Origin: Pseudobdellovibrionaceae bacterium
Lineage (GTDB): Bacteria; Bdellovibrionota; Bdellovibrionia; Bdellovibrionales; Bdellovibrionaceae
Direction of reading: 5' to 3'
Assembly (NCBI GenBank): GCA_013359135.1
Contig: JABWCN010000001.1
Location: forward strand, 62,001-126,000
Length of the DNA: 64,000 nucleotides
Below, in pieces: positions 1-64,000 of the stretch (position 1 is the stretch's first letter; each line of letters opens with the position of its first letter). Below the pieces are notes generated by a model, which saw only the letters and a list, made by a program, of their open reading frames with translations, searched no databases and had not been told where the DNA came from. The position numbers and the translations under genes were made by a program.

Positions 1-560
1 ACTTCTTGATCTAATTCACGATTGGTAGCGGAAATCAAACGGATATCTACTTTAATTGGATCTTTTCCTCCAACTCTAAATATTTCACCCTCTTGAATGA
101 ATCTCAAAAGTTTAGCTTGAATTCCAGGTGAAAGCTCACCGATTTCATCCAGAAATAAAGTTCCACCATTAGCAACCTCAGCAAGGCCTGATTTTTTTGT
201 GTAAGCTCCAGTAAAAGAACCTTTTTCGTGGCCAAATAATTCACTTTCTAATAAAGTTTCTCTAAGAGCACCACAATTGATAGCAACAAAAGGTTTATTT
301 TTTCTCAGTGATCTTTCATGAACTGCCCTAGCTAAAAGTTCTTTGCCTGTTCCTGACTCTCCAAGTACCAAAACATTGGCATTCGAAGGAGCCACTCGGT
401 CAATCATCTTGATTAAACTAGACATCGCCTCTGACTGATAGATAATAGTCCTAGAAGTTTCTGAGGGCTTTGCTGTTTCCATTGGTTTACCCCAAAGAAT
501 CTGATTCTGGGCCTGACTTGTGGGCAGGACCTGAGAAGAGGGTAAAGAATTATCGTTCAT
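1..560 (-). CDS. sigma-54-dependent transcriptional activator, AAA+ domain (3' end beyond the window)
   Basis: Partial gene: the first 186 residues are inside the window and the frame runs off the left edge. It should hydrolyse ATP to open promoters held by sigma-54 RNA polymerase. Visible: Walker A GESGTGKE at residues 67-74, the sigma-54 contact loop as GSFTGA at 114-119 (usual form GAFTGA), Walker B with [12 protein letters not shown] at 132-143, and SATNREL near 177. Only about 45 residues precede the AAA+ domain, so there is no N-terminal receiver domain. Any sensory or DNA-binding part must lie downstream, outside the window. The ATG at 560 has GAAAGGTGG five bases upstream; an in-frame ATG at 596 would add 12 residues but lacks that site. 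It is divergent from the recombinase gene. Its partner sigma factor, rpoN, is also in this window. Confidence 0.93.
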
Positions 561-755
561 ACGTGCCACCTTTCTATGATATTCTTTAAACAACATGTTT
601 TCTTTTTTAGCTCAGCCTTTAAATTTAGTAAAAGCTCTAGTAAAAAGCCGTAGAGGCAGGAGTCTCTAAATGACTCAATGCATTTACGCTTTGCAATATA
701 CTCATTCCTGTGAAGATTTTGCAAGAGAATTTTTGCATGGTGTTAAATTTTTTTT

Positions 756-1688
756 ATGAATTCCATTAAATTTGACCTAACTAAGGTCCAAAAAGAAATA
801 GCTAACTATCTAAAATATATGGAAAATATAAAAATTTCATCCCCTCACACCCTACGGGCGTATAAAAATGACTTAGCTGAGTTTTTTCCAAAAGATCATG
901 AAAGTATTACCGAATTAACTGACTTAAAAAGTTACATTTATAATCAATTAAACGTATGGAAAACTTTAAAGTTATCGTCAAGAAATCGTAAAATTGGCTC
1001 TCTAAAAAGTTTTTTAAATTATTTGTTTGATAGAAAGCTCATAGACACTCGACTTTCAGAAACTGTTCCCACTCCCAAAGTTCCTAAAAAAGTTCCCCAT
1101 TTTATTTCATTTGATGAAGTTCAAAGTTGTCTCAATTTTCTCAATGAAACGGTTAAAAACCCACAAGTTCAAAATTCAGAATCCACAAATCGTAAAAACT
1201 TGCCTCAGCAACAATTACTACTATTTTTACTGTTATACGGCGGAGGTTTAAGGATTTCAGAGGCTTGTGAACTGCAATGGGAACAAGTTTCCCTTTCTCA
1301 ACGTTCGTTAAGAATCACTGGTAAAGGCAGCAAACAAAGAATTGTTGTACTACCTGAACCAATTAACGAACATTTAAAACGGTATAAACAAAATCAACCA
1401 TTTCAAACTAAATTTTTATTTGGTGAGTCTTCCTTAAATCCTAGAATTGGCTACAAATGGATAAAAGATATTGGCCTTAAAACAGGATTAATAAATCACC
1501 TGCACCCTCATGCTCTTAGACACAGTTACGCTACTCACTTACTTTCAAGCGGAGCTAATTTAAGAGTCATTCAAACTCTATTAGGACACGAAAGTCTTGC
1601 TGCTACGGAAAAATATACACATTTAAACCTTAACCAACTCTATCACACTCTTGAAAACAACCATCCACTAGGAAAAAAAATAAAATAG
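756..1688 (+). CDS. xerC: tyrosine recombinase, XerC/XerD family
   Basis: Site-specific recombinase, probably resolving chromosome dimers at dif. It has an N-terminal SAM-like core-binding domain (about residues 10-100) and a C-terminal catalytic domain. The complete catalytic set is visible: R166 in LRISEA, K190 in GKGSKQR, H252 and R255 in HPHALRHSYATH, H278 in LLGHES, and nucleophile Y287 in EKYTHL. At 310 residues it is slightly longer than the usual 295-305, with an insertion near 133-150. The YTHLN tail is closer to XerC than XerD, but the assignment between the two is not certain. The start has only a weak ribosome binding site. It converges on recO, with a terminator hairpin between them. 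Confidence 0.9.
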   Translation: MNSIKFDLTKVQKEIANYLKYMENIKISSPHTLRAYKNDLAEFFPKDHESITELTDLKSYIYNQLNVWKTLKLSSRNRKIGSLKSFLNYLFDRKLIDTRLSETVPTPKVPKKVPHFISFDEVQSCLNFLNETVKNPQVQNSESTNRKNLPQQQLLLFLLLYGGGLRISEACELQWEQVSLSQRSLRITGKGSKQRIVVLPEPINEHLKRYKQNQPFQTKFLFGESSLNPRIGYKWIKDIGLKTGLINHLHPHALRHSYATHLLSSGANLRVIQTLLGHESLAATEKYTHLNLNQLYHTLENNHPLGKKIK

Positions 1689-1726
1689 AACACCACAGGT
1701 TTTTATTGTCGAATGTAGTGTTCTAT
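1685..1726 (-). terminator. hairpin terminator at the end of the recO operon
   Basis: Inverted repeat with arms 1685-1697 and 1714-1726, one mismatch, and a 16-base loop. Read on the minus strand the hairpin is followed by a T-rich run (TTTTATTTTTTTT, within 1674-1686). It overlaps the last codons of recO, which ends at 1703, and the stop of the facing recombinase gene. The plus strand has no T-run after it, so it serves mainly the minus-strand transcript. Confidence 0.65.
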
Positions 1727-2305
1727 CGTTGATTCAATAACCGACATATTAATTTTATCTGTTTCAATTCTTTCACGAAGCTTTTCATGCGCTGACAAAC
1801 TTTGTTGTAAATATGGTAACATCCAAGATTCCAAAGACAGAACTCCCTGCTCTGATAAAAATTTTAAATAAAACTGTAATTTAAGAATAAGTAAATCACT
1901 AGTTTTAATGAGATTTTCTTTGTTTAAATTTTTAAGACTATGACCTAGTAGATTATACAAGGCTTCTGAGTCTTGAACACCCTCTTGACTGACTCTTAAG
2001 ATACAGTCAACCGCATGCAAAGCAAACTCTAAGATATCATAGTCTTTTCTGAGATTGTAAAAATCATTAATTAATTGAGCTTCTTCCAAAGTATTCAACT
2101 GATTTTTTTCTTCTTTATTAGTAAAAGTTAACTTTACATAATGTGTTGGCTCAAAAACACCACCGCCAAAACGTTTTTTACTTTTCAAGGCACTTCTAGC
2201 TAGAAATGATTTTTTTTCACCCTTATTTGACAAAGCCGTGATGATCAAATCGGCTTCTGAATACTTAACTTTCTTTAAAATTATAAAATAACCTGTCTCT
2301 TGCAA
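1703..2305 (-). CDS. recO: DNA repair protein RecO
   Basis: Recombination mediator that helps load RecA on SSB-coated DNA in the RecFOR pathway. The N-terminal stretch is typical of the RecO OB-fold: a GYFIILKKVKYSEADLI start, then LSNKGEKKSFLARSALKSKK and a short GG turn. The rest is a helical domain. At 200 residues it is shorter than the E. coli protein (about 240), as in several distant bacteria. The apparent start is TTG at 2305, three bases after the stop of the upstream gene, which indicates translational coupling. Confidence 0.85.
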   Translation of the reverse strand: MQETGYFIILKKVKYSEADLIITALSNKGEKKSFLARSALKSKKRFGGGVFEPTHYVKLTFTNKEEKNQLNTLEEAQLINDFYNLRKDYDILEFALHAVDCILRVSQEGVQDSEALYNLLGHSLKNLNKENLIKTSDLLILKLQFYLKFLSEQGVLSLESWMLPYLQQSLSAHEKLRERIETDKINMSVIESTIEHYIRQ

Positions 2306-2308
2306 AAT

Positions 2309-3304
2309 TTATATTTCCCAAGAACTTTGCTCTAAAATTTCTTTCACTAAATTTTTAAGTAAATCTAGTGATGGAACATCTTTACTATTCCTAAATTTTA
2401 AAAATAATAACTGACAACATATTTCTTTTTTTAATTCAGGAGTAAACCATTTTTGCAAAGCCTTGTTACTAAGAATTGAACAAGAAGCCAGAGAAGACAG
2501 ATATGTATATCCTTGAGCTATTAATTTTTTCTCTAAGACGTCTGTATGAATTGTTGGAAAATGCAATAAAGCTCTATCATAACTATAATTTACACCTCCA
2601 AATTTTTCTTTCATATCATAATTAAGTGAAGAAAGTTTTTCAACTTCTTGCTTTAGCGCTAAATCCTTGTGAACTTTATTTTCTTCAAATCTTCTTTGTA
2701 ATTCATTTACAATCTTTATCGTATCACCAACTGTGTTTATTTTTTGATAAGCTCCTAATAAGGAATTAACTTTAAATTTTTCTCCCAATTCTACCACTGT
2801 CATTTGCCCATCTACATATGAAATTTGCGCACTCAAGGGGTAAAAACTCTTATCACTAGGTACTGACATTGGTATATGTTTCACCGAAATTGCATAAATC
2901 TTTTTATGACTTAAAAGATTCTCTAAATCTCCAAAATTAAAAATTTCACCAGTTAATGGATGATCTTCAGGATAAAAAAGAAATAAAGTGTCTTTTTTTA
3001 ACCCCTCAACAAATGAAATCAAATTGTCTTTATCAGTCTGGACTTGATCAAAATTGAAATTTTGAATTTGATAACCTTCTTTTAAAAAATGTCCATAAAT
3101 ACTTTCAAGCCAAGGAGTTACACCCTTGATAAAAGCCACACTTCTTTTATGGGCAAATAACTGGGCCAACGGTATAACCGTATCAAAACAGGCTAAATAA
3201 GGATTCTCGTAAACACGCAGATGATTCTCTTTTGCCAACTTCTTTTTAAGTTCTGAGTTAATTAAATCCCATTTTTCAGGATAATAAAGCCAATCCAACA
3301 CCAT
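2309..3304 (-). CDS. unrecognised protein upstream of recO, possibly PLP-transferase-like fold
   Basis: 331 residues, no signal peptide, no obvious membrane segment. The middle part (about residues 80-150: a YPEDHPLTGEI stretch, then a strand-rich KKIYAISVKH) resembles the NPxNPTG and cofactor-lysine regions of fold-type I aminotransferases. Conserved catalytic motifs are not clear, so an enzyme role is not supported. It is the first gene of a two-gene operon with recO (3-base gap). Its ATG at 3304 sits in a 207-base region shared with the divergent outer-membrane gene. I do not recognise the family with confidence. Confidence 0.6.
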   Translation of the reverse strand: MVLDWLYYPEKWDLINSELKKKLAKENHLRVYENPYLACFDTVIPLAQLFAHKRSVAFIKGVTPWLESIYGHFLKEGYQIQNFNFDQVQTDKDNLISFVEGLKKDTLFLFYPEDHPLTGEIFNFGDLENLLSHKKIYAISVKHIPMSVPSDKSFYPLSAQISYVDGQMTVVELGEKFKVNSLLGAYQKINTVGDTIKIVNELQRRFEENKVHKDLALKQEVEKLSSLNYDMKEKFGGVNYSYDRALLHFPTIHTDVLEKKLIAQGYTYLSSLASCSILSNKALQKWFTPELKKEICCQLLFLKFRNSKDVPSLDLLKNLVKEILEQSSWEI

Positions 3305-3454
3305 GCTTCTAATTAAATCTTATTTACACACTAATGACTATAAAAAACTTGAGTACAAGAAGCCCGCTCAAAAGATCATTAGCAAACTAGTTAGTTTCTT
3401 CCTATCCTTAGGTCAGACTCTAAGCTGGTTCAATAATAAGACATACAAAAAACA

Positions 3455-3483
3455 TTGTTCATCTCTTAGCGAAAGTCTATCCT
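3455..3483 (+). promoter_or_regulatory. candidate sigma-70-type promoter for the outer-membrane gene at 3512
   Basis: TTGTTC at 3455-3460 and TATCCT at 3478-3483 are separated by 17 bases. A start near 3490 would give a short leader containing the strong ribosome binding site AGGAGG at 3502-3507. The rest of the 3305-3511 gap holds nothing else I can support. A 60-codon open frame there has no ribosome binding site. Confidence 0.4.
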
Positions 3484-3511
3484 AATTGGGAAACTAATAT
3501 CAGGAGGACTC

Positions 3512-4126
3512 ATGTCTAAATTTATTGTACTTTTATTATCGATTTTATGCTTTCATTCCGCCAATGCTCTTGTTGAAGCTAGACTCAGTTATGGTCTTCT
3601 CGGAAGTAATCCAGATCTAGCTTCGATCTATGTTCCTGGAGGAACAAGCGCAGTACCAACTATTGTTCCCAATATGGGCCTTGGAGTAGATGCCATTTTT
3701 GTAATTCCTATCGTAGGCTTGGGTGGTGGTATCCGTTATGAAAACCTTGGTTTTACAGCAAGCTCTGGAGGACTTGAATACAAATCTCAGCTAACAAGAA
3801 CTTCTTTGATTGTAAATTACAGAATTATTAATACTCTAATTTACCTAGGCCCAATAGCAACTCTTGGAATTTCTCATTCAAATAATATCAAATGGTCAGA
3901 TTCTAATATGAATGTCTCTGCAGATTTAACTCCCGATTCTACCTCATCATATTCTGTAGGTTTAGAGGCAGGTGTTGGTCTTCTTGGATTTATCATAGGT
4001 GCTGAAGTTGGATATCAAAATCTAAAATGGACCTCACTAAAAGATTCCAAATCTACTATCACAACAACTCCTAATTTAGATATGAGTGGAACCTATGCAA
4101 AAATCATGTTGGGCTTTGGAATTTAA
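3512..4126 (+). CDS. small outer-membrane beta-barrel protein
   Basis: 204 residues with a clear Sec signal peptide (MSKFIVLLLSILCFHSANA, cleavage near residue 19). After it come alternating hydrophobic/polar strands rich in Gly, Tyr and Ser. The end, YAKIMLGFGI, is a typical last strand of an 8-stranded OmpA-like or OprF-like barrel. No enzymatic motif is seen. AGGAGG lies five bases before the ATG. It faces the YiiX-type hydrolase gene with a 4-base gap. Function beyond location is unknown. Confidence 0.75.
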   Translation: MSKFIVLLLSILCFHSANALVEARLSYGLLGSNPDLASIYVPGGTSAVPTIVPNMGLGVDAIFVIPIVGLGGGIRYENLGFTASSGGLEYKSQLTRTSLIVNYRIINTLIYLGPIATLGISHSNNIKWSDSNMNVSADLTPDSTSSYSVGLEAGVGLLGFIIGAEVGYQNLKWTSLKDSKSTITTTPNLDMSGTYAKIMLGFGI

Positions 4127-4130
4127 AACT

Positions 4131-5687
4131 TTACCCCAAACAATTTCTATTTTTAAATAACTGATTCAACTGCGAATCTTTATCAAGGCACTCACTGTAT
4201 TTTATAGAGTTAAGAAAATTCAACATCTCTTGAAAATGAAGTGAGTGACCATTCTTCTGGTAAAAATCTTGTTCATAGATAAATAATTTTTCTTCAAAAA
4301 ACTTTGAAATTTCTTCGAAATACATAATTGTACTCAAAGACTCCATAGGCATATGTTTTGGAAACTTATCTTCATAAAAACCCAACATCCTCAAAGCTTT
4401 TGCTAAGTATACTTTCATATTCACTATCAAATTTGGTTGCAGTTGGTAATTCTCTTGTATCATCCAATTATACAAACTTTGAATGATGGCATCTTGCATT
4501 CTTATCTTTCTTAACAAAGTCGTTTTTGATCTGTTCATAGATGATTCTAAAAAACGATAGTCGGCAACCAATTGAAATCGAGAATCAAACTCAATATCCC
4601 CAGGTGAGAAAAGCGTATCCATTGAAATACCCATAGACTTCAAGAATGGAGTCGATTTAAATTTTGTTACCAATGTCTTGTACTGAGGTAAATGAGTTTT
4701 AAACTCAGAAGCTTTTAAAAAAGAATTCTCTATTAACTCAGAACAAAACATTTGGCTTTGATCTTGAGCATTCATATTAAAATCATAAGGAATATTTTTA
4801 TTGTGCGACTGGATAAACTCTGTAGCAATTTTAAAAGCCTCTCGACCTGCCTTTAAGGCTACTTCTTTGTCTTCAAATCGCAGTAAAACTACTCTTGGAT
4901 CCTTCTGCGTCAACCAATCATTTAAACTGGAAATTTTAGATCCATAGGGAATTAATGCCTCTACAATGACTTTTTCATTGTTTTCATCTAACCCAACGAT
5001 AGCTAGATGGCTAAACTGCATCTCTGCATCGCCAATCCTTGCAATCATAGCACTCATATAACTTTGCCCTCGAATCATTAAAATATCTCCGGAATGTAGC
5101 ATATCTTTGATATCGCCAATCTTCCTAAGAATGCCACTCGATGAATCACCTTTTTCAAAATTTGACATCAATTGAGGAGATTTTGCCTGAAGAATACCAG
5201 ATTCACTAGGCACAATAACATTTTGATCTACAAGCCACTCTATAAGCATTTCTTCCATAAATCGAATATACCTAGTAGCAGTTTTAATGGACTGTAAGCA
5301 CTGATAATTTAGTTTATTATCTACTGCTAACTCTTTTTGCTTATCCCTTATCAAACCTCTTATCTGAAACAAGCGATTCAGAGTTTCTATACCTTGCTCT
5401 TTCAAAATTTGTTTATCATTATCAGTTCTTGGAAAAAAACTATTACTTGTTAAATTGTCGATCTTCTTAATCCGCTCTAGTATGTAATCTACACAATTTT
5501 GCGAATCATTTTTAAGTGTCTTTAACACTAAGTAATTCTCTTTTACCTTTTCAACAAAGTTAAGTGGCTTATCAACCAAAGTTTTAACATCCTGAACTAG
5601 TTCTTTATGTTCTTGAGCTACTAATACTTGAGATAAGAGAATAATAGTAAAACTCAACTTGAATACAAAACTGAAGCTCTTATTCAT
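4131..5687 (-). CDS. secreted YiiX/YebB-type permuted papain-like cysteine hydrolase
   Basis: Probably a periplasmic hydrolase or amidase. After a signal peptide (about residues 1-25) and a helical region there is a permuted NlpC/P60 core. It shows SGDILMIRG, the catalytic His in FSHLAIVG, an acidic residue in VEALIP, and the catalytic Cys in MFCSELIENSF; these lie near residues 227, 243 and 315 counted from the chosen start. A C-terminal helical region of about 190 residues follows. I chose ATG at 5687, with AAGGAAG upstream, over an in-frame GTG at 5714. The substrate cannot be read from the sequence: peptidoglycan peptides or lipid amides are possible. A terminator follows upstream, after the nuo operon. 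Confidence 0.75.
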   Translation of the reverse strand: MNKSFSFVFKLSFTIILLSQVLVAQEHKELVQDVKTLVDKPLNFVEKVKENYLVLKTLKNDSQNCVDYILERIKKIDNLTSNSFFPRTDNDKQILKEQGIETLNRLFQIRGLIRDKQKELAVDNKLNYQCLQSIKTATRYIRFMEEMLIEWLVDQNVIVPSESGILQAKSPQLMSNFEKGDSSSGILRKIGDIKDMLHSGDILMIRGQSYMSAMIARIGDAEMQFSHLAIVGLDENNEKVIVEALIPYGSKISSLNDWLTQKDPRVVLLRFEDKEVALKAGREAFKIATEFIQSHNKNIPYDFNMNAQDQSQMFCSELIENSFLKASEFKTHLPQYKTLVTKFKSTPFLKSMGISMDTLFSPGDIEFDSRFQLVADYRFLESSMNRSKTTLLRKIRMQDAIIQSLYNWMIQENYQLQPNLIVNMKVYLAKALRMLGFYEDKFPKHMPMESLSTIMYFEEISKFFEEKLFIYEQDFYQKNGHSLHFQEMLNFLNSIKYSECLDKDSQLNQLFKNRNCLG

Positions 5688-5788
5688 TCTTTTAACTTCC
5701 TTGTTAAAGCCCACTCTAATGATACTATAGTACTTTCAACAAAGTTCCAATATAGGAGCTATTTCAGACCAGGTCTTGTTACACTAAA

Positions 5789-5820
5789 AAAAAAAGCAGC
5801 CCTCAAAGACTGCTTTTTTT
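5789..5820 (-). terminator. bidirectional rho-independent terminator after the nuo operon
   Basis: Perfect 11-base stem (5789-5799 with 5810-5820) around a 10-base loop. The stem combines a GCAG/CTGC core with flanking A7 and T7 runs, so it works in both directions. It lies 65 bases beyond the nuoI stop and separates nuo from the YiiX-type gene. Confidence 0.85.
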
Positions 5821-5884
5821 AAACTTAAAATTTACTAAGCTAGGACTCTATCTCACCCTAAATTAGTTCTTAATAATCTTCTCT

Positions 5885-6409
5885 TTAAATACCTTCTTTG
5901 TGTCTCTCTTCGTCATCAACGTGAGACTGGATACCACCCTTTAAAGCAGGTCTGTAAGCCAAATGATTAATATCATATGTAAAATTACTTCCACTTAATC
6001 CTGGTGTCTGCCATTCTGGACCTAAACGAATGGCGTCTACAGGACAAGCTTCTTCACAGAATCCGCAAAAAACGCAGCGAAGAATATCAATCTCGTAACT
6101 AATAGGAAATTTTTCTACTTTAGGATCAGGATTTTCACTAGCTGTAATTTTAATACACTCAGCAGGACAGTTAGTTGCACACAACATACAAGCCGTACAT
6201 CTCAGGCTTCCATCCTTTTTAACAGTTAAAATATGATTTCCTTTAAAGCGTGGACCATACTCGTACTTCTCTTCTGGATAGTTGATTGTCTGCATTGATT
6301 TTTTTGAAATCAAATTTTTCAACAAATGCTTCATGGTGATCCCAAGACCACCAATAACGCCAGGAAGATACCATTTACTTTTTTGAGCGGAATTTTGCAC
6401 AATACTCAT
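5885..6409 (-). CDS. nuoI: NADH-quinone oxidoreductase subunit I
   Basis: Complex I peripheral-arm subunit carrying clusters N6a and N6b, which pass electrons towards NuoB. Two ferredoxin motifs are visible: C71-x2-C74-x2-C77-x3-C81 and C112-x2-C115-x2-C118-x3-C122, each ending in CP. An N-terminal amphipathic stretch (residues 12-35) fits membrane contact. It overlaps the nuoG stop by 4 bases (ATGA), so the two are translationally coupled. Last gene of this nuo cluster; the membrane subunits H, J-N do not follow. Confidence 0.95.
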   Translation of the reverse strand: MSIVQNSAQKSKWYLPGVIGGLGITMKHLLKNLISKKSMQTINYPEEKYEYGPRFKGNHILTVKKDGSLRCTACMLCATNCPAECIKITASENPDPKVEKFPISYEIDILRCVFCGFCEEACPVDAIRLGPEWQTPGLSGSNFTYDINHLAYRPALKGGIQSHVDDEERHKEGI

Positions 6410-8007
6410 AGAGTTCCTCTTTTAAAGACAAATTCGTTTTTCTTTCTGTGTTCCAATTGAACTTGATCTGATCTTCTCTGAGACTCAACAAAGGCCGGCT
6501 TTTCTACAGCTGAAGGTAAAGTTAAATTTTTACCTGCAAACAATATTGCAACTTCTGTTAAAGTTAACGTTTCGTGAAGAATTGTCGTGGCCTTTTTAAA
6601 TTTTTGTTCAAGACCAGAGTGGTTTACGAAAGTACCTTCTTTCTCAACGAATGACTTTAATGGAATAACAAAAATGTTCTTGTTTTTAACTTTTCCTGAA
6701 TCAGAAGTTAACGCCTCAACCTTTGCAGCACCTAACCAAATCAAATTTTCAGCCTTAGAAAATAAAGCTAACTTAGAATCCATATCTGCAAATACAGATA
6801 AATTTTCTGGACCAGCAACTATAAGATTTTTTATTGATTTAGACTCTAAAGACTTCTCTAAATCTTGCCACTCAGTTTTAATTTGATGTTTTTCAAAAAC
6901 TTTCAATAAACCCTTGGTGTTAGGATTTTTATCTCCTCTAATCAATAAACCATCGAAATCACCCATTTGCTTTTCATTTTGATTCCAATGATATACTTTT
7001 TTTATACCAAACTCTTTACTAAGAGTTCCAATGAAAGAATCATACTCCTCAGAGGTGTATTGTCCGGTCAAAACTACTGCTGTTTGATCTTTTCCAGACT
7101 TAACAAGCTGGTGTAATTCTTTAGCCAAGGCTCCAGGCAACATAGTTTCTAGAGAAGCTCCCCCAAGTTTTTTAATACCTTTTTCAAAGCGATTTTCTTT
7201 ATTTGCAAACTGGTAGATGTTTCTTCCTTCATCACACATCCAGTAACCATTAACTTGTTCATTATGAACTGGTTTTACTCGGAACATACCTTCTTTATTG
7301 AAGTACACTTTCACATTACAACCAGTAGAACAACCATTACAAACAGTATCTGAGTCCTTAAGATACCAAACTCTTTGCTTAAATCGAAAATCTTTAGAAG
7401 TTAAAGCACCAACTGGACAAATATCAACTGTGTTTAAAGAATATTTATTGTCTAGGCTTTTACCTTCAACACAACCAATTTCTGAACGATCACCCCGATT
7501 AAAAATTCCTAGTTCATTCGTTTTAGAAACTTCCTCTGTGAAACGAACACATCGAGAGCACAAAATACATCGTTCTGAATCCAAGACAACTGTTGGCCCC
7601 AGATCAACTACTTTATGTTTTTTAACTTTTTTCTCGGCCATCTCTGGTTCGTATTTTCCAAAAGCCATGTATTGCTCTTGAAGTCCACACTCTCCAGCTT
7701 GGTCACAAATAGGACAATCTAATGGGTGATTGATCAAATGAAAATCAAGAACCCATTTCACTCCCTCTTTCACCTTGTCCGATTTTGTAGAGACCTTCAT
7801 GCCCTCAGTTACTGTCGTGTTACATGCAATCTGTGGTCTTGGATTACCTTCGATATCACAAATACAGAGACGACAAACACCAGCCACACTCAACCCTGGA
7901 TGATAACAGTAATGTGCTATGGGTTCGTCGGCTTTTTTAAAAGCCTCCATGATTGTTTGTCCATCTTTTACTTCGACTTCTTTTCCATTAATGGTGCATT
8001 TGGGCAT
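6406..8007 (-). CDS. nuoG: NADH-quinone oxidoreductase subunit G, short form
   Basis: Iron-sulfur subunit of the complex I N-module. Ligands seen: a [2Fe-2S] set C34, C45, C48, C62; a His-Cys cluster H94, C98, C101, C107; a 4Fe-4S set C147, C150, C153, C197; and C223-x2-C226-x3-C230-x27-C258, the spacing of the off-pathway N7 cluster. Only about 270 residues of the molybdopterin-oxidoreductase-like domain follow. The total of 533 residues is shorter than E. coli NuoG (about 900), so the C-terminal domain is reduced. It overlaps nuoF by 20 bases and nuoI by 4. Confidence 0.93.
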   Translation of the reverse strand: MPKCTINGKEVEVKDGQTIMEAFKKADEPIAHYCYHPGLSVAGVCRLCICDIEGNPRPQIACNTTVTEGMKVSTKSDKVKEGVKWVLDFHLINHPLDCPICDQAGECGLQEQYMAFGKYEPEMAEKKVKKHKVVDLGPTVVLDSERCILCSRCVRFTEEVSKTNELGIFNRGDRSEIGCVEGKSLDNKYSLNTVDICPVGALTSKDFRFKQRVWYLKDSDTVCNGCSTGCNVKVYFNKEGMFRVKPVHNEQVNGYWMCDEGRNIYQFANKENRFEKGIKKLGGASLETMLPGALAKELHQLVKSGKDQTAVVLTGQYTSEEYDSFIGTLSKEFGIKKVYHWNQNEKQMGDFDGLLIRGDKNPNTKGLLKVFEKHQIKTEWQDLEKSLESKSIKNLIVAGPENLSVFADMDSKLALFSKAENLIWLGAAKVEALTSDSGKVKNKNIFVIPLKSFVEKEGTFVNHSGLEQKFKKATTILHETLTLTEVAILFAGKNLTLPSAVEKPAFVESQRRSDQVQLEHRKKNEFVFKRGTL

Positions 8008-9277
8008 AGAAGTTTCCTCTCACTTTAGAACGTCCTTCTCGAACATAAAATTCAAACTCATCTCTAAACTTAGACACAAAACTTAATACTGGCAGAGCCG
8101 CTGCATCTGAAAGGGCACAAATAGTTCTACCTTTCATATTGTCAGCAACCTTAATTAACAAATCAATATCTTGTAACCGACCACGACCCTCTAGAATTGA
8201 ATGAACTATTTTATTTAACCAACCAGTTCCTTCTCTACAAGGAGTACACTGACCACAAGATTCATGGTGATAGAAATGCATCAAAACTCCTAACATATCC
8301 ACCATGCATTGAGAGTCATCGATAACAATCACAGCTCCAGAACCAAGCATTGTACCTAATCCTGCAAGACATTCATAATCCAGTGTGGCTTTAGCCACTT
8401 CTTCTGCTGTTAAAACAGGTGCAGAAGATCCTCCAGGAATCACAGCCTTAAGCTTTCTTCCGGGCTTCATTCCACCACCCTCTTTCATAATCAAATCCAT
8501 CAAGGGATAACCCAATGGAACTTCATAATTTCCTGGGGTTTTTACATTTCCACTTAACGAAAATAATTTGGTTCCCGCCGCCTTTTCAGTTCCATACTTT
8601 CGATAGCCTTGGGCACCATCTCTGATAATATACTTCACAGCAGCTAGAGTTTCGACATTATTTACAATAGTTGGCTTTCTTAGATAACCCTGAACCGCAG
8701 GAAAAGGTGGCTTTAATTTGGGTTGCCCTTTCGAACCTTCTAAAGAAGAAATCAAACCAGTCTCTTCACCACAAATATATGCACCAGCTCCACGATAAAC
8801 ATCCATATCATGATCAAATCCAGAACCTAAAATATTTTTACCAAGATAACCAGCCTTATACGCCTCTTCGATTGCTTGTTCTAAAACTTTGATAGGAAAA
8901 TCATACTCACCACGAACATAAATATAACTTTTTTTAGAACCAACCGCGAAAGAAGAAATAATCATCCCTTCAATCAATTGATGAGGAGCTCTCTCCATCA
9001 TTAAACGATCTTTAAAAGTTCCTGGTTCACCTTCATCAGCATTACAAACTAAATATCTTGGTTCATTATTTTTTGGAAGAAAACTCCACTTCATACCTGT
9101 AGAAAAGCCCGCTCCTCCACGACCTCTCAGCCCACTTGCCTTCACTTCGTCAATAATCTGTTGGGGCTGCATTTTGAGGGCTTTATCTAATTGTACATAG
9201 CCACCGTGTTTTTTATAACCATCAAGAAAACGGAACTCATCAAGATGATAGAATTCGGTAAGGTATTTGACTTCCAT
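7988..9277 (-). CDS. nuoF: NADH-quinone oxidoreductase subunit F
   Basis: NADH- and FMN-binding subunit where electrons enter complex I. The FMN-site loop GRGGAGF lies at 52-58, NADH-binding Gly-rich stretches follow (CNADEGEPGTFKDR at 78-91, GAGAYICGEETGL at 163-175), and the N3 cluster ligands are C341, C344, C347 and C387. At 429 residues it has the normal family length. Its start codon shares one base with the nuoE stop (TAATG). Confidence 0.96.
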   Translation of the reverse strand: MEVKYLTEFYHLDEFRFLDGYKKHGGYVQLDKALKMQPQQIIDEVKASGLRGRGGAGFSTGMKWSFLPKNNEPRYLVCNADEGEPGTFKDRLMMERAPHQLIEGMIISSFAVGSKKSYIYVRGEYDFPIKVLEQAIEEAYKAGYLGKNILGSGFDHDMDVYRGAGAYICGEETGLISSLEGSKGQPKLKPPFPAVQGYLRKPTIVNNVETLAAVKYIIRDGAQGYRKYGTEKAAGTKLFSLSGNVKTPGNYEVPLGYPLMDLIMKEGGGMKPGRKLKAVIPGGSSAPVLTAEEVAKATLDYECLAGLGTMLGSGAVIVIDDSQCMVDMLGVLMHFYHHESCGQCTPCREGTGWLNKIVHSILEGRGRLQDIDLLIKVADNMKGRTICALSDAAALPVLSFVSKFRDEFEFYVREGRSKVRGNFYAQMHH

Positions 9278-9771
9278 TATTTCATTCCTCTTAAAATATT
9301 CATTGCTGATTCTGGAGTTAATTTTTCAATATACTTTTCATTAACTTGCATCATTGGAGCTGTCCCACAAGAACCAAGACACTCCACTCTGGAAACAGAA
9401 AACCGGCCGTCGCTGGTAACTTCATCATATTTTACACCTAATTCATGACAAATATGATCCGCAAGTTCTCGACCACCTTCAAGAGCACAAGAAATATTGG
9501 TGCAAACCTGAACATGATACTTGCCTACAGGCTTTTGATTAAACATCGTATAAAATTTAAAAACTTCATTAATACGACTTGCTGGAATATCCATAATTTT
9601 TGAAAGGTAATGAATAATATCCGTCGTAATAAAACCTTTATTTTCTCTCTGGGCCACGTATAAAGCCGGAATAATAGCTGACTCTTTGGTTTCATAACGT
9701 TTTAATTCTTTTTGAATCTCTGCTAATCCTTCAGGGGATAATGTAAAAGACTCTTTGTTAGTTTCTAACAT
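9277..9771 (-). CDS. nuoE: NADH-quinone oxidoreductase subunit E
   Basis: Thioredoxin-like [2Fe-2S] subunit of the NADH-dehydrogenase module (cluster N1a). Ligands C90, C95, C131 and C135 are in the standard C-x4-C...C-x3-C arrangement, with the family hallmark CLGSCGTAPMMQVN. 164 residues is the normal length. AGGAGC precedes the ATG. It partners with NuoF, which is encoded immediately after. Confidence 0.96.
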   Translation of the reverse strand: MLETNKESFTLSPEGLAEIQKELKRYETKESAIIPALYVAQRENKGFITTDIIHYLSKIMDIPASRINEVFKFYTMFNQKPVGKYHVQVCTNISCALEGGRELADHICHELGVKYDEVTSDGRFSVSRVECLGSCGTAPMMQVNEKYIEKLTPESAMNILRGMK

Positions 9772-9803
9772 TTTAGTAGCTCCTCAATATTTTGATATCA
9801 AAA

Positions 9804-11486
9804 TTATCTATCTAATTCACCAGCAATCACATTCATACTGGCAACAGTAGCAATAGCATCAGCAAGCATAGTACCCTTAACAACATGAGGGAAAGATTGA
9901 TAAATCGCAAAACAAGGTGGTCTGACTTTCAATCTGTATGGATTTGCGGACCCATCACTGATGAGGTAAAATCCCAACTCCCCATTAGCAGCTTCCGTGG
10001 CATCGTAAACTTCACCCACTGGTGGTCTTAAACCTTTTATCACCAACATAAAATGATTCATCAACCCTTCAATGTTTCCATAAACATCTTTTTTCTCTGG
10101 CAGGACAATACCTTTATCACGAATTGTATAATCTCCCCCAGGAACGTTTTTACATACCTGCTCAATGATTCGAAGGCTTTGCCTCATTTCTTCAATTCTA
10201 ACTAAATAACGATCATAAATATCACCGTTAGTTCCCACTGGAACATCAAAATTCAAACCATCATACCCGTAATAAGGTTTAGCTTTTCTTAAATCCAAGT
10301 TCACACCACTAGCTCTTAACAAAGGACCTGTGTAACCCCAATTAATTGCTTCCGTTGCAGATACAGGGCTAACACCTTGAGTTCTCTTGATAAAAATTTT
10401 GTTGTCTAACATCAAACGAGAAATCTCGTCCACACCCTCTCTCATTTCTTTGCAGAAGGCCATTACATCATCAAACCAACTCTCTGGAGCATCTTGAGCC
10501 ATTCCACCAACCCGAGTTAGAGAAACAGTAAGTCTGGCTCCACAAAGTTTTTCAAACAGAGTGTATACCTTTTCTCTATAAGTAAATAAGTGAAAGAAAG
10601 CTGTCAGGGCCCCTAAATCAACGCCACCGGTACCAACGGCAACAATATGGTCAATAACCCTTGAAAGCTCACAAAGAATTACTCTCATAGCTTGAGCTTT
10701 GGCCGGAATTTCAACCCCTAAAAGCCTTTCTACAGCTTTACAATAACCTACATTGTTCATAGGAGCAGAACAGTAATTCAACCGGTCAGTGTATGGAATT
10801 ACCTGATTGTAGGGATGAGTTTCTGCCATTTTTTCAAAACATCGGTGTAAGTATCCAATTTCACAATTAGCTCGCACTACGGTTTCGCCATCAAGCTCTG
10901 CCATCACTCTTAAAGTACCATGCATGGCTGGATGAGAAGGACCTATGTTAATAGGCACTAATTTTTCATTTAAAATATCACCACGAACATCACCTTCATT
11001 ATCAAAATGGACAGGCAAAGTTTCTGTACAGTGTTGCTGATGATCAGCCTCATAGTCTTTTCTCAATGGATGACCTTGAAATTGATGATGAGTCAGAATT
11101 TTTCTTAAGTTGGCGTGCCCCTCAAAATGAATTCCAAACATATCATAGGCTTCTCTTTCAAACCAATCAGCGCCTTTCCATATTTTAGTAGCGGTCTGCA
11201 CTGACTCACCCTCTGCCAATTGGACTTTAATACGTAAACGAGAAGCATCCTTTGAGGAAAACAAGTGATATACCACATCAAAACGCTTTTCCCTTGTAGG
11301 ATAATCCACTCCACAAACATCCATTAAAAAGTCAAATTTTTGCGAAGCCTTAAGATGTTTTAAAACCCCACTAACTTCTTCCTTTGGTATTTCTAAAACA
11401 TCATCACCGTTAACATTGGAAAATTTAAAATTCTGAGTTTTGAAATGCTTATCTAGCTCTTGTTTTAATTCATCAATCTTTGTCAT
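9804..11486 (-). CDS. nuoCD: NADH-quinone oxidoreductase subunit C/D fusion
   Basis: Fusion of the 30-kDa (NuoC, about residues 1-150) and 49-kDa (NuoD, about 175-560) quinone-module subunits. NuoC is recognised by the WKGADWFEREAYDMFGI signature and GHPLRKDY. NuoD is recognised by NIGPSHPAMHG, CEIGYLHRCFEK, DRLNY and the C-terminal DGSANPYRLKVR. The NuoD C-terminus ends in the conserved GELDR. Such fusions are known in E. coli and other lineages. It lies between nuoB and nuoE in the usual order. A weak ribosome binding site precedes the ATG at 11486. Confidence 0.96.
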   Translation of the reverse strand: MTKIDELKQELDKHFKTQNFKFSNVNGDDVLEIPKEEVSGVLKHLKASQKFDFLMDVCGVDYPTREKRFDVVYHLFSSKDASRLRIKVQLAEGESVQTATKIWKGADWFEREAYDMFGIHFEGHANLRKILTHHQFQGHPLRKDYEADHQQHCTETLPVHFDNEGDVRGDILNEKLVPINIGPSHPAMHGTLRVMAELDGETVVRANCEIGYLHRCFEKMAETHPYNQVIPYTDRLNYCSAPMNNVGYCKAVERLLGVEIPAKAQAMRVILCELSRVIDHIVAVGTGGVDLGALTAFFHLFTYREKVYTLFEKLCGARLTVSLTRVGGMAQDAPESWFDDVMAFCKEMREGVDEISRLMLDNKIFIKRTQGVSPVSATEAINWGYTGPLLRASGVNLDLRKAKPYYGYDGLNFDVPVGTNGDIYDRYLVRIEEMRQSLRIIEQVCKNVPGGDYTIRDKGIVLPEKKDVYGNIEGLMNHFMLVIKGLRPPVGEVYDATEAANGELGFYLISDGSANPYRLKVRPPCFAIYQSFPHVVKGTMLADAIATVASMNVIAGELDR

Positions 11487-11542
11487 TTGCTTTTTGTTTC
11501 CATTAATTAATTTACTTTTTACTTAATTTAAATACACCACGA

Positions 11543-12193
11543 CTACTTCAATTCGTTAGAATTAGAAGTATATGGGTTTTTCCAGTTGTCACGCCAAGGA
11601 CGAGGATGATTTTGAGAGATCATTCTTTGAAGCAATAAAATTCCATCCAAGACTGCTTCCGGAGTAGGAGGACATCCTGGCACATAAACATCGACTGGAA
11701 TCACTCTGTCGCAGCCTTGAAGTACATGATAAGCACGATAAAAACCTCCAGAGCTGGCACAAGCTCCCATAGAAAGAACATATTTAGGCTCTAACATTTG
11801 CTCATAAATCCTAACCAATACAGGCGCCATTTTTTCAGTGATTGTTCCTGCCACTAACAAAAGATCAGCTTGTCGGGGAGAAAATCTAACAACCTCCGCA
11901 CCAAATCGAGCCAGGTCATAACGAGGACCCATAACACTCATCATTTCAATCCCGCAACACGCCGTACCATAAGGCAATGGCCATAGAGAGTTTTTACGTC
12001 CCCAAGCCACAAGCGCATCCAACTTAGTTGTAAAAGCAAAAGAACGCGACATGTCCTCTAAACTTTTATCATTCCCATGGCTAACTGTTTTCATATCTTG
12101 AGCCGGCACAATAGCACTTGTTGGGTTGACTTGCTGATGGCCCATTATAGACGATTGAGATGTAGGGTGAGAACTCGAATTCTCATGACTCAT
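11543..12193 (-). CDS. nuoB: NADH-quinone oxidoreductase subunit B
   Basis: Carries cluster N2, the last electron carrier before quinone. Ligands: tandem Cys C79-C80 in the CCGIEMM motif, C145 (MGACASSGG) and C174 ([10 protein letters not shown]). There is an unusually long N-terminal extension of about 50 Ser/Gln/Pro-rich residues before the core; family members usually have 20-40. It is the first gene of this nuo cluster: no nuoA precedes it. TGAGG lies upstream of the ATG. The gap 12194-12377 is AT-rich and probably holds the operon promoter (TTGTCA can be seen at about 12265). Confidence 0.95.
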
Positions 12194-12377
12194 GTTAAAA
12201 CCTCATTTTTTATTCAATTACTTTTCAATTACTTATGGTTACTTTAATTTTATAAAACTGACAACTTTTATATTAGAGACTAATGATTGCGCATTTTTTT
12301 AGCAAGCTGAAATCGCTAGCATGGGCATCTGCATTCTTTGCTGAAAACAAGTATCTTCCAAAAAAAGATTTGCAAAC

Positions 12378-13430
12378 CTAAGCCACGCCAGTAACAACTT
12401 TAGCAAAAAAACCAAACTCTGACTCTATGGACTTCAAACCAGCTTCTTTAAAAAGAGATTCTATAGAATTTTGAATATAGTCTTTATAAAATGGCTCATG
12501 GTAATCCATAGGAAATTGCTCTAAAGCCCAATTTAAACTCACATCATCGTCTTTCTGAATAGAATCTACAAGTCCGTAAAATCCACCAGGCCTAAGTAGC
12601 CTTTTGCCTTCGTGAATAACCTGTAGTCTGACGGCTTTAGGCAACTCATGAAATAGAAAACAAGAAAAGACAGCGTCAAAAGTCTCTGATTTTAAGGACA
12701 AACTCTCTGCTGCTCCCTGAAGATAGTTGATTCGATCAAACTTTTTCAACCTTTGACTGGCAACCTTTAAATAACTTGAACTTAAGTCTACACATGTAAT
12801 CTTAGCTTTGGGAAAAGCTAAAGCTATGAATCGAGTCAAACTCCCTGTCCCACAACCGATTTCTAAAAAATGTTTTCCTAATCCATCGTCGTTATTAAAA
12901 TGTTTTTTAAGCCTAGGGATAATTAATCGCCTCATGGCATCGGCAGTTCCAGAAAAAAGAACTTCAACTTGATGATCGTATATTTTCGCCGAATCTTCTC
13001 CAAAGTAACCATTAGTTTGAAAATGGAAATTTCTTTTGTAGTACTCAGGAGTTTCTTCAACTAAATCCATCAATCTTTCTTGAAACTCTTTCGTTTCTTT
13101 CTTTTCTCTTCTTTTAGCTGCAGCAAAAGCGTCAACAATAATAACTGGCAAACGTAAGACATGGGCCACTGGACTTTCTGGCAACAACACTTCGACAGGA
13201 TAAATGTTATTAGAAATATTCTCGCTATCCTTTAACAACAAACTTTGTAACTTTGGCAAAGTTTGTCTAAAATGTTCAGAAAAAGATTTAGGTAAATCTC
13301 TTTTTTTTCTGGTAGCTAACCATTGCACTAAAGGCAGAACGCTGGCCTGAAGTGTGAAGTTAGCACTGCGTATAGCTGAGTACCCAAACAAAAGGTTTTT
13401 TTTTATTTTTGGAGCTAATTTCACTTCCAT
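12378..13430 (-). CDS. class I SAM-dependent methyltransferase
   Basis: Putative methyltransferase with a Rossmann core: motif I LEIGCGTGSL near residues 190-198, an acidic post-I residue in ITCVDLSS, motif II DAVFSCFLFHELP, and motif III LLRPGGFYGLVDS. About 180 residues precede this core, more than in UbiE or small metabolite methyltransferases; I cannot assign that part. The substrate is unknown. I chose ATG at 13430 because AGGAGGA precedes it; a longer ATG at 13448 has no such site. It stands alone between nuoB and the regulator gene, all on the minus strand. Confidence 0.75.
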   Translation of the reverse strand: MEVKLAPKIKKNLLFGYSAIRSANFTLQASVLPLVQWLATRKKRDLPKSFSEHFRQTLPKLQSLLLKDSENISNNIYPVEVLLPESPVAHVLRLPVIIVDAFAAAKRREKKETKEFQERLMDLVEETPEYYKRNFHFQTNGYFGEDSAKIYDHQVEVLFSGTADAMRRLIIPRLKKHFNNDDGLGKHFLEIGCGTGSLTRFIALAFPKAKITCVDLSSSYLKVASQRLKKFDRINYLQGAAESLSLKSETFDAVFSCFLFHELPKAVRLQVIHEGKRLLRPGGFYGLVDSIQKDDDVSLNWALEQFPMDYHEPFYKDYIQNSIESLFKEAGLKSIESEFGFFAKVVTGVA

Positions 13431-13487
13431 AAATCCTCCTACTCGCATATTTCAAAATATTTATAATTTCCTATTATTATTTTACAT

Positions 13488-13988
13488 TCACTTTATGCTT
13501 AAATGACTTGGCAACTTCAGCAGATCCTCAGAACCAAGAAACAACTGCAACATAAACTGCGCTGCCAAGACCATATCCTCTAATTTAGCTAATCTTTGTG
13601 GATCAAAATGAATACTATTGGTATCTGTGTTTTTTAAAAAATTTAACTCTGAACTAACAGCTGCAATTATTTTTTGTTCTCGCATCCTAAGAACATGCTT
13701 TATCACATCATCTAAGTTTTCAACGGCCGTATATATCTTTTTTTTACCATCCTCGCTTGGAACCTCCACAACTAACCCCCAAGCAGATAATTCAGACAGA
13801 GCTGGACTTATTAGGGCTTTAGAGAGCTTTAGCCTCTGACTCAAATCAGTACCAGTCATAGGCTTGTGAGACAGATATAACTGAGTCCAAATAGCTCCGT
13901 GAATTCGCCTAAAACCCCAATATCTTATAAAGTTACCTATTGCCAAAGATAAACGTCTCGAACTTTTTAATGCTTCTTTACTTTCCAT
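13488..13988 (-). CDS. GbsR/MarR-family winged-helix transcriptional regulator
   Basis: 166-residue DNA-binding protein. The opening WGFRRIHGAIWTQLYLSHKPMTG resembles GbsR-type regulators, followed by a helix-turn-helix (about residues 44-75: LSQRLKLSKALISPALSELSAWG) and the wing VVEVPSEDGKKKIYTA. A longer open frame to 14156 exists, but it would run through the divergent neighbour, so I take the ATG at 13988. That ATG lies inside a perfect 25-base inverted repeat that also contains the start of the divergent gene. The repeat is the obvious candidate operator, implying autoregulation together with control of the neighbour (inference). Confidence 0.8.
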   Translation of the reverse strand: MESKEALKSSRRLSLAIGNFIRYWGFRRIHGAIWTQLYLSHKPMTGTDLSQRLKLSKALISPALSELSAWGLVVEVPSEDGKKKIYTAVENLDDVIKHVLRMREQKIIAAVSSELNFLKNTDTNSIHFDPQRLAKLEDMVLAAQFMLQLFLGSEDLLKLPSHLSIK

Positions 13989-14027
13989 ATTGTTAATAGT
14001 AGTATTAACAATATGGAAAGTAAAGAA
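13974..14027. promoter_or_regulatory. perfect 25-base inverted repeat over two divergent start codons, likely operator
   Basis: Arms 13974-13998 and 14003-14027 are exact reverse complements around the spacer GTAG. The repeat contains both ATGs (13988 minus, 14013 plus), so the two unrelated proteins both begin MESKE. The central part is TTGTTAATA-GTAG-TATTAACAA, a typical dimer-binding palindrome. No ribosome binding site fits between the two starts (24 bases). TATTAA at 14003-14008, and its mirror at 13993-13998, lie where a -10 box would put transcription start on the ATG. Both mRNAs may therefore be leaderless (inference). Confidence 0.85.
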
Positions 14028-14417
14028 AAGTCGCTTAAAGTGTATTATGATGGTCTTTGTCACCTTTGCTCCAGAGAAATAGATCATTACCGCCTTCTTA
14101 GGGGGGCCGGAGCTATAGAATTTATTGACATTACATCCAATACTTTTAACGCACAATCTGAAGGACTAGATCCTTTCAAAGTACATAAGATCATGCATGT
14201 TCGTCGTTGTAGTGATGGACAAATTTTAACGGCTGTTGATGCTTTTATTGAAATTTGGAGACAACTCCCGCAATATCAATGGGCCGCAAAAATTGCTGCC
14301 AGGAAATTTCCTAAAACCGTTCTAACTATTTTCTATCATCTTTTTGCCAAAAGTAGACCCTATCTACCCAAAAGAAAAAAAGATTGCACTGAAAGTCCTT
14401 ATTGCGATTTAAATTGA
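14013..14417 (+). CDS. DCC-family (DUF393) thiol-disulfide oxidoreductase-like protein
   Basis: 134 residues. The family signature VYYDGLCHLCSREI is at 10-23, giving the D-x-x-C-x-x-C core with C16 and C19. Further conserved parts are a basic HYRLLRGAGAIEFIDIT stretch, the middle IMHVRRCSDGQILTAVDAF, and a C-terminal arginine/lysine-rich tail with two Cys. DCC proteins are predicted redox proteins, but no substrate is established. It is divergent from the GbsR/MarR-type gene and probably its target. The start is set by the shared palindrome; there is no ribosome binding site. Confidence 0.85.
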   Translation: MESKEKSLKVYYDGLCHLCSREIDHYRLLRGAGAIEFIDITSNTFNAQSEGLDPFKVHKIMHVRRCSDGQILTAVDAFIEIWRQLPQYQWAAKIAARKFPKTVLTIFYHLFAKSRPYLPKRKKDCTESPYCDLN

Positions 14418-14462
14418 TACCAAAAAAAATGCAGAGGAAACTCTATACAAATGAATAACTTG

Positions 14463-15248
14463 TTATAAGCTTTGTCTTGAAAAAAATTTACCATTCTTGA
14501 AGTCAATATTTAGACTCCATTTACCAGCCTGGGAATTCCATTTAATTTGCCATTCTCTCTGCTCAAACTCTTGTTCTTTAGCAGCTATGCTGAGTTCGAA
14601 AGAATAGTTAGAATGATTTACCTTAGCAGCATTAAATAGTGCTAAGTTTTCTGTCAATAATGATAATTCAGCGTTGAAGTGATTGTCTGATGTTAAGCTT
14701 TTTTCTATAAAAACTTTGCTTTGCTGCAAATAACCCAGGTATAAATTAACCTGCTTATATTTTTTAAGCTTTAGATGTGCCTGAATTTTTTTTTCTCTAG
14801 AAAAAAATCTATCAAAAAAACCTATTTTAGGCTCTTCTAAAAGTAATAACTCATTTGAGTTTTTTACTTCTTGTATGCGATCATCAATTAACACTTTAAA
14901 ATACTCTACCAACTGCGGTATCAACAAAACCTCCTTAGCAGATAAAAAGTTCAATAAAACGATTGGATTTATAATACCACTGCCTTTATCGTAAATAGTT
15001 TTTTGAGCTTTTTTGTTAACATCCATCAAAAAGAAAAATATTTCTGGACTATTTTCACCAATTTCTCCAATGCTTCCCAAGTATATTAAACTAGAAATAT
15101 CTACTATATCCCTAGCACTAAAACCCTCAAAGCCTTCTTTTTTTGAGGAAATAATTTTTTGCAATCCATCCATGAAAGTACTCATTAGCTCATGAGATTG
15201 CTTTTTTTCTGAGCTTTTTAACAAACTGATAAGCTCAGTTAATGACAC
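14463..15248 (-). CDS. unrecognised cytoplasmic protein
   Basis: 261 residues, no signal peptide and no membrane segment; mainly helical, with a Leu/Glu/Lys-rich middle (residues 110-190). The C-terminus looks beta-rich and ends in alternating aromatic residues (WQIKWNSQAGKWSLNIDFKNGKFF). The apparent start is GTG at 15248, without a clear ribosome binding site; ATG codons further in (residue 22) are possible. It is divergent from the NlpC/P60-like gene. I do not recognise the family. Confidence 0.55.
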   Translation of the reverse strand: MSLTELISLLKSSEKKQSHELMSTFMDGLQKIISSKKEGFEGFSARDIVDISSLIYLGSIGEIGENSPEIFFFLMDVNKKAQKTIYDKGSGIINPIVLLNFLSAKEVLLIPQLVEYFKVLIDDRIQEVKNSNELLLLEEPKIGFFDRFFSREKKIQAHLKLKKYKQVNLYLGYLQQSKVFIEKSLTSDNHFNAELSLLTENLALFNAAKVNHSNYSFELSIAAKEQEFEQREWQIKWNSQAGKWSLNIDFKNGKFFSRQSL

Positions 15249-15318
15249 TTATTGGAAAACTGTCTAGTTTTCTACAGTTGAAATGATCCAGCTAACAAAT
15301 TAAATTACCCCCACACTG

Positions 15319-15345
15319 ATCCTATCCATTTTCATTTGATAGGAT
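15319..15345. promoter_or_regulatory. inverted repeat in a divergent intergenic region
   Basis: ATCCTATC at 15319-15326 and GATAGGAT at 15338-15345 form an 8-base perfect inverted repeat with an 11-base spacer. It lies between the divergent genes starting at 15248 and 15370. No transcript ends here, so an operator is more likely than a terminator. No bound factor can be named. Confidence 0.35.
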
Positions 15346-15369
15346 TCTCTTTGGCATATGTGAGGCGAC

Positions 15370-16749
15370 ATGACTGTAAAACTTAACCTCTTTTTTATTT
15401 TTATTTTGACAACTTGTTCTCTTAGAATTCAAGCTGAAGTCGAACACCCTACCTCTACAGAACCCTACTGCAGCGAACTTAAAAAAATTGAATCGAATTC
15501 GGAAAACATCAACTTCTTATTAAAAAAATTAAATACTAGCTACTCATTATCATGCAGTAAATGGATATATAACTCCTGCCATTCTCCCTTTCGTGTGGAC
15601 AATGCTTTTAGCAACTCACAAAAAAATCTAGGTATCATAAATAAGAAAATACTTGAGAAAGCTCAAAGTCTTTACGAAACCAATGAAAACAATCGCAAAG
15701 AAGATCTGCGATTAATACTCAGCACCTATCAATCTGAAAATTTTCCTTTTGAAATTTCTAATGAGCAACTATTATTAAGTCTTAAAACATTAAATGACCA
15801 CATTTTTCTATTGCCAAAAAGTAATCTAGGAATACAAGCTAACTTTCTTAAACAATATGTTGCGAATCAAATTATTGAAGCTTCCGAAGATATCAAAACA
15901 AAATGGAAGGATGAGTACGGGATTCTCCATGAAGATACAGAAGATGGATTTCTTTCTGTGCTTGCTAAACTTAAATCTAACTCTGAAAGAATGCAGCTGC
16001 TAATCAAAACCGCACAGCAAAACAGCGAGAGGGGGCGAAAAGATTTTATTGGTAATCTTACTCCCTATCACGCAAAAATGCTTTTAATTTTTCACTTAGA
16101 CAACCTTATACGACACAAGCATCGTTATGATGTTCTTGCCGTAAATACTCTGTTAAATGGCTTAGCTAAAAAACTTAATCTAAAAGCTCATTATGGAAAT
16201 AGTTCTATGTTATGGAGTGACATTGTCCCACATGATGGGTTTGTGATTGGAGCGTCCCTTAATCAAGTAAATAATTTCATAAAAAATGCGCCATCTTCAG
16301 CTCTTTATGGAAAAGGAATTGATTGCACTACTTTTGTTCAAAATATTCTTGTTAGTTCAGGTCTCAAATTTTTAGATGTAAATACAATTGGTAGATTAAC
16401 CTCTTATGGTGCTGTCAGTAAAAATCAACTTCAGAGTATCGCCAAAATTGTGCCGTTGAAAACTATAAATGATATCATAACATTAACTCCTGGAGATTTA
16501 ATTTTTCAGAGAGAAGATGGTGAAGACTCAGGACATGTAGAAATATTTGCAGGCTATGAGGGCGATCCTGTAAAATTAATTACTATCAATGCATCTGGAG
16601 GATTATATCGAAGTATTCTGAAAAGATATATTGATATAGTGGAAGATCTGACTACTTTTGACTGTGACAAAAGCAATCATTTTAATCATGATAAGAAAGT
16701 TCATTATTACAAAACTATTTTTAATAAAGATATTCAAGGATATTTATGA
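15370..16749 (+). CDS. secreted NlpC/P60-like cysteine hydrolase
   Basis: 459 residues with a signal peptide (about 1-22, ending IQAEVE). The N-terminal 280 residues are helical and Cys-containing with no known motif. The C-terminal domain (about 285-430) has an NlpC/P60-type arrangement: catalytic Cys C319 in GIDCTTFVQNIL, TPGDLIFQ at 373-380, and catalytic His H389 in SGHVEIFAGY. A role in cutting peptidoglycan stem peptides is likely by family, either its own or a target cell's. GTGAGG lies upstream of the ATG. The stop overlaps the next gene by 4 bases. Confidence 0.75.
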   Translation: MTVKLNLFFIFILTTCSLRIQAEVEHPTSTEPYCSELKKIESNSENINFLLKKLNTSYSLSCSKWIYNSCHSPFRVDNAFSNSQKNLGIINKKILEKAQSLYETNENNRKEDLRLILSTYQSENFPFEISNEQLLLSLKTLNDHIFLLPKSNLGIQANFLKQYVANQIIEASEDIKTKWKDEYGILHEDTEDGFLSVLAKLKSNSERMQLLIKTAQQNSERGRKDFIGNLTPYHAKMLLIFHLDNLIRHKHRYDVLAVNTLLNGLAKKLNLKAHYGNSSMLWSDIVPHDGFVIGASLNQVNNFIKNAPSSALYGKGIDCTTFVQNILVSSGLKFLDVNTIGRLTSYGAVSKNQLQSIAKIVPLKTINDIITLTPGDLIFQREDGEDSGHVEIFAGYEGDPVKLITINASGGLYRSILKRYIDIVEDLTTFDCDKSNHFNHDKKVHYYKTIFNKDIQGYL

Positions 16750-17198
16750 TAAGATTCTCATTTACTCTAGCTATTTTTCTATTATTTTCACTTTCGTCTT
16801 TATCAAAAGATTCAATGCCTATTTCTCCAGAAACTCGATTGAAATATCAACTTAATGGATATATTGAACAACTTTCTAATGGAAATAAATCACATCTTGT
16901 AGCCTCAAAAGAAACGTATAGTGTCATTTATATTATTTCCTCCTTTGACGTATCAAATATAGAAAAAATAAATAAGAAGTATAAAGCCCAAATAACGTTT
17001 AAAACTACCAAACGCCTTTTACAAAATGAAGGCTGCCCTATCTCTCAATACGAAAAGTCTGAAAATATACAGCTGACAGAGGAAGTTGTGTTTGAAAAGT
17101 TGAAAACGAACTTACACTTTATTAAACCTCTTAGGGCGCCTTTTGTTTTTCAAGGCAAAGAGAACAGATATCTGCTGAACCCATCTTTATGTAAATAA
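16746..17198 (+). CDS. small secreted protein coupled to the NlpC/P60-like hydrolase
   Basis: 150 residues with a hydrophobic signal segment (5-20). The mature part of about 128 residues has two Cys (in NEGCPIS and the C-terminal PSLCK) that may pair. No motif recognised. The ATGA overlap with the hydrolase gene suggests co-translation, so it may be a partner, inhibitor or cofactor of that enzyme (inference from coupling only). Confidence 0.65.
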   Translation: MIRFSFTLAIFLLFSLSSLSKDSMPISPETRLKYQLNGYIEQLSNGNKSHLVASKETYSVIYIISSFDVSNIEKINKKYKAQITFKTTKRLLQNEGCPISQYEKSENIQLTEEVVFEKLKTNLHFIKPLRAPFVFQGKENRYLLNPSLCK

Positions 17199-17235
17199 GG
17201 ACCTATTTACACCTTGCGCTTACATGAATTAATCC

Positions 17236-17265
17236 TTGTCTAAAGTCTAGAAATAGAAGTTTAAT
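17236..17265 (+). promoter_or_regulatory. candidate sigma-70-type promoter of the subtilase gene
   Basis: TTGTCT at 17236-17241 and TTTAAT at 17260-17265 are 18 bases apart. The AAGGAGGA ribosome binding site follows just before the ATG at 17294. The match is moderate and no other signal is visible in this 95-base gap. Confidence 0.35.
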
Positions 17266-17293
17266 ATTTCTATACATCATTCAAGGAGGATGC

Positions 17294-18790
17294 ATGCAGC
17301 TATCAAAATCATGGAGTGTGATTTTATTATCATTATTAACATCAGGTACTATTTATTCTCAGGAAGGAGCCGTCCAACAGCAAGATTTTCTTGTGAAATA
17401 CAAAAGCTCTGATATGCAAATCAAAGCACTAAATAAAATGAAAAGAGCTACTTTTCAGCAAAACGGACAAAATCAAAAAATTGAAATTCTTACTCCTGAA
17501 TGGGTCAAATTATCAGGGTCACCAAAAAATATTGACCAAACGTTGCAATCACAAAAACAAGAAATTGAGTATGTTCAGCCTGATTACAAAATCAATTTGA
17601 TTGAAAACTATCAAGTCGATGATGAAACATTAAGACAAGCCTACATTCAAGAGCTCACATCTGCTAACCAACTAGGAATTGAGATTCAATCCGTTGATAA
17701 TCCTAGCTTTATATCAAAACCCCAAAGTACAAAAGGCAAAGACCCACTTACTAACAAACAATGGGGTATGATTGACATTGGTGGCCCTCAAGTGTGGGCT
17801 CAATACAAATCAGCTCCATCAATTATCGTGGCTGTTATTGATACTGGTGTCGACTATAATCATCCAGATTTAAATGCTAACATGTGGAGAAATCCTGGAG
17901 AAACGGGTATAGATGCTAATGGCAGAGATAAATCTAGTAATAAAATTGATGATGATGGTAACGGCTATATTGATGATGTTGTCGGTTACGACTTTTATAG
18001 TAATGATTCAAACCCCTATGATAATGCTGTTGGTCCATTACGTTTATTAATTGGTGGCGGTAATCCTGGTCATGGCACTCACTGCGCAGGTAACATTGCA
18101 GCAGTGGCTGATAATGGAATAGGAATTTCTGGGGTAGCTCCTAACGCAAAAATCATGGCTCTAAGATTTTTGGGAAACAACGGAGGAAGAACATCCGGGG
18201 CAATTAAGGCTATAAAGTACGCCGTTGATAATGGTGCTAAAGTATTAAGTAACTCTTGGGGTTCTGAGGGGGAAGATCCAAGTGAAGGTTCCGACAATAA
18301 GGCACTAAAAGAGATTATCGCTTACGCAGAATCAAAAAACGTACTCTTTGTTGCAGCAGCTGGTAATGGTCGTCGCGGAAAAGGTTATAATAATGACTCT
18401 GACCCAAGGCCCGCCTATCCAGCAAGTTATCAGATTAATAACATCATTAGCGTAGCTGCCATTGATGAAAATAATCAATTAGGGATGTTCTCTAATTGGG
18501 GGGTTAAAACTGTACATATTGGCGCTCCTGGCGTTAAAGTTTTTAGTACTATGGTTGGAGGTAAATATTCTGACAAAGTCATTCCCTTCATAGCAAAGTG
18601 GGAAGGAACTAGCATGGCAGCTCCCCATGTTTCAGGTGCTGCCGCTTTATATTGGTCTATGCATCCTGAAAAAACAGTTCTTCAGGTGAAAGATGCCATT
18701 TTAAACTCTGCGGTAAAAATACCATCTTTACAAAATAAAGTTGTCAGCAGTGGAAAGTTGAATTTAATTTCTTTGATGCAACAACAATAA
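17294..18790 (+). CDS. secreted subtilisin-like serine protease (S8 family)
   Basis: 498 residues: signal peptide (about 1-22), an inhibitor-like propeptide (about 30-100, ending EIEYVQPDYKI), and an S8 catalytic domain. The triad is complete: D183 in AVIDTGVDYNHPD, H260 in GHGTHCAG, S440 in GTSMAAPHVSG; oxyanion N358 is in AAAGNG. An Asp-rich loop, IDDDGNGYIDD (218-228), could bind calcium. There is no extra C-terminal domain. AAGGAGGA lies upstream of the ATG. It probably acts outside the cell, where a predator or scavenger could use it to digest protein (inference). Confidence 0.93.
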   Translation: MQLSKSWSVILLSLLTSGTIYSQEGAVQQQDFLVKYKSSDMQIKALNKMKRATFQQNGQNQKIEILTPEWVKLSGSPKNIDQTLQSQKQEIEYVQPDYKINLIENYQVDDETLRQAYIQELTSANQLGIEIQSVDNPSFISKPQSTKGKDPLTNKQWGMIDIGGPQVWAQYKSAPSIIVAVIDTGVDYNHPDLNANMWRNPGETGIDANGRDKSSNKIDDDGNGYIDDVVGYDFYSNDSNPYDNAVGPLRLLIGGGNPGHGTHCAGNIAAVADNGIGISGVAPNAKIMALRFLGNNGGRTSGAIKAIKYAVDNGAKVLSNSWGSEGEDPSEGSDNKALKEIIAYAESKNVLFVAAAGNGRRGKGYNNDSDPRPAYPASYQINNIISVAAIDENNQLGMFSNWGVKTVHIGAPGVKVFSTMVGGKYSDKVIPFIAKWEGTSMAAPHVSGAAALYWSMHPEKTVLQVKDAILNSAVKIPSLQNKVVSSGKLNLISLMQQQ

Positions 18791-18807
18791 TTTACTAAAT
18801 TTTAATT

Positions 18808-18858
18808 AAGCAGAATCCAGAGGATAATCCGCCTCTGAGCTCTGCTTTAATTTTATTG
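18808..18858 (+). terminator. terminator of the subtilase gene
   Basis: Nested hairpin: outer arms AAGCAGA (18808-18814) and TCTGCTT (18841-18847), inner arms CAGAGG and CCTCTG, then the tail TTAATTTTATT. It starts 18 bases after the stop codon. Confidence 0.75.
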
Positions 18859-18867
18859 TCAATATTC

Positions 18868-18908
18868 AAAGAAGAGTCAATTTGATAAAAAAACTGACTC
18901 TTCTTTTT
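18868..18908. terminator. bidirectional terminator between the subtilase and the pil operon
   Basis: Perfect 12-base stem (18868-18879 with 18895-18906), 15-base loop, T-run to 18908 on the plus strand and TTCTTT on the minus strand. It ends the pil operon, whose last gene stops at 18932, and backs up the plus-strand terminator. Confidence 0.8.
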
Positions 18909-18931
18909 AAAAAATTAAGCCTTAGTCTTTA

Positions 18932-19579
18932 CTAAAATGGATTTTGAACTGAAAAGTCACCAGTCACTTTTAAAGGAACTTCTTCATAGCTAGTTTTCGC
19001 ATCATTGTATCGTTTTTCAATAGCCAATAATTCCCATTTGCCTTTAGCCGTAAATTTTCCAGAACCTTCTTTGACCGCAACGCCACCACACCTAATAGAA
19101 CAAGAAGAGTATGACTTCGCCTTAAGTTCAGAAGTTGAGGTGATAGCATCTGTTGAGTTATATCCCAACTTTAAGTCCCAAGCAGAAACTATGGCATTGC
19201 CATTAACATCTTTTCCACTCTTATAGTACAGCAATCCCAAAGTTGTTGATGCTAAAGTACATTCAAACTTTCCTAGTTGTGCTGTTTCTACAGTAAACTT
19301 AAGCACCTCAACTCTGACTTCAGAATTTGCACTTCCCAGCCAAGTAAATGTAGGTGTACTAATTTCAAAATAGTTTTTTATTGATCCACCATTCGACCAA
19401 GAATTTTTAGATACCTCATCACACGAAGGGGTAGTTGAAGGAATGATCGTCGCTGCAGAAGAAGAAATATCTACCTTTAAATTATCACTGCTGTCATCTT
19501 TACTTCCACAACCTAATAACATTATTAATACAACAAAGAGTTTAATTCTCAAAAAGAAATAGATAGATTTTATATTCAT
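18932..19579 (-). CDS. lipoprotein at the end of the pil operon, unknown function
   Basis: About 215 residues. Signal peptide with lipobox LLGCGSKDD, so lipid-anchored. The mature part is Ser/Thr-rich with four further Cys (in PSCDE, KFECTL, SSCSIRCGG). No family recognised. It follows pilQ directly (an ATG touches the pilQ stop), but I take the start at 19579 because GGAAGAG precedes it. By position it could be a pilotin-like or pilus-associated envelope protein; nothing in its sequence proves that. Confidence 0.65.
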   Translation of the reverse strand: MNIKSIYFFLRIKLFVVLIMLLGCGSKDDSSDNLKVDISSSAATIIPSTTPSCDEVSKNSWSNGGSIKNYFEISTPTFTWLGSANSEVRVEVLKFTVETAQLGKFECTLASTTLGLLYYKSGKDVNGNAIVSAWDLKLGYNSTDAITSTSELKAKSYSSCSIRCGGVAVKEGSGKFTAKGKWELLAIEKRYNDAKTSYEEVPLKVTGDFSVQNPF

Positions 19580-19594
19580 AAATTTCTCTTCCAT

Positions 19595-21790
19595 CTAATG
19601 TTTGATCTCATCAATATCATTATAAGTTAAAATTTTTGGAGTTAAAAACACTAAAAGTTCCGTATTAGTTCGAGACGACTGTTTTTGTCTAAACAAATAA
19701 CCAAGAATTGGAATATCCTTTAATCCACTTATACCAACTTCACCCTCAGCCGTATCATTTTGAAAAATACCTCCGATAACACTCGTCTGTCCATTTTTGA
19801 CAAGTACATTAGTCTCTACATTTCTTTCAAACTTAGGCGCAGAAGCTGGTAAAGCAGCATTAGCAGCAATTCCTGGATAAGACCTAGATACTTTAATATT
19901 CATTTTCACCGAGCCATCGTTGGTAATTTGAGGAGTAACTTCAAGACTCAACACCGTTGACATCGGAGATCCCTCACTTAATCTTCCTTGATTATCCACG
20001 ACAACACTTTTCAAATCATTCTTAGCCGAAATCACTGCTTTATTGTTATTTATACTTACGACTCTTGGAGAAGATAATACCTTAACTTTATCTTCTTTTT
20101 CTAGAAGAGCCAATGTTGCCGCAAGATTCCCAAGGACATCTAATACTCCAATGTTTAATCCAAATCCATAATCAGATGATGTAGATGGTTTTCCCATTGA
20201 AAAAGCAGGAGTTATATCTACCTTACCTGACCTTATCGCTTGACCATTAAAACCCCAGTTAATTCCCACTTGCCTTTGAAAATTTTCATTAGCTTCAACA
20301 ATTTTTCCTTCTATAAGAACTTGAGCGGGTGGTGTATCCAAGTTTTTGATCATCACATCCATTTTGGCTAATACCTCTTCGGTATCAATAACAATAAGAG
20401 AATTGGTTCTAGCATCAAAAGAAATGCTACCTTTATCCTTCGTTAAAAAAATCTTCAGTTTATCCTGCAAATCACTTCCTTCTGCAAAACTGATTGGAAA
20501 AATTCTAACTTTTGTAGGATCAATCTGCTTTCTTTCGGCAATCTCTTTGACTTTATCATTGAGTTCTTTAGTTAACACTTCAAGTGGAGCAATTCTTAGA
20601 ATGTTACCAATTTTAGAATAACCTAATTTTTTAACTTTCATTATGACGGTTAAACATTGATCCCATGCAACTCTATTGATACCAATTGAAACTTTTCCAG
20701 GGGGGACTTCTTCTGTGATTAAATTCAAATTTACAGAAGAGGCTAAGAGATTAATAACTTCTTTTGTTTCCATTTCATCAAAATTACAGTCAATAATTTC
20801 TCCGTAGAATTGCGTGTTTTTTTCTAAAAACTCAGCAATATTTTCATGACCTATTGGCATACCTGAAGCTGCTGCACTTACTAATGATTTATTCTTCTTA
20901 GAAAAACTGGATTCATCCTGACTCAAGTCAGACGAATTCTTGTTTATTTCATCAAGCTTATTTGTATTAACAACTTGATCAGTAGCCTTAGTATTTTCAT
21001 TGGTAGCTACAATCAAAGAACTTCCTTCCATCTGAATAAAAGGCTCACTAGCTCCATTCCTCAATTGCAATACAACTCTGGTTGTCGACGTTCCTGAGTT
21101 TTGATAAGTATCTACTGATGCGATGCCACCCTTAAATTCTTTCATATTCAAAGGCCTAAGGACTCTTGCACTTGCTTTAGAATTTGGAATCTCTATAACC
21201 ACTTGATTCAGTTTATCATTTTTTCTAGTTGTATAGGTGAATGGGGCATTTGCATCGATAACTAAAGTTCCACCTGTATCATTACCCTTAAACTGAATAC
21301 TAGTTAAATTCACCATAGATACTTTAGGTTCTGGCTCAGCAATAGGTACCGGCTTAGTATCTTGAACAATTGGCTCTGGAACTGGCTGACTAGGAGCAGG
21401 CTCTTGTTGTGCCAACTCCTGTGGCTGAATTTCTTGCGGGGGTGGTTCTTGTGCATTTGACGTGTTATCTAATGCTGGTTCTGTATTATTAAACTCATTT
21501 TGTTGATTTTCTGTAACTTGCGGATTTGCATTCGCAGCATTATTATCAGCCTGATTTTCATTGGCGATAGCTGATGGCTCCTCAGCAAATTCATTTGTAG
21601 AATCAGCAGGTGATTCATTGGCCGCAGAAGAGCTAGAGCCTTCATCAAATGCAGGGTCAGCGCTCGTATCACTGGAGGCCGTTTGATCTGATACCGCAAA
21701 ATCCTCATCTCCTCCTGTCGGTTGAGACGAGCATGATGATAAGACATATACCAATGCCAATAGCAAAATTATTCTCTTTTTAACATCCAT
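19595..21790 (-). CDS. pilQ: type IV pilus secretin PilQ
   Basis: Outer-membrane pore for the pilus. Order: signal peptide with lipobox LSSC at 17-20, so possibly lipidated; an acidic then Pro/Gln/Glu-rich linker (about 25-155, with QEPPPQEIQPQ-type repeats); an AMIN domain (about 160-265) for peptidoglycan contact; an STN/N0-type domain (about 330-410); and a secretin N1-like part and the C-terminal secretin domain (about 480-725, including VPGxPxLKDIPILGYLFR-like GISGLKDIPILGYLFRQ). Downstream of pilP with a 16-base gap. 731 residues is normal for PilQ. The lipobox in the secretin itself is uncommon. Confidence 0.95.
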   Translation of the reverse strand: MDVKKRIILLLALVYVLSSCSSQPTGGDEDFAVSDQTASSDTSADPAFDEGSSSSAANESPADSTNEFAEEPSAIANENQADNNAANANPQVTENQQNEFNNTEPALDNTSNAQEPPPQEIQPQELAQQEPAPSQPVPEPIVQDTKPVPIAEPEPKVSMVNLTSIQFKGNDTGGTLVIDANAPFTYTTRKNDKLNQVVIEIPNSKASARVLRPLNMKEFKGGIASVDTYQNSGTSTTRVVLQLRNGASEPFIQMEGSSLIVATNENTKATDQVVNTNKLDEINKNSSDLSQDESSFSKKNKSLVSAAASGMPIGHENIAEFLEKNTQFYGEIIDCNFDEMETKEVINLLASSVNLNLITEEVPPGKVSIGINRVAWDQCLTVIMKVKKLGYSKIGNILRIAPLEVLTKELNDKVKEIAERKQIDPTKVRIFPISFAEGSDLQDKLKIFLTKDKGSISFDARTNSLIVIDTEEVLAKMDVMIKNLDTPPAQVLIEGKIVEANENFQRQVGINWGFNGQAIRSGKVDITPAFSMGKPSTSSDYGFGLNIGVLDVLGNLAATLALLEKEDKVKVLSSPRVVSINNNKAVISAKNDLKSVVVDNQGRLSEGSPMSTVLSLEVTPQITNDGSVKMNIKVSRSYPGIAANAALPASAPKFERNVETNVLVKNGQTSVIGGIFQNDTAEGEVGISGLKDIPILGYLFRQKQSSRTNTELLVFLTPKILTYNDIDEIKH

Positions 21791-21806
21791 GTTAAATTCT
21801 CCAACC

Positions 21807-22451
21807 TTAATTTGGTTCGTTTTTCTTAAATTTCAAAATTACTTTTTCCATATTTTTTTGTCCATCAAAGACTTTAACCTGCTCAATAACCACATTATCT
21901 CTGTTAATTTCGATAATTTTACCCTCATGCCTTCCAATTGAATCTCCCTTACGTAAATAGTAAGTTTTTCCTTCTGTCACTTTAACAGCAGCTACAGGAT
22001 TTTGCTTATTAAAAACAATTCCAAGTAAAATAACATCGTTAGGAACTACAATAGTTTTTATCGTCCTAACCATTGGCGTCTCTTTAGCCGGTTCTTGGTT
22101 AGTTGATTTAACATTAGTGCTTTCATCAGTTGTTTTCAATAACGTTGGATCAAACTCTCTGTATGGTTTGAATGGATCACGTCCTTCTGATTCGTTATAA
22201 AAAAATACTTTTTTACTTTCATCAATCAGACTAGGTGCTCCAATTTCTACTCCAAAAGATGGGGGTGAAGTTGGATTTAAACTAGAATTTGACTCAACTT
22301 TTTTATTTTCTAAATTTTGACCTGAAGGAGCTGTTGCCTGAATCATCGAACCTTCATTTATCATCTCAGCACCTTGAGAAGGAGATGATACCTCTGGTGC
22401 CTGAGCAAAGAGTAGCTTTGTAGAAAATAAAATTAATATGCTCAACTTCAT
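21807..22451 (-). CDS. pilP: type IV pilus assembly protein PilP
   Basis: Periplasmic link between inner-membrane PilNO and secretin PilQ. 214 residues with a signal peptide (LILFSTKLLFAQA) but no Cys lipobox, unlike typical lipoprotein PilP. A disordered linker is followed by the PilP beta-domain (about residues 110-205: GRDPFKPY, VPNDVILLGIVFNKQNPVAAVKV, YYLRKGDSIG). It overlaps pilO by 4 bases. Confidence 0.9.
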   Translation of the reverse strand: MKLSILILFSTKLLFAQAPEVSSPSQGAEMINEGSMIQATAPSGQNLENKKVESNSSLNPTSPPSFGVEIGAPSLIDESKKVFFYNESEGRDPFKPYREFDPTLLKTTDESTNVKSTNQEPAKETPMVRTIKTIVVPNDVILLGIVFNKQNPVAAVKVTEGKTYYLRKGDSIGRHEGKIIEINRDNVVIEQVKVFDGQKNMEKVILKFKKNEPN

Positions 22452-23038
22452 TTGACTACCTTCTTAGCCTCTTCTTTATTCTCAAGAGAACGATAACCGT
22501 TAATAGTCAACTCTACTTTCAAAGCATTTTTAGAATTCAACGCCTTAGTAATTCTGTACTTGGATATTGTCGTTATCGTCTCAAAATTACCAGCTTGAAC
22601 AAAAAAAGTACCTAACTGTCCATAATTTGCTGTAAACTCAATATCTAAAGGCAACTTTTCAATAATATCAATTCGTTCCGTGGATAAGGGTCTTTTAGAA
22701 GTAATTTGAATTTGGGGTTTTTTTGCAAAACCCTCAATATAAGAAATCACGTCTGAAGTCGTAATATTATTAGGAAGTTTCTTTTGTATATCATCTAAGT
22801 TTTGACTCAATTTTGTTACATTTTGTTGAACAACTTGAGCCCTTTCCTCTGTGCTTTTAGTATCATGGGCTTTTTGTTCTTCTTGAGCTTTTTGGCTTTT
22901 TAAACTATTCAGCTGTATTTCCAAAGAGTTCATCGAATCTTTAAAAGAAAATAAATAATATAAACCAGCTAACAAGAAAGAAAATAGCAAAATTTTGCTA
23001 AATTGAATTCCAACTAGTTTTATAAAAAAATTCGTCAT
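22448..23038 (-). CDS. pilO: type IV pilus assembly protein PilO
   Basis: Inner-membrane alignment-complex protein that dimerises with PilN. 196 residues: a short cytoplasmic N-terminus, a TM helix at about 10-30, a coiled coil (about 33-85) and a ferredoxin-like periplasmic domain with LPLDIEFTANYGQLGTFF, typical of PilO. The stop overlaps pilP by 4 bases; the gap to pilN is 3 bases. Confidence 0.92.
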   Translation of the reverse strand: MTNFFIKLVGIQFSKILLFSFLLAGLYYLFSFKDSMNSLEIQLNSLKSQKAQEEQKAHDTKSTEERAQVVQQNVTKLSQNLDDIQKKLPNNITTSDVISYIEGFAKKPQIQITSKRPLSTERIDIIEKLPLDIEFTANYGQLGTFFVQAGNFETITTISKYRITKALNSKNALKVELTINGYRSLENKEEAKKVVK

Positions 23039-23041
23039 AAA

Positions 23042-23677
23042 TCATTTACCCATTGAAATTTTCATTTCAAAGCTTTCCACTTTTTGGCCCTCAAAATCGA
23101 CCGTCTTTTGTTCTAATATTTCACAAGAGTTGAATAGAATATTCTGCTTAATTTCATTTCTAAGCCTCTGGACATCAGAAGCGTTGTAAGATAAACCACG
23201 CACTTTAATTTCTCCAACTGCTGAATTATCTGTTTTGGAAGTATCATAACTATAGGTAAAATCATCAATCCATAATTTTTCTGGTAAAGATTTTTGAAAA
23301 AACTTATGCACTTCAATTTCATGCCCTCGTAAAGCATTTAGAAAATTAATTTTATCAATTTTTTCTTGAATAATTTTTCCTTCTTTTTCAAATTGTTTAA
23401 TATCTTCAACAAATTTTTCTTTAGATTTATTAAACTCAACGAGTTTGTTAATTTCCGCCTGTAGAGTTGGGAATTGAGACTTTACTTCTTCCTGGTAATA
23501 ATAATTATCAAAAAAATATAATAACAAAGGAAAGAAAAATAAAGCCATTAGTCTTAAAATACCTTGTTTCTGCAATTCTTGTTTTGTTAAAACGACTTCA
23601 GCAGAAATAGCTATCGTGGTTAATTGCGGATTTAACTGAGACTTACTCTTGTTGTTGATTAAGTTAATTCTTATCAC
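23042..23677 (-). CDS. pilN: type IV pilus assembly protein PilN
   Basis: Partner of PilO, binding PilM through its cytoplasmic N-terminus. The conserved opening IRINLINNK resembles the PilN motif (INLLP). A TM helix lies at about 45-63, followed by a coiled coil and a PilN/GspL-like periplasmic domain. The longest frame opens with TTG at 23686. I prefer GTG at 23677, since PilN proteins start directly at this motif and ACAGG lies upstream. It overlaps pilM by 14 bases. Confidence 0.9.
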   Translation of the reverse strand: MIRINLINNKSKSQLNPQLTTIAISAEVVLTKQELQKQGILRLMALFFFPLLLYFFDNYYYQEEVKSQFPTLQAEINKLVEFNKSKEKFVEDIKQFEKEGKIIQEKIDKINFLNALRGHEIEVHKFFQKSLPEKLWIDDFTYSYDTSKTDNSAVGEIKVRGLSYNASDVQRLRNEIKQNILFNSCEILEQKTVDFEGQKVESFEMKISMGK

Positions 23678-24725
23678 TGTCACCAACCTGTCTTAATCCC
23701 AATCCTAATGAAACAGCTGAAAACTGAGAAATTTGCTTCAAAAATGCTAATGAAAATTTTTTAGTATTGGCTTGAATCTTTTTAAAAGGATTCAAAATCT
23801 CGAAAGGAACTCCAGTACTTTTGGATAAAGAATCTATCAAACCAAATGTAGAAGAAGCTCCCCCTGTGTAATAGAATTTATCTACATTCAAACCATTAGT
23901 TGATACATTTAATAAGTCTAAAGAATTCTTAATTTCTTCAATCACCGAATCGGTTGTCATCTGAATATGAGAATTAACTTCTTCTGGAATTTCTTTTTTT
24001 GTTGAAGCCGAAATCTTAAGTGACTCAGCTTCATTTAAAGACACTCCAAGATTTTTTGAAATTTCATTAGTATAGTTAGAACCCCCAACTAAAATATCCC
24101 TACAAAAAACAACCTCTCCTTTTGAAATAACGACAAAGTTAGTAACAGATGATCCAAAATTAAAAATACCAACATTTTGTTCTTTCAAACGACCATAGTT
24201 ATGCTCAAAAACATTAGCTAATGCAAATCCCGTAACATCAATAATAGAAGATTTTAGATTCGCATTTTCTACTAATGATAGATATTGAACAATAATTTCA
24301 TTCTGAGCTGCGACCAACAACACATCCATCGTTGAACTTTGTGTAGAAGATTTTAAAATAACATAAGTTAAAGAAATATTATTAATATCAAAAGGTATGT
24401 ATTGCTCTGCTTCAAAACGAATTTGTTCTTTAAGCATCTTTTCTTCCATAGCAGGCATTGTGATTTTTCTGATAATCACTGAAGTTCCACTAAGACCAAC
24501 ACACACTGACTTTCTTTTAGATTTAATCTCTGCAATAAGACTAGAAATTGCTGAACCAAGGGCGTAGACATCCTTTATTTCCTCTGGTGCCATTGAATTT
24601 AGTGGAGTCGGTAAATAGCCAAAGTTCTGCAAAGTCGCATTGCCACCGCTGATATCCAATTCAGCGATTTTTATCGAGCTAGTACCTATATCAAGACCTA
24701 GTAATTTTTTGGAATTAAATAGCAT
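23664..24725 (-). CDS. pilM: type IV pilus assembly protein PilM
   Basis: Actin-like cytoplasmic ATPase that binds PilN. Typical features: LLGLDIGTSSIKIAEL at 9-24, QIRFEAEQYIPFDI at 85-98, and the second ATP-binding half with YTGGASSTFGLIDSLS near 280. 353 residues is normal. AAGGAT precedes the ATG. It follows pilD with a 60-base gap and leads the core pilMNOPQ set. Confidence 0.95.
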   Translation of the reverse strand: MLFNSKKLLGLDIGTSSIKIAELDISGGNATLQNFGYLPTPLNSMAPEEIKDVYALGSAISSLIAEIKSKRKSVCVGLSGTSVIIRKITMPAMEEKMLKEQIRFEAEQYIPFDINNISLTYVILKSSTQSSTMDVLLVAAQNEIIVQYLSLVENANLKSSIIDVTGFALANVFEHNYGRLKEQNVGIFNFGSSVTNFVVISKGEVVFCRDILVGGSNYTNEISKNLGVSLNEAESLKISASTKKEIPEEVNSHIQMTTDSVIEEIKNSLDLLNVSTNGLNVDKFYYTGGASSTFGLIDSLSKSTGVPFEILNPFKKIQANTKKFSLAFLKQISQFSAVSLGLGLRQVGDSDKN

Positions 24726-24785
24726 TATTTATCCTTCACTTTAATCTTGAATTGGACCTTATAAAGAGTCAAACAAGTGACCAGC

Positions 24786-25586
24786 TCAAAATCCAGGTAA
24801 AAACAAATTAAAGTACCACTCACTTAAGTTTTTCCCATAAAAAATAAAAATCCCTGCACCTAAGACTAGATAAGGGCCAAAAGGGATCGCTGTTTTTAGT
24901 CCGTCCTTTGATTTTAAAGCATATAAAATTCCAACTATAGAACCTAATATAGCTGAGCTCATAATAACAAATGGAATAGCCTTCCAACCAATCACAGCTC
25001 CTATCCACGCTAGAAGCTTAATATCGCCACCACCCATGCCTTCCTTTCCGGTAAAAAGAAAATACACATAAGCTAAAAGCCATAAGAAACCACCTCCCAT
25101 TAAAACCCCTAAAAAAGCTTCCATGAATTCTCTCTCTGGATTGAGTAGTGCTCCCAGCAAACCAATCACAATTCCAGAAAGGGTAAATTCATCTGGAAGT
25201 ATCATGTGATCTAGGTCAATAAAAGAACTCACCAAAGCTGCAAATAAAAAAAGGAGTACTTCTATCAAGTAAAAGTGAAAACCAATTTTTAAATAGGCAA
25301 GACTAAACAAGGCCCCACACAAAAACTCTACAATCGGATATCTAATTGAAAAGGAAGCTCCACACTTTCTACATTTTCCTCTAAGCAAAACCCAAGAAAC
25401 TATTGGAATATTATCAAACCAAGAAATTTTTCCGTGACAAGAATAACAATAAGACCTTGGTCTAATAACGCTTTCATTTTTTGGCATTCGGTAAATCAAG
25501 ACATTTCCAAAGCTTCCAAATAAACAACCGTAAATAAAAAAAATTGTGGCCCATAAAGATTCATTAAAATCAGATAAAAAACTCAT
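24786..25586 (-). CDS. pilD: type IV prepilin peptidase/N-methyltransferase
   Basis: Inner-membrane aspartyl protease that cleaves and N-methylates prepilins. 266 residues with about 7-8 TM helices. The methyltransferase-type zinc motif is C47-x2-C50 and C72-x2-C75. Protease aspartates are in SFIDLDHMILPDEF (D124/D126) and GGGDIKL (D188). It is the first gene of the pil operon. AGGAGA lies ten bases before the ATG. It is divergent from the Cys-rich lipoprotein gene with a 36-base gap. Confidence 0.95.
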   Translation of the reverse strand: MSFLSDFNESLWATIFFIYGCLFGSFGNVLIYRMPKNESVIRPRSYCYSCHGKISWFDNIPIVSWVLLRGKCRKCGASFSIRYPIVEFLCGALFSLAYLKIGFHFYLIEVLLFLFAALVSSFIDLDHMILPDEFTLSGIVIGLLGALLNPEREFMEAFLGVLMGGGFLWLLAYVYFLFTGKEGMGGGDIKLLAWIGAVIGWKAIPFVIMSSAILGSIVGILYALKSKDGLKTAIPFGPYLVLGAGIFIFYGKNLSEWYFNLFLPGF

Positions 25587-25607
25587 TTAGCATTTTCTCC
25601 TGATCTA

Positions 25608-25616
25608 TGTTAAAAT
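25608..25616 (+). promoter_or_regulatory. candidate extended -10 promoter giving a leaderless mRNA
   Basis: TGTTAAAAT has TG at 25608-25609 and the -10 hexamer TAAAAT at 25611-25616. Transcription start would fall at about 25623, the A of the ATG. No ribosome binding site is visible between this box and the start. Confidence 0.45.
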
Positions 25617-25622
25617 AATAAC

Positions 25623-26204
25623 ATGACTTTTAAAATGATTAATTTAGGTTCTTTATTTTTTTTATTTCCATTCATTGTTGGAATATCAAGCTGTGGCAAC
25701 TTACAAAACCGATCACCCCAAAGTGAAAGCACTGTTAGTATTTTTAGTCCCAAAGTCAACGCTGAGAAGCAAGAGGTAAAAAAATTTTCAGTTGCATTTT
25801 TAAAAAAACAATACATAAAAATTTTATTAGGAAAGCATGGCGACTTAAAACAGGTCAGCAAAGGCGATTGTAAAGCCTTTACAGCAGAAGATGAGATTTA
25901 CTGCACTAGCAACGATTGCAAGGCAATTTTAAAAAAACAACCTACATTTTGTGAAAATAATAACTCTGACTGCAAAGCTCTTCTAGATGATAATTGGCAA
26001 TTATGCCAATCAGATAGCTGTAAAGCAGTTCTGAAAGATAATATCACCGAGTGTAATGAAAAAAATTTTCACTGTAAAAGCCTATTTACTCCTGCTCTAT
26101 GTAAAACATCAGACTGTGAGGCTGTACTAAAAGAATTTACCTACAAGTGTGAAAGCCCTTTTTGTAAGGGGATTCTCAAGGAAAACCCAACAGAGTGTGA
26201 TTAA
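25623..26204 (+). CDS. lipoprotein with seven Cys-pair repeats
   Basis: 193 residues. Lipobox ISSC (C24) predicts a lipid anchor. Residues 81-193 consist of seven units, each beginning with a CKA or CKx tag and holding two Cys. The 14 Cys are at 83/94, 99/110, 117/128, 133/144, 151/160, 165/176 and 181/192, so the unit is C-x10-C (x8 once) with 4- or 6-residue linkers. Unit starts read GDCKAF, NDCKAI, SDCKAL, DSCKAV, FHCKSL, SDCEAV, PFCKGI. One disulfide per unit is likely, giving a solenoid or string of small loops (inference). I do not recognise the family. It stands alone between pilD and the ABC genes. Confidence 0.85.
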   Translation: MTFKMINLGSLFFLFPFIVGISSCGNLQNRSPQSESTVSIFSPKVNAEKQEVKKFSVAFLKKQYIKILLGKHGDLKQVSKGDCKAFTAEDEIYCTSNDCKAILKKQPTFCENNNSDCKALLDDNWQLCQSDSCKAVLKDNITECNEKNFHCKSLFTPALCKTSDCEAVLKEFTYKCESPFCKGILKENPTECD

Positions 26205-26229
26205 GTTTGAAGAAAAAGGCATGATTATA

Positions 26230-26991
26230 TTAAGTGATATCTTTTTTATTAAATTTACGTACTCCTAAACTTAGGAATAAAAAAATCCATAAAGAGAAAT
26301 ATCCGATCATAAAAATAAACTCCTGAACTGGAATAGATTGCTTCAAATAATAAATACTTTTCCAATTCATGCGATAAAACTGAGGACTAACAAACTCTAA
26401 AACTTTGTAGTATTGAGTTATTGTCGGATCCTTCATCATTTTCACAAAGTAATCTACATTATTAATCCAGTGGCCATAAAGGTAAAAACTCAAGCCAAAC
26501 AACAAGCTCAACACCGGTCGAATAATAACACTTAAAAACAATACAAGAGAAAAAACTACTGTCACCTTCATAAAAATATTAACTAGAATCATTACTGAAT
26601 TGAAAAAATATTCAGCATTCATAAAGAAGAGATTCAGCAACAACATTAGAAATACTAAATTTAACAACATCAGAAATACTAGACCAAAAAATTTTCCTAT
26701 TAAAAACTGAGCTCTTGAAATAGGTTTAGCTAACAAAAGCAAACAAGTTTGCTTTTCTATTTCCTTGTGAATTATGTAGCTTCCTGAAAACAAAGCTAGT
26801 CCCAAACTAGAAATCTCGATCGTTGCTAATCCCAAATCAGCAAGAATTCTTTGATATTCAAACAGAGATAAATTACCAAGCCCAATACTTAATAAAATTA
26901 AAAAAATAGAAATAAAAATAATAACAATAAATAATTTTTCTCTGACAAGTTCTAAAAAAGTGGCTTTACTAATCAAGAACATACTTTTCAT
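26230..26991 (-). CDS. ABC-2-type transporter permease (NosY-like)
   Basis: 253 residues with six predicted TM helices (about 19-40, 54-72, 100-125, 135-165, 170-190, 225-245) and a cytoplasmic stretch with KEIEKQTCLLLLAKPISRAQFLIGK, typical of ABC-2 and NosY-type permeases. No periplasmic domain. Start overlaps the ATPase gene by 4 bases. The substrate is unknown. Confidence 0.82.
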   Translation of the reverse strand: MKSMFLISKATFLELVREKLFIVIIFISIFLILLSIGLGNLSLFEYQRILADLGLATIEISSLGLALFSGSYIIHKEIEKQTCLLLLAKPISRAQFLIGKFFGLVFLMLLNLVFLMLLLNLFFMNAEYFFNSVMILVNIFMKVTVVFSLVLFLSVIIRPVLSLLFGLSFYLYGHWINNVDYFVKMMKDPTITQYYKVLEFVSPQFYRMNWKSIYYLKQSIPVQEFIFMIGYFSLWIFLFLSLGVRKFNKKDIT

Positions 26992-27773
26992 AACATTTTC
27001 TCATTTTGTTTAAACCTAAATGCTTCTTCTAACGATGGAAACTGCGACATAAATTTTTTCAAATCATCATTGTAGATAATTTCACCTTGATTGATAACAA
27101 CTAAATGATCACAAAGCTCTTCCATATCTTGCAATAAGTGACTACTAAAAAAAATTGAGATGCCTTTCTTTTTTTCTTCTTTCAAAATATCTTTAACCAT
27201 CATCCTTCCATCTGGATCTAATCCAGACATTGGCTCATCAAGAATCAGCAACTCAGGTTCATGTATCAAAGCTTGAGCTAATCCAGCACGCTGAAGCATA
27301 CCTTTTGAAAAGCTTCTTAAGTATTTGCTTTTGGCATTTACAAGACCAACCTTATTTAACACATTATCAATTTTTTCATTCATCAATTCTATCTCTGTCT
27401 TAGCAGAATAGTTAGTTTCCAAATTACTTTTCTTAGAGCCACTTACACTGAGCTGATAATGGAATTTTAAAAACTCATATGCTGTAAAAAACTCATACAA
27501 ATAAGGCCGTTCTGGCAGGTAACCAATTTTTCTTTTATTATGAATATTTAACTCTTGATCAAAAAATAATATTTCACCTGAATTTTTAAAAATAAATTGC
27601 AAAAGACATTTAATACTCGTTGTTTTTCCAGATCCATTATTTCCAACAAACCCAGTGGTCTTATTTTTTGGAATTGAAAAGCTAACATTTTTTAGTACCT
27701 GCTTTTCTTTTTCCCAAAATGCGCCTTTAAAGCTCTTATTTAAGTTTTTCACCTGGATGACATAATCACTCAT
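26988..27773 (-). CDS. ABC transporter ATP-binding protein
   Basis: 261 residues. Walker A GNNGSGKTT at 44-52, Q-loop near LLQFIF, signature FSKGMLQRAGLAQAL, Walker B LLILDEPMSGLDPDGR, H-loop SSHLLQDME. Closest in style to NosF/CcmA/YadG-type exporter ATPases. There is an insertion of about 20 residues (KKSNLETNYSAKTEIE) before the signature helix. It pairs with the overlapping ABC-2 permease. The PhnD-like binding protein upstream is of a type that normally goes with importers, so a functional link is uncertain. Confidence 0.9.
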   Translation of the reverse strand: MSDYVIQVKNLNKSFKGAFWEKEKQVLKNVSFSIPKNKTTGFVGNNGSGKTTSIKCLLQFIFKNSGEILFFDQELNIHNKRKIGYLPERPYLYEFFTAYEFLKFHYQLSVSGSKKSNLETNYSAKTEIELMNEKIDNVLNKVGLVNAKSKYLRSFSKGMLQRAGLAQALIHEPELLILDEPMSGLDPDGRMMVKDILKEEKKKGISIFFSSHLLQDMEELCDHLVVINQGEIIYNDDLKKFMSQFPSLEEAFRFKQNEKML

Positions 27774-27803
27774 ATCGACTTCCTAAAAAGTTGTTCCATC
27801 TAA

Positions 27804-28709
27804 TCACTTAATTTCAATATCTAAGTTTTTAATTACTTCTCTAACTGGATCGTACTGTTTACTTGTCGCTGGCATTAGTTCTTTTTCACCAAGAATCTCA
27901 CGATATTTTTTTTGAGTTTTACTCTTTTCAAATAGATCCACTAAGTTAACCATCACCGAATGAACAACATTAGGATACTTTGTATAAAATTCTTGTCTCA
28001 CCGTGAATGGATCGGTTGGAATTGGACTGCTCACCCAAAGGACTTTAAAATTTTTTTCCTTAGAGAATTTTGTCCAAGCCCCATTTTTACCTTTAGCATC
28101 GTCACTAAAAACAGCAATGACGTCGACTTTCCCTTCTTCAAGTAATTTAACTGAATTAGAATGATTTCCTGAAAAAATAATACTTTTAAAATCAGAATCA
28201 TTAAAATTAATTTTTTTAAGCTGTGCTTTAGGATACAAATATCCAGATGTAGATTTAGAATCCACAAAAGCAATGGTTTTACCTTTTAAATCAACAAATC
28301 TTTTAATTTTACTCTTGCTAGAAGTAACCAAAGCCGAGAAGTAAAATGGCTCATTGTAGATTTTTTTCAATAACACTTTAGCCTGAGCTGTTTTCTCTGC
28401 ATAAACAAATGAGAGGGCTGTCAAAAAAGCAAAATCTATCTTTTTTTCCTTCATAGCTTCTATCAAAGTGTTATAATCTTTCGAGATATAAATATTTACT
28501 TTAATTCCCAAGGAAGACTGCAGCTCTGATGCAAGTTCTATACTTTCCTTCTTCACCTGATCTGGATTACCTCCTGGAATAATCCCAATGGTCAAAACTT
28601 CTGGCACTTCTTCATTTGCCATAGCAAGATTATTAATAGATAAGCTTAGAAAAAAAATTAATAGTAATATTATTTTTGATACAAAAATCTGTTTTAAGAA
28701 AGACTTCAT
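27804..28709 (-). CDS. PhnD/SsuA-type periplasmic substrate-binding protein
   Basis: About 301 residues: signal peptide (about 1-33) and a PhnD-like fold, with LTIGIIPGGNPDQV, KKIDFAFLTALSFVYAEK, LKGKTIAFVDSKSTSGYLYP and PFTVRQEFYTKYPNVV. Known family members bind phosphonates, phosphate esters or similar anions. I chose ATG at 28709 (AAGGATGAAC upstream) over ATG at 28715. It is followed by ABC-2-type genes with a 30-base gap and no classical PhnE permease, so it could instead be a sensor or signalling binding protein. Confidence 0.82.
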   Translation of the reverse strand: MKSFLKQIFVSKIILLLIFFLSLSINNLAMANEEVPEVLTIGIIPGGNPDQVKKESIELASELQSSLGIKVNIYISKDYNTLIEAMKEKKIDFAFLTALSFVYAEKTAQAKVLLKKIYNEPFYFSALVTSSKSKIKRFVDLKGKTIAFVDSKSTSGYLYPKAQLKKINFNDSDFKSIIFSGNHSNSVKLLEEGKVDVIAVFSDDAKGKNGAWTKFSKEKNFKVLWVSSPIPTDPFTVRQEFYTKYPNVVHSVMVNLVDLFEKSKTQKKYREILGEKELMPATSKQYDPVREVIKNLDIEIK

Positions 28710-28733
28710 GTTCATCCTTTTTAGTTGGATGCT

Positions 28734-31700
28734 TTAAAGTCTCTCCACATCAAAAGATCCTTCGGATTTCTTTTTCAAAGCTAGTAGGAAAGCCTCCGCA
28801 GCATCACTTTCGGTGATACATGGAATACTATAATCAATACAGGCTCTTCGTATATCAAAACTAGCTTCGATAGACTTTCGTCCAGTAGTTGTGTTAATAA
28901 CCATAGCTACATTTCCTTGACGAATATGATCAACACAATGTGGACGGCCTTCATGAACTTTTCTTAAAGGCAAACAGTCTAAACCATTTTCTTGGAAATA
29001 CCTTGCTGTTCCTGTCGTTGCTGAGAGCTTATAACCCATTTGCGACATCTCTTTAGCTAAAGCTAACATTTCTTTTTTATCTTTCTCTCGAAGAGAGAAA
29101 AAAGCCTCACCTTTTGCTGGCAAATTCACATGACTGGATAAAAAAGCCTTCATCAAAGCTTCTGAATAATCCCTTCCTCGCCCCATAGTCTCCCCGGTAG
29201 ACTTCATTTCAGGTCCCAATATAGAGTCAGATTCAGTAAATTTTTTAAAAGGAAATACTACGCCCTTAACGCTAACAAAATCAGACTTACGCCAATCCCA
29301 TTGTTCAGGCTTTACCTCTTGTTTTGATTTCATTAATGTCGCAGCCACTCCTAGATCAATTAATGGAATCTGCGTGGCTTTAGCTATAAAAGGTACTGAT
29401 CTTGAACTTCTAGGGTTTGCTTCTAAAATATAGATTTCATCATTTTTAATAGCTAACTGCAAATTCATGTGACCAATAATATTCATTCTCTCTGAAAGTT
29501 TTTTTGATAAGGCTTCTATTTTAAGACAAGTTTCTTCTTTCAATCTCTGAGGCGGTATAACGCCCATACTATCCCCTGAGTGTACACCAGCGGCTTCGAT
29601 ATGCTCGACAATACCGCCAATAATAATCCAGTCTTTTCCACGGACCAGATCCACGTCAACTTCCAAAGCACCTGAAAGAAATTGATCCATTAAACATGGC
29701 TGAGTTGATGAAATAAATTCTTTATGTCGTTCAAAATAAGATTTAAGCTCTTCTGAACTCTCAAGAACTTCCATACGACGTCCACCAAGAACAAAGCTAG
29801 GTCTACAAATCATTGGGTAGCCTACTTTTAGCTCCAACTCCAAGGCCTGAGACAAGCTTCCAGCCATTCCTGAAGTAGGAATTTTAATACCAATCTCATG
29901 ACAAATTTGACTGAATAGACCTCGATCTTCTGCTAAATCAATCGCTTCATTAGACGAACCAAGAAGTTTGAAGCCCCTAGCTTCTAGTGATTTTGCTAAG
30001 TTAATAGGAGTTTGACCACCTAGCTGAGCTACAAATCCTTGGGGTCTAGTAACTCTCATGATTTCAGTTAAAGATTCAACAGTGAGTGGCTCAAAAAAAA
30101 GTAAATTAGAAGTGTCATAATCTGTGGAAACAGTTTCAGGATTTGAATTTACCATAATCACTGGAATCTGATTTTTTTGAAAAGCTTTAACACCACGAAC
30201 ACAGCTATAATCAAACTCAATTCCTTGTCCAATACGATTTGGCCCACTCCCAATAATTACTACTGGTTTATCCAAGTTAGGCAACTCTGAAAACTGTGAC
30301 CAGTAAGAAGAATACATATATGGAGTTGAAGACTCAAACTCAGCGGCACAAGTATCAACGCGATTAAAGTGGGGATGAATTTGATGTTTATTTCTTAAAT
30401 TTAAAATTTCACCCTCATTGACTTTTTTTAACTTAGCAATACGAGCATCTGAAAAACCATTTCTTTTGGCCTCTAGTAAGACATCAAAGTTAAGCTCAGA
30501 TTGTTTAATTTTATTTTCAATTTTAATTAAACTCTCTACGTGTTCTAAAAACCAAGGGTTGATCTGTGTTAAACCCTCTAGTTCGAGAACCGATTTACCG
30601 TCTCTAAAGGCTTGAAAAACTGCAAAAATTCTCTTTGAGTTTGGATATGATAACATTTCTGAAGTGTACTCTACATCGGGAATTCCTTCAGGATGATACT
30701 CTAAAGACAACAGTGCTTTCATCAAAGATTCATTAAATGTTCTACCTATACCCATCACCTCTCCAACGCTTTTCATTTGAGTTGTGAGAATGTCTTTGGT
30801 CCCTGAAAATTTCTCGAAAGCAAATCTTGGAATTTTAGTCACTACATAATCTAAAGCCGGCTCGTAACAAGAAGGGGTCGATTTTGTGATATCATTTTTA
30901 ATTTCATCAAGTGAATAGCCAATCGCTAACAGTGCTGCTAATTTAGCAATCGGAAAACCAGTTGCCTTGCTAGCCAAAGCAGAGGACCGACTCACGCGTG
31001 GATTCATCTCGATGACTACTCGCTCTCCTGTTGTTGGATGGACAGCAAACTGTACATTAGCTCCTCCTGTTTGAATTCCTACTTCATTAATAATTTTGTA
31101 GGCTTCATCACGCATCTCTTGATATTGCCTATCGGTTAAAGTCATCTGTGGTGCCACCGTAATACTGTCACCTGTATGTACTCCACAAGGATCAAAGTTT
31201 TCAATGTGACAAACTACCACAAAGGTCCCCTTATGATCTCTCATGACTTCAAGTTCAAACTCTTTCCAACCTAAAATACTTTCCTCAACCAAAACCTCAC
31301 TGGTTGGGCTTTCGTGAAGGGCCTTCACCAACATAGTTTTATACTCTTCAGGTGAATAGGCTATTCCACCACCACCACCACCAAGAGTATAATTAGGCCT
31401 TAAAATTAAAGGATAACCTAATTCGCCAGCCACTTCCAAACCATATTCATAATTTCTGACCAAGTAGCTCTTAGGATATTTAGCTCCAATTTTATCCAAA
31501 ATATTTCTGAATAACTCTCTGTCTTCAGCTGCGCGAATCACTTCTGGTGTCGCACCAAGAAGCTCCACATTATACTTTTTTAAAATACCCTTTTCATGTA
31601 AATCCAAAGCTAGATTCAGAGCCGTTTGTCCACCTAAAGTGGGAATCACGGCTTGTGGTTTTTCTTTGATTAAAATTTTCTCTAGGTACTCTGCCTTTAA

Positions 31701-31904
31701 TGGTTCCACATAAACACTTGTTGCAAGCTCAGGGTCAGTCATGATTGTGGCTGGATTTGAATTAACAAGGACCACTTGCAAATTTTCATTCATCAAAGCT
31801 TTACAGGCTTGAGTTCCTGAGTAATCAAACTCGCATGCCTGCCCTATCACAATGGGTCCACTTCCTATAATTAAAACTTTTTTCAAATCTTGTCTTTTTG
31901 GCAT
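28734..31904 (-). CDS. carB: carbamoyl-phosphate synthase large subunit
   Basis: Makes carbamoyl phosphate from bicarbonate, ammonia (from CarA) and two ATP. 1056 residues: two homologous ATP-grasp halves, each opening with a KVLIIGSGP or PVVIIGSGP nucleotide-fold motif and containing [12 protein letters not shown] and SRSVPFIAK, plus the MGS-like allosteric domain at the C-terminus (about 930-1056). The ATP loop in the first half reads as six consecutive Gly (E. coli GGSGGG). AAGGGG precedes the ATG. Part of pyrB-carA-unknown-carB. Confidence 0.97.
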
Positions 31905-31932
31905 ACAGACCCCTTGAGTATAAAATACTTAT

Positions 31933-32580
31933 CTAGATGGTTAGTTTAGATTCATTTTGATAAATTTTTTCAGGACTTACATGTTTATACTGCTCGAATT
32001 TGTAACGCATCTTCATTAGTCTGAACATGAGAATTTCAGGATCAAGATCGCTGTTTTTTCGGTGCTTCTTAACCTCTTCCAAAATAATTTTTTTTACACT
32101 AAAGGGATGAAAGCAAAAACCTTTCATAAAAACTAATTGTCCATCAACTTCGATCAAGCGAGTTTCAAAAACTTCATCTTCGTTAAATCCAAAAAGAATT
32201 TTAGAACTCTTAACAACTAATTTTTGATTCTTGAGCAAATCTTTAATATATACGTCTTTATCTTTGATTTTGATAAACTCGAACAAAGAATGTGTGTTCT
32301 TTTTCAAAACATCAATATACTTAATTTCGTCCTCTGTAAAACGTAACTCTCTAACTAAAAAACAAGAGTTCAATGGAGTTTGACCAAAATTACTCAATTT
32401 ACGTGTGAAAAAATACCAGTCATAAAACTGATTCATTCTCAACTCAAAATTTTCACTCAAATCTTGATCTAGAGCCATGTGATCAAAAAACTCTTTCTTA
32501 GCTAACTGAATCTCTTCAGAAAACGAAGGACCAGCAAAATGATTTAATATTTTTTCCATGACTGTTTCGTGACTTATCAT
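31933..32580 (-). CDS. unrecognised protein between carA and carB
   Basis: 215 residues, soluble, acidic N-terminal half, aromatic-rich segment RMNQFYDWYFFTRKLS (48-63), and a beta-rich middle (about 105-160). Neither a catalytic motif nor a signal peptide is seen. It sits 6 bases after carA and 28 bases before carB in one transcription unit. Co-expression with carbamoyl-phosphate synthesis is therefore sure by position, but function is not. I do not recognise the family. Confidence 0.65.
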   Translation of the reverse strand: MISHETVMEKILNHFAGPSFSEEIQLAKKEFFDHMALDQDLSENFELRMNQFYDWYFFTRKLSNFGQTPLNSCFLVRELRFTEDEIKYIDVLKKNTHSLFEFIKIKDKDVYIKDLLKNQKLVVKSSKILFGFNEDEVFETRLIEVDGQLVFMKGFCFHPFSVKKIILEEVKKHRKNSDLDPEILMFRLMKMRYKFEQYKHVSPEKIYQNESKLTI

Positions 32581-32586
32581 ATCCTT

Positions 32587-33726
32587 TTACCTATCTTCTG
32601 TTTTTTTATTTAAAATCATCTCTTCAAAAAAATATTTAAATAGCTCTGAGGCCTCATGAGGTCCTGGACAAGCTTCTGGATGATATTGAATACCCAAAAA
32701 GTTTCTTCTCTGAGAGAAGAAACCTGCCACCGTATGATCGTTTAAGTTTCTTTGAGTCACCATTACATCTTCAGGCAAAGTTTTCTCGTCTACAGCATAA
32801 CCATGATTTTGGCTTGAAACGTAGATTTTTTTTAAAAGTTGATCTTGAATAGGATGGTTACTTCCTCTATGTCCAAATTTCAATTTGTAAGTCTTAGCTC
32901 CTAAAGCTAACGATAAAATCTGATGCCCCATGCAAATACCAAAAATAGGAATTTGACCAATAAATGGCTTCACTACATCTGCTGCTTGCTGAACATCTGC
33001 AGGATCGCCAGGACCATTTGTTAACATCAAGGCTTCTGGTTTATAGCTTGCAATGATATCAAAACTAGTTCGACTATTAAAAATCTTAATCTCACTCGCA
33101 TACTTCTTCAACTGTCTTAAAATATTTTCTTTAACACCAAAATCAAGTACAGCAACTTTTGGACCGAAAGGAATTTCTCCAATTTGAATTTCTGTTTCTT
33201 TTCTAGAAACCTCAAACACCCAATCTTTTTGAATTTTCTTTTTTTCATCAATTAAAACTTTAGCCTTTATTTTGGCCTCTTCTTTATCCTTAGCAATAAC
33301 TATAGCTCCCCAAGGGGTTCCCTGCTTTCGTAAGTGCATAGTTAGCATGCGCGTATCTAGGCCTGTCAATATTGGAACATGACTTTCATGAAGTCTCTTA
33401 ATCCAACCATGCTCACGTTCAGAATATTGAGTCTGAAGACAAACAAACCCCTCAATCCATATTCTACGTGATTCCCAAAAATCTCTATTAACACCATAGT
33501 TACCTTGCTGAGGAGCTGTAATCACCACAATTTGCGAAAAGTAAGACGGATCGGTAGCTATTTCCTCGTATCCAAAATGAGATGTATTAAAAACAACCTC
33601 TCCTGCCCGTGAAAACTTCTTTTCAAAATCGTTAACAGCAAAAAAATCTTTTCTGAGCTCAGAAGATTCGGAAAATAAACTTCCAGCGAACACTTCCCCT
33701 GATTCTAAGACTAAAAAACCGATCAT
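32587..33726 (-). CDS. carA: carbamoyl-phosphate synthase small subunit
   Basis: Glutamine amidotransferase that feeds ammonia to CarB. 379 residues. The N-terminal CarA-specific domain has FNTSHFGYEEIATDPSY; the class I amidotransferase triad is C265 in FGICMGHQ and H349/E351 in QYHPEACPGPHE. The start overlaps the pyrB stop by 4 bases (ATGA). Confidence 0.96.
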   Translation of the reverse strand: MIGFLVLESGEVFAGSLFSESSELRKDFFAVNDFEKKFSRAGEVVFNTSHFGYEEIATDPSYFSQIVVITAPQQGNYGVNRDFWESRRIWIEGFVCLQTQYSEREHGWIKRLHESHVPILTGLDTRMLTMHLRKQGTPWGAIVIAKDKEEAKIKAKVLIDEKKKIQKDWVFEVSRKETEIQIGEIPFGPKVAVLDFGVKENILRQLKKYASEIKIFNSRTSFDIIASYKPEALMLTNGPGDPADVQQAADVVKPFIGQIPIFGICMGHQILSLALGAKTYKLKFGHRGSNHPIQDQLLKKIYVSSQNHGYAVDEKTLPEDVMVTQRNLNDHTVAGFFSQRRNFLGIQYHPEACPGPHEASELFKYFFEEMILNKKTEDR

Positions 33727-34625
33727 AGCTGTTCCTTTAAAAAATGGTAAATCAGTGCCATACGAACCAAAACACCGTGTTCGACTTGTTTTAAAATCAA
33801 ATTTCTAGAATCTTTAATAATCTCTGGCGCTAACTCTACCCCATAGTTCACAGGTCCTGGATGTAAAATCAACCCCTCTTTACTCCATGATGAAAGCGCC
33901 TGAGCATTTAACTGAAAATGAGAAATAAAATTAGCCGTAGTCAACTGCTGATTTTCTTTTTCCTTCTGACTATATCTTTCGAATTGTACCCTGAGAGAGT
34001 ACACAGTTGTTGCCCATTTTAATCCTTCACTCAGTTGGTTAAACTTTTGTACTCCAGGACTATCAATTAACATTTCCTCTGGGCCACAAAAACCAATCTG
34101 ATACCCTAATAATGGAGCTAGCTCTAAATGCGATGAAACCACTCTTGAATGCTTCACATCTCCGACAAAAAGAATTCTTTCCTTATTTAACAATCCTCGT
34201 TGCTGCTCTTTAACCGTCAGAATATCTAACAATGCCTGAGTGGGATGCCCTTGAGTTCCCCAGCCAGCATTCAAGATGGGCACATCTACTTCTTTGGACA
34301 TTTCGGCTAAATCCAAATCGTCGTTACAACGTACCACTAAAAGATCAGGCTTCATTGCAGCAATATTTTTAACCGTATCCTGTAAGGTCTCATCTTTTTC
34401 CAGACTAGTTCCAAGCTTATTATTTAGTAAGTGAGTTTTAACTCCCAATCTTAGGGCCGCAACTTCAAAACTCATCCGGGTCCGAGTACTTGGTTCAAAA
34501 AAAATTAACGAGACAATTTTATCGTCTAACTTTGGTTTAACTTCTTTGGTTTTAAAAAAAGAGGCTGTCTGAAATAATTTTTCGATTTGCTCGGTATTAA
34601 GTTGCTTAACAGACAAAAAAGACAT
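33723..34625 (-). CDS. pyrB: aspartate carbamoyltransferase catalytic subunit
   Basis: Second step of pyrimidine synthesis: carbamoyl phosphate plus aspartate. 300 residues. The phosphate loop STRTR is at 46-50, with GWGTQGHPTQALLDILT (carbamoyl-phosphate binding), and HPGPVNYGVELAPE in the C-terminal domain. No pyrI follows. First gene of the pyr/car operon. The ATG at 34625 is preceded by nine T and an unusual AAAAAAGGGGGG stretch rather than a spaced ribosome binding site. Confidence 0.96.
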   Translation of the reverse strand: MSFLSVKQLNTEQIEKLFQTASFFKTKEVKPKLDDKIVSLIFFEPSTRTRMSFEVAALRLGVKTHLLNNKLGTSLEKDETLQDTVKNIAAMKPDLLVVRCNDDLDLAEMSKEVDVPILNAGWGTQGHPTQALLDILTVKEQQRGLLNKERILFVGDVKHSRVVSSHLELAPLLGYQIGFCGPEEMLIDSPGVQKFNQLSEGLKWATTVYSLRVQFERYSQKEKENQQLTTANFISHFQLNAQALSSWSKEGLILHPGPVNYGVELAPEIIKDSRNLILKQVEHGVLVRMALIYHFLKEQL

Positions 34626-34632
34626 TAAAAAA

Positions 34633-34662
34633 AAACTAACTTGCCCCCCTTTTTTCTGTCAA
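34633..34662 (-). promoter_or_regulatory. candidate pyrB promoter with a T-run at the start of the transcript
   Basis: A perfect -35 TTGACA (34657-34662, minus strand) is followed after 18 bases by TAGTTT (34633-34638), a weak -10. The predicted start falls in the T9 tract immediately before the pyrB ATG. An initial T-run at pyrimidine genes can mediate UTP-sensitive slippage in enterobacteria; here it is only a possibility. Confidence 0.3.
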
Positions 34663-34707
34663 TAAAATAAAACCTTGCTGCATCCATGTAGAACTAAGGT
34701 GAATGCT

Positions 34708-35331
34708 CTATTTGATTACTTTTCCTTCAATGTTTTGTAGAGGAATCATTCCAAAATCACGAGAGTCTTCAAATCCAACCCTATAATCACTTAAAACAAA
34801 AACATGACCTTCTGGAATTTTTTGCCGAGGAAAATGTACCTTATCTTCATTAAACACTTTGAACTTAATCCAAGATAAACTCTCATTCCATTTCTCTTCC
34901 TGGATTGGCCCCTGATAAACTTGACTACTAGCACCTATAGGAGGACTTGCCAGATCTTTCTGCCCTAACTCACGGTCATCAACAAAAACTCTTCCCGCCT
35001 TAATTTCAATACTTTCATTTTCAACTGCTATTACCCTGCGAACATAATAAGCTTCAGGAGCAGCCAAATGCACTTTTTCCTTAACAACAAAAAGAATCAG
35101 ATCGCCTCTTTTAGGCATATCAGAGAAAAAAGCCTTTCCCCCAGGAGTCAGCTTGATTCCATAAGCCGCCTTATTAACTATAACGATACTTTTTTCTGCA
35201 AAAGTTGGTGTCATGCTTTGTGATGGAAAAATATAAAAACTAATAAAAAGCCAACGTAAAATAACTGCAAAAATAATTGCTGAAAATAAAATATACAAGT
35301 AATCAGACCAGGAATTAATTCTCATAGACAT
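34708..35331 (-). CDS. signal peptidase I homolog lacking the catalytic lysine
   Basis: 207 residues with one N-terminal TM helix (about 12-30). The serine box FPSQSMTPTF keeps Ser39. The lysine box, normally YIKR, reads YVRR (R98/R99), so the general base Lys is replaced by Arg. The GDNRDNS box is changed to SDYRVGFEDSRDFG. It could be an inactive paralog, a regulator of the two intact copies, or an enzyme using another base. Start ATG at 35331 overlaps the preceding lepB by 17 bases (ATG at 35325 also possible). Confidence 0.8.
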   Translation of the reverse strand: MSMRINSWSDYLYILFSAIIFAVILRWLFISFYIFPSQSMTPTFAEKSIVIVNKAAYGIKLTPGGKAFFSDMPKRGDLILFVVKEKVHLAAPEAYYVRRVIAVENESIEIKAGRVFVDDRELGQKDLASPPIGASSQVYQGPIQEEKWNESLSWIKFKVFNEDKVHFPRQKIPEGHVFVLSDYRVGFEDSRDFGMIPLQNIEGKVIK

Positions 35332-36082
35332 CCACTTTTTTTAAAAAACGATTCCATCTCATTTTCAAAGGATCGCACAAAAACTCCATATCAACCATAG
35401 TCTGTTCACAACTGAGCCAAATAAACCAAGCTTTTCCAACGAAGTTTTCTCTTGGAACGAAACCCCAAACACGTGAATCACTGGAGTTATCTCTATTATC
35501 ACCCATAACAAAAAATTTATCTTCAGGCACCTCTATTGAACTTACGCTCTCCTGATCCTCTCTTGAATGACTTTGCACTTGAAAGTTTTCTAATTTAATT
35601 ACTCTCTTTTTTTCAAGAAGAGTTTCTAAATACAAGTTTTCATCATTTGTTCTCACACCAGGCACAAGAATAGAATCGTATTTAGCAGAATCACCATTCA
35701 CGGTTATTTGCCCATGGCGAACTTCGATTTTATCTCCAGGCTTACCAATCAAGCGTTTTATGTAATATACTTGAGGATTTAAAGGGTATTTAAAAACCAC
35801 AACGTCTCCACGCTCTGGCTCTCCCCACTTGAATAAATATCTATCTGAAAATGGTATCTTTAGACCATAGACTGACTTAAAAACAAAAATGTGATCGTGA
35901 ATTAACAAATTGGGCAACATGCTCTCTGAAGGAATCACAAAAGGTTCAATCAAGGCCCATCTTAGTATTAAAAACAATAGCAGTGGAGAAAAAAAAGTGG
36001 CTAAAGCTTGTACCCACGTGCCTTTTAATGAGACTTCCCTTGACGTCTCACTTTCCAAAATTTCCTTGTTTGTTTGAATCAT
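35315..36082 (-). CDS. lepB: signal peptidase I, second copy
   Basis: Membrane protease that removes Sec signal peptides. 255 residues. One TM helix (about 28-47) precedes IPSESMLPNLL with Ser54 as nucleophile. Lys109 in YYIKRLIGKPGD is the general base, and MGDNRDNSSDSR is intact. It shares the IHDHIFV...VYGL pattern with the neighbouring copy, showing a local duplication. A C-terminal pair of Cys (SCEQT, FLCDP) is also conserved in the first copy. Confidence 0.94.
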   Translation of the reverse strand: MIQTNKEILESETSREVSLKGTWVQALATFFSPLLLFLILRWALIEPFVIPSESMLPNLLIHDHIFVFKSVYGLKIPFSDRYLFKWGEPERGDVVVFKYPLNPQVYYIKRLIGKPGDKIEVRHGQITVNGDSAKYDSILVPGVRTNDENLYLETLLEKKRVIKLENFQVQSHSREDQESVSSIEVPEDKFFVMGDNRDNSSDSRVWGFVPRENFVGKAWFIWLSCEQTMVDMEFLCDPLKMRWNRFLKKVDVYEN

Positions 36083-36109
36083 GTTTTACAAGCTTTTTAT
36101 TAAAAATAA

Positions 36110-36910
36110 TTAATTAATCTGATGATAAAATCTCTTCCAGCGTATCGTTGTCGGATCACATAAAAAGCTAACACCAGGCAATGTTTCTTCGCAACTTAAC
36201 CAAACAAACATTGCCCTTCCCAATAGATTTTCTTTAGGAAGCGGGCCCCAGTATCTTGAATCCCTAGAGTTATCTCTGTTATCACCCATAACAAAATAGT
36301 GATTTTCAGGAACTGTAAAGGGTCCAAATTTAGCATCAAAGACTCTATTTTTTTGCAAAATAATGCTATGGTTTTTATCACCTAAAACTTCAGTAAAGTG
36401 GGAAAATTGATCTCTTGATCCTAAACCAACATGACCACGGTCAAAATCTTCTTGACGTAACCAATTCCAATCCTCTTGGCTTGTTGGAACATTCTTCTCG
36501 ACAACTTTATCATTAAGATACAAAATTCCATTGTCATATTCAATTTTATCGCCAGGAATTCCAATCACTCTTTTAATATAAAATGTGCTCATATCTTCAG
36601 GGTATTTAAAAACAATAACATCACCCCTTTTTACCTCACCAAACTCCACTAACCATTTTTCACTAAATGGCACTCTCAAACCATACACAAACTTATTTAC
36701 AAAAATATGATCATGGATCAATAAAGATGGTAACATACTCCCTGAAGGAATCACATATGCTTCAAAAAAAGCCCAACGAATAAAAAGAGCAATTCCTATG
36801 GCGGTCACGATAGAACCCCAACCATCTGTCCAAAAAGCCTTTGCTAGTGGATTCCAAGATGAAGTTGCAGAATCTGTGTTTCCATTTTTTTGAGAATTAT
36901 TTTCTGACAT
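36110..36910 (-). CDS. lepB: signal peptidase I, first copy
   Basis: 266 residues. A Ser/Asn-rich cytoplasmic N-terminus, one TM helix (about 31-49), Ser58 in IPSGSMLPSLL, Lys113 in YIKRVIGIPGD, and MGDNRDNSRDSR. All catalytic boxes are intact. C-terminal Cys in SCEET and FLCDP match the second copy. It starts 188 bases after lepA, the usual lepA-lepB neighbourhood. The gap 36911-37098 shows no terminator or promoter I can support. Confidence 0.95.
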   Translation of the reverse strand: MSENNSQKNGNTDSATSSWNPLAKAFWTDGWGSIVTAIGIALFIRWAFFEAYVIPSGSMLPSLLIHDHIFVNKFVYGLRVPFSEKWLVEFGEVKRGDVIVFKYPEDMSTFYIKRVIGIPGDKIEYDNGILYLNDKVVEKNVPTSQEDWNWLRQEDFDRGHVGLGSRDQFSHFTEVLGDKNHSIILQKNRVFDAKFGPFTVPENHYFVMGDNRDNSRDSRYWGPLPKENLLGRAMFVWLSCEETLPGVSFLCDPTTIRWKRFYHQIN

Positions 36911-37098
36911 AGTCTATCTGTGCGTAAACACAGCTCCCTTAGTTATTAAAAGAAATTAATTGATCAATACAAATCTATGTCAGCTTTTTTAGAGAAGCAA
37001 CAAAGTTTTAAATAGTTAGAAAGGGAGCTTGAATGTATAACAGAGGGAAACCCAAGACCTGTAGAAGAAAAAAAATAATCTAGTAAGAACCAATAATT

Positions 37099-38898
37099 TT
37101 AATCTTCCACTTTAAGAATAGCAAGAAAGGCTTCCTGAGGAACCTCCACAGATCCAATCTGCTTTAATCTTTTCTTACCTTCTTTTTGACGCTCTAATAG
37201 TTTTCTTTTTCTAGAAATATCACCACCATAACATTTCGCAGTAACATCTTTTCTTAAGGCGCCAAGAGTTTCTCTAGCTACAATTTTAGAACTAATGGCA
37301 GCCTGGATAGCCACTTGGTATTGTTGTCTTGGGATTAACTCTTTCATTTTCTCCACCAAGGATCTTCCACGACTCTGAGCTTTTGATCGATGAACAATCA
37401 ATGACAATGCATCGATTGGCTCAGCATTTATTAAAACGTCCATTTTGACTAAATCTGACTCTTCAAAATCCATGAGTTCATATTCTAAAGAAGCATAACC
37501 CTTGGAAATAGACTTTAATCTATCATAAAAATCCATTACCATTTCATTCATTGGCAACTTATATTCAATAATTACTTTGGTCGCAGTCACATAATCCATC
37601 TTAATCTGATGACCACGTTTGTCTTCACACAATTTTAAAATTCCACCAATAAACTCAGTAGGAGTATGAATCGTCACCTTAACGAAAGGCTCTTCCATCT
37701 TCAAAATTTTTGCTTCATCAGGAATCTGAGATGGATTATCCAGCTCTTTAACACTCCCATCGGTCGAATAAACTTTGTAAACTACAGTAGGTGCTGTTGT
37801 GATCAAATTAAGTTTAAATTCTCGCTCCAAACGTTCCTGAACGATTTCCATATGTAACAAGCCCAAAAAGCCGCAACGAAAGCCAAAACCCAAAGCAGCC
37901 GATTTTTCAACTTCAAAACTTAAACTAGAGTCGTTCAAAACCAACTTCTCTAGAGCATCTTTCAAATTTTCATAGTCAGTAGCATCTATTGGAAAAATTC
38001 CAGCAAAAACCATTGGCTTGATTCTTTGAAAACCCGGCAATGGTTCCACTGCTGAGTGCTTATAAGAAGTAACAGTATCGCCCACTTTAACATCTCGAAT
38101 GTCTTTAATGCCACAAATTATATAGCCAACCTCACCAGCATCAAGTTGCTCAACACTCAACGGAAAGGGTGCATATTTTCCAAGCTTAAGAACCTCATAA
38201 TCCCTATCCGTGGCCATAAACTTAATACGATCGCCTTTTTTGACAGTACCATCCATAGCTCTGACCAAAACAACTACACCTTGATAGGAGTCAAACCATG
38301 AATCAAAAATTAAAGCCCTTAATGGCAGAGTTCTATCTGCTTTGGGAGGTGGAACTTTCTTAACAATTGCTTCTAAAATTTCTACAATACCGACTCGTTC
38401 TTTTGCCGAAGCATGAATGATTTCAGAACAATCTAGCCCAACAGTATCTTCGATTTGTTTTTTTACTCCTTCAGGATCAGCAGAAGGAAGATCTATTTTA
38501 TTTAAAACTGGAATAATTTCTAAGTTATTTTGAATTGCCAGATAAACGTTAGCCAAAGTCTGCGCCTCAACACCCTGAGCAGCATCAACAACAAGAATCG
38601 CCCCTTCACAAGCAGCTAACGATCTTGAAACTTCGTAACTAAAATCTACATGCCCAGGAGTATCAATCAAATTGATTTGGTACTCATGACCATCTTGTGA
38701 TTTAAATGGCAGACATACTGTCTGAGCTTTTATAGTGATCCCTCGTTCTCTTTCTAGATCCATATTATCAAGGAATTGTGCCTTCTCCTCTCTTTGAGTT
38801 AGAGCTCCCGTGGCATTCAATAAAGCATCAGCCAGAGTAGACTTCCCATGATCAATATGCGCAATAATAGAAAAATTTCTTATAAACTTAGGATCCAA
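37099..38898 (-). CDS. lepA: elongation factor 4 (LepA)
   Basis: Ribosome-associated GTPase. 599 residues. G1 AHIDHGKST at 13-21, G2/G3 with [11 protein letters not shown] and DTPGHVDF, G4 NKIDLP. The LepA-specific C-terminal domain includes [22 protein letters not shown], and the ending matches the family. Normal length. The gap from metK is 13 bases. Confidence 0.97.
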
Positions 38899-38911
38899 AA
38901 AAAAATGCTCC

Positions 38912-40060
38912 TTAAATGTTTTTCAGTTTTTCAACTTTATCTAATTTCTCCCAAGTGAAAGTATCTTCAGATCTTCCAAAATGCCCATAAGCAGCTGTAG
39001 GAGAATAAATAGGTCTCAAAAGATCAAAATCTTTGATAATGTGAGCTGGCTTTAAATTCCAACACTCTCTGACCAACTTTTCAAGTTTTTCAGGTCCTAA
39101 TGCACTTGTACCAAAATCATTAACAGTAATGCTTACAGGATCAGCAACGCCAATAGCATAAGCAACTTGTACCAGACATCTTGATGCTAGCTTTGCTGCC
39201 ACTATGTTTTTAGCAATATGCCTAGCAGCATAAGCTGCAGATCTATCTACCTTAGAAGGGTCTTTACCAGAGAAGGCTCCCCCACCGTGAGCTCCATGAC
39301 CACCATAAGTATCAACGATTATCTTTCTTCCCGTTAAACCAGCATCACCCATAGGGCCACCAGTAACAAATCGCCCCGTAGGATTGATATGATATTTAGT
39401 CTTACTGTCAATCCATTGAGCTGGAATTGTTTTTTTGATTAATTCCTCATGAATGAATTCTTTAATTTGACTCTGAGATACACTTTCAGAATGCTGAGTC
39501 GAAATAACAATTGTATCAATTCTTTTCGCCTTACCATTTTCATATTGTACAGTCACTTGAGATTTAGCATCGGGACGTAACCAATCTACTTTTCCTGATT
39601 TTCTGAGGTAAGCTAAATCTTTTACTAATTTGTGTGACATAGAAATAGAAAGAGGCATCAACTCAGGCGTTTCATCTACGGCATAACCAAACATTAAACC
39701 TTGATCTCCAGCACCTTGATCTTCACTTCCTGTTTCTTTCACACCTTGACCAATATCACCACTCTGTTGACCAACAGCAACCGAAACACCACAAGTTTTA
39801 TAATCAAAACCTTTATCAGAATGATCGTAACCTATTTTTTGCACTGTTTTTCTAGCAATTTCAGAAATATTAACTTTTGCATTCGTGGTGATTTCACCAG
39901 CAACAACAATCAAACCCGTAGTCAACAGGGTCTCACAAGCCACTCTACCTTTGGGATCTTGTCTTAGAATTTCATCAAGGACGGCATCAGATATTTGATC
40001 TGCCATTTTGTCTGGATGACCTTCAGATACTGATTCACTAGTGAATAAATAATTTTGCAT
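38912..40060 (-). CDS. metK: S-adenosylmethionine synthetase
   Basis: Makes SAM from methionine and ATP. 382 residues from the chosen start. Family signatures: [21 protein letters not shown] at the N-terminus, the flexible loop with [21 protein letters not shown], and [23 protein letters not shown] chose ATG at 40060 because AAAGGT lies 8 bases upstream; the longer ATG at 40075 lacks a site. No SAM riboswitch is visible in the 53 bases before the start. Confidence 0.97.
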
Positions 40061-40113
40061 GGTATTACCTTTCATTCTTGAAAAATAATACCTAGCATCG
40101 AGTGATTAAGGGG

Positions 40114-40485
40114 TCAAGCCGCTTTTCTGTATTTCACTTTTAATTCAAACCGAGGATTCAAAGCTTCTAACCTGGCCGACTTCGTCAAACTCACCTTCTT
40201 ATGATGTTTGTTTATTTGCCTCACCTTTAATAGTTGTCGCTCTAGTTTTTCTGCCACATCATCCACTGCTGAATAGATATCAAAATGACCAGATTCGGCT
40301 TTGAAGTATCTTTGCTTTGTCGCAAGAGTTACTGACACCATGAAGTCTTGATTTTTTTTGCTAAAACAGACTTTCCCATCGCTTTCTTTCAGCAAATAAA
40401 AAAGAGTCTTACTTAATTTTTCCTGGGTGTATGACTCTACACTTTTTGAATGATCTAAATGCTTAAAGAAAAAACTCAACTTCAT
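40114..40485 (-). CDS. hpf: ribosome hibernation promoting factor, short form
   Basis: 123 residues, length and composition of the HPF/RaiA S30AE domain: an N-terminal strand with KLSFFFKHLDHSKSVESYTQEKL, then a central DIYSAVDDVAEKLERQLLKVRQINKHHKK helix typical of the family. The long-form C-terminal dimerisation domain is absent. GGAGG precedes the ATG by 7 bases. Confidence 0.88.
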   Translation of the reverse strand: MKLSFFFKHLDHSKSVESYTQEKLSKTLFYLLKESDGKVCFSKKNQDFMVSVTLATKQRYFKAESGHFDIYSAVDDVAEKLERQLLKVRQINKHHKKVSLTKSARLEALNPRFELKVKYRKAA

Positions 40486-40569
40486 TGTCTACCTCCAACT
40501 ATATAGAAATTTTGGATCCTAATGCTATCAACCTCAGATCCTATGATTTATATCGGGGAGAATGTAATC

Positions 40570-40614
40570 TTCATGAGCCTAAAAAACTTAGGCTCATGAA
40601 ATTATTTATTTTTT
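40570..40614 (+). terminator. strong hairpin with T-tract on the strand opposite its neighbours
   Basis: Perfect 13-base stem (40570-40582 with 40588-40600) around a 5-base loop. On the plus strand it is followed by ATTATTTATTTTTTT, a clear rho-independent shape. The two adjacent genes (hpf and the nucleosidase) are both on the minus strand, where the hairpin has no T-tract. It may therefore end an unannotated plus-strand RNA that begins near or inside hpf, or act on the minus strand in an unusual way. Confidence 0.6.
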
Positions 40615-41163
40615 TAATTGATCTATCCAATAGTGATACAAGGCCTCACGAGCTTTATCAATTTGAAGCTGCCATTGTTTTTTTACGTTCTCATTTGAGT
40701 TATCAGTAATGTACTTTATTGAAACAAATTTTAAACCCCAAGCCTGGCAAGTTTTTGCCAAGGCATAAGCTTCCATGTCTACTATATTCCAAGGGCTATC
40801 CTTAAACAAAGGATCATTAATATTTATTAGCTGATCACCAGATCCGCAAATAGCCTTGGGCAATGAGGTTATACTCGGAAAAGTTAGCTTTGATGAGGGA
40901 AAAAAAGTATCCCTTTCGTAAAACTCAGCCACTTCAACTAAACTACCAATAGGAAAAAATTTACTACCAGCAGTTCCAAGATTAATAATAACTAGCTGAT
41001 CTTTATTCAAAAAAATACTTGATTTGGATGCAAGAAATTTTGTTAAATTAATAGCCGCATTTAATTTGCCTACTCCAGTGACTAACAGCTGCACTCTCTC
41101 ATCATTCAAAGATAAAAAATGCGATGCTATTTCTTTTTTAAGGGCAAACAACAACAACTGCAT
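40606..41163 (-). CDS. MTA/SAH nucleosidase-like protein (nucleoside phosphorylase superfamily)
   Basis: Expected to release adenine from S-adenosylhomocysteine or methylthioadenosine. 185 residues, shorter than the usual 230. An acidic E11 in LLLFALKKEIA matches the N-terminal acid of the family; VDMEAYALAKTC (E131) and SIKYITDN (D154) match the substrate-binding Glu and catalytic Asp regions. A stretch between them is reduced. It sits between apt and metK, both in SAM and adenine metabolism, which supports the assignment. Futalosine hydrolase is an alternative. Confidence 0.75.
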   Translation of the reverse strand: MQLLLFALKKEIASHFLSLNDERVQLLVTGVGKLNAAINLTKFLASKSSIFLNKDQLVIINLGTAGSKFFPIGSLVEVAEFYERDTFFPSSKLTFPSITSLPKAICGSGDQLININDPLFKDSPWNIVDMEAYALAKTCQAWGLKFVSIKYITDNSNENVKKQWQLQIDKAREALYHYWIDQLKK

Positions 41164-41175
41164 ATTTACCGAATT

Positions 41176-41673
41176 TTAATATTCTACTAAAGAAACTATT
41201 TTTCGACTATTAAACTGGAGCTGGTTCAAAAAAGTCAGATTGATGAGAACCCCCACATCTAAAACTTTATAACCTGCCTTTTCCGCAAGATTAATTCCAG
41301 CAACTAAAGTCCCGCCTGTGGCTAAAACATCATCTAATAAAACTATATTCCCTTGTCCCTTTTGCATTTCTAGAGTTGCCTTCCCATACTCCAAGGAATA
41401 ACTTTCAGCAACCACTGGAGGTGGCAACTTGCCGGCTTTTCTGAGAGGGATAAAACCCTTATTAGTCTTTGCTGCTAACAACATAGCTAAGATGAACCCC
41501 CTAGATTCAATTCCGGCAATATAATCTACATTATTTAAATCAAATTTTTTTGAAAACTCATTCGAAATAAAGTCTAAAGCTTCAGGACTTTTTAACAAGG
41601 GGGAAATGTCTCTAAATAAGACACCTTTAATGGGAAAATTTTCGACAGACGTAATTAATTCTTTCAATTCCAT
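41176..41673 (-). CDS. apt: adenine phosphoribosyltransferase
   Basis: Salvages adenine with PRPP to AMP. About 165 residues: FPIKGVLFRDISPLL, GIESRGFI, KAGKLPPP, and the PRPP loop IVLLDDVLATGGT, all diagnostic. The open frame can start at TTG 41709 or ATG 41685, but I take ATG at 41673 from family alignment. No start has a strong ribosome binding site, so this is uncertain. Next to the nucleosidase that would supply adenine. Confidence 0.93.
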   Translation of the reverse strand: MELKELITSVENFPIKGVLFRDISPLLKSPEALDFISNEFSKKFDLNNVDYIAGIESRGFILAMLLAAKTNKGFIPLRKAGKLPPPVVAESYSLEYGKATLEMQKGQGNIVLLDDVLATGGTLVAGINLAEKAGYKVLDVGVLINLTFLNQLQFNSRKIVSLVEY

Positions 41674-41793
41674 AGGCCAGTTCATACCTGACTTTAGTAG
41701 GGGTGACAAGAGTTCTTGTAAAATTGTTCATAGACTTTAGCTTTAGCTATTAAGTCTTTAATCCAATAACCGAACTTAATGCTGAGGTAAAAA

Positions 41794-42837
41794 ATGTCAA
41801 AATACTTTTTATTCCATACCAAGACCCAAGAAAAGCATGTACAACTAAATAAAATACAATTTATTCAAGCACTAAAAAAGACATCCCATATTGAAGACTA
41901 TCTTTACTGGACCCATGGTATGAGGACTTGGCGTTCTCCTGCAAGCTCGACTGATATCATAGAGTGGCTATCCTTTGATTGGGATGAAACTCAAAGTCCT
42001 CCGCAACTTCCAGAACCATTTAACCATCTACAAGCACTACAACATAAGCAAAAATCTTTACCCGAAAGTTTAGTCGAGTTTTCAGAAGAATCCTCGGATA
42101 AAGAGACTGGAAAAGTTCAACAACTTAACACTAATGAGTTCACTGGGTTAGTAGTAGAATTTAAAGACTCTATCAAAGAAAAATACTTGGAAACTGATAG
42201 CTTTAAAATTGTACAAACAAAAATTTCTTCAGCGCTAGATGACAAAACAAAAACAGCCATTTCGTTAGAACCTGATCGCCTTGAAAAAACCATCTCTGAC
42301 TACACTCAAAGAAAAGATTTAACAGAAAACACAATGACCGTTTCCTTAAACTCAATACCCAGAGAACAAACTGTTAAAATAACTCTAAGTGAAGCTACAA
42401 ACGCACACCCCCCGGTTCCTCCCCCAACTTTTTTTGAAGCCCCTAAAGAAACTACTGACATTGAATTTATCAACCAACAGGAAGCTCTAACACAACAGCA
42501 GTTAGCTAAAAAACATAAACGCCGCTACCCTCGTATCGAAGGCAGACTAAGAACAATCATCACTAATCGCTCAAAAGCTTTTATGACTTATACCAAGGAC
42601 ATTTCATTAGGTGGAATCCAAACAGAAAGTCCTATTCCCAAAGATATTATTGCAACTGAAATTGAAGTGTATATTTCAGATCCCCAAGGAAAAAAGAGTA
42701 TTCTTTTCAGATGTCATCCGGTAGGAGATCTAGCAAATCCAAACCGTTTCTCTTTTGCTAAAGCCGATGAAAAAAACTTGCAAAAGCTAGGACAATGGCT
42801 GGATGATCTAGAAAAAATGAAAGCGAGTGCTTCCTAA
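41794..42837 (+). CDS. GYF_2-like/PilZ domain protein, probable c-di-GMP effector
   Basis: 347 residues, no membrane segment. The N-terminus (about 1-60) has the GYF_2-type pattern ending YLYWTHGMRTWRSP. A disordered acidic linker (about 65-235) is followed by a C-terminal PilZ domain (about 240-340) with the c-di-GMP motif R243-x3-R247 (RRYPR) and D269-x-S271-x-x-G274 (DISLGG). It converges on the FHA-AgmX gene with only 8 bases between stops, so it is a neighbour of the gliding-type operon but on the opposite strand. GAGGT precedes the ATG. Confidence 0.85.
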   Translation: MSKYFLFHTKTQEKHVQLNKIQFIQALKKTSHIEDYLYWTHGMRTWRSPASSTDIIEWLSFDWDETQSPPQLPEPFNHLQALQHKQKSLPESLVEFSEESSDKETGKVQQLNTNEFTGLVVEFKDSIKEKYLETDSFKIVQTKISSALDDKTKTAISLEPDRLEKTISDYTQRKDLTENTMTVSLNSIPREQTVKITLSEATNAHPPVPPPTFFEAPKETTDIEFINQQEALTQQQLAKKHKRRYPRIEGRLRTIITNRSKAFMTYTKDISLGGIQTESPIPKDIIATEIEVYISDPQGKKSILFRCHPVGDLANPNRFSFAKADEKNLQKLGQWLDDLEKMKASAS

Positions 42838-42845
42838 AAATTTTT

Positions 42846-44732
42846 TTATTTTTTTGGCTGGAATACGAAAGGATAGATAACAACCGTTGAATTTCCATTC
42901 GGCGCTTTAGGAAAAACAATTTTTTTAATAACATCAAGAACACAAGTATCAAAGGTGCCATAGTTGGTATTTGAACTTTGCACACTCACTGTATCCACAG
43001 GGCCCTCACCACTGATTTTCCATTTTAAAACCAGCCGACCACCTAAGTCTTTTTTGTAAGTAAGATACTGTTCATGGCAATTTCTTAGGGCTCTCTTGTT
43101 GTCAGAGATGGCTTGTCTTACTTGTTCTTTAGTCAATCCACCTTGAACTTCCATAGATTTAACTTCTATAGATACAGAGCCGCCTAAAGACTGAATGGAG
43201 TCTGAACCTTCTTTGGTATTACCTCCAAAAGCTCCAGAACCAACACTACCAGTAGCTTTTGATGAGGCCATTCCAGATATATTTGCGCCCTTAGAAACAT
43301 TATCCATTTTAAGTGTGGTCGAAGCTGCAGCAAGCCCCTTGCCATCTTGATTACTCGCTTCAGTATTGCCTCCGGTGAGGCTAACTTCTCCTGTTGGAGG
43401 TTTACTAACTAGAGGTTTTCCCTCCGTACCTGAGGCGGAATCCACAGGAGTGACTTTCGACAATACAGCCTGAGCACTGACGCCTTTTCCTAGTTTTTTT
43501 CCACCGGCCAACTTCCCTAATAATCCCACAGAATTAACATTCTTTATCTCACCTTTTTGATTAAGCCCTTGTGACAAATCATTATTTTCTTCAACATTCT
43601 TTACTGTGGCTCTTTTACCTTGCTCCTTAGCTACCTTGACATTACTCTTTGCCTCTGTTTCATTCTTGATTTTATTAGTTTGGTTTACTTGGGACTTGTC
43701 ACTGTTTTTATTTTGCTTCAATTGCTCTTTATCTATTTCAATCGGAGGAGCTTTAACTTCTTCTGTTTTAACCTCTTTGTCAATAATGGGAAGCTCCGGC
43801 TCTTTAAACTTTTCCTCTGTTGGAGTCTCTACAATTTCTACTGTCGCAATTCTTGCTGGCTTGGGAATATCTGGAGACTTAGGTCTTTCTATTGATCTAA
43901 ATACCAAGCCAATCACAAACATCGCAATAGTTACAAAAATTAAGGTTAAAATGACTGGATCTTTTTTCCACGCCATCGGTGGCGGAGTTGATGTGACTTT
44001 CGGAACCCAACGAAAATAATACGCGTTGTCTGGTGAATATAAAAGATAAAAATCTTCAATGTCGATATTACAAACAGCATTCTCTTGGGAAAACTCATTA
44101 ATAAGTCTTTCCGAACGGTTATATATATCTACAAGATTAGATTCTCCTAAATTTTCAATCGACAAAATATTTGGCTTTTGCTGATCAAAAATAAAATTAA
44201 GTTTAGCTAAGGAACTTATTTTAATTCCTTTAGCAAGGATATCTTTAGAAAAATGATTAATTGAAGTTACAAGATCATTACTACGACTGTAGGTCACAAG
44301 CTCCATAACTGAGTCAGACTCATTACTAACGAACGTCTTGTCATCATTATCATAATCTAAAGAGCGAGTTATTACCCCACGGCTAATGGATGTTTTAGCA
44401 AGTTTTTCTTCAATAATTTCAAACTGATATCCAGCAAAATTAATTTCGTCAGAAATTAAAACTTGCGCCTCACCATGGAAGGCCTCTGGTATTGGCGTCG
44501 ATTTTTTTACTTGAATATCACTATTTGTAATCTCTATCACAGTCCAAAAACCACTATTTGGATCAAAATGCCCTTCACCTGTCCACTCTAAAAGAAAATG
44601 CAATGGCTTAATTTGATCATCATTCCTTATGACCATGTCGCAAACAGGTGACCTACCAATCAAAAGACTACGCCTATCTGGAGTAATTCGACCTATCTCT
44701 TTTTTATTTTTTTTTAGCAACAAAACTTTCAT
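42846..44732 (-). CDS. FHA-TM-AgmX protein, module A (gliding-type energy transducer)
   Basis: 628 residues. Cytoplasmic FHA-like domain (about 3-108, GRSPVCDMVI and IKPLHFLLEW); one TM helix (258-280); a periplasmic Pro/Lys/Glu-rich and Gly/Ser-rich region (about 285-525) with a VNSVGLLG motif; and a C-terminal TonB-like AgmX/PglI domain (about 530-628). The last contains two Cys (RNCHEQYL, DTCVLD) and ends FPKAPNGNSTVVIYPFVF. Related in order and motifs to the 719-residue protein of module B. By analogy with Myxococcus GltG and GltJ it links an inner-membrane motor to the outer membrane. Last gene of its operon. Confidence 0.85.
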   Translation of the reverse strand: MKVLLLKKNKKEIGRITPDRRSLLIGRSPVCDMVIRNDDQIKPLHFLLEWTGEGHFDPNSGFWTVIEITNSDIQVKKSTPIPEAFHGEAQVLISDEINFAGYQFEIIEEKLAKTSISRGVITRSLDYDNDDKTFVSNESDSVMELVTYSRSNDLVTSINHFSKDILAKGIKISSLAKLNFIFDQQKPNILSIENLGESNLVDIYNRSERLINEFSQENAVCNIDIEDFYLLYSPDNAYYFRWVPKVTSTPPPMAWKKDPVILTLIFVTIAMFVIGLVFRSIERPKSPDIPKPARIATVEIVETPTEEKFKEPELPIIDKEVKTEEVKAPPIEIDKEQLKQNKNSDKSQVNQTNKIKNETEAKSNVKVAKEQGKRATVKNVEENNDLSQGLNQKGEIKNVNSVGLLGKLAGGKKLGKGVSAQAVLSKVTPVDSASGTEGKPLVSKPPTGEVSLTGGNTEASNQDGKGLAAASTTLKMDNVSKGANISGMASSKATGSVGSGAFGGNTKEGSDSIQSLGGSVSIEVKSMEVQGGLTKEQVRQAISDNKRALRNCHEQYLTYKKDLGGRLVLKWKISGEGPVDTVSVQSSNTNYGTFDTCVLDVIKKIVFPKAPNGNSTVVIYPFVFQPKK

Positions 44733-44736
44733 GAGT

Positions 44737-45105
44737 TCACTTCATTTTAAAAAATTTATTTCTACTCTTTCGATCACTTTCCAAATAATCATTAAAATCA
44801 TCTCTATTGTATATCAATGAGTCAAATTTAACATTATCAATAGATATTTGTAGAAACAAATCTGGTCTTCTGCGTTCCCCTTCGATAACTTCGCCTTCAA
44901 AATCCAAAACAGCACCTACGCTTTCTTTTTCTTTCTTTAGTCCTGTTTCTGTTTTTTTCTTAGCTTCCACATTAGTTTTACTGACATCAGAGCTACTTGT
45001 CTCTGTGGGAAGACTCAATGTTTCTAAATCATCACTATTGCTCTGAGCCTGAGTAGGCAACGTTATAAAAACCAAAAAAATACAACAGCTGAAAATGAGT
45101 TTCAT
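44737..45105 (-). CDS. small secreted protein of module A, paralog of 59080-59373
   Basis: 122 residues from the chosen start: signal peptide (about 1-20, TLPTQA), a Ser/Thr/Lys-rich linker, and a conserved C-terminus VLDFEGEVIEGERRRPDLFL followed by a basic segment. The same F-E-x-E-[IL]-[IV]-E-G-x4-P-[DE]-L-F pattern occurs in module B (TLNFEDELVEGSTQKPELF). It resembles small CglF-type gliding proteins of Myxococcus; moderate certainty. ATG at 45105 overlaps the TPR stop (ATGA) and has AAAGGG upstream. Confidence 0.75.
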   Translation of the reverse strand: MKLIFSCCIFLVFITLPTQAQSNSDDLETLSLPTETSSSDVSKTNVEAKKKTETGLKKEKESVGAVLDFEGEVIEGERRRPDLFLQISIDNVKFDSLIYNRDDFNDYLESDRKSRNKFFKMK

Positions 45106-48100
45106 TTGCTTAACCCTTTCCATTTTTCGATCATTACAGCTTGATTTGCTGCTATCAACTCTTCAAAAATCAATTTTCTTAGGGTCTCTGAAGGTTTTGT
45201 TTTTAGTAAAATCCAAATTTTCATATTATAGTACTCTTCAACTGTAATTTTCTTACTGGCTCTAATGTTATCTAAAAAAACTAAAGCAGCCTTGGCTGAA
45301 ACTTTATTATAAATATCCTTGATTTTAACATAACTATCACTCTGCGCTACAGACCACTTTTCCTCAGAAACAATAGGAAAAATTTTATTTTTCTCGTCTT
45401 CTTTTTGTTTTAATAGTGCATTTTCAAGTTCTTGTTTAGCTGCTAAAAAATCTTGTGACTGTTTTTCATAATCCGCTGCCATCGTTTCTAAGCCTGTTTG
45501 ATATTCTTTAAGTTGAGCCTCACTTAAACCTTCAGGTACGGGTGAATCTTTAATAGATTGAGCCATTTTGAGTTCGATATCAGACATATTTTTTAAAACT
45601 CGTATCTTCTGGACTGGCAAAGCTGTTTTTAAACTTTTTAAAACTCTAACTCGTAAATATTTTATATTATCGACATTGTTTACTACATATGACTCATAAA
45701 CTTTAGGTTTCATTTTTTTACTTGGAAACACAACATTTCTGAGTTCTTTTTCAACTTTAATTTCACTATCTTTTAGATAATTTTCAGGAACTATTTCTTT
45801 AATACTTTTTATCTCCTGTTCATCAAACTGAGCTTCACTAAGATTAGATTTTAACAATAAAGAAGTTAGTTGCATTCTCTTTTCTTCTTTAGTTGGACTT
45901 GGGATCGCTTTTAAATAAGTATAAACCATGTCAGGATTAAAATAATTTAAAACTGTTAGAATATACATTTTCTTTTCTGATGACATTGCGGAAAGCACCT
46001 GAAAATCAGGATCAACAAGCGATACATTATGCACTAATTTATTGATAAATATTTTTTCGTTCAAACCTTTATCGCTGCCATAGCTCCACAAGCTCTCCAT
46101 CTTCAAAAAATTTCCATCATTTAAAGTCTTGTCAAAAAATAAACCTTTTACGCCATTAAACTCTGGTTTTGTTTTAAATCCTGTAGCTAATTTTTCCCAT
46201 TCGAGTTTAAACTTATCGTAAAATTGGAGTTCTAAAAGTTTTTTAAAATAATCAACATAAATAACTTTAGACTTTTCTTCACTAGGATTAGTACTTAAAT
46301 ATATTTTTATATCATTTTCATATTTATCAAAGTTACCTTTGTCAGCGTTTTGCATTGCAGACTTGAGGCTGGCCTCTCTTTTAATGTCTAAAATCTCCGA
46401 ATTATCATATTTTGTATAAACATTATCTGCTAAAATTTTATCATATTCTCCAAGTTCAAAAAGACACAACAACAGCTTTTGAGCGTTTTCGGCATTAGCC
46501 TCTGCCTTATAAACTTCTTCAATTAATGGCAAAGCCTCTTTATAATTTTTAACAGAAAAATAAACTCCGAAAAGTCTTTTTCTGCTTTTTGCAGAAATAG
46601 GATCATTAGGAAATAAATCTATATATTGTTTAAGCCTGGCTACGAATGAAGCATGATGCTTAACTTTATCAAGTTCATAAGCCTGATCATACATTGCTAG
46701 AAGTTCAATTTGTAGTTTTCTTAGATACTCTTTTGCATCTGAATTTTTAAGATCTTTTTTGAAATTATTTTCTAAATCAAACAGACAAACAGTGTTTTTG
46801 ATATCGACACAGGTATCAATCCATAAATTGTATAGTATATTTTTCTTTTTCGATTCAGGAAACCATCTTAAGTGAGTTCCTATCAACTTAATCAAAACAT
46901 CAGAAATTTGTTTTTTTGACAAATTTTGCTCTGTTTTAAGTTTCCCTGAATAGGCATCAATATGTGTTCTTATGTTATACTCTGACTCATCTTCTAATAG
47001 CTTCGAATCGTTCTTAAGAAACTTCTCACGAATGTCAGATTTTGCTGAGTTTAACTTAGCATCTACTTTTTCTAGAGCTTGATTCATTCCCAATGTAGGA
47101 ATATCTCTTTTTTCAAAGCTGACTTTTAAAGCCAAAATTTTTAACTGCTCATAATAATCTTTCTGTAAATGAAGAACTTCCTTAAATAAGCTCTCTCGTG
47201 TTTTATCCTTTGATGATTGTAGATAAAACAACAAACAAAAGTAATACAACTTTGATTTTATTTCGTTACTATTTGTAAATAAATTCACTTTAGTAATCAG
47301 GCCTACTTCATCTTGATTTTGGGTTAAAATGAAAGCTAAATCTTTGTAAGCATCTTCAGTAGTTCCACTATCTAAATTTTCTTTTATTACTTTCATAAAC
47401 TGATGTTCAGCTTTATCTAATTCCTTCAAATTTAAATAAGACCAGGCTACTTTGTAGTCAGATAAAGACTTTTGATTTAAGTTCATTCGCTTGTAAAACA
47501 ATTGATAATACTTTATGGCTTCTTCATATTTTTCTTGATCAAAATAGTATTCACCAACAAACAAAGCCATAACTTCGGCTTGATTATTACTTGGATTTAG
47601 CTCAATAGATTTCAAAAAATTTTCAACAGTTTCAGAAACTTTATCAAGTTCATAACTAACAAGACCTTTAATATTGTAAAGCGTAGATAAGGCTTTATTA
47701 TTATTCTCAATATTTTTCAAAAGGAATGCTATAATCTTGTCGGCCTCATCTAAGTGTCTTTTTTCAGCTATTGAAATTTTTTCTCCTGCAATTCTTTTGA
47801 CACTGTATTTTTTCGCTATTGATACATGAAGATAACTTAACCTCAAATAAAGATTAATTTTTTTTCCTCGATCTTTTTCATTTTTTAAAATGAGTTGCAA
47901 TGCCTTGACTTGCTTCTCTAACTTAGCTGGGTCATCATCAACTAAAATATCAACTTTTAATTTATCTTTTTTATTATTTGCAGGACCAACTTTATTAGTA
48001 ACAATAGCGCTGTTTTTCGAACTGGAATCCACATCCGAAGACTTTAACTGAGAACTATCAAAACGTACTTCCTTTTTTTGAGCAAAAGAATTTTTTGGAA

Positions 48101-48155
48101 AAAAAATCAAACTCCCTATCAAAAAAGTAGAGCATAAAGTTTTCATCTCCATCAC
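45102..48155 (-). CDS. large periplasmic TPR protein, module A
   Basis: 1017 residues, signal peptide (about 1-25, FPKNSFAQ), then a helical TPR-like array for most of its length (for example NIKGLVSYELDKVSETVENFLKSIELNPSN near 170-200). The C-terminus has DSPVPEGLSEAQLKEYQTGLETM and a charged coiled coil, matching SPIPKGLGADLEKQYKETLPKL in the 1054-residue protein of module B. Probably scaffolds the periplasmic part of the motor, like AgmU/GltD-type TPR proteins. Start overlaps the upstream stop. Confidence 0.82.
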   Translation of the reverse strand: MMEMKTLCSTFLIGSLIFFPKNSFAQKKEVRFDSSQLKSSDVDSSSKNSAIVTNKVGPANNKKDKLKVDILVDDDPAKLEKQVKALQLILKNEKDRGKKINLYLRLSYLHVSIAKKYSVKRIAGEKISIAEKRHLDEADKIIAFLLKNIENNNKALSTLYNIKGLVSYELDKVSETVENFLKSIELNPSNNQAEVMALFVGEYYFDQEKYEEAIKYYQLFYKRMNLNQKSLSDYKVAWSYLNLKELDKAEHQFMKVIKENLDSGTTEDAYKDLAFILTQNQDEVGLITKVNLFTNSNEIKSKLYYFCLLFYLQSSKDKTRESLFKEVLHLQKDYYEQLKILALKVSFEKRDIPTLGMNQALEKVDAKLNSAKSDIREKFLKNDSKLLEDESEYNIRTHIDAYSGKLKTEQNLSKKQISDVLIKLIGTHLRWFPESKKKNILYNLWIDTCVDIKNTVCLFDLENNFKKDLKNSDAKEYLRKLQIELLAMYDQAYELDKVKHHASFVARLKQYIDLFPNDPISAKSRKRLFGVYFSVKNYKEALPLIEEVYKAEANAENAQKLLLCLFELGEYDKILADNVYTKYDNSEILDIKREASLKSAMQNADKGNFDKYENDIKIYLSTNPSEEKSKVIYVDYFKKLLELQFYDKFKLEWEKLATGFKTKPEFNGVKGLFFDKTLNDGNFLKMESLWSYGSDKGLNEKIFINKLVHNVSLVDPDFQVLSAMSSEKKMYILTVLNYFNPDMVYTYLKAIPSPTKEEKRMQLTSLLLKSNLSEAQFDEQEIKSIKEIVPENYLKDSEIKVEKELRNVVFPSKKMKPKVYESYVVNNVDNIKYLRVRVLKSLKTALPVQKIRVLKNMSDIELKMAQSIKDSPVPEGLSEAQLKEYQTGLETMAADYEKQSQDFLAAKQELENALLKQKEDEKNKIFPIVSEEKWSVAQSDSYVKIKDIYNKVSAKAALVFLDNIRASKKITVEEYYNMKIWILLKTKPSETLRKLIFEELIAANQAVMIEKWKGLSK

Positions 48156-49339
48156 TCTTTCTTATCTTTATTATTCTCATTATTTAAGGCTGTACTTTGA
48201 CATTCTGACTTTCCAATATAAACATGTGATCCTATTTCATCTAACCACTCTTCAGCATCACTTGCTGGCCATGCAATGTATGCTTTTTTCTCTATCACCT
48301 TACTATCCGGTAAAGACTCTAATCCTTTGAGAACTTCTTGATCATTTCCTAGAGCCAGAGTTGCATATCCATAAACACGTTCTAACTGAGCTTGAAGAAT
48401 TTCTTTTTGTACCTTAAATCGTTCTTTTAAAGATTCTTGAATTTTTTTAATTTCGTCTAATCTATCCTTCTCATTAATATAGGCATTATTATCTACTTTT
48501 GTTTGTCCCGACTCAATCAATTGAGCTAAAGACATATAATAAAGGTCTGTTTTCGCCCACTCTAGATATGTGAACTTGCCGTTTTTTAAAACAGCTAAAT
48601 ATTTCTTTATTGCTTCAATGGTATAATTGATATCTTTTTTTCGACATAATCTTTTGAACATATATATCTTAATTAAATAGCTTTCAGGGTGAAGATACTC
48701 AGAGAAATATCCTGACTGTTGTGAAGCAATTGTACCAAGAGCTACATCATACTTACCAGCCCTAAACGACGTCCACATTTTTTCAAATAATACTTGTCTT
48801 ATTTGTGGATAAACAGGAGAAATCCAATCATAAACCTCAAGTGCTTCATTAAAACGTTTTTGACCATACAATGATCTTGCCATTTGATGAATTATATTCA
48901 GATATAACTGTTGATTCCCTTTTGGAATTCTTCCTTTATTAGAAGTTTTAAAATATTTAGCTGCCCTTTGGTACATTTCAAAACTTTTTTCATACTCTTT
49001 GTTCAGGGAGTATTCATCTGCTTTATCAAGAAATTGTAAAATTTTATCTGACTCTTTCTCTAGAGACGTCGATTTCAATGAAATTTGCCTATCCCAAGCT
49101 GTAATAGCATCAAAACCAACCTTAGGCCTTTTCATTAATAACTTTCTTACTTCAAACCAGTCTTTAACACTTAGTTTTTTTTTGAAATTTTTCCTAACTA
49201 AAATACGAATTCCTAAATCATCCCCACTTTTTTCCAATTCTCTGACTTGAACTAAAAATGATTTACTCTCTGAATAAGCCTCATTTAGGCTAAACAAAAC
49301 TAAAATAGTAAAAATGAAGAATTTCAAAAAAAAATTCAT
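48152..49339 (-). CDS. TPR protein with WLDEIG C-terminal motif, module A
   Basis: 395 residues, signal peptide (about 1-22, LNEAYSES). Helical repeats (about 90-230), then a coiled-coil stretch. The C-terminal motif W-L-D-E-I-G-x3-Y-x-G-K-x2-C (EEWLDEIGSHVYIGKSEC) is also the ending of the partial protein at 63425-64000. That shared motif is the main evidence that both modules carry the same component. Stop overlaps the next gene by 4 bases. Function unknown, probably periplasmic motor part. Confidence 0.75.
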   Translation of the reverse strand: MNFFLKFFIFTILVLFSLNEAYSESKSFLVQVRELEKSGDDLGIRILVRKNFKKKLSVKDWFEVRKLLMKRPKVGFDAITAWDRQISLKSTSLEKESDKILQFLDKADEYSLNKEYEKSFEMYQRAAKYFKTSNKGRIPKGNQQLYLNIIHQMARSLYGQKRFNEALEVYDWISPVYPQIRQVLFEKMWTSFRAGKYDVALGTIASQQSGYFSEYLHPESYLIKIYMFKRLCRKKDINYTIEAIKKYLAVLKNGKFTYLEWAKTDLYYMSLAQLIESGQTKVDNNAYINEKDRLDEIKKIQESLKERFKVQKEILQAQLERVYGYATLALGNDQEVLKGLESLPDSKVIEKKAYIAWPASDAEEWLDEIGSHVYIGKSECQSTALNNENNKDKKE

Positions 49340-49809
49340 TAAGAATTTCCCTCAGCTATAAATTGAATTGATTGAAAACCAATACGCCTTAGAAACTTCA
49401 CTACAGTGAATATATTTTTATAATTATTCTCTCGTGAAGTAATAAAATTAATGTTAATTGACTGCTTTCTTATTTTTTCATCTTTTGATTTTATATAACC
49501 GTCAACTTTTGCCTTCAAGATTGCTATATCTTCATCAGTAAGTGTATCAATTTCTTCTAATTTCTTTGTTACATTCAAAAAACCTAATGTAACTTCTGTC
49601 TCGTTTAAAACAACTTCTGGAAATGTATCCAAATTTTCTCTACTTTGACTGAGTGGTGGATGCATTTGACTTGGAAAAATAACTGAAACGTCAGCCACAA
49701 TAGTTGATTTTAATAAGAAGATAATAATCAAGAAAAAAATATCTATCATTGGCGCTAATTGTAACGCCAATACATTTCTTTTAGGCATTGAAACTGAATC
49801 AAGATCCAT
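49339..49809 (-). CDS. second TolR/ExbD-family protein, module A
   Basis: 156 residues from the chosen start: a single TM helix (about 18-38) with the proton-path Asp at D23 in LAPMIDIFFL, then a periplasmic domain. I prefer ATG at 49809 (AGAGGA upstream) over a longer GTG/ATG frame to 49839, which would overlap the preceding gene by 41 bases. Forms a TolQ-TolR-type complex with the product of 50320-50958. Confidence 0.88.
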   Translation of the reverse strand: MDLDSVSMPKRNVLALQLAPMIDIFFLIIIFLLKSTIVADVSVIFPSQMHPPLSQSRENLDTFPEVVLNETEVTLGFLNVTKKLEEIDTLTDEDIAILKAKVDGYIKSKDEKIRKQSININFITSRENNYKNIFTVVKFLRRIGFQSIQFIAEGNS

Positions 49810-50323
49810 TCGAATCCTCTTTGTTACTTCGCACATCATCTGGTGAAATCAAGACAATATCTTGAATTTTATTTCTAATTCCATCCATAACAGTTACTAG
49901 CTCTTGGTAAGTAGCACGTTCAGCAAAACCTAACTGGATTGTTTTTTCGTCAGGATATTTAGTAGAAAACTCTTTTACAATTTTTTCCACCTCATCTTCT
50001 AACGTTTTTGAATACCTATCTGGATGAGTTCTAACAAGAGTTTTTTTTACTTGCCCTGGCGCTTTTCCTGTCCATTTTAACAATAGATCAATTCTCTGAT
50101 TTTCAATATTAACAAACAGTTTGGGTGTTGCCGGAGTAGCATCATTTTGAGATTCCGCTTTCACTCGACTCACAGCTGAAGGAGGCAAAGTTAGGCTTGT
50201 TAACTCCATAAAAGTTGTCGTATACATCAAAAAGAAAATGATACAAGTTAATGCATCAAGAATAGGAACCAACTCTGGTTCTGGAGTATGCCTACGATGA
50301 ACTTCATCAAACTCAAAACTCAT
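49799..50323 (-). CDS. first TolR/ExbD-family protein, module A
   Basis: 174 residues, TM helix about 20-38 with D23 in LVPILDALTC. The periplasmic part includes FAERATYQELVTVMDGIRNK, typical ExbD-like ending. Start overlaps the TolQ-type stop by 4 bases. Two TolR-type partners per channel protein is the arrangement known for gliding motors (AglQ and AglS with AglR). Confidence 0.9.
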   Translation of the reverse strand: MSFEFDEVHRRHTPEPELVPILDALTCIIFFLMYTTTFMELTSLTLPPSAVSRVKAESQNDATPATPKLFVNIENQRIDLLLKWTGKAPGQVKKTLVRTHPDRYSKTLEDEVEKIVKEFSTKYPDEKTIQLGFAERATYQELVTVMDGIRNKIQDIVLISPDDVRSNKEDSNGS

Positions 50324-50958
50324 GCTCTTTCACTTTGCTCAACTAAGGTTATGATATCAAATCCTGTTTTTTTTGCTTGACCAACAATTTGGTCAATTTT
50401 CTGAGTACATAAAGTATGAACTACCATTGCTGAAATACCAACAACAAGACCTGCTGCTGTAGCCGTCATTGCCTCCGAAATCCCAGTTCCTAAAAGCTCA
50501 GCCTTTTTTGCAGGATCAATATCTTTTAAAGCTGCAAATGTTTTCATTAATCCAGAAATTGTTCCCAATAATCCAAGCAAAGTGGCGACACTAGCAATAA
50601 GTGCTATAAACTGAATGCCTTTTTCACAGTTCTTCATGATATCAACTACGGCAGATCCCAAAGAAGACTTCATAGCTTCCCTTCCACCATCCACTGCCAT
50701 TAAACCGGATTTAATCACATCAAACTCTGGTACATTCTTTACGCTATTGCACACTTGAATAGCCGCTGTATATTCTTTTTTTAGAACAAGACGACTTACT
50801 TCTTTCAAATTACTATCGCCCGCAGGTCTTAATTTTACGTACAAATATCCAATTTTAGTCACAGCCAATACGATAAGAGCCAATCCACTTCCAACAATAA
50901 AAAAGGCTGTGGCTCCACCTTCTTTAAACAAAATTTCCAACGAAGTTATAATGAACAT
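50320..50958 (-). CDS. TolQ/ExbB/MotA-family proton channel protein, module A
   Basis: 212 residues, three TM helices (about 14-34, 113-140, 155-185) with the family signature LLGLLGTISGLMKTFAAL and the third-helix motif SEAMTATAAGLVVGISAMVVH. Start has AAAGGGAGA upstream. By family it forms the channel for proton flow with the two TolR-type proteins. Confidence 0.93.
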   Translation of the reverse strand: MFIITSLEILFKEGGATAFFIVGSGLALIVLAVTKIGYLYVKLRPAGDSNLKEVSRLVLKKEYTAAIQVCNSVKNVPEFDVIKSGLMAVDGGREAMKSSLGSAVVDIMKNCEKGIQFIALIASVATLLGLLGTISGLMKTFAALKDIDPAKKAELLGTGISEAMTATAAGLVVGISAMVVHTLCTQKIDQIVGQAKKTGFDIITLVEQSERA

Positions 50959-50973
50959 AAAATCTCCCTTTAA

Positions 50974-51729
50974 TTAAAAATAATAAACTAATCCACCCTC
51001 AAGAAGTCCAATAACAATAATTTCTTTTTTCTCTGACTCATTAAACGTTTCAACAAATGATCCACCTGCTTGTAAACGCAAATTCCAGTAGTCAGAGATA
51101 AACCATGTTTTACCCAAAGCTATTTTTGATTTAAAACCAGAATGAATGACATAATTTAATCGACTAATACCAAAATTAATGAAGGTATCTGAACGGACTA
51201 TTCCATAGGGTCCCCATGAATCTTTCCCATAAATAGGTACCCAATTTAACTCTAAACCATAGGAGTTTTTAGCCTTCTCAACATAAAGATATGGTGATTT
51301 GCCATCAGGATAGAGTGGCAACGCTCTAACCTTCTTAGAAATGCTTCTCTCATTATTCACATAGGATGGAACATAGTTCAGATAAATTTCAAAATATTCA
51401 CCAGCAGCATAACCAATATTTAAATTCATAGCATACATGGTCTGTGGTGAATCAGAAAAATCTATAGACAAATAGGGCGCAAATAAAAACTTTCCTGATT
51501 TCACTTTGGCTTTTCTTTGCACAGCAACTACATTTTCAAAAAGAGAAGAGATTTCATCAGAGACACCAGGTTCAAGTGATCTATCTAAGGAAACCTTTTT
51601 CTTAACCTCTTGAGGTTTCGATGGAACATTTGCATTCGTCTGCCCCAAAGCAAAGAATGCAAATAGGTTAAACCCAATAACAAAAAAACTAAGCCTCAAT
51701 TTGATATTTTTTTTTCTAAGAGAATTCAT
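50974..51729 (-). CDS. outer-membrane beta-barrel protein, first gene of module A
   Basis: 251 residues, signal peptide (to about residue 30, FALGQT), a Lys/Val-rich linker, and a beta-strand-rich barrel from about 80 with aromatic strand ends and a C-terminal EGGLVYYF, typical of an outer-membrane insertion signal. In Myxococcus the Glt complex includes outer-membrane barrel proteins, which suits this position. No clear paralog lies in the visible part of module B. Confidence 0.78.
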   Translation of the reverse strand: MNSLRKKNIKLRLSFFVIGFNLFAFFALGQTNANVPSKPQEVKKKVSLDRSLEPGVSDEISSLFENVVAVQRKAKVKSGKFLFAPYLSIDFSDSPQTMYAMNLNIGYAAGEYFEIYLNYVPSYVNNERSISKKVRALPLYPDGKSPYLYVEKAKNSYGLELNWVPIYGKDSWGPYGIVRSDTFINFGISRLNYVIHSGFKSKIALGKTWFISDYWNLRLQAGGSFVETFNESEKKEIIVIGLLEGGLVYYF

Positions 51730-51793
51730 AGTTAAGTATTATTTTCACTGAATTTAATTTTTTTTTTTAGCTTAAAAGTTATTACTAGACACT

Positions 51794-51802
51794 AGTTTAG
51801 CA
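51794..51802 (-). promoter_or_regulatory. candidate extended -10 promoter for module A
   Basis: Minus-strand TGCTAAACT, an extended -10 box (TG, one base, TAAACT), 65 bases before the ATG at 51729. The upstream TTGTAACA is a poor -35 at 17-19 bases. The rest of the gap 51730-51943 holds no gene. Confidence 0.3.
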
Positions 51803-51943
51803 AAATCTAAAAAATATGTTACAAGACGACTTAAATTAAGTGAAAACTCTAGCTCCATCATATAAGCAATCTACCCTCAGAATTTCATACGATTTCGAGC
51901 ACAACACATCTGGGGTTTTAAGCTACTATTAAGAAGAGTAGAC

Positions 51944-53377
51944 TTAAAACATTTTCTTTCTTTGACTTGATGGAAGTATTTTTAGTAGTTCACGGTATTT
52001 AGCCACAGTTCTTCTGGCAATTTGCACGCCATCCTTAGACAACAACTGAGCTAATTTTTGATCAGATAGCGGCGACTTAGGATCTTCTTTTGAAACAAGA
52101 TCTTTAATTTTTAACTTCACTGATTCACTTGCAAGCGCATCGCCACCAGTTGAGCTACTAATTCCTGAATTAAAGAAGTATTTTAGTTCATAAATTCCTT
52201 GAGGAGTATGCATATATTTAGCTGTTGTCACTCGACTGACGGTAGACTCATGCATTCCAATATCATTAGCAATATCTCTTAAGATCATGGGCTTCAAGAA
52301 GGCCGCACCTTTTTCAAAAAACTCTTTTTGATGCTTAACAATGCTCTCTGAAACTTTATAAATCGTTCGTTGTCTTTGATGAATAGATTTTATTAACCAT
52401 ACCGCAGACTTTAATTTTTCTTGAATATACTCGTGATCTTTTTTACTACCACCATCTTTAAGCATGTTTTTATAAAAATTTGAAATCTTTAATCTAGGTA
52501 AACCATCTTCATTAAGTGACACTACATAATCATCACCTACTTTGTAAACATAAACATCGGGAGAAACATAAAGTGTATCTTGTGGAGAAAAAGCTCTACC
52601 CGGCTTAGGCTCCATGGAATAGATGATTTTACACATTTCTACAACTTCTTGAATATCTTTATTCAGAGCCTTCGCAATAGCATCAAAGTTTTTTTTCTCT
52701 AAATCTTTTAGATGATTATTAATCAAAAGTACCAAATCTTGAGTATCTTCCTCAAGATGCTTTGCTTGAACAATCATACATTCTTTAAGGTCTCGAGCCC
52801 CTACACCAGGTGGGTCAAACTCATGGATAAGCGAAATAGTGTCCTCTAAATCCTCCAGAGGAATTTTCTCTTCAGCAGCAATCTGCTCTAACGGTGTTTT
52901 TAAATAACCATCATCATCAATATAACTAATAAGAGCTTCTGCTGCTTTCTCTTCAAAATCAGTCAATCCATTCATTTTTACTTGCCATGATAAATACTCA
53001 TGAAGCGATTCATGTGCTGTAATCACATTCTCATAATTCATGATTTCTTCACTACCACTCATACCTGATTGTGGTGGCTTTTGGTTCTGTTCAAAATAAC
53101 TTTCCCATTCAAACTCGTCCTGTTTAATGGGATCTTGTGTATTGGTTTCAGCAACTTCCACTTCGCGATTTTCAATATTTTCAGCGACTTCTTTGGTAAG
53201 CTTTAAATCTTCCTCTTTTAAGATTTCAGCCTCTTCAAGAATAGGATTTTCCTCAAGCTCTGTTCTTACATTACTTTCTAACTCAAGACGTGACATTTGT
53301 AACAGCTTAATTGCCTGCTGCAATTGGGGCGTAATAACCAGATTTTGTCCCAGGCTCATCGTTTGTCTTAAAGCCAT
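51944..53377 (-). CDS. rpoN: RNA polymerase sigma-54 factor
   Basis: 477 residues. Region I is Gln- and Leu-rich (MSLGQNLVITPQLQQAIKLLQ), then an acidic region II, a core-binding domain, the DNA-binding helix-turn-helix and the RpoN box ARRTVAKYRE at 454-463. Lies directly after lptB, the usual lptA-lptB-rpoN order. The sigma-54 activator at the window's left edge is a likely partner. Confidence 0.97.
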   Translation of the reverse strand: MALRQTMSLGQNLVITPQLQQAIKLLQMSRLELESNVRTELEENPILEEAEILKEEDLKLTKEVAENIENREVEVAETNTQDPIKQDEFEWESYFEQNQKPPQSGMSGSEEIMNYENVITAHESLHEYLSWQVKMNGLTDFEEKAAEALISYIDDDGYLKTPLEQIAAEEKIPLEDLEDTISLIHEFDPPGVGARDLKECMIVQAKHLEEDTQDLVLLINNHLKDLEKKNFDAIAKALNKDIQEVVEMCKIIYSMEPKPGRAFSPQDTLYVSPDVYVYKVGDDYVVSLNEDGLPRLKISNFYKNMLKDGGSKKDHEYIQEKLKSAVWLIKSIHQRQRTIYKVSESIVKHQKEFFEKGAAFLKPMILRDIANDIGMHESTVSRVTTAKYMHTPQGIYELKYFFNSGISSSTGGDALASESVKLKIKDLVSKEDPKSPLSDQKLAQLLSKDGVQIARRTVAKYRELLKILPSSQRKKMF

Positions 53378-53420
53378 TTCGTCTCCTATTCGTACACTAA
53401 AATCAGAAATCTTTATTCAT

Positions 53421-54143
53421 TTAGAGCTTAAAATTCTCACCTAAATAAAACTTTCTTGCGACTTCACTATTTGTAATTTCATGAGCTGTTCCGCTCACTT
53501 GTATTCTTCCATCTTTAAGTATATAAGCATAATCACAAATTCCCAAGGTTTCTCGCACATTATGATCGGTAATCAGGACCCCAATTCCCTTGTCCCTTAA
53601 ATCTCTGATTATATTTTGAATATCATTCACAGCGATAGGATCAATACCAGCAAATGGCTCATCTAGTAAAATAAACTTTGGACTTCCGGCCAAAGCTCTC
53701 GCAATCTCAACACGTCGTCGTTCTCCTCCAGACAGAGAGTAACCAAAACTAGACCTAATATGCTGGACCCTAAAATCATTAAGCAAGGACTCTAGACGCT
53801 CTTTTCTTTCAGTTAAATTTAACCCCTGAGCTTCTAATGCAACCATGATATTTTCTTGTACTGTTAATTTTCTAAAAATACTGGGTTCCTGAGCCAAATA
53901 ACTCAAACCAACACGGGCTCTCTTATACATAGGATCTTTTGTAATCTCTAGATTATCTAATTCAATCAACCCATTATCTGGACTTACAATACCAACAACC
54001 ATATAAAATGAAGTTGTTTTTCCAGCTCCATTGGGACCAAGTAAACCAACGACTTTTCCCGATTCAATACTAAATGAAACCCCATCAACAACTTTTCTTT
54101 TTTTATAGGTTTTAGAGATATTCTCAATTTTCAGCAAACTCAT
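53421..54143 (-). CDS. lptB: LPS export ABC transporter ATP-binding protein LptB
   Basis: ATPase that drives LPS extraction from the inner membrane through LptF/G. 240 residues. Walker [10 protein letters not shown] at 36-44, signature [18 protein letters not shown], Walker [14 protein letters not shown]. LptB-typical [20 protein letters not shown]. Encoded between lptC and rpoN. Confidence 0.95.
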
Positions 54144-54212
54144 ATGTTTACTATATGTATCTAATCTAGGGAAGTCAAAGTCTCGTCTTGGATCTTTCAG
54201 GAAAAGAGAAGT

Positions 54213-55166
54213 TTAAAACTTTCCTGATGCATTTACTTTTTGAATTTTTATTTTTTTTCCACCATCTATGAACAAAATTTCTTCCCCTTTAATTTCATCA
54301 TCATCTTGATAAATTTTAGGATCTCCCTGAAATCTGAAAGTGTTAGCAAATAGATTTACCTCTAGAAGCTGACTGACGGCTTTTCTTTTCTTATCTTGGA
54401 CGACGACACCACCTTTAAATCTGATAAACTCTAATACATTCATATTAGGGGAATATATAAAATAACAATCAGGTCCCTCTATTTTCATTTCTTGAATATT
54501 TAAAACAACATTATTTTCAAAATGAGCTTCTTTATTCTGTCCATTAAATTGGGCCATTTCACTCTTAATTTTCAATTCATTTTGATTTTTTAATTTCTTA
54601 GTCGCTTTAACATCTTTAAAAATTCTCATCTCTGAAGTATCCACTTCTGCTAACATATTATAACCATCAAGCAGCAATCCGTCTCCCTGATCATCTGAAG
54701 GGCCTAGCATTTTAAGTTTTCCTGGAGAAAGAATTTTTCGCTGACCGGCCTGATAAAACAATTCCTCTGTATAGAAGGTATAACCATTATTTGATTTGGT
54801 AACAACGCTACCCTTGAACTTTATATTTCTTGTTTTTCCATCTATTTCACCTTCATTGGCAGTAACAATAAATTCTATTTTATTTTTATTATAAAATTGG
54901 ACTCTAACCTGATTAAGAAACCAGTCACCTTCACCTTGAACACCTCTTGCTTTAGTAGCAAAAAGCTCCCAATCACGACTTCCCTGAGGAGACTCAACCA
55001 GGTGAACGCCTTCCATTCTGTGTTCAGGTTTTTCTTTTTCACTAGTTGATGATTTAGTGGTGTCTATTTCATCAGACTTTTCTAACTGTTTAGGAAAAAT
55101 AAATAGGACTTCTACAATAATAAAAATCAGCAATAACGAAAAAATAATTTTTTTATATGACTTCAT
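54213..55166 (-). CDS. lptC: LptC-like protein extended with LptA/OstA-like repeats
   Basis: 317 residues, about 120 more than LptC. One TM helix (about 6-24), a linker, and the LptC start DWELFATKARGVQGEGDWFLNQVRVQFY. OstA-type beta repeats continue to the end, finishing with FRFQGDPKIYQDDDEIKGEEILFIDGGKKIKIQ, a pattern typical of LptA. It could bridge LptBFG and the outer membrane in one chain. No separate lptA lies between it and lptB. Gap to the upstream TolR gene is one base. Confidence 0.82.
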   Translation of the reverse strand: MKSYKKIIFSLLLIFIIVEVLFIFPKQLEKSDEIDTTKSSTSEKEKPEHRMEGVHLVESPQGSRDWELFATKARGVQGEGDWFLNQVRVQFYNKNKIEFIVTANEGEIDGKTRNIKFKGSVVTKSNNGYTFYTEELFYQAGQRKILSPGKLKMLGPSDDQGDGLLLDGYNMLAEVDTSEMRIFKDVKATKKLKNQNELKIKSEMAQFNGQNKEAHFENNVVLNIQEMKIEGPDCYFIYSPNMNVLEFIRFKGGVVVQDKKRKAVSQLLEVNLFANTFRFQGDPKIYQDDDEIKGEEILFIDGGKKIKIQKVNASGKF

Positions 55167-55167
55167 T

Positions 55168-55758
55168 TCATTTCGAAATTTCTTTGTCAGTTTTTTTTAT
55201 AACTGCAAAGTTTATCTCACCTGCGCCTGCCTCTGTAACTGTGTACATTATTTTTTTAACGGTCAAGAAGTCAATATCTTTATCTGACTGAATAGTGATT
55301 TTTTTCCAAGATAAAGGATCTTCATCTTTTTCACCTCTGGCACTTCCAACAGCATTCTTAAGCTTACTCTGAAGTTTATCTTCATACTCTTGCTTCGCCT
55401 TAATTAACCCCTGTTGCAACTGATCATATAAGGACTTAATCAACCATTCTTGTTGAGATTGAACTTCTGCAAAAGAAGCCACAGGTGTTTTATCTAAAAG
55501 TATTTCTTTATTTGAAATAGTGATCACAAAGGCCGGTTTTAACTCTTTGATTGATTGAGCTTTAGGTAAAGTTACTTCTTTTGGAGTATAGACCAAAAAA
55601 TCTTTCACATTATAATTTTGTAAAAGAAAAATTGCTAGAACTGTAAACATATCTACCATCGCCGTCAGAGACAGAATGGCTGTAAGACCTCTTTTGCCTT
55701 TTCTTCGGCTAAGAATATTATGATATCTGAATCTTTCACCAGGTCTTTGAATGGGCAT
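55168..55758 (-). CDS. second TolR/ExbD-family protein, module B
   Basis: 196 residues, TM helix about 29-48 with D36 in LTAMVDMFTVLAI. The long periplasmic part includes WKKITIQSDKDIDFLTVKKIMYTVTEAGAGEINFAVIKK. It starts on the base that ends the previous gene (TAATG). Read with its neighbour as the second TolR-type subunit of the motor. Confidence 0.9.
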   Translation of the reverse strand: MPIQRPGERFRYHNILSRRKGKRGLTAILSLTAMVDMFTVLAIFLLQNYNVKDFLVYTPKEVTLPKAQSIKELKPAFVITISNKEILLDKTPVASFAEVQSQQEWLIKSLYDQLQQGLIKAKQEYEDKLQSKLKNAVGSARGEKDEDPLSWKKITIQSDKDIDFLTVKKIMYTVTEAGAGEINFAVIKKTDKEISK

Positions 55759-56234
55759 TAGTAGGGCCCTCCTGTAGCAATAGATATATTAGGAAATCCA
55801 GCTACTAAAAATTGATCCATAGAAATAATTAACTGCTCGTAAGGAATCTGGTCACTCATGCTAACTACACCATCTATTTTCTCTGGATAAAGCTGCTTGA
55901 CCCTCTGCAATTGAGCTACAAGACTAGTATTATCATAGAGATTATTTACTTTTGGTAAAGAGATTATCTGACTCCCTACGGTTAATACATAACCCTCTAG
56001 CTTGACATCTAACTTAAGGGGTATGTCAGCATTCGGTGGTGGCTTAGGAGGATTCATACTGTCATCCTTCTTTGCATACAAAGAACTGCCTATTTGAATC
56101 ATAGAAACTTGAGTCCATACAGCAGTGATCAATAGAAATGTGATCAACACACTCATTAGATCAATGAATGGAACCAAGTTAAGCTCAACACTAACAGCTC
56201 TGCCTCGACCACCGCCGGAATCAATCTGTGCCAT
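55758..56234 (-). CDS. first TolR/ExbD-family protein, module B
   Basis: 158 residues. TM helix about 20-42 with D25 in LVPFIDLMSVLITFLL. Gly-rich start MAQIDSGGGRGRAVSVELN and periplasmic ending DQFLVAGFPNISIATG. Followed without a gap by the second TolR-type gene. Same topology as the module A pair. Confidence 0.92.
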   Translation of the reverse strand: MAQIDSGGGRGRAVSVELNLVPFIDLMSVLITFLLITAVWTQVSMIQIGSSLYAKKDDSMNPPKPPPNADIPLKLDVKLEGYVLTVGSQIISLPKVNNLYDNTSLVAQLQRVKQLYPEKIDGVVSMSDQIPYEQLIISMDQFLVAGFPNISIATGGPY

Positions 56235-56235
56235 T

Positions 56236-56901
56236 TTAGTCCTTTATTTTTTCTCTGTTCGCAACAACCAAATTCAAAAGTGACATACTAGTTTCAATAA
56301 CTTCATTCTCTGTTTTTTGAATTTGATGTTGAAAAACACCGTAAGAAACGATAGCCACAATAGCTACCAACAATCCAAAAGCAGTACAATTTAGAGCGTG
56401 TGAAATACCTTGTGAAAGTAATTGAGCTTTTGTAGCATTATCAGCTTCTGCAACAGCTCTGAAAGAACCAATCATACCTATGATAGTTCCTAAAAGCCCA
56501 GCTAGAACTGCCACGTTACCAAATACAGCTAAAAAAGCAGTCATGCCTTCCACTTTCGGCATTTCCCTCATCACAGCAGCATCCATTGCTACTTGTATTT
56601 CCTCATCAGGTCTTTTGTTCAAAGCTTGAACCAAACCAGCCTTAACCGTATTGGTTAATGGTGAAGGTCTTGAGTCACAATGGGAAATGGCTTGTCTAAT
56701 GTCACCATTAATCACCAAGCGATAAATATTATCAGTAAACTCTCTTTTGTTAACTAAAAGAGAGTTTAGCTTCATCAGTCTTTCCACAACAAGAATAACT
56801 GTTAAGATGGCAAAAACTCCAATGATATACATGACCCAGCCGCCCTCGCAAAAGGCTCTTGCAATAAAACTATTAGGATCACATTGTTGAATAGGGTTCA
56901 C
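56236..56901 (-). CDS. TolQ/ExbB/MotA-family proton channel protein, module B
   Basis: 221 residues, three TM helices (about 21-42, 118-145, 160-190). Family signature VLAGLLGTIIGMIGSFRAVAEAD and the third-helix motif SHALNCTAFGLLVAIVAIVSYG. GTG start at 56901 with AAGGAGGA upstream. Longer N-terminal loop than the module A copy. Confidence 0.93.
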   Translation of the reverse strand: MNPIQQCDPNSFIARAFCEGGWVMYIIGVFAILTVILVVERLMKLNSLLVNKREFTDNIYRLVINGDIRQAISHCDSRPSPLTNTVKAGLVQALNKRPDEEIQVAMDAAVMREMPKVEGMTAFLAVFGNVAVLAGLLGTIIGMIGSFRAVAEADNATKAQLLSQGISHALNCTAFGLLVAIVAIVSYGVFQHQIQKTENEVIETSMSLLNLVVANREKIKD

Positions 56902-56923
56902 TTCTTCCTCCTTGAATTAAACT

Positions 56924-59083
56924 TTATTTATCATTTTTAAAAACAAATGGGTACATAACTTCAGCCGTCGTGTCTTTCGGCGGATCAGGAAACACAATGG
57001 TTGCTAATCTCTCTGCAATACATTTTTCAATTTCAACATTATTAAGTGTTGAACTTGCAACGCGCACATTCTTAGCTACTCCATTAGTTACAATATCCCA
57101 TTTTAACACTACTTTACCTTCAAGAGATCTACGACCTAACTTATCAAGCCGATTTAACTCTTGGTTATAACAACCTCTAATCAAGTTTAAGTTATGCTTT
57201 ATACGTCTTCTAACAGCTTCCTTATCAATAGAACCTTCAAAACTTTCTTCACTGCCACCAGCTTGAATAGCTACAGAAGTTTTATCACCAAAACCATCTG
57301 TAGAGCCATAGGCACTGGTTCCACCACCACGACCTTTTGTTCCAATACCAGCGATACCTTCAGTAGCTGTACCTTTTCCACCTCTGCCTGTATCTTTAAA
57401 CTTAGATCCCAAATCATCTCCAGGACGGTCTTCACCAAAACCAGTAGAACCTGTTGCTTTGTCAGCATTTCCCAAAATATCTCCAGCTCCTTGATAAGCT
57501 TGATCTAACTTAGAACGAACTCCTCCAGAACCAAAGGCACTAAACAAACCAACTTTGTTTATATCTTTAACATCGCTTTGTGCATTTGCCCCTGCAGCAG
57601 CTCCAATTTTAACAGCTCCACCTTGTTTTGTAGAAGTAAACTTTTTCTGTTTATTTTGAGAATTAGGAATAGGAGCGACTTCTGAAGCTTTCTTCGCAAC
57701 CTGTGCCACTTCAGCTTTTTGCTGATTTGTTGTCTTACCTTTTTGAGTTGCTTCTTTATTTTGATCTGCCATTTTCACCTTTTCAGGCTGCTTTGGCGGT
57801 TCAGGAGGCTTCACCTTTACTTCCTCTTTTGGAGGGGGAGGAGGCGGTGGCGGAGGTGGAATCTTCTCTTCTTTGACTTTAGTTTCATTAAATAGCACTT
57901 GGGCTGTATAAGTCGTTTTGTCTTCTTCTGGTAATGGCTGTGCTTTTGAACTCATAGTTGTCACATAGAAAGCTAACATTCCAGATATAATCAAAGCCAG
58001 AATAATGCTACCCATTTCTGAACCAGTCAGCAGTAAAGGTGCAAACGGAACAACACCCGTATTTTCCACAAAACGAACGGCCAAACCGATATTTTTATCA
58101 GGCAAAGTAATAAATAAAACTTCTCCTTGATCAAGCTTCAAAGAGGTTGCCTGAGTCATCCTTTGGGCTTTTCCATTTTTTATTAATTCTTCTTCTTGTA
58201 TTCTGCTTTTTGCAGTAATAACTTCGTATTCACTTCCAGTTGGAACTAAAACTTTAACAACTGAGGAGACTTCCAATAAAGGCCAATTGTTGGGAATAGA
58301 ATTTGAAGGAATGTGAAGCTGTTTATCACTATCTTTTCCTGCTTTAAAGACACCCTTATGTCTAAAGTGGTAACTTTGAACAATTCTTTCATTCCAAATA
58401 ACATTAACCTCAACAACTCCACCTTTTGTAGGACTTAAATAAGACTTAAGACTTTCAATCTGAGTCGGTGGGGCGAACGTCTTCTTGTTTTTATTATCAA
58501 CCTGTGAAGACAACGCCTGTAAATTAGGTTTTGATATTTTTTTATTTGTTAAATCAGAAGCTAGCTGTTTATTAACTTTAGTAGAAGACTTTGGATTCTG
58601 ACTAATATTCAGTGGCTTATCACTCTTAAGTTCCTTATTTTGAATTATTGAATCCTTAGAACTATTTGAAGAATGATCTGTCAATGGTAAAGTCGTGACT
58701 TCTGAATTTTCTTGATTTGAACTTTCAATAGCAGCCACTTGAGTAACTACCGAAACCTCGCCAAGAATCTTGGTAGAAGGCCTTGGGATTCCCACATAAA
58801 ATAAAACTTTAAAATGGCCAATGATCAACTCATCACCAGATAATATTTGTTCATCCAAAACTGCTTGGCCATTTTTAAAGGTACCACTTTGAGATCCTAG
58901 ATCACAAACAAAATACCCGTTTTCCCTACTTTCAATCAGACAATGAATTGGCGAAATCGATTCATCAGCAAGACAAAGCTGAGCTTCAGAGTTCGATCCC
59001 AAGACAATCTGATCGAAAGTGAACTGCTTCACTTCTTTCAGCTGATTGTTTTTATAAACTTTCAATATGACTGGTGGCCTCAA
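56924..59083 (-). CDS. FHA-TM-AgmX protein, module B (gliding-type energy transducer)
   Basis: 719 residues. FHA domain at 5-98 with SPIHC and DLGSQSGTFKNG; a second beta-rich, possibly degenerate FHA-like segment (about 222-342); a TM helix (356-377); ten consecutive Pro (409-418); a Lys/Pro-rich and Gly-rich region; and a C-terminal AgmX/PglI domain (about 625-719) with Cys in RGCYNQEL and EKCIAERL, ending YPFVF. TTG is the apparent start at 59083, overlapping the preceding stop. Close counterpart of the 628-residue protein in module A. Phospho-signal input through FHA is likely (family knowledge). Confidence 0.88.
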   Translation of the reverse strand: MRPPVILKVYKNNQLKEVKQFTFDQIVLGSNSEAQLCLADESISPIHCLIESRENGYFVCDLGSQSGTFKNGQAVLDEQILSGDELIIGHFKVLFYVGIPRPSTKILGEVSVVTQVAAIESSNQENSEVTTLPLTDHSSNSSKDSIIQNKELKSDKPLNISQNPKSSTKVNKQLASDLTNKKISKPNLQALSSQVDNKNKKTFAPPTQIESLKSYLSPTKGGVVEVNVIWNERIVQSYHFRHKGVFKAGKDSDKQLHIPSNSIPNNWPLLEVSSVVKVLVPTGSEYEVITAKSRIQEEELIKNGKAQRMTQATSLKLDQGEVLFITLPDKNIGLAVRFVENTGVVPFAPLLLTGSEMGSIILALIISGMLAFYVTTMSSKAQPLPEEDKTTYTAQVLFNETKVKEEKIPPPPPPPPPPKEEVKVKPPEPPKQPEKVKMADQNKEATQKGKTTNQQKAEVAQVAKKASEVAPIPNSQNKQKKFTSTKQGGAVKIGAAAGANAQSDVKDINKVGLFSAFGSGGVRSKLDQAYQGAGDILGNADKATGSTGFGEDRPGDDLGSKFKDTGRGGKGTATEGIAGIGTKGRGGGTSAYGSTDGFGDKTSVAIQAGGSEESFEGSIDKEAVRRRIKHNLNLIRGCYNQELNRLDKLGRRSLEGKVVLKWDIVTNGVAKNVRVASSTLNNVEIEKCIAERLATIVFPDPPKDTTAEVMYPFVFKNDK

Positions 59084-59373
59084 TTAACACCCCGAACCCG
59101 CTGTACATCTTCCGATGTTTTTCTCATTTCAGGCAAAAAATTTTCCCTCAATTTAATTAGCCGTTTGTAGTTAAAATTTTTCTTCTGAAAGAGGTAAAAA
59201 AGTTCTGGTTTCTGAGTCGAACCTTCTACTAATTCATCTTCAAAATTTAACGTGGCCTTTTTATCTTTTATCTTTACATAGTTAGATTTGTTAGTCACGT
59301 TTGTTGACTGTGAATAACTATACCAAGGTCCTAATAAATGAAGTAGTATTAAAAAATATTTTAGCCCCCTCAT
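59080..59373 (-). CDS. small secreted protein of module B, paralog of 44737-45105
   Basis: 97 residues with a signal segment (about 5-22) and the conserved patch TLNFEDELVEGSTQKPELFYLFQKK, followed by an Arg/Lys-rich tail LIKLRENFLPEMRK. It overlaps both neighbours by 4 bases. Resembles Myxococcus CglF-type proteins; moderate certainty. Confidence 0.75.
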   Translation of the reverse strand: MRGLKYFLILLHLLGPWYSYSQSTNVTNKSNYVKIKDKKATLNFEDELVEGSTQKPELFYLFQKKNFNYKRLIKLRENFLPEMRKTSEDVQRVRGVN

Positions 59374-60260
59374 TTGTTTTCCTTTCTTGCTATTAGCTCT
59401 AACTCTTGAAACTTACTTCTTGATTCCTCTGGAACACCAACAAACTTTAATCTTTGAATCAATTCCAAAGCTTCAGGAAATTTTTTTTGATGATCGACAA
59501 GAAGAACTAAATAATTAAAAAGTATCTCTTTATTCTGATTGTTATCTTTCAAAGCCTCATTATAAACTGCGCTTGCTTTTTCATACTTGCCAACACCAAC
59601 TAAAGAAACAGCATAATTACTTAAAAACCTTGGATCTTTATTACCTTTTTTGTATGGAATCTCAAAAGCCATCACTGCTTTCTCAAAGTCGTTATTTTTA
59701 ACATACTGACTACCCACATTTAAGGAACTAACTGAATCATTTGGATTTATTTCTAGTGCTTTTTTAAAGTACTTTATAGCTTCCATTTTTTCATCAACAG
59801 CCAAACTTAGAATTCCCAAATTTGAATAAACTTCATAATTAGGACTAGCGGCATTTACTTTTAATGCTCTCATCAATAAACTTTTCGATAAACCAAACTG
59901 TCCTTTTTTATAATAAACCATAGCCAATGAGTTTAATGCCTTAACATCATTTGCGTTTTGCATTAGAATTCTGGAGCTTTCCTTCAAAATACTTTCTTCA
60001 TCTTGATTTTTAATATAGGAATTCAAAGTATCATAAGGAGAAATTTCATTTTTCTTTTGAGTTGGTGATTCTAGAATCACAGCTTTTTTAATTTCTTTTT
60101 TTCCAACTTTACTAATAGAAGAATCTTCAACAATTGGCTCTGAACTCATGGTAGTTTTTGAAACAACACCCTCTGCGTCTGACTTTTTATTTTGGGTTGA
60201 ACAAGAAACAGCTAAAACACATACCAAAAACAAAATAAATTTAAATAAATTCATTTTCAT
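59370..60260 (-). CDS. TPR lipoprotein, module B
   Basis: About 296 residues. Signal peptide ending VLAVSCSTQ, an atypical but likely lipobox. A linker and five to six TPR units follow from about 75 (for example VYYKKGQFGLSKSLLMRALKV; YFKKALEINPNDS). I chose ATG at 60260, overlapping the preceding stop by 4 bases (ATGA), over the longer ATG at 60272. The visible part of module A has no direct counterpart of this size. Confidence 0.8.
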   Translation of the reverse strand: MKMNLFKFILFLVCVLAVSCSTQNKKSDAEGVVSKTTMSSEPIVEDSSISKVGKKEIKKAVILESPTQKKNEISPYDTLNSYIKNQDEESILKESSRILMQNANDVKALNSLAMVYYKKGQFGLSKSLLMRALKVNAASPNYEVYSNLGILSLAVDEKMEAIKYFKKALEINPNDSVSSLNVGSQYVKNNDFEKAVMAFEIPYKKGNKDPRFLSNYAVSLVGVGKYEKASAVYNEALKDNNQNKEILFNYLVLLVDHQKKFPEALELIQRLKFVGVPEESRSKFQELELIARKENK

Positions 60261-63200
60261 AATGACATCCAATTCACGAACCTTATATCAAATTTGATTT
60301 CGCTTGAGTTATAGTATTTCTTACTGTCAATTTTACTCATAAATCTTAAAGATTTTTCAAAATCTGGATTAAAAGCTTCAAATTCATAAGCCCTTTCAAC
60401 AGCAGATTTATGACTCTCTTTAGCTCTATTAAGAAATGGTTCTGCCAACTTGGGAAGAGTTTCTTTATACTGTTTTTCAAGATCAGCACCTAATCCCTTA
60501 GGAATTGGCGAGGTAACAATTGCATTAGCCATATGTTCGTTAGCTTCTCCTAAAAGTGACAATGAGCTTACAATTTCATTTGGGCTGTTCAACTTCACTA
60601 CCTCATTTAGGTCTTTATTTAATTTATTGAGCAAACTAATTTTCTCATCAACAGCCTTTTTCTGCTTGTCAGACTGAGCCGGAATTTTGATTTCCTTCAT
60701 ATCTTGATAGACTTCTTTAGCTTTTTTGAGTTTAACCATAGCAACCCACTTGTTACCTACAGCTTTTTTACTTTCTGGAAGTTTTTTGTAAACTGAAATA
60801 AGCTTATCCTCCCACTGATAGAACTGACTCGAGCCTTTCATAACGTATATCTGTGCCATCCAATAATAGGATTCAATTAACTTTTCTGCATTGGATGGAT
60901 TGTTTTCAATATACTCTTTATATTTATCCTGTGCTTTACTTAATTGATTTGTCTTCCTGTAAAGCTCAGCTAGGGTAAACATCAAATCTAACTTTTCTTG
61001 CCATTTTTTTACATTTTCATAATATTCTTCATAGTCTTTAATTGCTAAAGAATACTGTCCCATTGACTCTCTCATTAAGGCTATATTGTATAAGTAGTTT
61101 GCATTTGCTTTTGCTTTTGGATCATCTTTTATAAGCTGTCTATAGAGTTTTATGGATTCATCAAATAGAGCCGAATCTTGATAAAGTTTCGCAACAAAAA
61201 GCTTAGATTTGTATTTAAGATCTTTTTTATCTTGATTTGACTTTAATACTTCTAAATAAGCATTCTTAGCTTTTTCATTTTGTCCTGATTTTTCATAATT
61301 TACACCTGCATTATAAACAGCAACAATAGCCAAAGATGATTTTGGATTATTTTTAGCAAAAGCAACAAAGGTATCAGCACTTTCGCTGAGCTTACCTTCT
61401 TGTTCAAAATCTTGCGCTTTTTTAAAACTAGCTTTTTCTAATACTCCTTTAATATCTTCTCCAGCTTTGGTATTAGCTAGATTTTCATTTTTCAAAAGCT
61501 CTGTAGCTGCTGACTCAAGACCTATATAATCTTTCTTAAGATTATATATATCTAACAAGAGATTCGCTGAGTATTCAGCATATTTTGTATTAGGATATTT
61601 ATTAACAATTTCTTTAAATATTTTATTCGCATCTTCAAAGTAGTTATATTGATACAATAATCGACCTTGCCTAAATTTAATTTCAGGGACTTTTTTAGAA
61701 TTAGGAAGCTTTTCTATATACCAGTTAGAGGCTTTTATAAACCTTTCAACCGTTGGACTTAAAGGAATTGGATCTAATTTATCAGAGTTTCTTTTAGCCA
61801 ATTCTTTGTCGTCAGGCAAACTTTTCTCGACCGCAATTAACAAATTAGAAGCTGCATTTTCATAAAACTTACTCTGAGGCGCATTATCAACGATCCACTT
61901 ATACTGAACCCCGGCTTCATCAAAATTCCTCATATCATAAAGTAATTCACCATAGTAAAAATGCATATCTGAACTTTGAGGAAAATTTAAGAACTCACTT
62001 AAATATAACTTATATCCATCTAAAGCCATCGTCTGAGAGTTTTTTGTTCTAGAGTTTTGAGCTGTTTGATGCTGTTGCAAAGTCCAATTTCGCAAAGTTT
62101 TTTCTCTGAGTTTCATGGAATTATCAACCAATTCGACATTTGATTGATTAGCCTGGTACCAAGAGCTTGTAGGACCATAATCTTTAATCCAGCGATAGAG
62201 TTCGTTTCTAAATGCTGGTGAGTTTTTAGAGTAAAAATATACCTGCACAATCTGATACTGATATTCAAAAGCTTTAGAATTGTTAGGGTTCAAAGAAATC
62301 AAATACTTAAAAGCATTATGAGCTGCCTCTTTTTGACCTTTATCAAGATAATAATAGGCTAACTTTTCCATATAAGCCAGTGACTGATCACCAACTAATT
62401 CTTTGAAATAATCGGCTGCTTGCTCTGGTTCCCCTGCTGCCGCATAAAATACTACGATATCTCTTAACGCTTCAACTTCTAGTTTAGCTTTCGCATGCTT
62501 ACGGCTATCATTATCATTAGCTTGACGACTTTGTTTGATAATATACTCCATATATTTAAGAGCTTCGTTGTGTCTTCCCAGACGGTACAAGCACCATGCT
62601 CCTTTATAAGTCGCCATAGCATTTAAATTGTGTCTTTTATTTTTTATCACCGGTGCATAACGTTTATACGCATCTTTCCACTTCTCTTTTTCAAAAAAAT
62701 ACTCTCCCAGAGCAAAATTAGACTCATCTACAAACGGACTGTGAGGATAATTATCAGCAAGTCGGGCATAATATTTTTCTCCCTTATCCGGCTGACCTAA
62801 TTCAAAATAATTAAAACCTAAAAAATACAACGCTTGTGGGATTTTTGGATCATTAGTAAAATCTTTTTCAAACCACTCATACAATTGAACAGATTTTTGA
62901 AAATAACTTTTTGCCTCTGCGGTATCAAGCTCTGGCTTTTCTTTTGTTTTTCCCTGATTAAAAAGATTTAGTTTTCTATCAAACTCTTTTTGTCTTCGAT
63001 AATCTATGAGAGAACCTTTTTCGACGTACAATTCAGCAAGACGTAACCACAATTCTCCACGATTATTTGACTCTCTGAATTTCTTGGTTAGTTTATACAG
63101 CTCTTGAATTTGCTGATCTAAAACTCGTTCATACTCAGCTGTCTGAGAAATATTCTCGGACTGAATGATTTCATACGATTTAACTGGCTTAATGACATCC

Positions 63201-63421
63201 AAATTATGTTCTACTACAGGACGTTCAAACTGAATCTCATTGTTCTTTGGAATGTTAATTTTATTCTTTACACTCTGAGAAAGTTTACCACCTCTATTTT
63301 GCATATTAACCTGAGACAGTAATTCCCCAACAGTCTTCTTACTTTTCGCATAAGTTCCTGTCACCATAAGGTTTAAAATAAAAATAGTACTCAAGAGTTT
63401 TTTGGTATTTTTAATTTTCAT
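60257..63421 (-). CDS. large periplasmic TPR protein, module B
   Basis: 1054 residues. Signal peptide (about 1-25, MVTGTYA), then many TPR units (for example ALYFLGFNYFELGQPDKGEKYYARLADNYPHSP near 195-230). The C-terminus has SPIPKGLGADLEKQYKETLPKLAEPFL, as in the 1017-residue protein of module A. Probably a scaffold of the motor complex in the periplasm. Overlaps the next TPR gene by 4 bases. Confidence 0.83.
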   Translation of the reverse strand: MKIKNTKKLLSTIFILNLMVTGTYAKSKKTVGELLSQVNMQNRGGKLSQSVKNKINIPKNNEIQFERPVVEHNLDVIKPVKSYEIIQSENISQTAEYERVLDQQIQELYKLTKKFRESNNRGELWLRLAELYVEKGSLIDYRRQKEFDRKLNLFNQGKTKEKPELDTAEAKSYFQKSVQLYEWFEKDFTNDPKIPQALYFLGFNYFELGQPDKGEKYYARLADNYPHSPFVDESNFALGEYFFEKEKWKDAYKRYAPVIKNKRHNLNAMATYKGAWCLYRLGRHNEALKYMEYIIKQSRQANDNDSRKHAKAKLEVEALRDIVVFYAAAGEPEQAADYFKELVGDQSLAYMEKLAYYYLDKGQKEAAHNAFKYLISLNPNNSKAFEYQYQIVQVYFYSKNSPAFRNELYRWIKDYGPTSSWYQANQSNVELVDNSMKLREKTLRNWTLQQHQTAQNSRTKNSQTMALDGYKLYLSEFLNFPQSSDMHFYYGELLYDMRNFDEAGVQYKWIVDNAPQSKFYENAASNLLIAVEKSLPDDKELAKRNSDKLDPIPLSPTVERFIKASNWYIEKLPNSKKVPEIKFRQGRLLYQYNYFEDANKIFKEIVNKYPNTKYAEYSANLLLDIYNLKKDYIGLESAATELLKNENLANTKAGEDIKGVLEKASFKKAQDFEQEGKLSESADTFVAFAKNNPKSSLAIVAVYNAGVNYEKSGQNEKAKNAYLEVLKSNQDKKDLKYKSKLFVAKLYQDSALFDESIKLYRQLIKDDPKAKANANYLYNIALMRESMGQYSLAIKDYEEYYENVKKWQEKLDLMFTLAELYRKTNQLSKAQDKYKEYIENNPSNAEKLIESYYWMAQIYVMKGSSQFYQWEDKLISVYKKLPESKKAVGNKWVAMVKLKKAKEVYQDMKEIKIPAQSDKQKKAVDEKISLLNKLNKDLNEVVKLNSPNEIVSSLSLLGEANEHMANAIVTSPIPKGLGADLEKQYKETLPKLAEPFLNRAKESHKSAVERAYEFEAFNPDFEKSLRFMSKIDSKKYYNSSEIKFDIRFVNWMSL

Positions 63422-63424
63422 ATA

Positions 63425-64000
63425 TTACTCACAGCTTTGCTTTCCAAGATAGTGATAATTACCGATCTCATCTAACCAAAACTCACCTTTAAATGGATAA
63501 AACTCAAATCCATTCTCAATGTAAAACTCTCTATCTATTTGATTATCAATAGTGTTTGGTAAATCTCGCCCTGCAATTTTCTTTCTTAACGTCTCCTTTT
63601 TACCATTAATCATTTCGTAACGAATAAAACTTGCCTGTTCAAATAGATCTTGCAGCTCATCTTTCATATTTTGCAGATGAGCTTTAACCATATCACCAAT
63701 TAAAACTTTTGTGTTTTTGATCCGTGTATTCAGCACTCGAACTGAATACTGTCCTAATCCAGAACTGCGGAACCCTCCACTATTTTCAATTGCATTTTTT
63801 TCCTCTTGAATTCTCCTCAAATAACTCAAGCTTCTTCTAACATCACCTTCTTCTGCAATATTTTTTAAAACCATATATGGTAACTTTAAACCAACTAACA
63901 GATCCTCTTGCCTTTTGACTGACAGTTTTTTTTCTAGCTCTTGATAGTAAGACATTGATTCAGAGCTATTGCCAAGGAACGAGCCAATTTTAATCTTCAC
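63425..64000 (-). CDS. TPR-type protein with WLDEIG motif, module B (5' end beyond the window)
   Basis: The last 191 residues are visible; the start lies beyond the right edge. Helical, with two coiled-coil stretches, ending in GEFWLDEIGNYHYLGKQSC, the same motif as the 395-residue protein of module A. The gap to the next gene is 3 bases. Function unknown. Confidence 0.75.
   Translation of the reverse strand: MKIKIGSFLGNSSESMSYYQELEKKLSVKRQEDLLVGLKLPYMVLKNIAEEGDVRRSLSYLRRIQEEKNAIENSGGFRSSGLGQYSVRVLNTRIKNTKVLIGDMVKAHLQNMKDELQDLFEQASFIRYEMINGKKETLRKKIAGRDLPNTIDNQIDREFYIENGFEFYPFKGEFWLDEIGNYHYLGKQSCE

Follow-up and report, generated by a model that had tools for sequence, protein, structure and literature searches.

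What kind of protein is encoded by a short open reading frame of Pseudobdellovibrionaceae bacterium whose cysteines follow one another at almost constant intervals, and does it stand alone or belong to a family? The frame lies in the window, that is, the whole stretch of 64,000 nucleotides analysed here, and had been predicted from the letters of the DNA to encode a lipoprotein made of seven cysteine-pair repeats. By sequence comparison, its product is a diverged member of a family found in three phyla, and so it is not an orphan.

The reading frame and its coordinates proved exact, and its product carries a lipoprotein signal peptide and a lipobox, GISS-C, at the N terminus (Table 1). The N termini of the orthologues within the genus are hydrophobic as well, and end in most cases with a lipobox-like cysteine. 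The window protein holds 15 cysteines in total, consisting of the lipobox Cys24 and 14 within the repeat region (residues 83, 94, 99, 110, 117, 128, 133, 144, 151, 160, 165, 176, 181, and 192), and the translation bears out the predicted layout of six C-x10-C units and one C-x8-C unit. The residues between consecutive cysteines number 10, 4, 10, 6, 10, 4, 10, 6, 8, 4, 10, 4, and 10. The expected alternation of linkers of 4 and 6 residues is therefore correct for the first four and fails for the rest, the actual series being 4, 6, 4, 6, 4, 4. The CKA-type tag noted for each unit reads CKA in units 1 to 4, and CKS, CEA, and CKG in units 5, 6, and 7. When residues 81-193 were shuffled, none of 200,000 shuffles gave six consecutive cysteine pairs at the x10 spacing. 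The five orthologues from the same genus, with identities of 28-39%, each keep 14 of the 14 cysteines, which makes these residues the strongest constraint on the protein.

Table 1. Features of the repeat gene, its product, and the adjoining genes, in window coordinates.
Feature	Position	Strand	Remark or basis
Whole open reading frame, cysteine-pair repeat lipoprotein, 193 aa	25623..26204	+	Orthologues in all six genomes of the genus, at the same site
Lipoprotein signal peptide MTFKMINLGSLFFLFPFIVGISS	25623..25691	+	Read directly from the sequence
Lipobox Cys24, predicted to be lipidated, followed by G-N	25692..25694	+	Sequence; lipidation from the lipobox rule
Spacer ahead of the first repeat, poorly conserved	25695..25868	+	Orthologue comparison
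Unit 1 CKAFTAEDEIYC	25869..25904	+	C-x10-C
Unit 2 CKAILKKQPTFC	25917..25952	+	C-x10-C
Unit 3 CKALLDDNWQLC	25971..26006	+	C-x10-C
Unit 4 CKAVLKDNITEC	26019..26054	+	C-x10-C
Unit 5 CKSLFTPALC	26073..26102	+	C-x8-C; x8 also in the closest orthologue (L002)
Unit 6 CEAVLKEFTYKC	26115..26150	+	C-x10-C
Unit 7 CKGILKENPTEC	26163..26198	+	C-x10-C
Prepilin peptidase gene, divergent neighbour	24786..25586	-	PF06750 and PF01478
ABC-2 permease gene, convergent neighbour	26230..26991	-	PF12679

The wider family was reached with a DNA pattern that describes a pair of canonical units and matches 46 stretches of the species-genome collection. About 42 of them are tandem units in an open frame, and four look like chance matches. 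According to their record titles, the pattern loci belong to Bdellovibrionota (including Halobacteriovoraceae and Oligoflexales), to Myxococcales with Minicystis, Polyangium, and Archangium, and to Leptospirales and other Spirochaetia; pattern searches of viral contigs, phages, and plasmids found none. A profile search was positive in 19 of 369 genomes from the phylum of the window, in 16 of 379 from the phylum of Minicystis, and in 12 of 393 from the phylum of a Leptospiraceae genome, the last two counts including genomes already known to be positive. The distribution is thus patchy, with one copy per genome in most cases.

In a typical relative, a signal peptide and a brief N-terminal region with the motif GYRSWSxGD precede six exact 16-residue units. 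The number of units, whose variation had been suggested as a check on the prediction, does differ among the relatives, where arrays of 5, 7, and 9 units are found besides those of 6. The window protein has the signal peptide and the tandem units of the form DC[KR][AG]hh-x6-C-x3 (C-x10-C, C-x4-C, 16 aa), and a lipobox-like N terminus such as its own can be read in seven relatives. A single-sequence search with this protein reached other genera (5.8e-9 and 1.8e-8), and the family profile, of which the window protein is itself a row, matches it at 2.5e-26. On this evidence it is a diverged, seven-unit, lipid-anchored member of a family of stand-alone secreted proteins, most of which have six units. 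A further layout is seen in five Myxococcota proteins, where the units alternate in a two-unit pattern of 32 residues (GD[AP]SYC, then xDKSYC); in one of these, L074, the Ser codon alternates along the pattern too.

In the genomes of the genus, the repeat gene lies antisense between the genes for the ABC-2 permease and the prepilin peptidase, with pilM and other pilus genes coming next. The arrangement was compared with that at 25 prepilin-peptidase loci, all in genomes that belong to the same bacterial family but lie outside the genus. In 24 of these loci the permease adjoins the prepilin peptidase without any match to the repeat gene; the exception shows the prepilin peptidase alone, and at one locus (L163) the permease match is split in two. 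Since this conserved set of genes is unbroken outside the genus, the repeat gene was inserted into it: it entered the ABC transporter-prepilin peptidase-pilM cluster as a single antisense gene in the ancestor of the genus. The start codons of the repeat gene and the prepilin peptidase gene are 36 bases apart, and these bases contain a weak promoter-like candidate site, with no indication of function. Across the 46 pattern loci, neighbour analysis revealed no shared partner gene beyond local synteny, some of its large clusters being out-of-frame readings of the repeat gene itself. In three related genomes, the family gene lies beside a gene that, read by eye, is thiol-peroxidase-like, as part of local synteny. 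In a Myxococcota genome, a 392-aa Cys-rich open frame with repeats of the CCDTSWDxxC type (L096, 929-2104, minus strand) is found directly upstream of the family gene.

The original prediction also considered a disulfide-linked surface or periplasmic protein likely, and this is supported. The window genome encodes a 397-aa VKOR-DsbA fusion (C74:42035-43162), a search of the same genome for DsbB giving no match, and its exported proteins can probably be oxidised. Together with the lipoprotein signal, the fusion makes disulfides plausible. Regarding their pairing, all arrays start and finish with a cysteine, so that pairs formed within C-x10-C would use every cysteine, whereas pairs formed across C-x4-C would leave the first and the last, either paired together or free. 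One relative bears on this choice: L064, from Bdellovibrio MAG_58 (4436-5143, minus strand), has a nine-unit array in which exactly one C-x4-C pair has been lost, to Ala (GCA) and Val (GTA), with the nearby units intact. This co-loss favours C-x4-C pairing, but about 1 in 17 double losses of this kind would hit such a pair by chance alone.

The explanation that we consider rather likely is a rod of repeats, stapled by disulfides, that acts at the cell envelope as a binding or structural scaffold. The exported, lipid-anchored protein would carry, in its C-terminal 110 residues, seven modules of about 16 residues, each with one short helix (xDCKAILK) and then a brief second turn that closes with a cysteine. 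Stapled by disulfides, these modules would make up a stiff rod or superhelix standing on the cell envelope, most likely on the outer membrane, and serving there for binding or as a structural scaffold. The repeats, the export signal, the family, the conserved cysteines, and the insertion site are observed; for the window protein, we infer the disulfides, the outer-membrane location, and the scaffold role.

Structure prediction bears mainly on the fold of the modules. With 37 sequences, AlphaFold made residues 54-193 of the window protein mostly helical, in segments of 8-9 residues with short turns between them, at a mean pLDDT of 74.7 and a pTM of 0.68; this was the one confident model of five, the other four reaching 43-48. 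The modules may well be helical, as D-[AP]-S-Y-C and D-C-K-A resemble the starts of helices. Foldseek gave no match at E <= 0.001 against PDB and BFVD, and VIA-align none at Z >= 2.

A disulfide-stapled beta-solenoid seems unlikely, although the scaffold role would still be possible with it. Each 16-residue unit would then be one coil of two short strands with a C-x4-C staple, and identical residues would stand in ladders in the manner of the Tenebrio antifreeze protein. AlphaFold does predict strands, two in each unit, for the typical relative L069, but the mean pLDDT of this prediction is 46. The better model, that of the window protein, is helical, and D-[AP]-S-Y-C suits a helix start. L064 lost both cysteines of one C-x4-C pair and no others, as a C-x4-C staple would have it, but this is a single event. 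The residues that are uniform within one protein would also suit ladders; the units of the window protein, however, are not uniform and lack the uniform residues of typical relatives.

This uniformity is best seen when position 0 is taken as the residue before the first cysteine of a unit and position 12 as the second cysteine. Fifteen six-unit proteins of the NDxYC type were compared in this way. Within a protein, 0.96 of the unit pairs agree at position 8 and 0.89 at position 10, whereas between proteins the fractions are only 0.40 and 0.30, all taken without correction for the kinship of the proteins. Some proteins have Gly throughout, others Ile, Ser, or Ala; in a second group, to which the five proteins with the two-unit pattern belong, there are versions with Trp or Tyr throughout. 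Mixed arrays such as A,V,I,I,I,A (L050) and A,S,A,A,S,A (L053) occur too. Uniform residues beside the second cysteine are as expected for a stacked or repeated contact surface. Reconstruction of the array by duplication was rejected as their cause: at position 4, identity is higher for the same slot than for other slots (0.36 vs 0.19 in group A, 0.62 vs 0.36 in group B), and the persistence of such slot-specific residues between proteins indicates that the array was not simply rebuilt. Synonymous codons within a protein are near random (0.60 vs 0.58; 0.68 vs 0.65). Within the patch, codons agree slightly more often than in shuffles (0.66 vs 0.61; 0.68 vs 0.62), and given this small excess short-patch gene conversion may contribute to the uniform residues. 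A bolder proposal, which we consider less likely than not, is that the family forms a new class of 16-residue disulfide repeats in three phyla, where the residues on one face would vary together across all six units of a protein and so offer a uniform, lineage-specific binding ladder to some periodic ligand, for instance a polymer of the cell wall or surface.

Two other functions would also make use of many cysteines or of repeated units. Metal binding or storage, in which reduced cysteine pairs would hold Zn or Cu(I) in a metallothionein-like manner, is improbable: the 10-16 conserved cysteines in about 80-140 residues would suit it, but the protein is exported to an oxidising compartment, it contains neither CxC nor CxxC, nor any His pattern, most relatives carry an aromatic residue before the second cysteine, and no metal-handling genes were noticed among the neighbours. 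Still more improbable is a polyprotein precursor whose 16-residue units would be released as small disulfide-bonded peptides or products resembling bacteriocins. The signal peptide and the near-identical units of typical relatives would fit it, but there is no consistent cleavage motif and no conserved processing or modification gene nearby, unit-position identity is kept across species, and the window units are very diverged.

An uncatalogued family present in three phyla, with so compact and regular a module, would extend the range of known repeat proteins by a small scaffold stapled by disulfides, with a possible use in protein design. The coexistence of residues uniform within a protein and residues that persist in specific units poses a testable question on how repeats evolve in step. 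For the host genus, the insertion of a single gene beside pilus-assembly genes makes its product a candidate lineage-specific surface protein.

Among known families, none explains the protein, in agreement with the view that no family of this layout has been described. The window protein has no match among Pfam, NCBIfam, PHROGs, and PADLOC profiles, nor in PDB by sequence or by profile, and a literature search found no description of the present family. Matches of relatives to DUF1623, to several phrogs, and to a methyltransferase model were set aside as weak or limited to short repetitive stretches. YdjO (PF14169) exceeds its cut-off in L026 alone, over five short repeating stretches (best 20/59 residues), and the 4-fold beta flower (PF21784, Bflower) is matched by L069 alone, at 21.6 bits against a curated cut-off of 25; the window protein matches neither.

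Three groups of proteins invite comparison. The antifreeze proteins of the beetles Tenebrio and Dendroides have short exact repeats, with a disulfide in every coil and identical residues stacked in ladders. They resemble the present family in the exact repeats, and may do so in the disulfides and ladders; they differ from it in being eukaryotic, with coils of 12-13 aa and ladders of Thr, and in the lack of any Pfam or PDB sequence match here. Disulfide mapping in Dendroides is cited in PMC2581425. The repeat region of CagY from H. pylori is likewise exported, and its short helical modules, set in tandem, have cysteines at regular places (PMC2581425), but its motif is 38-39 aa long, rich in Lys and Glu, and part of a large secretion-system protein, and the window protein gives no Pfam match. 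HcpB and HcpC from Helicobacter, with Sel1-like repeats, and Csep1P from Campylobacter are secreted alpha/alpha repeat solenoids in which every hairpin holds one internal disulfide (PMC12904459). The likeness lies in secreted repeat proteins with cysteine pairs in each unit, which would form disulfides here too, and the difference in the length of the repeat, 36 aa in HcpB and HcpC (PMC2581425) vs 16 aa here; the cysteine spacing of Csep1P is C-x8-C. Neither the window protein nor the scanned relatives match Sel1 or TPR in Pfam, and their period is 16 aa, against 36-40 aa for the helix-turn-helix unit of Sel1. Since both profile and repeat length fail, the window protein is not placed with the Hcp type, despite the fact that its presumed mode of action most resembles that of these disulfide-stapled repeat proteins.
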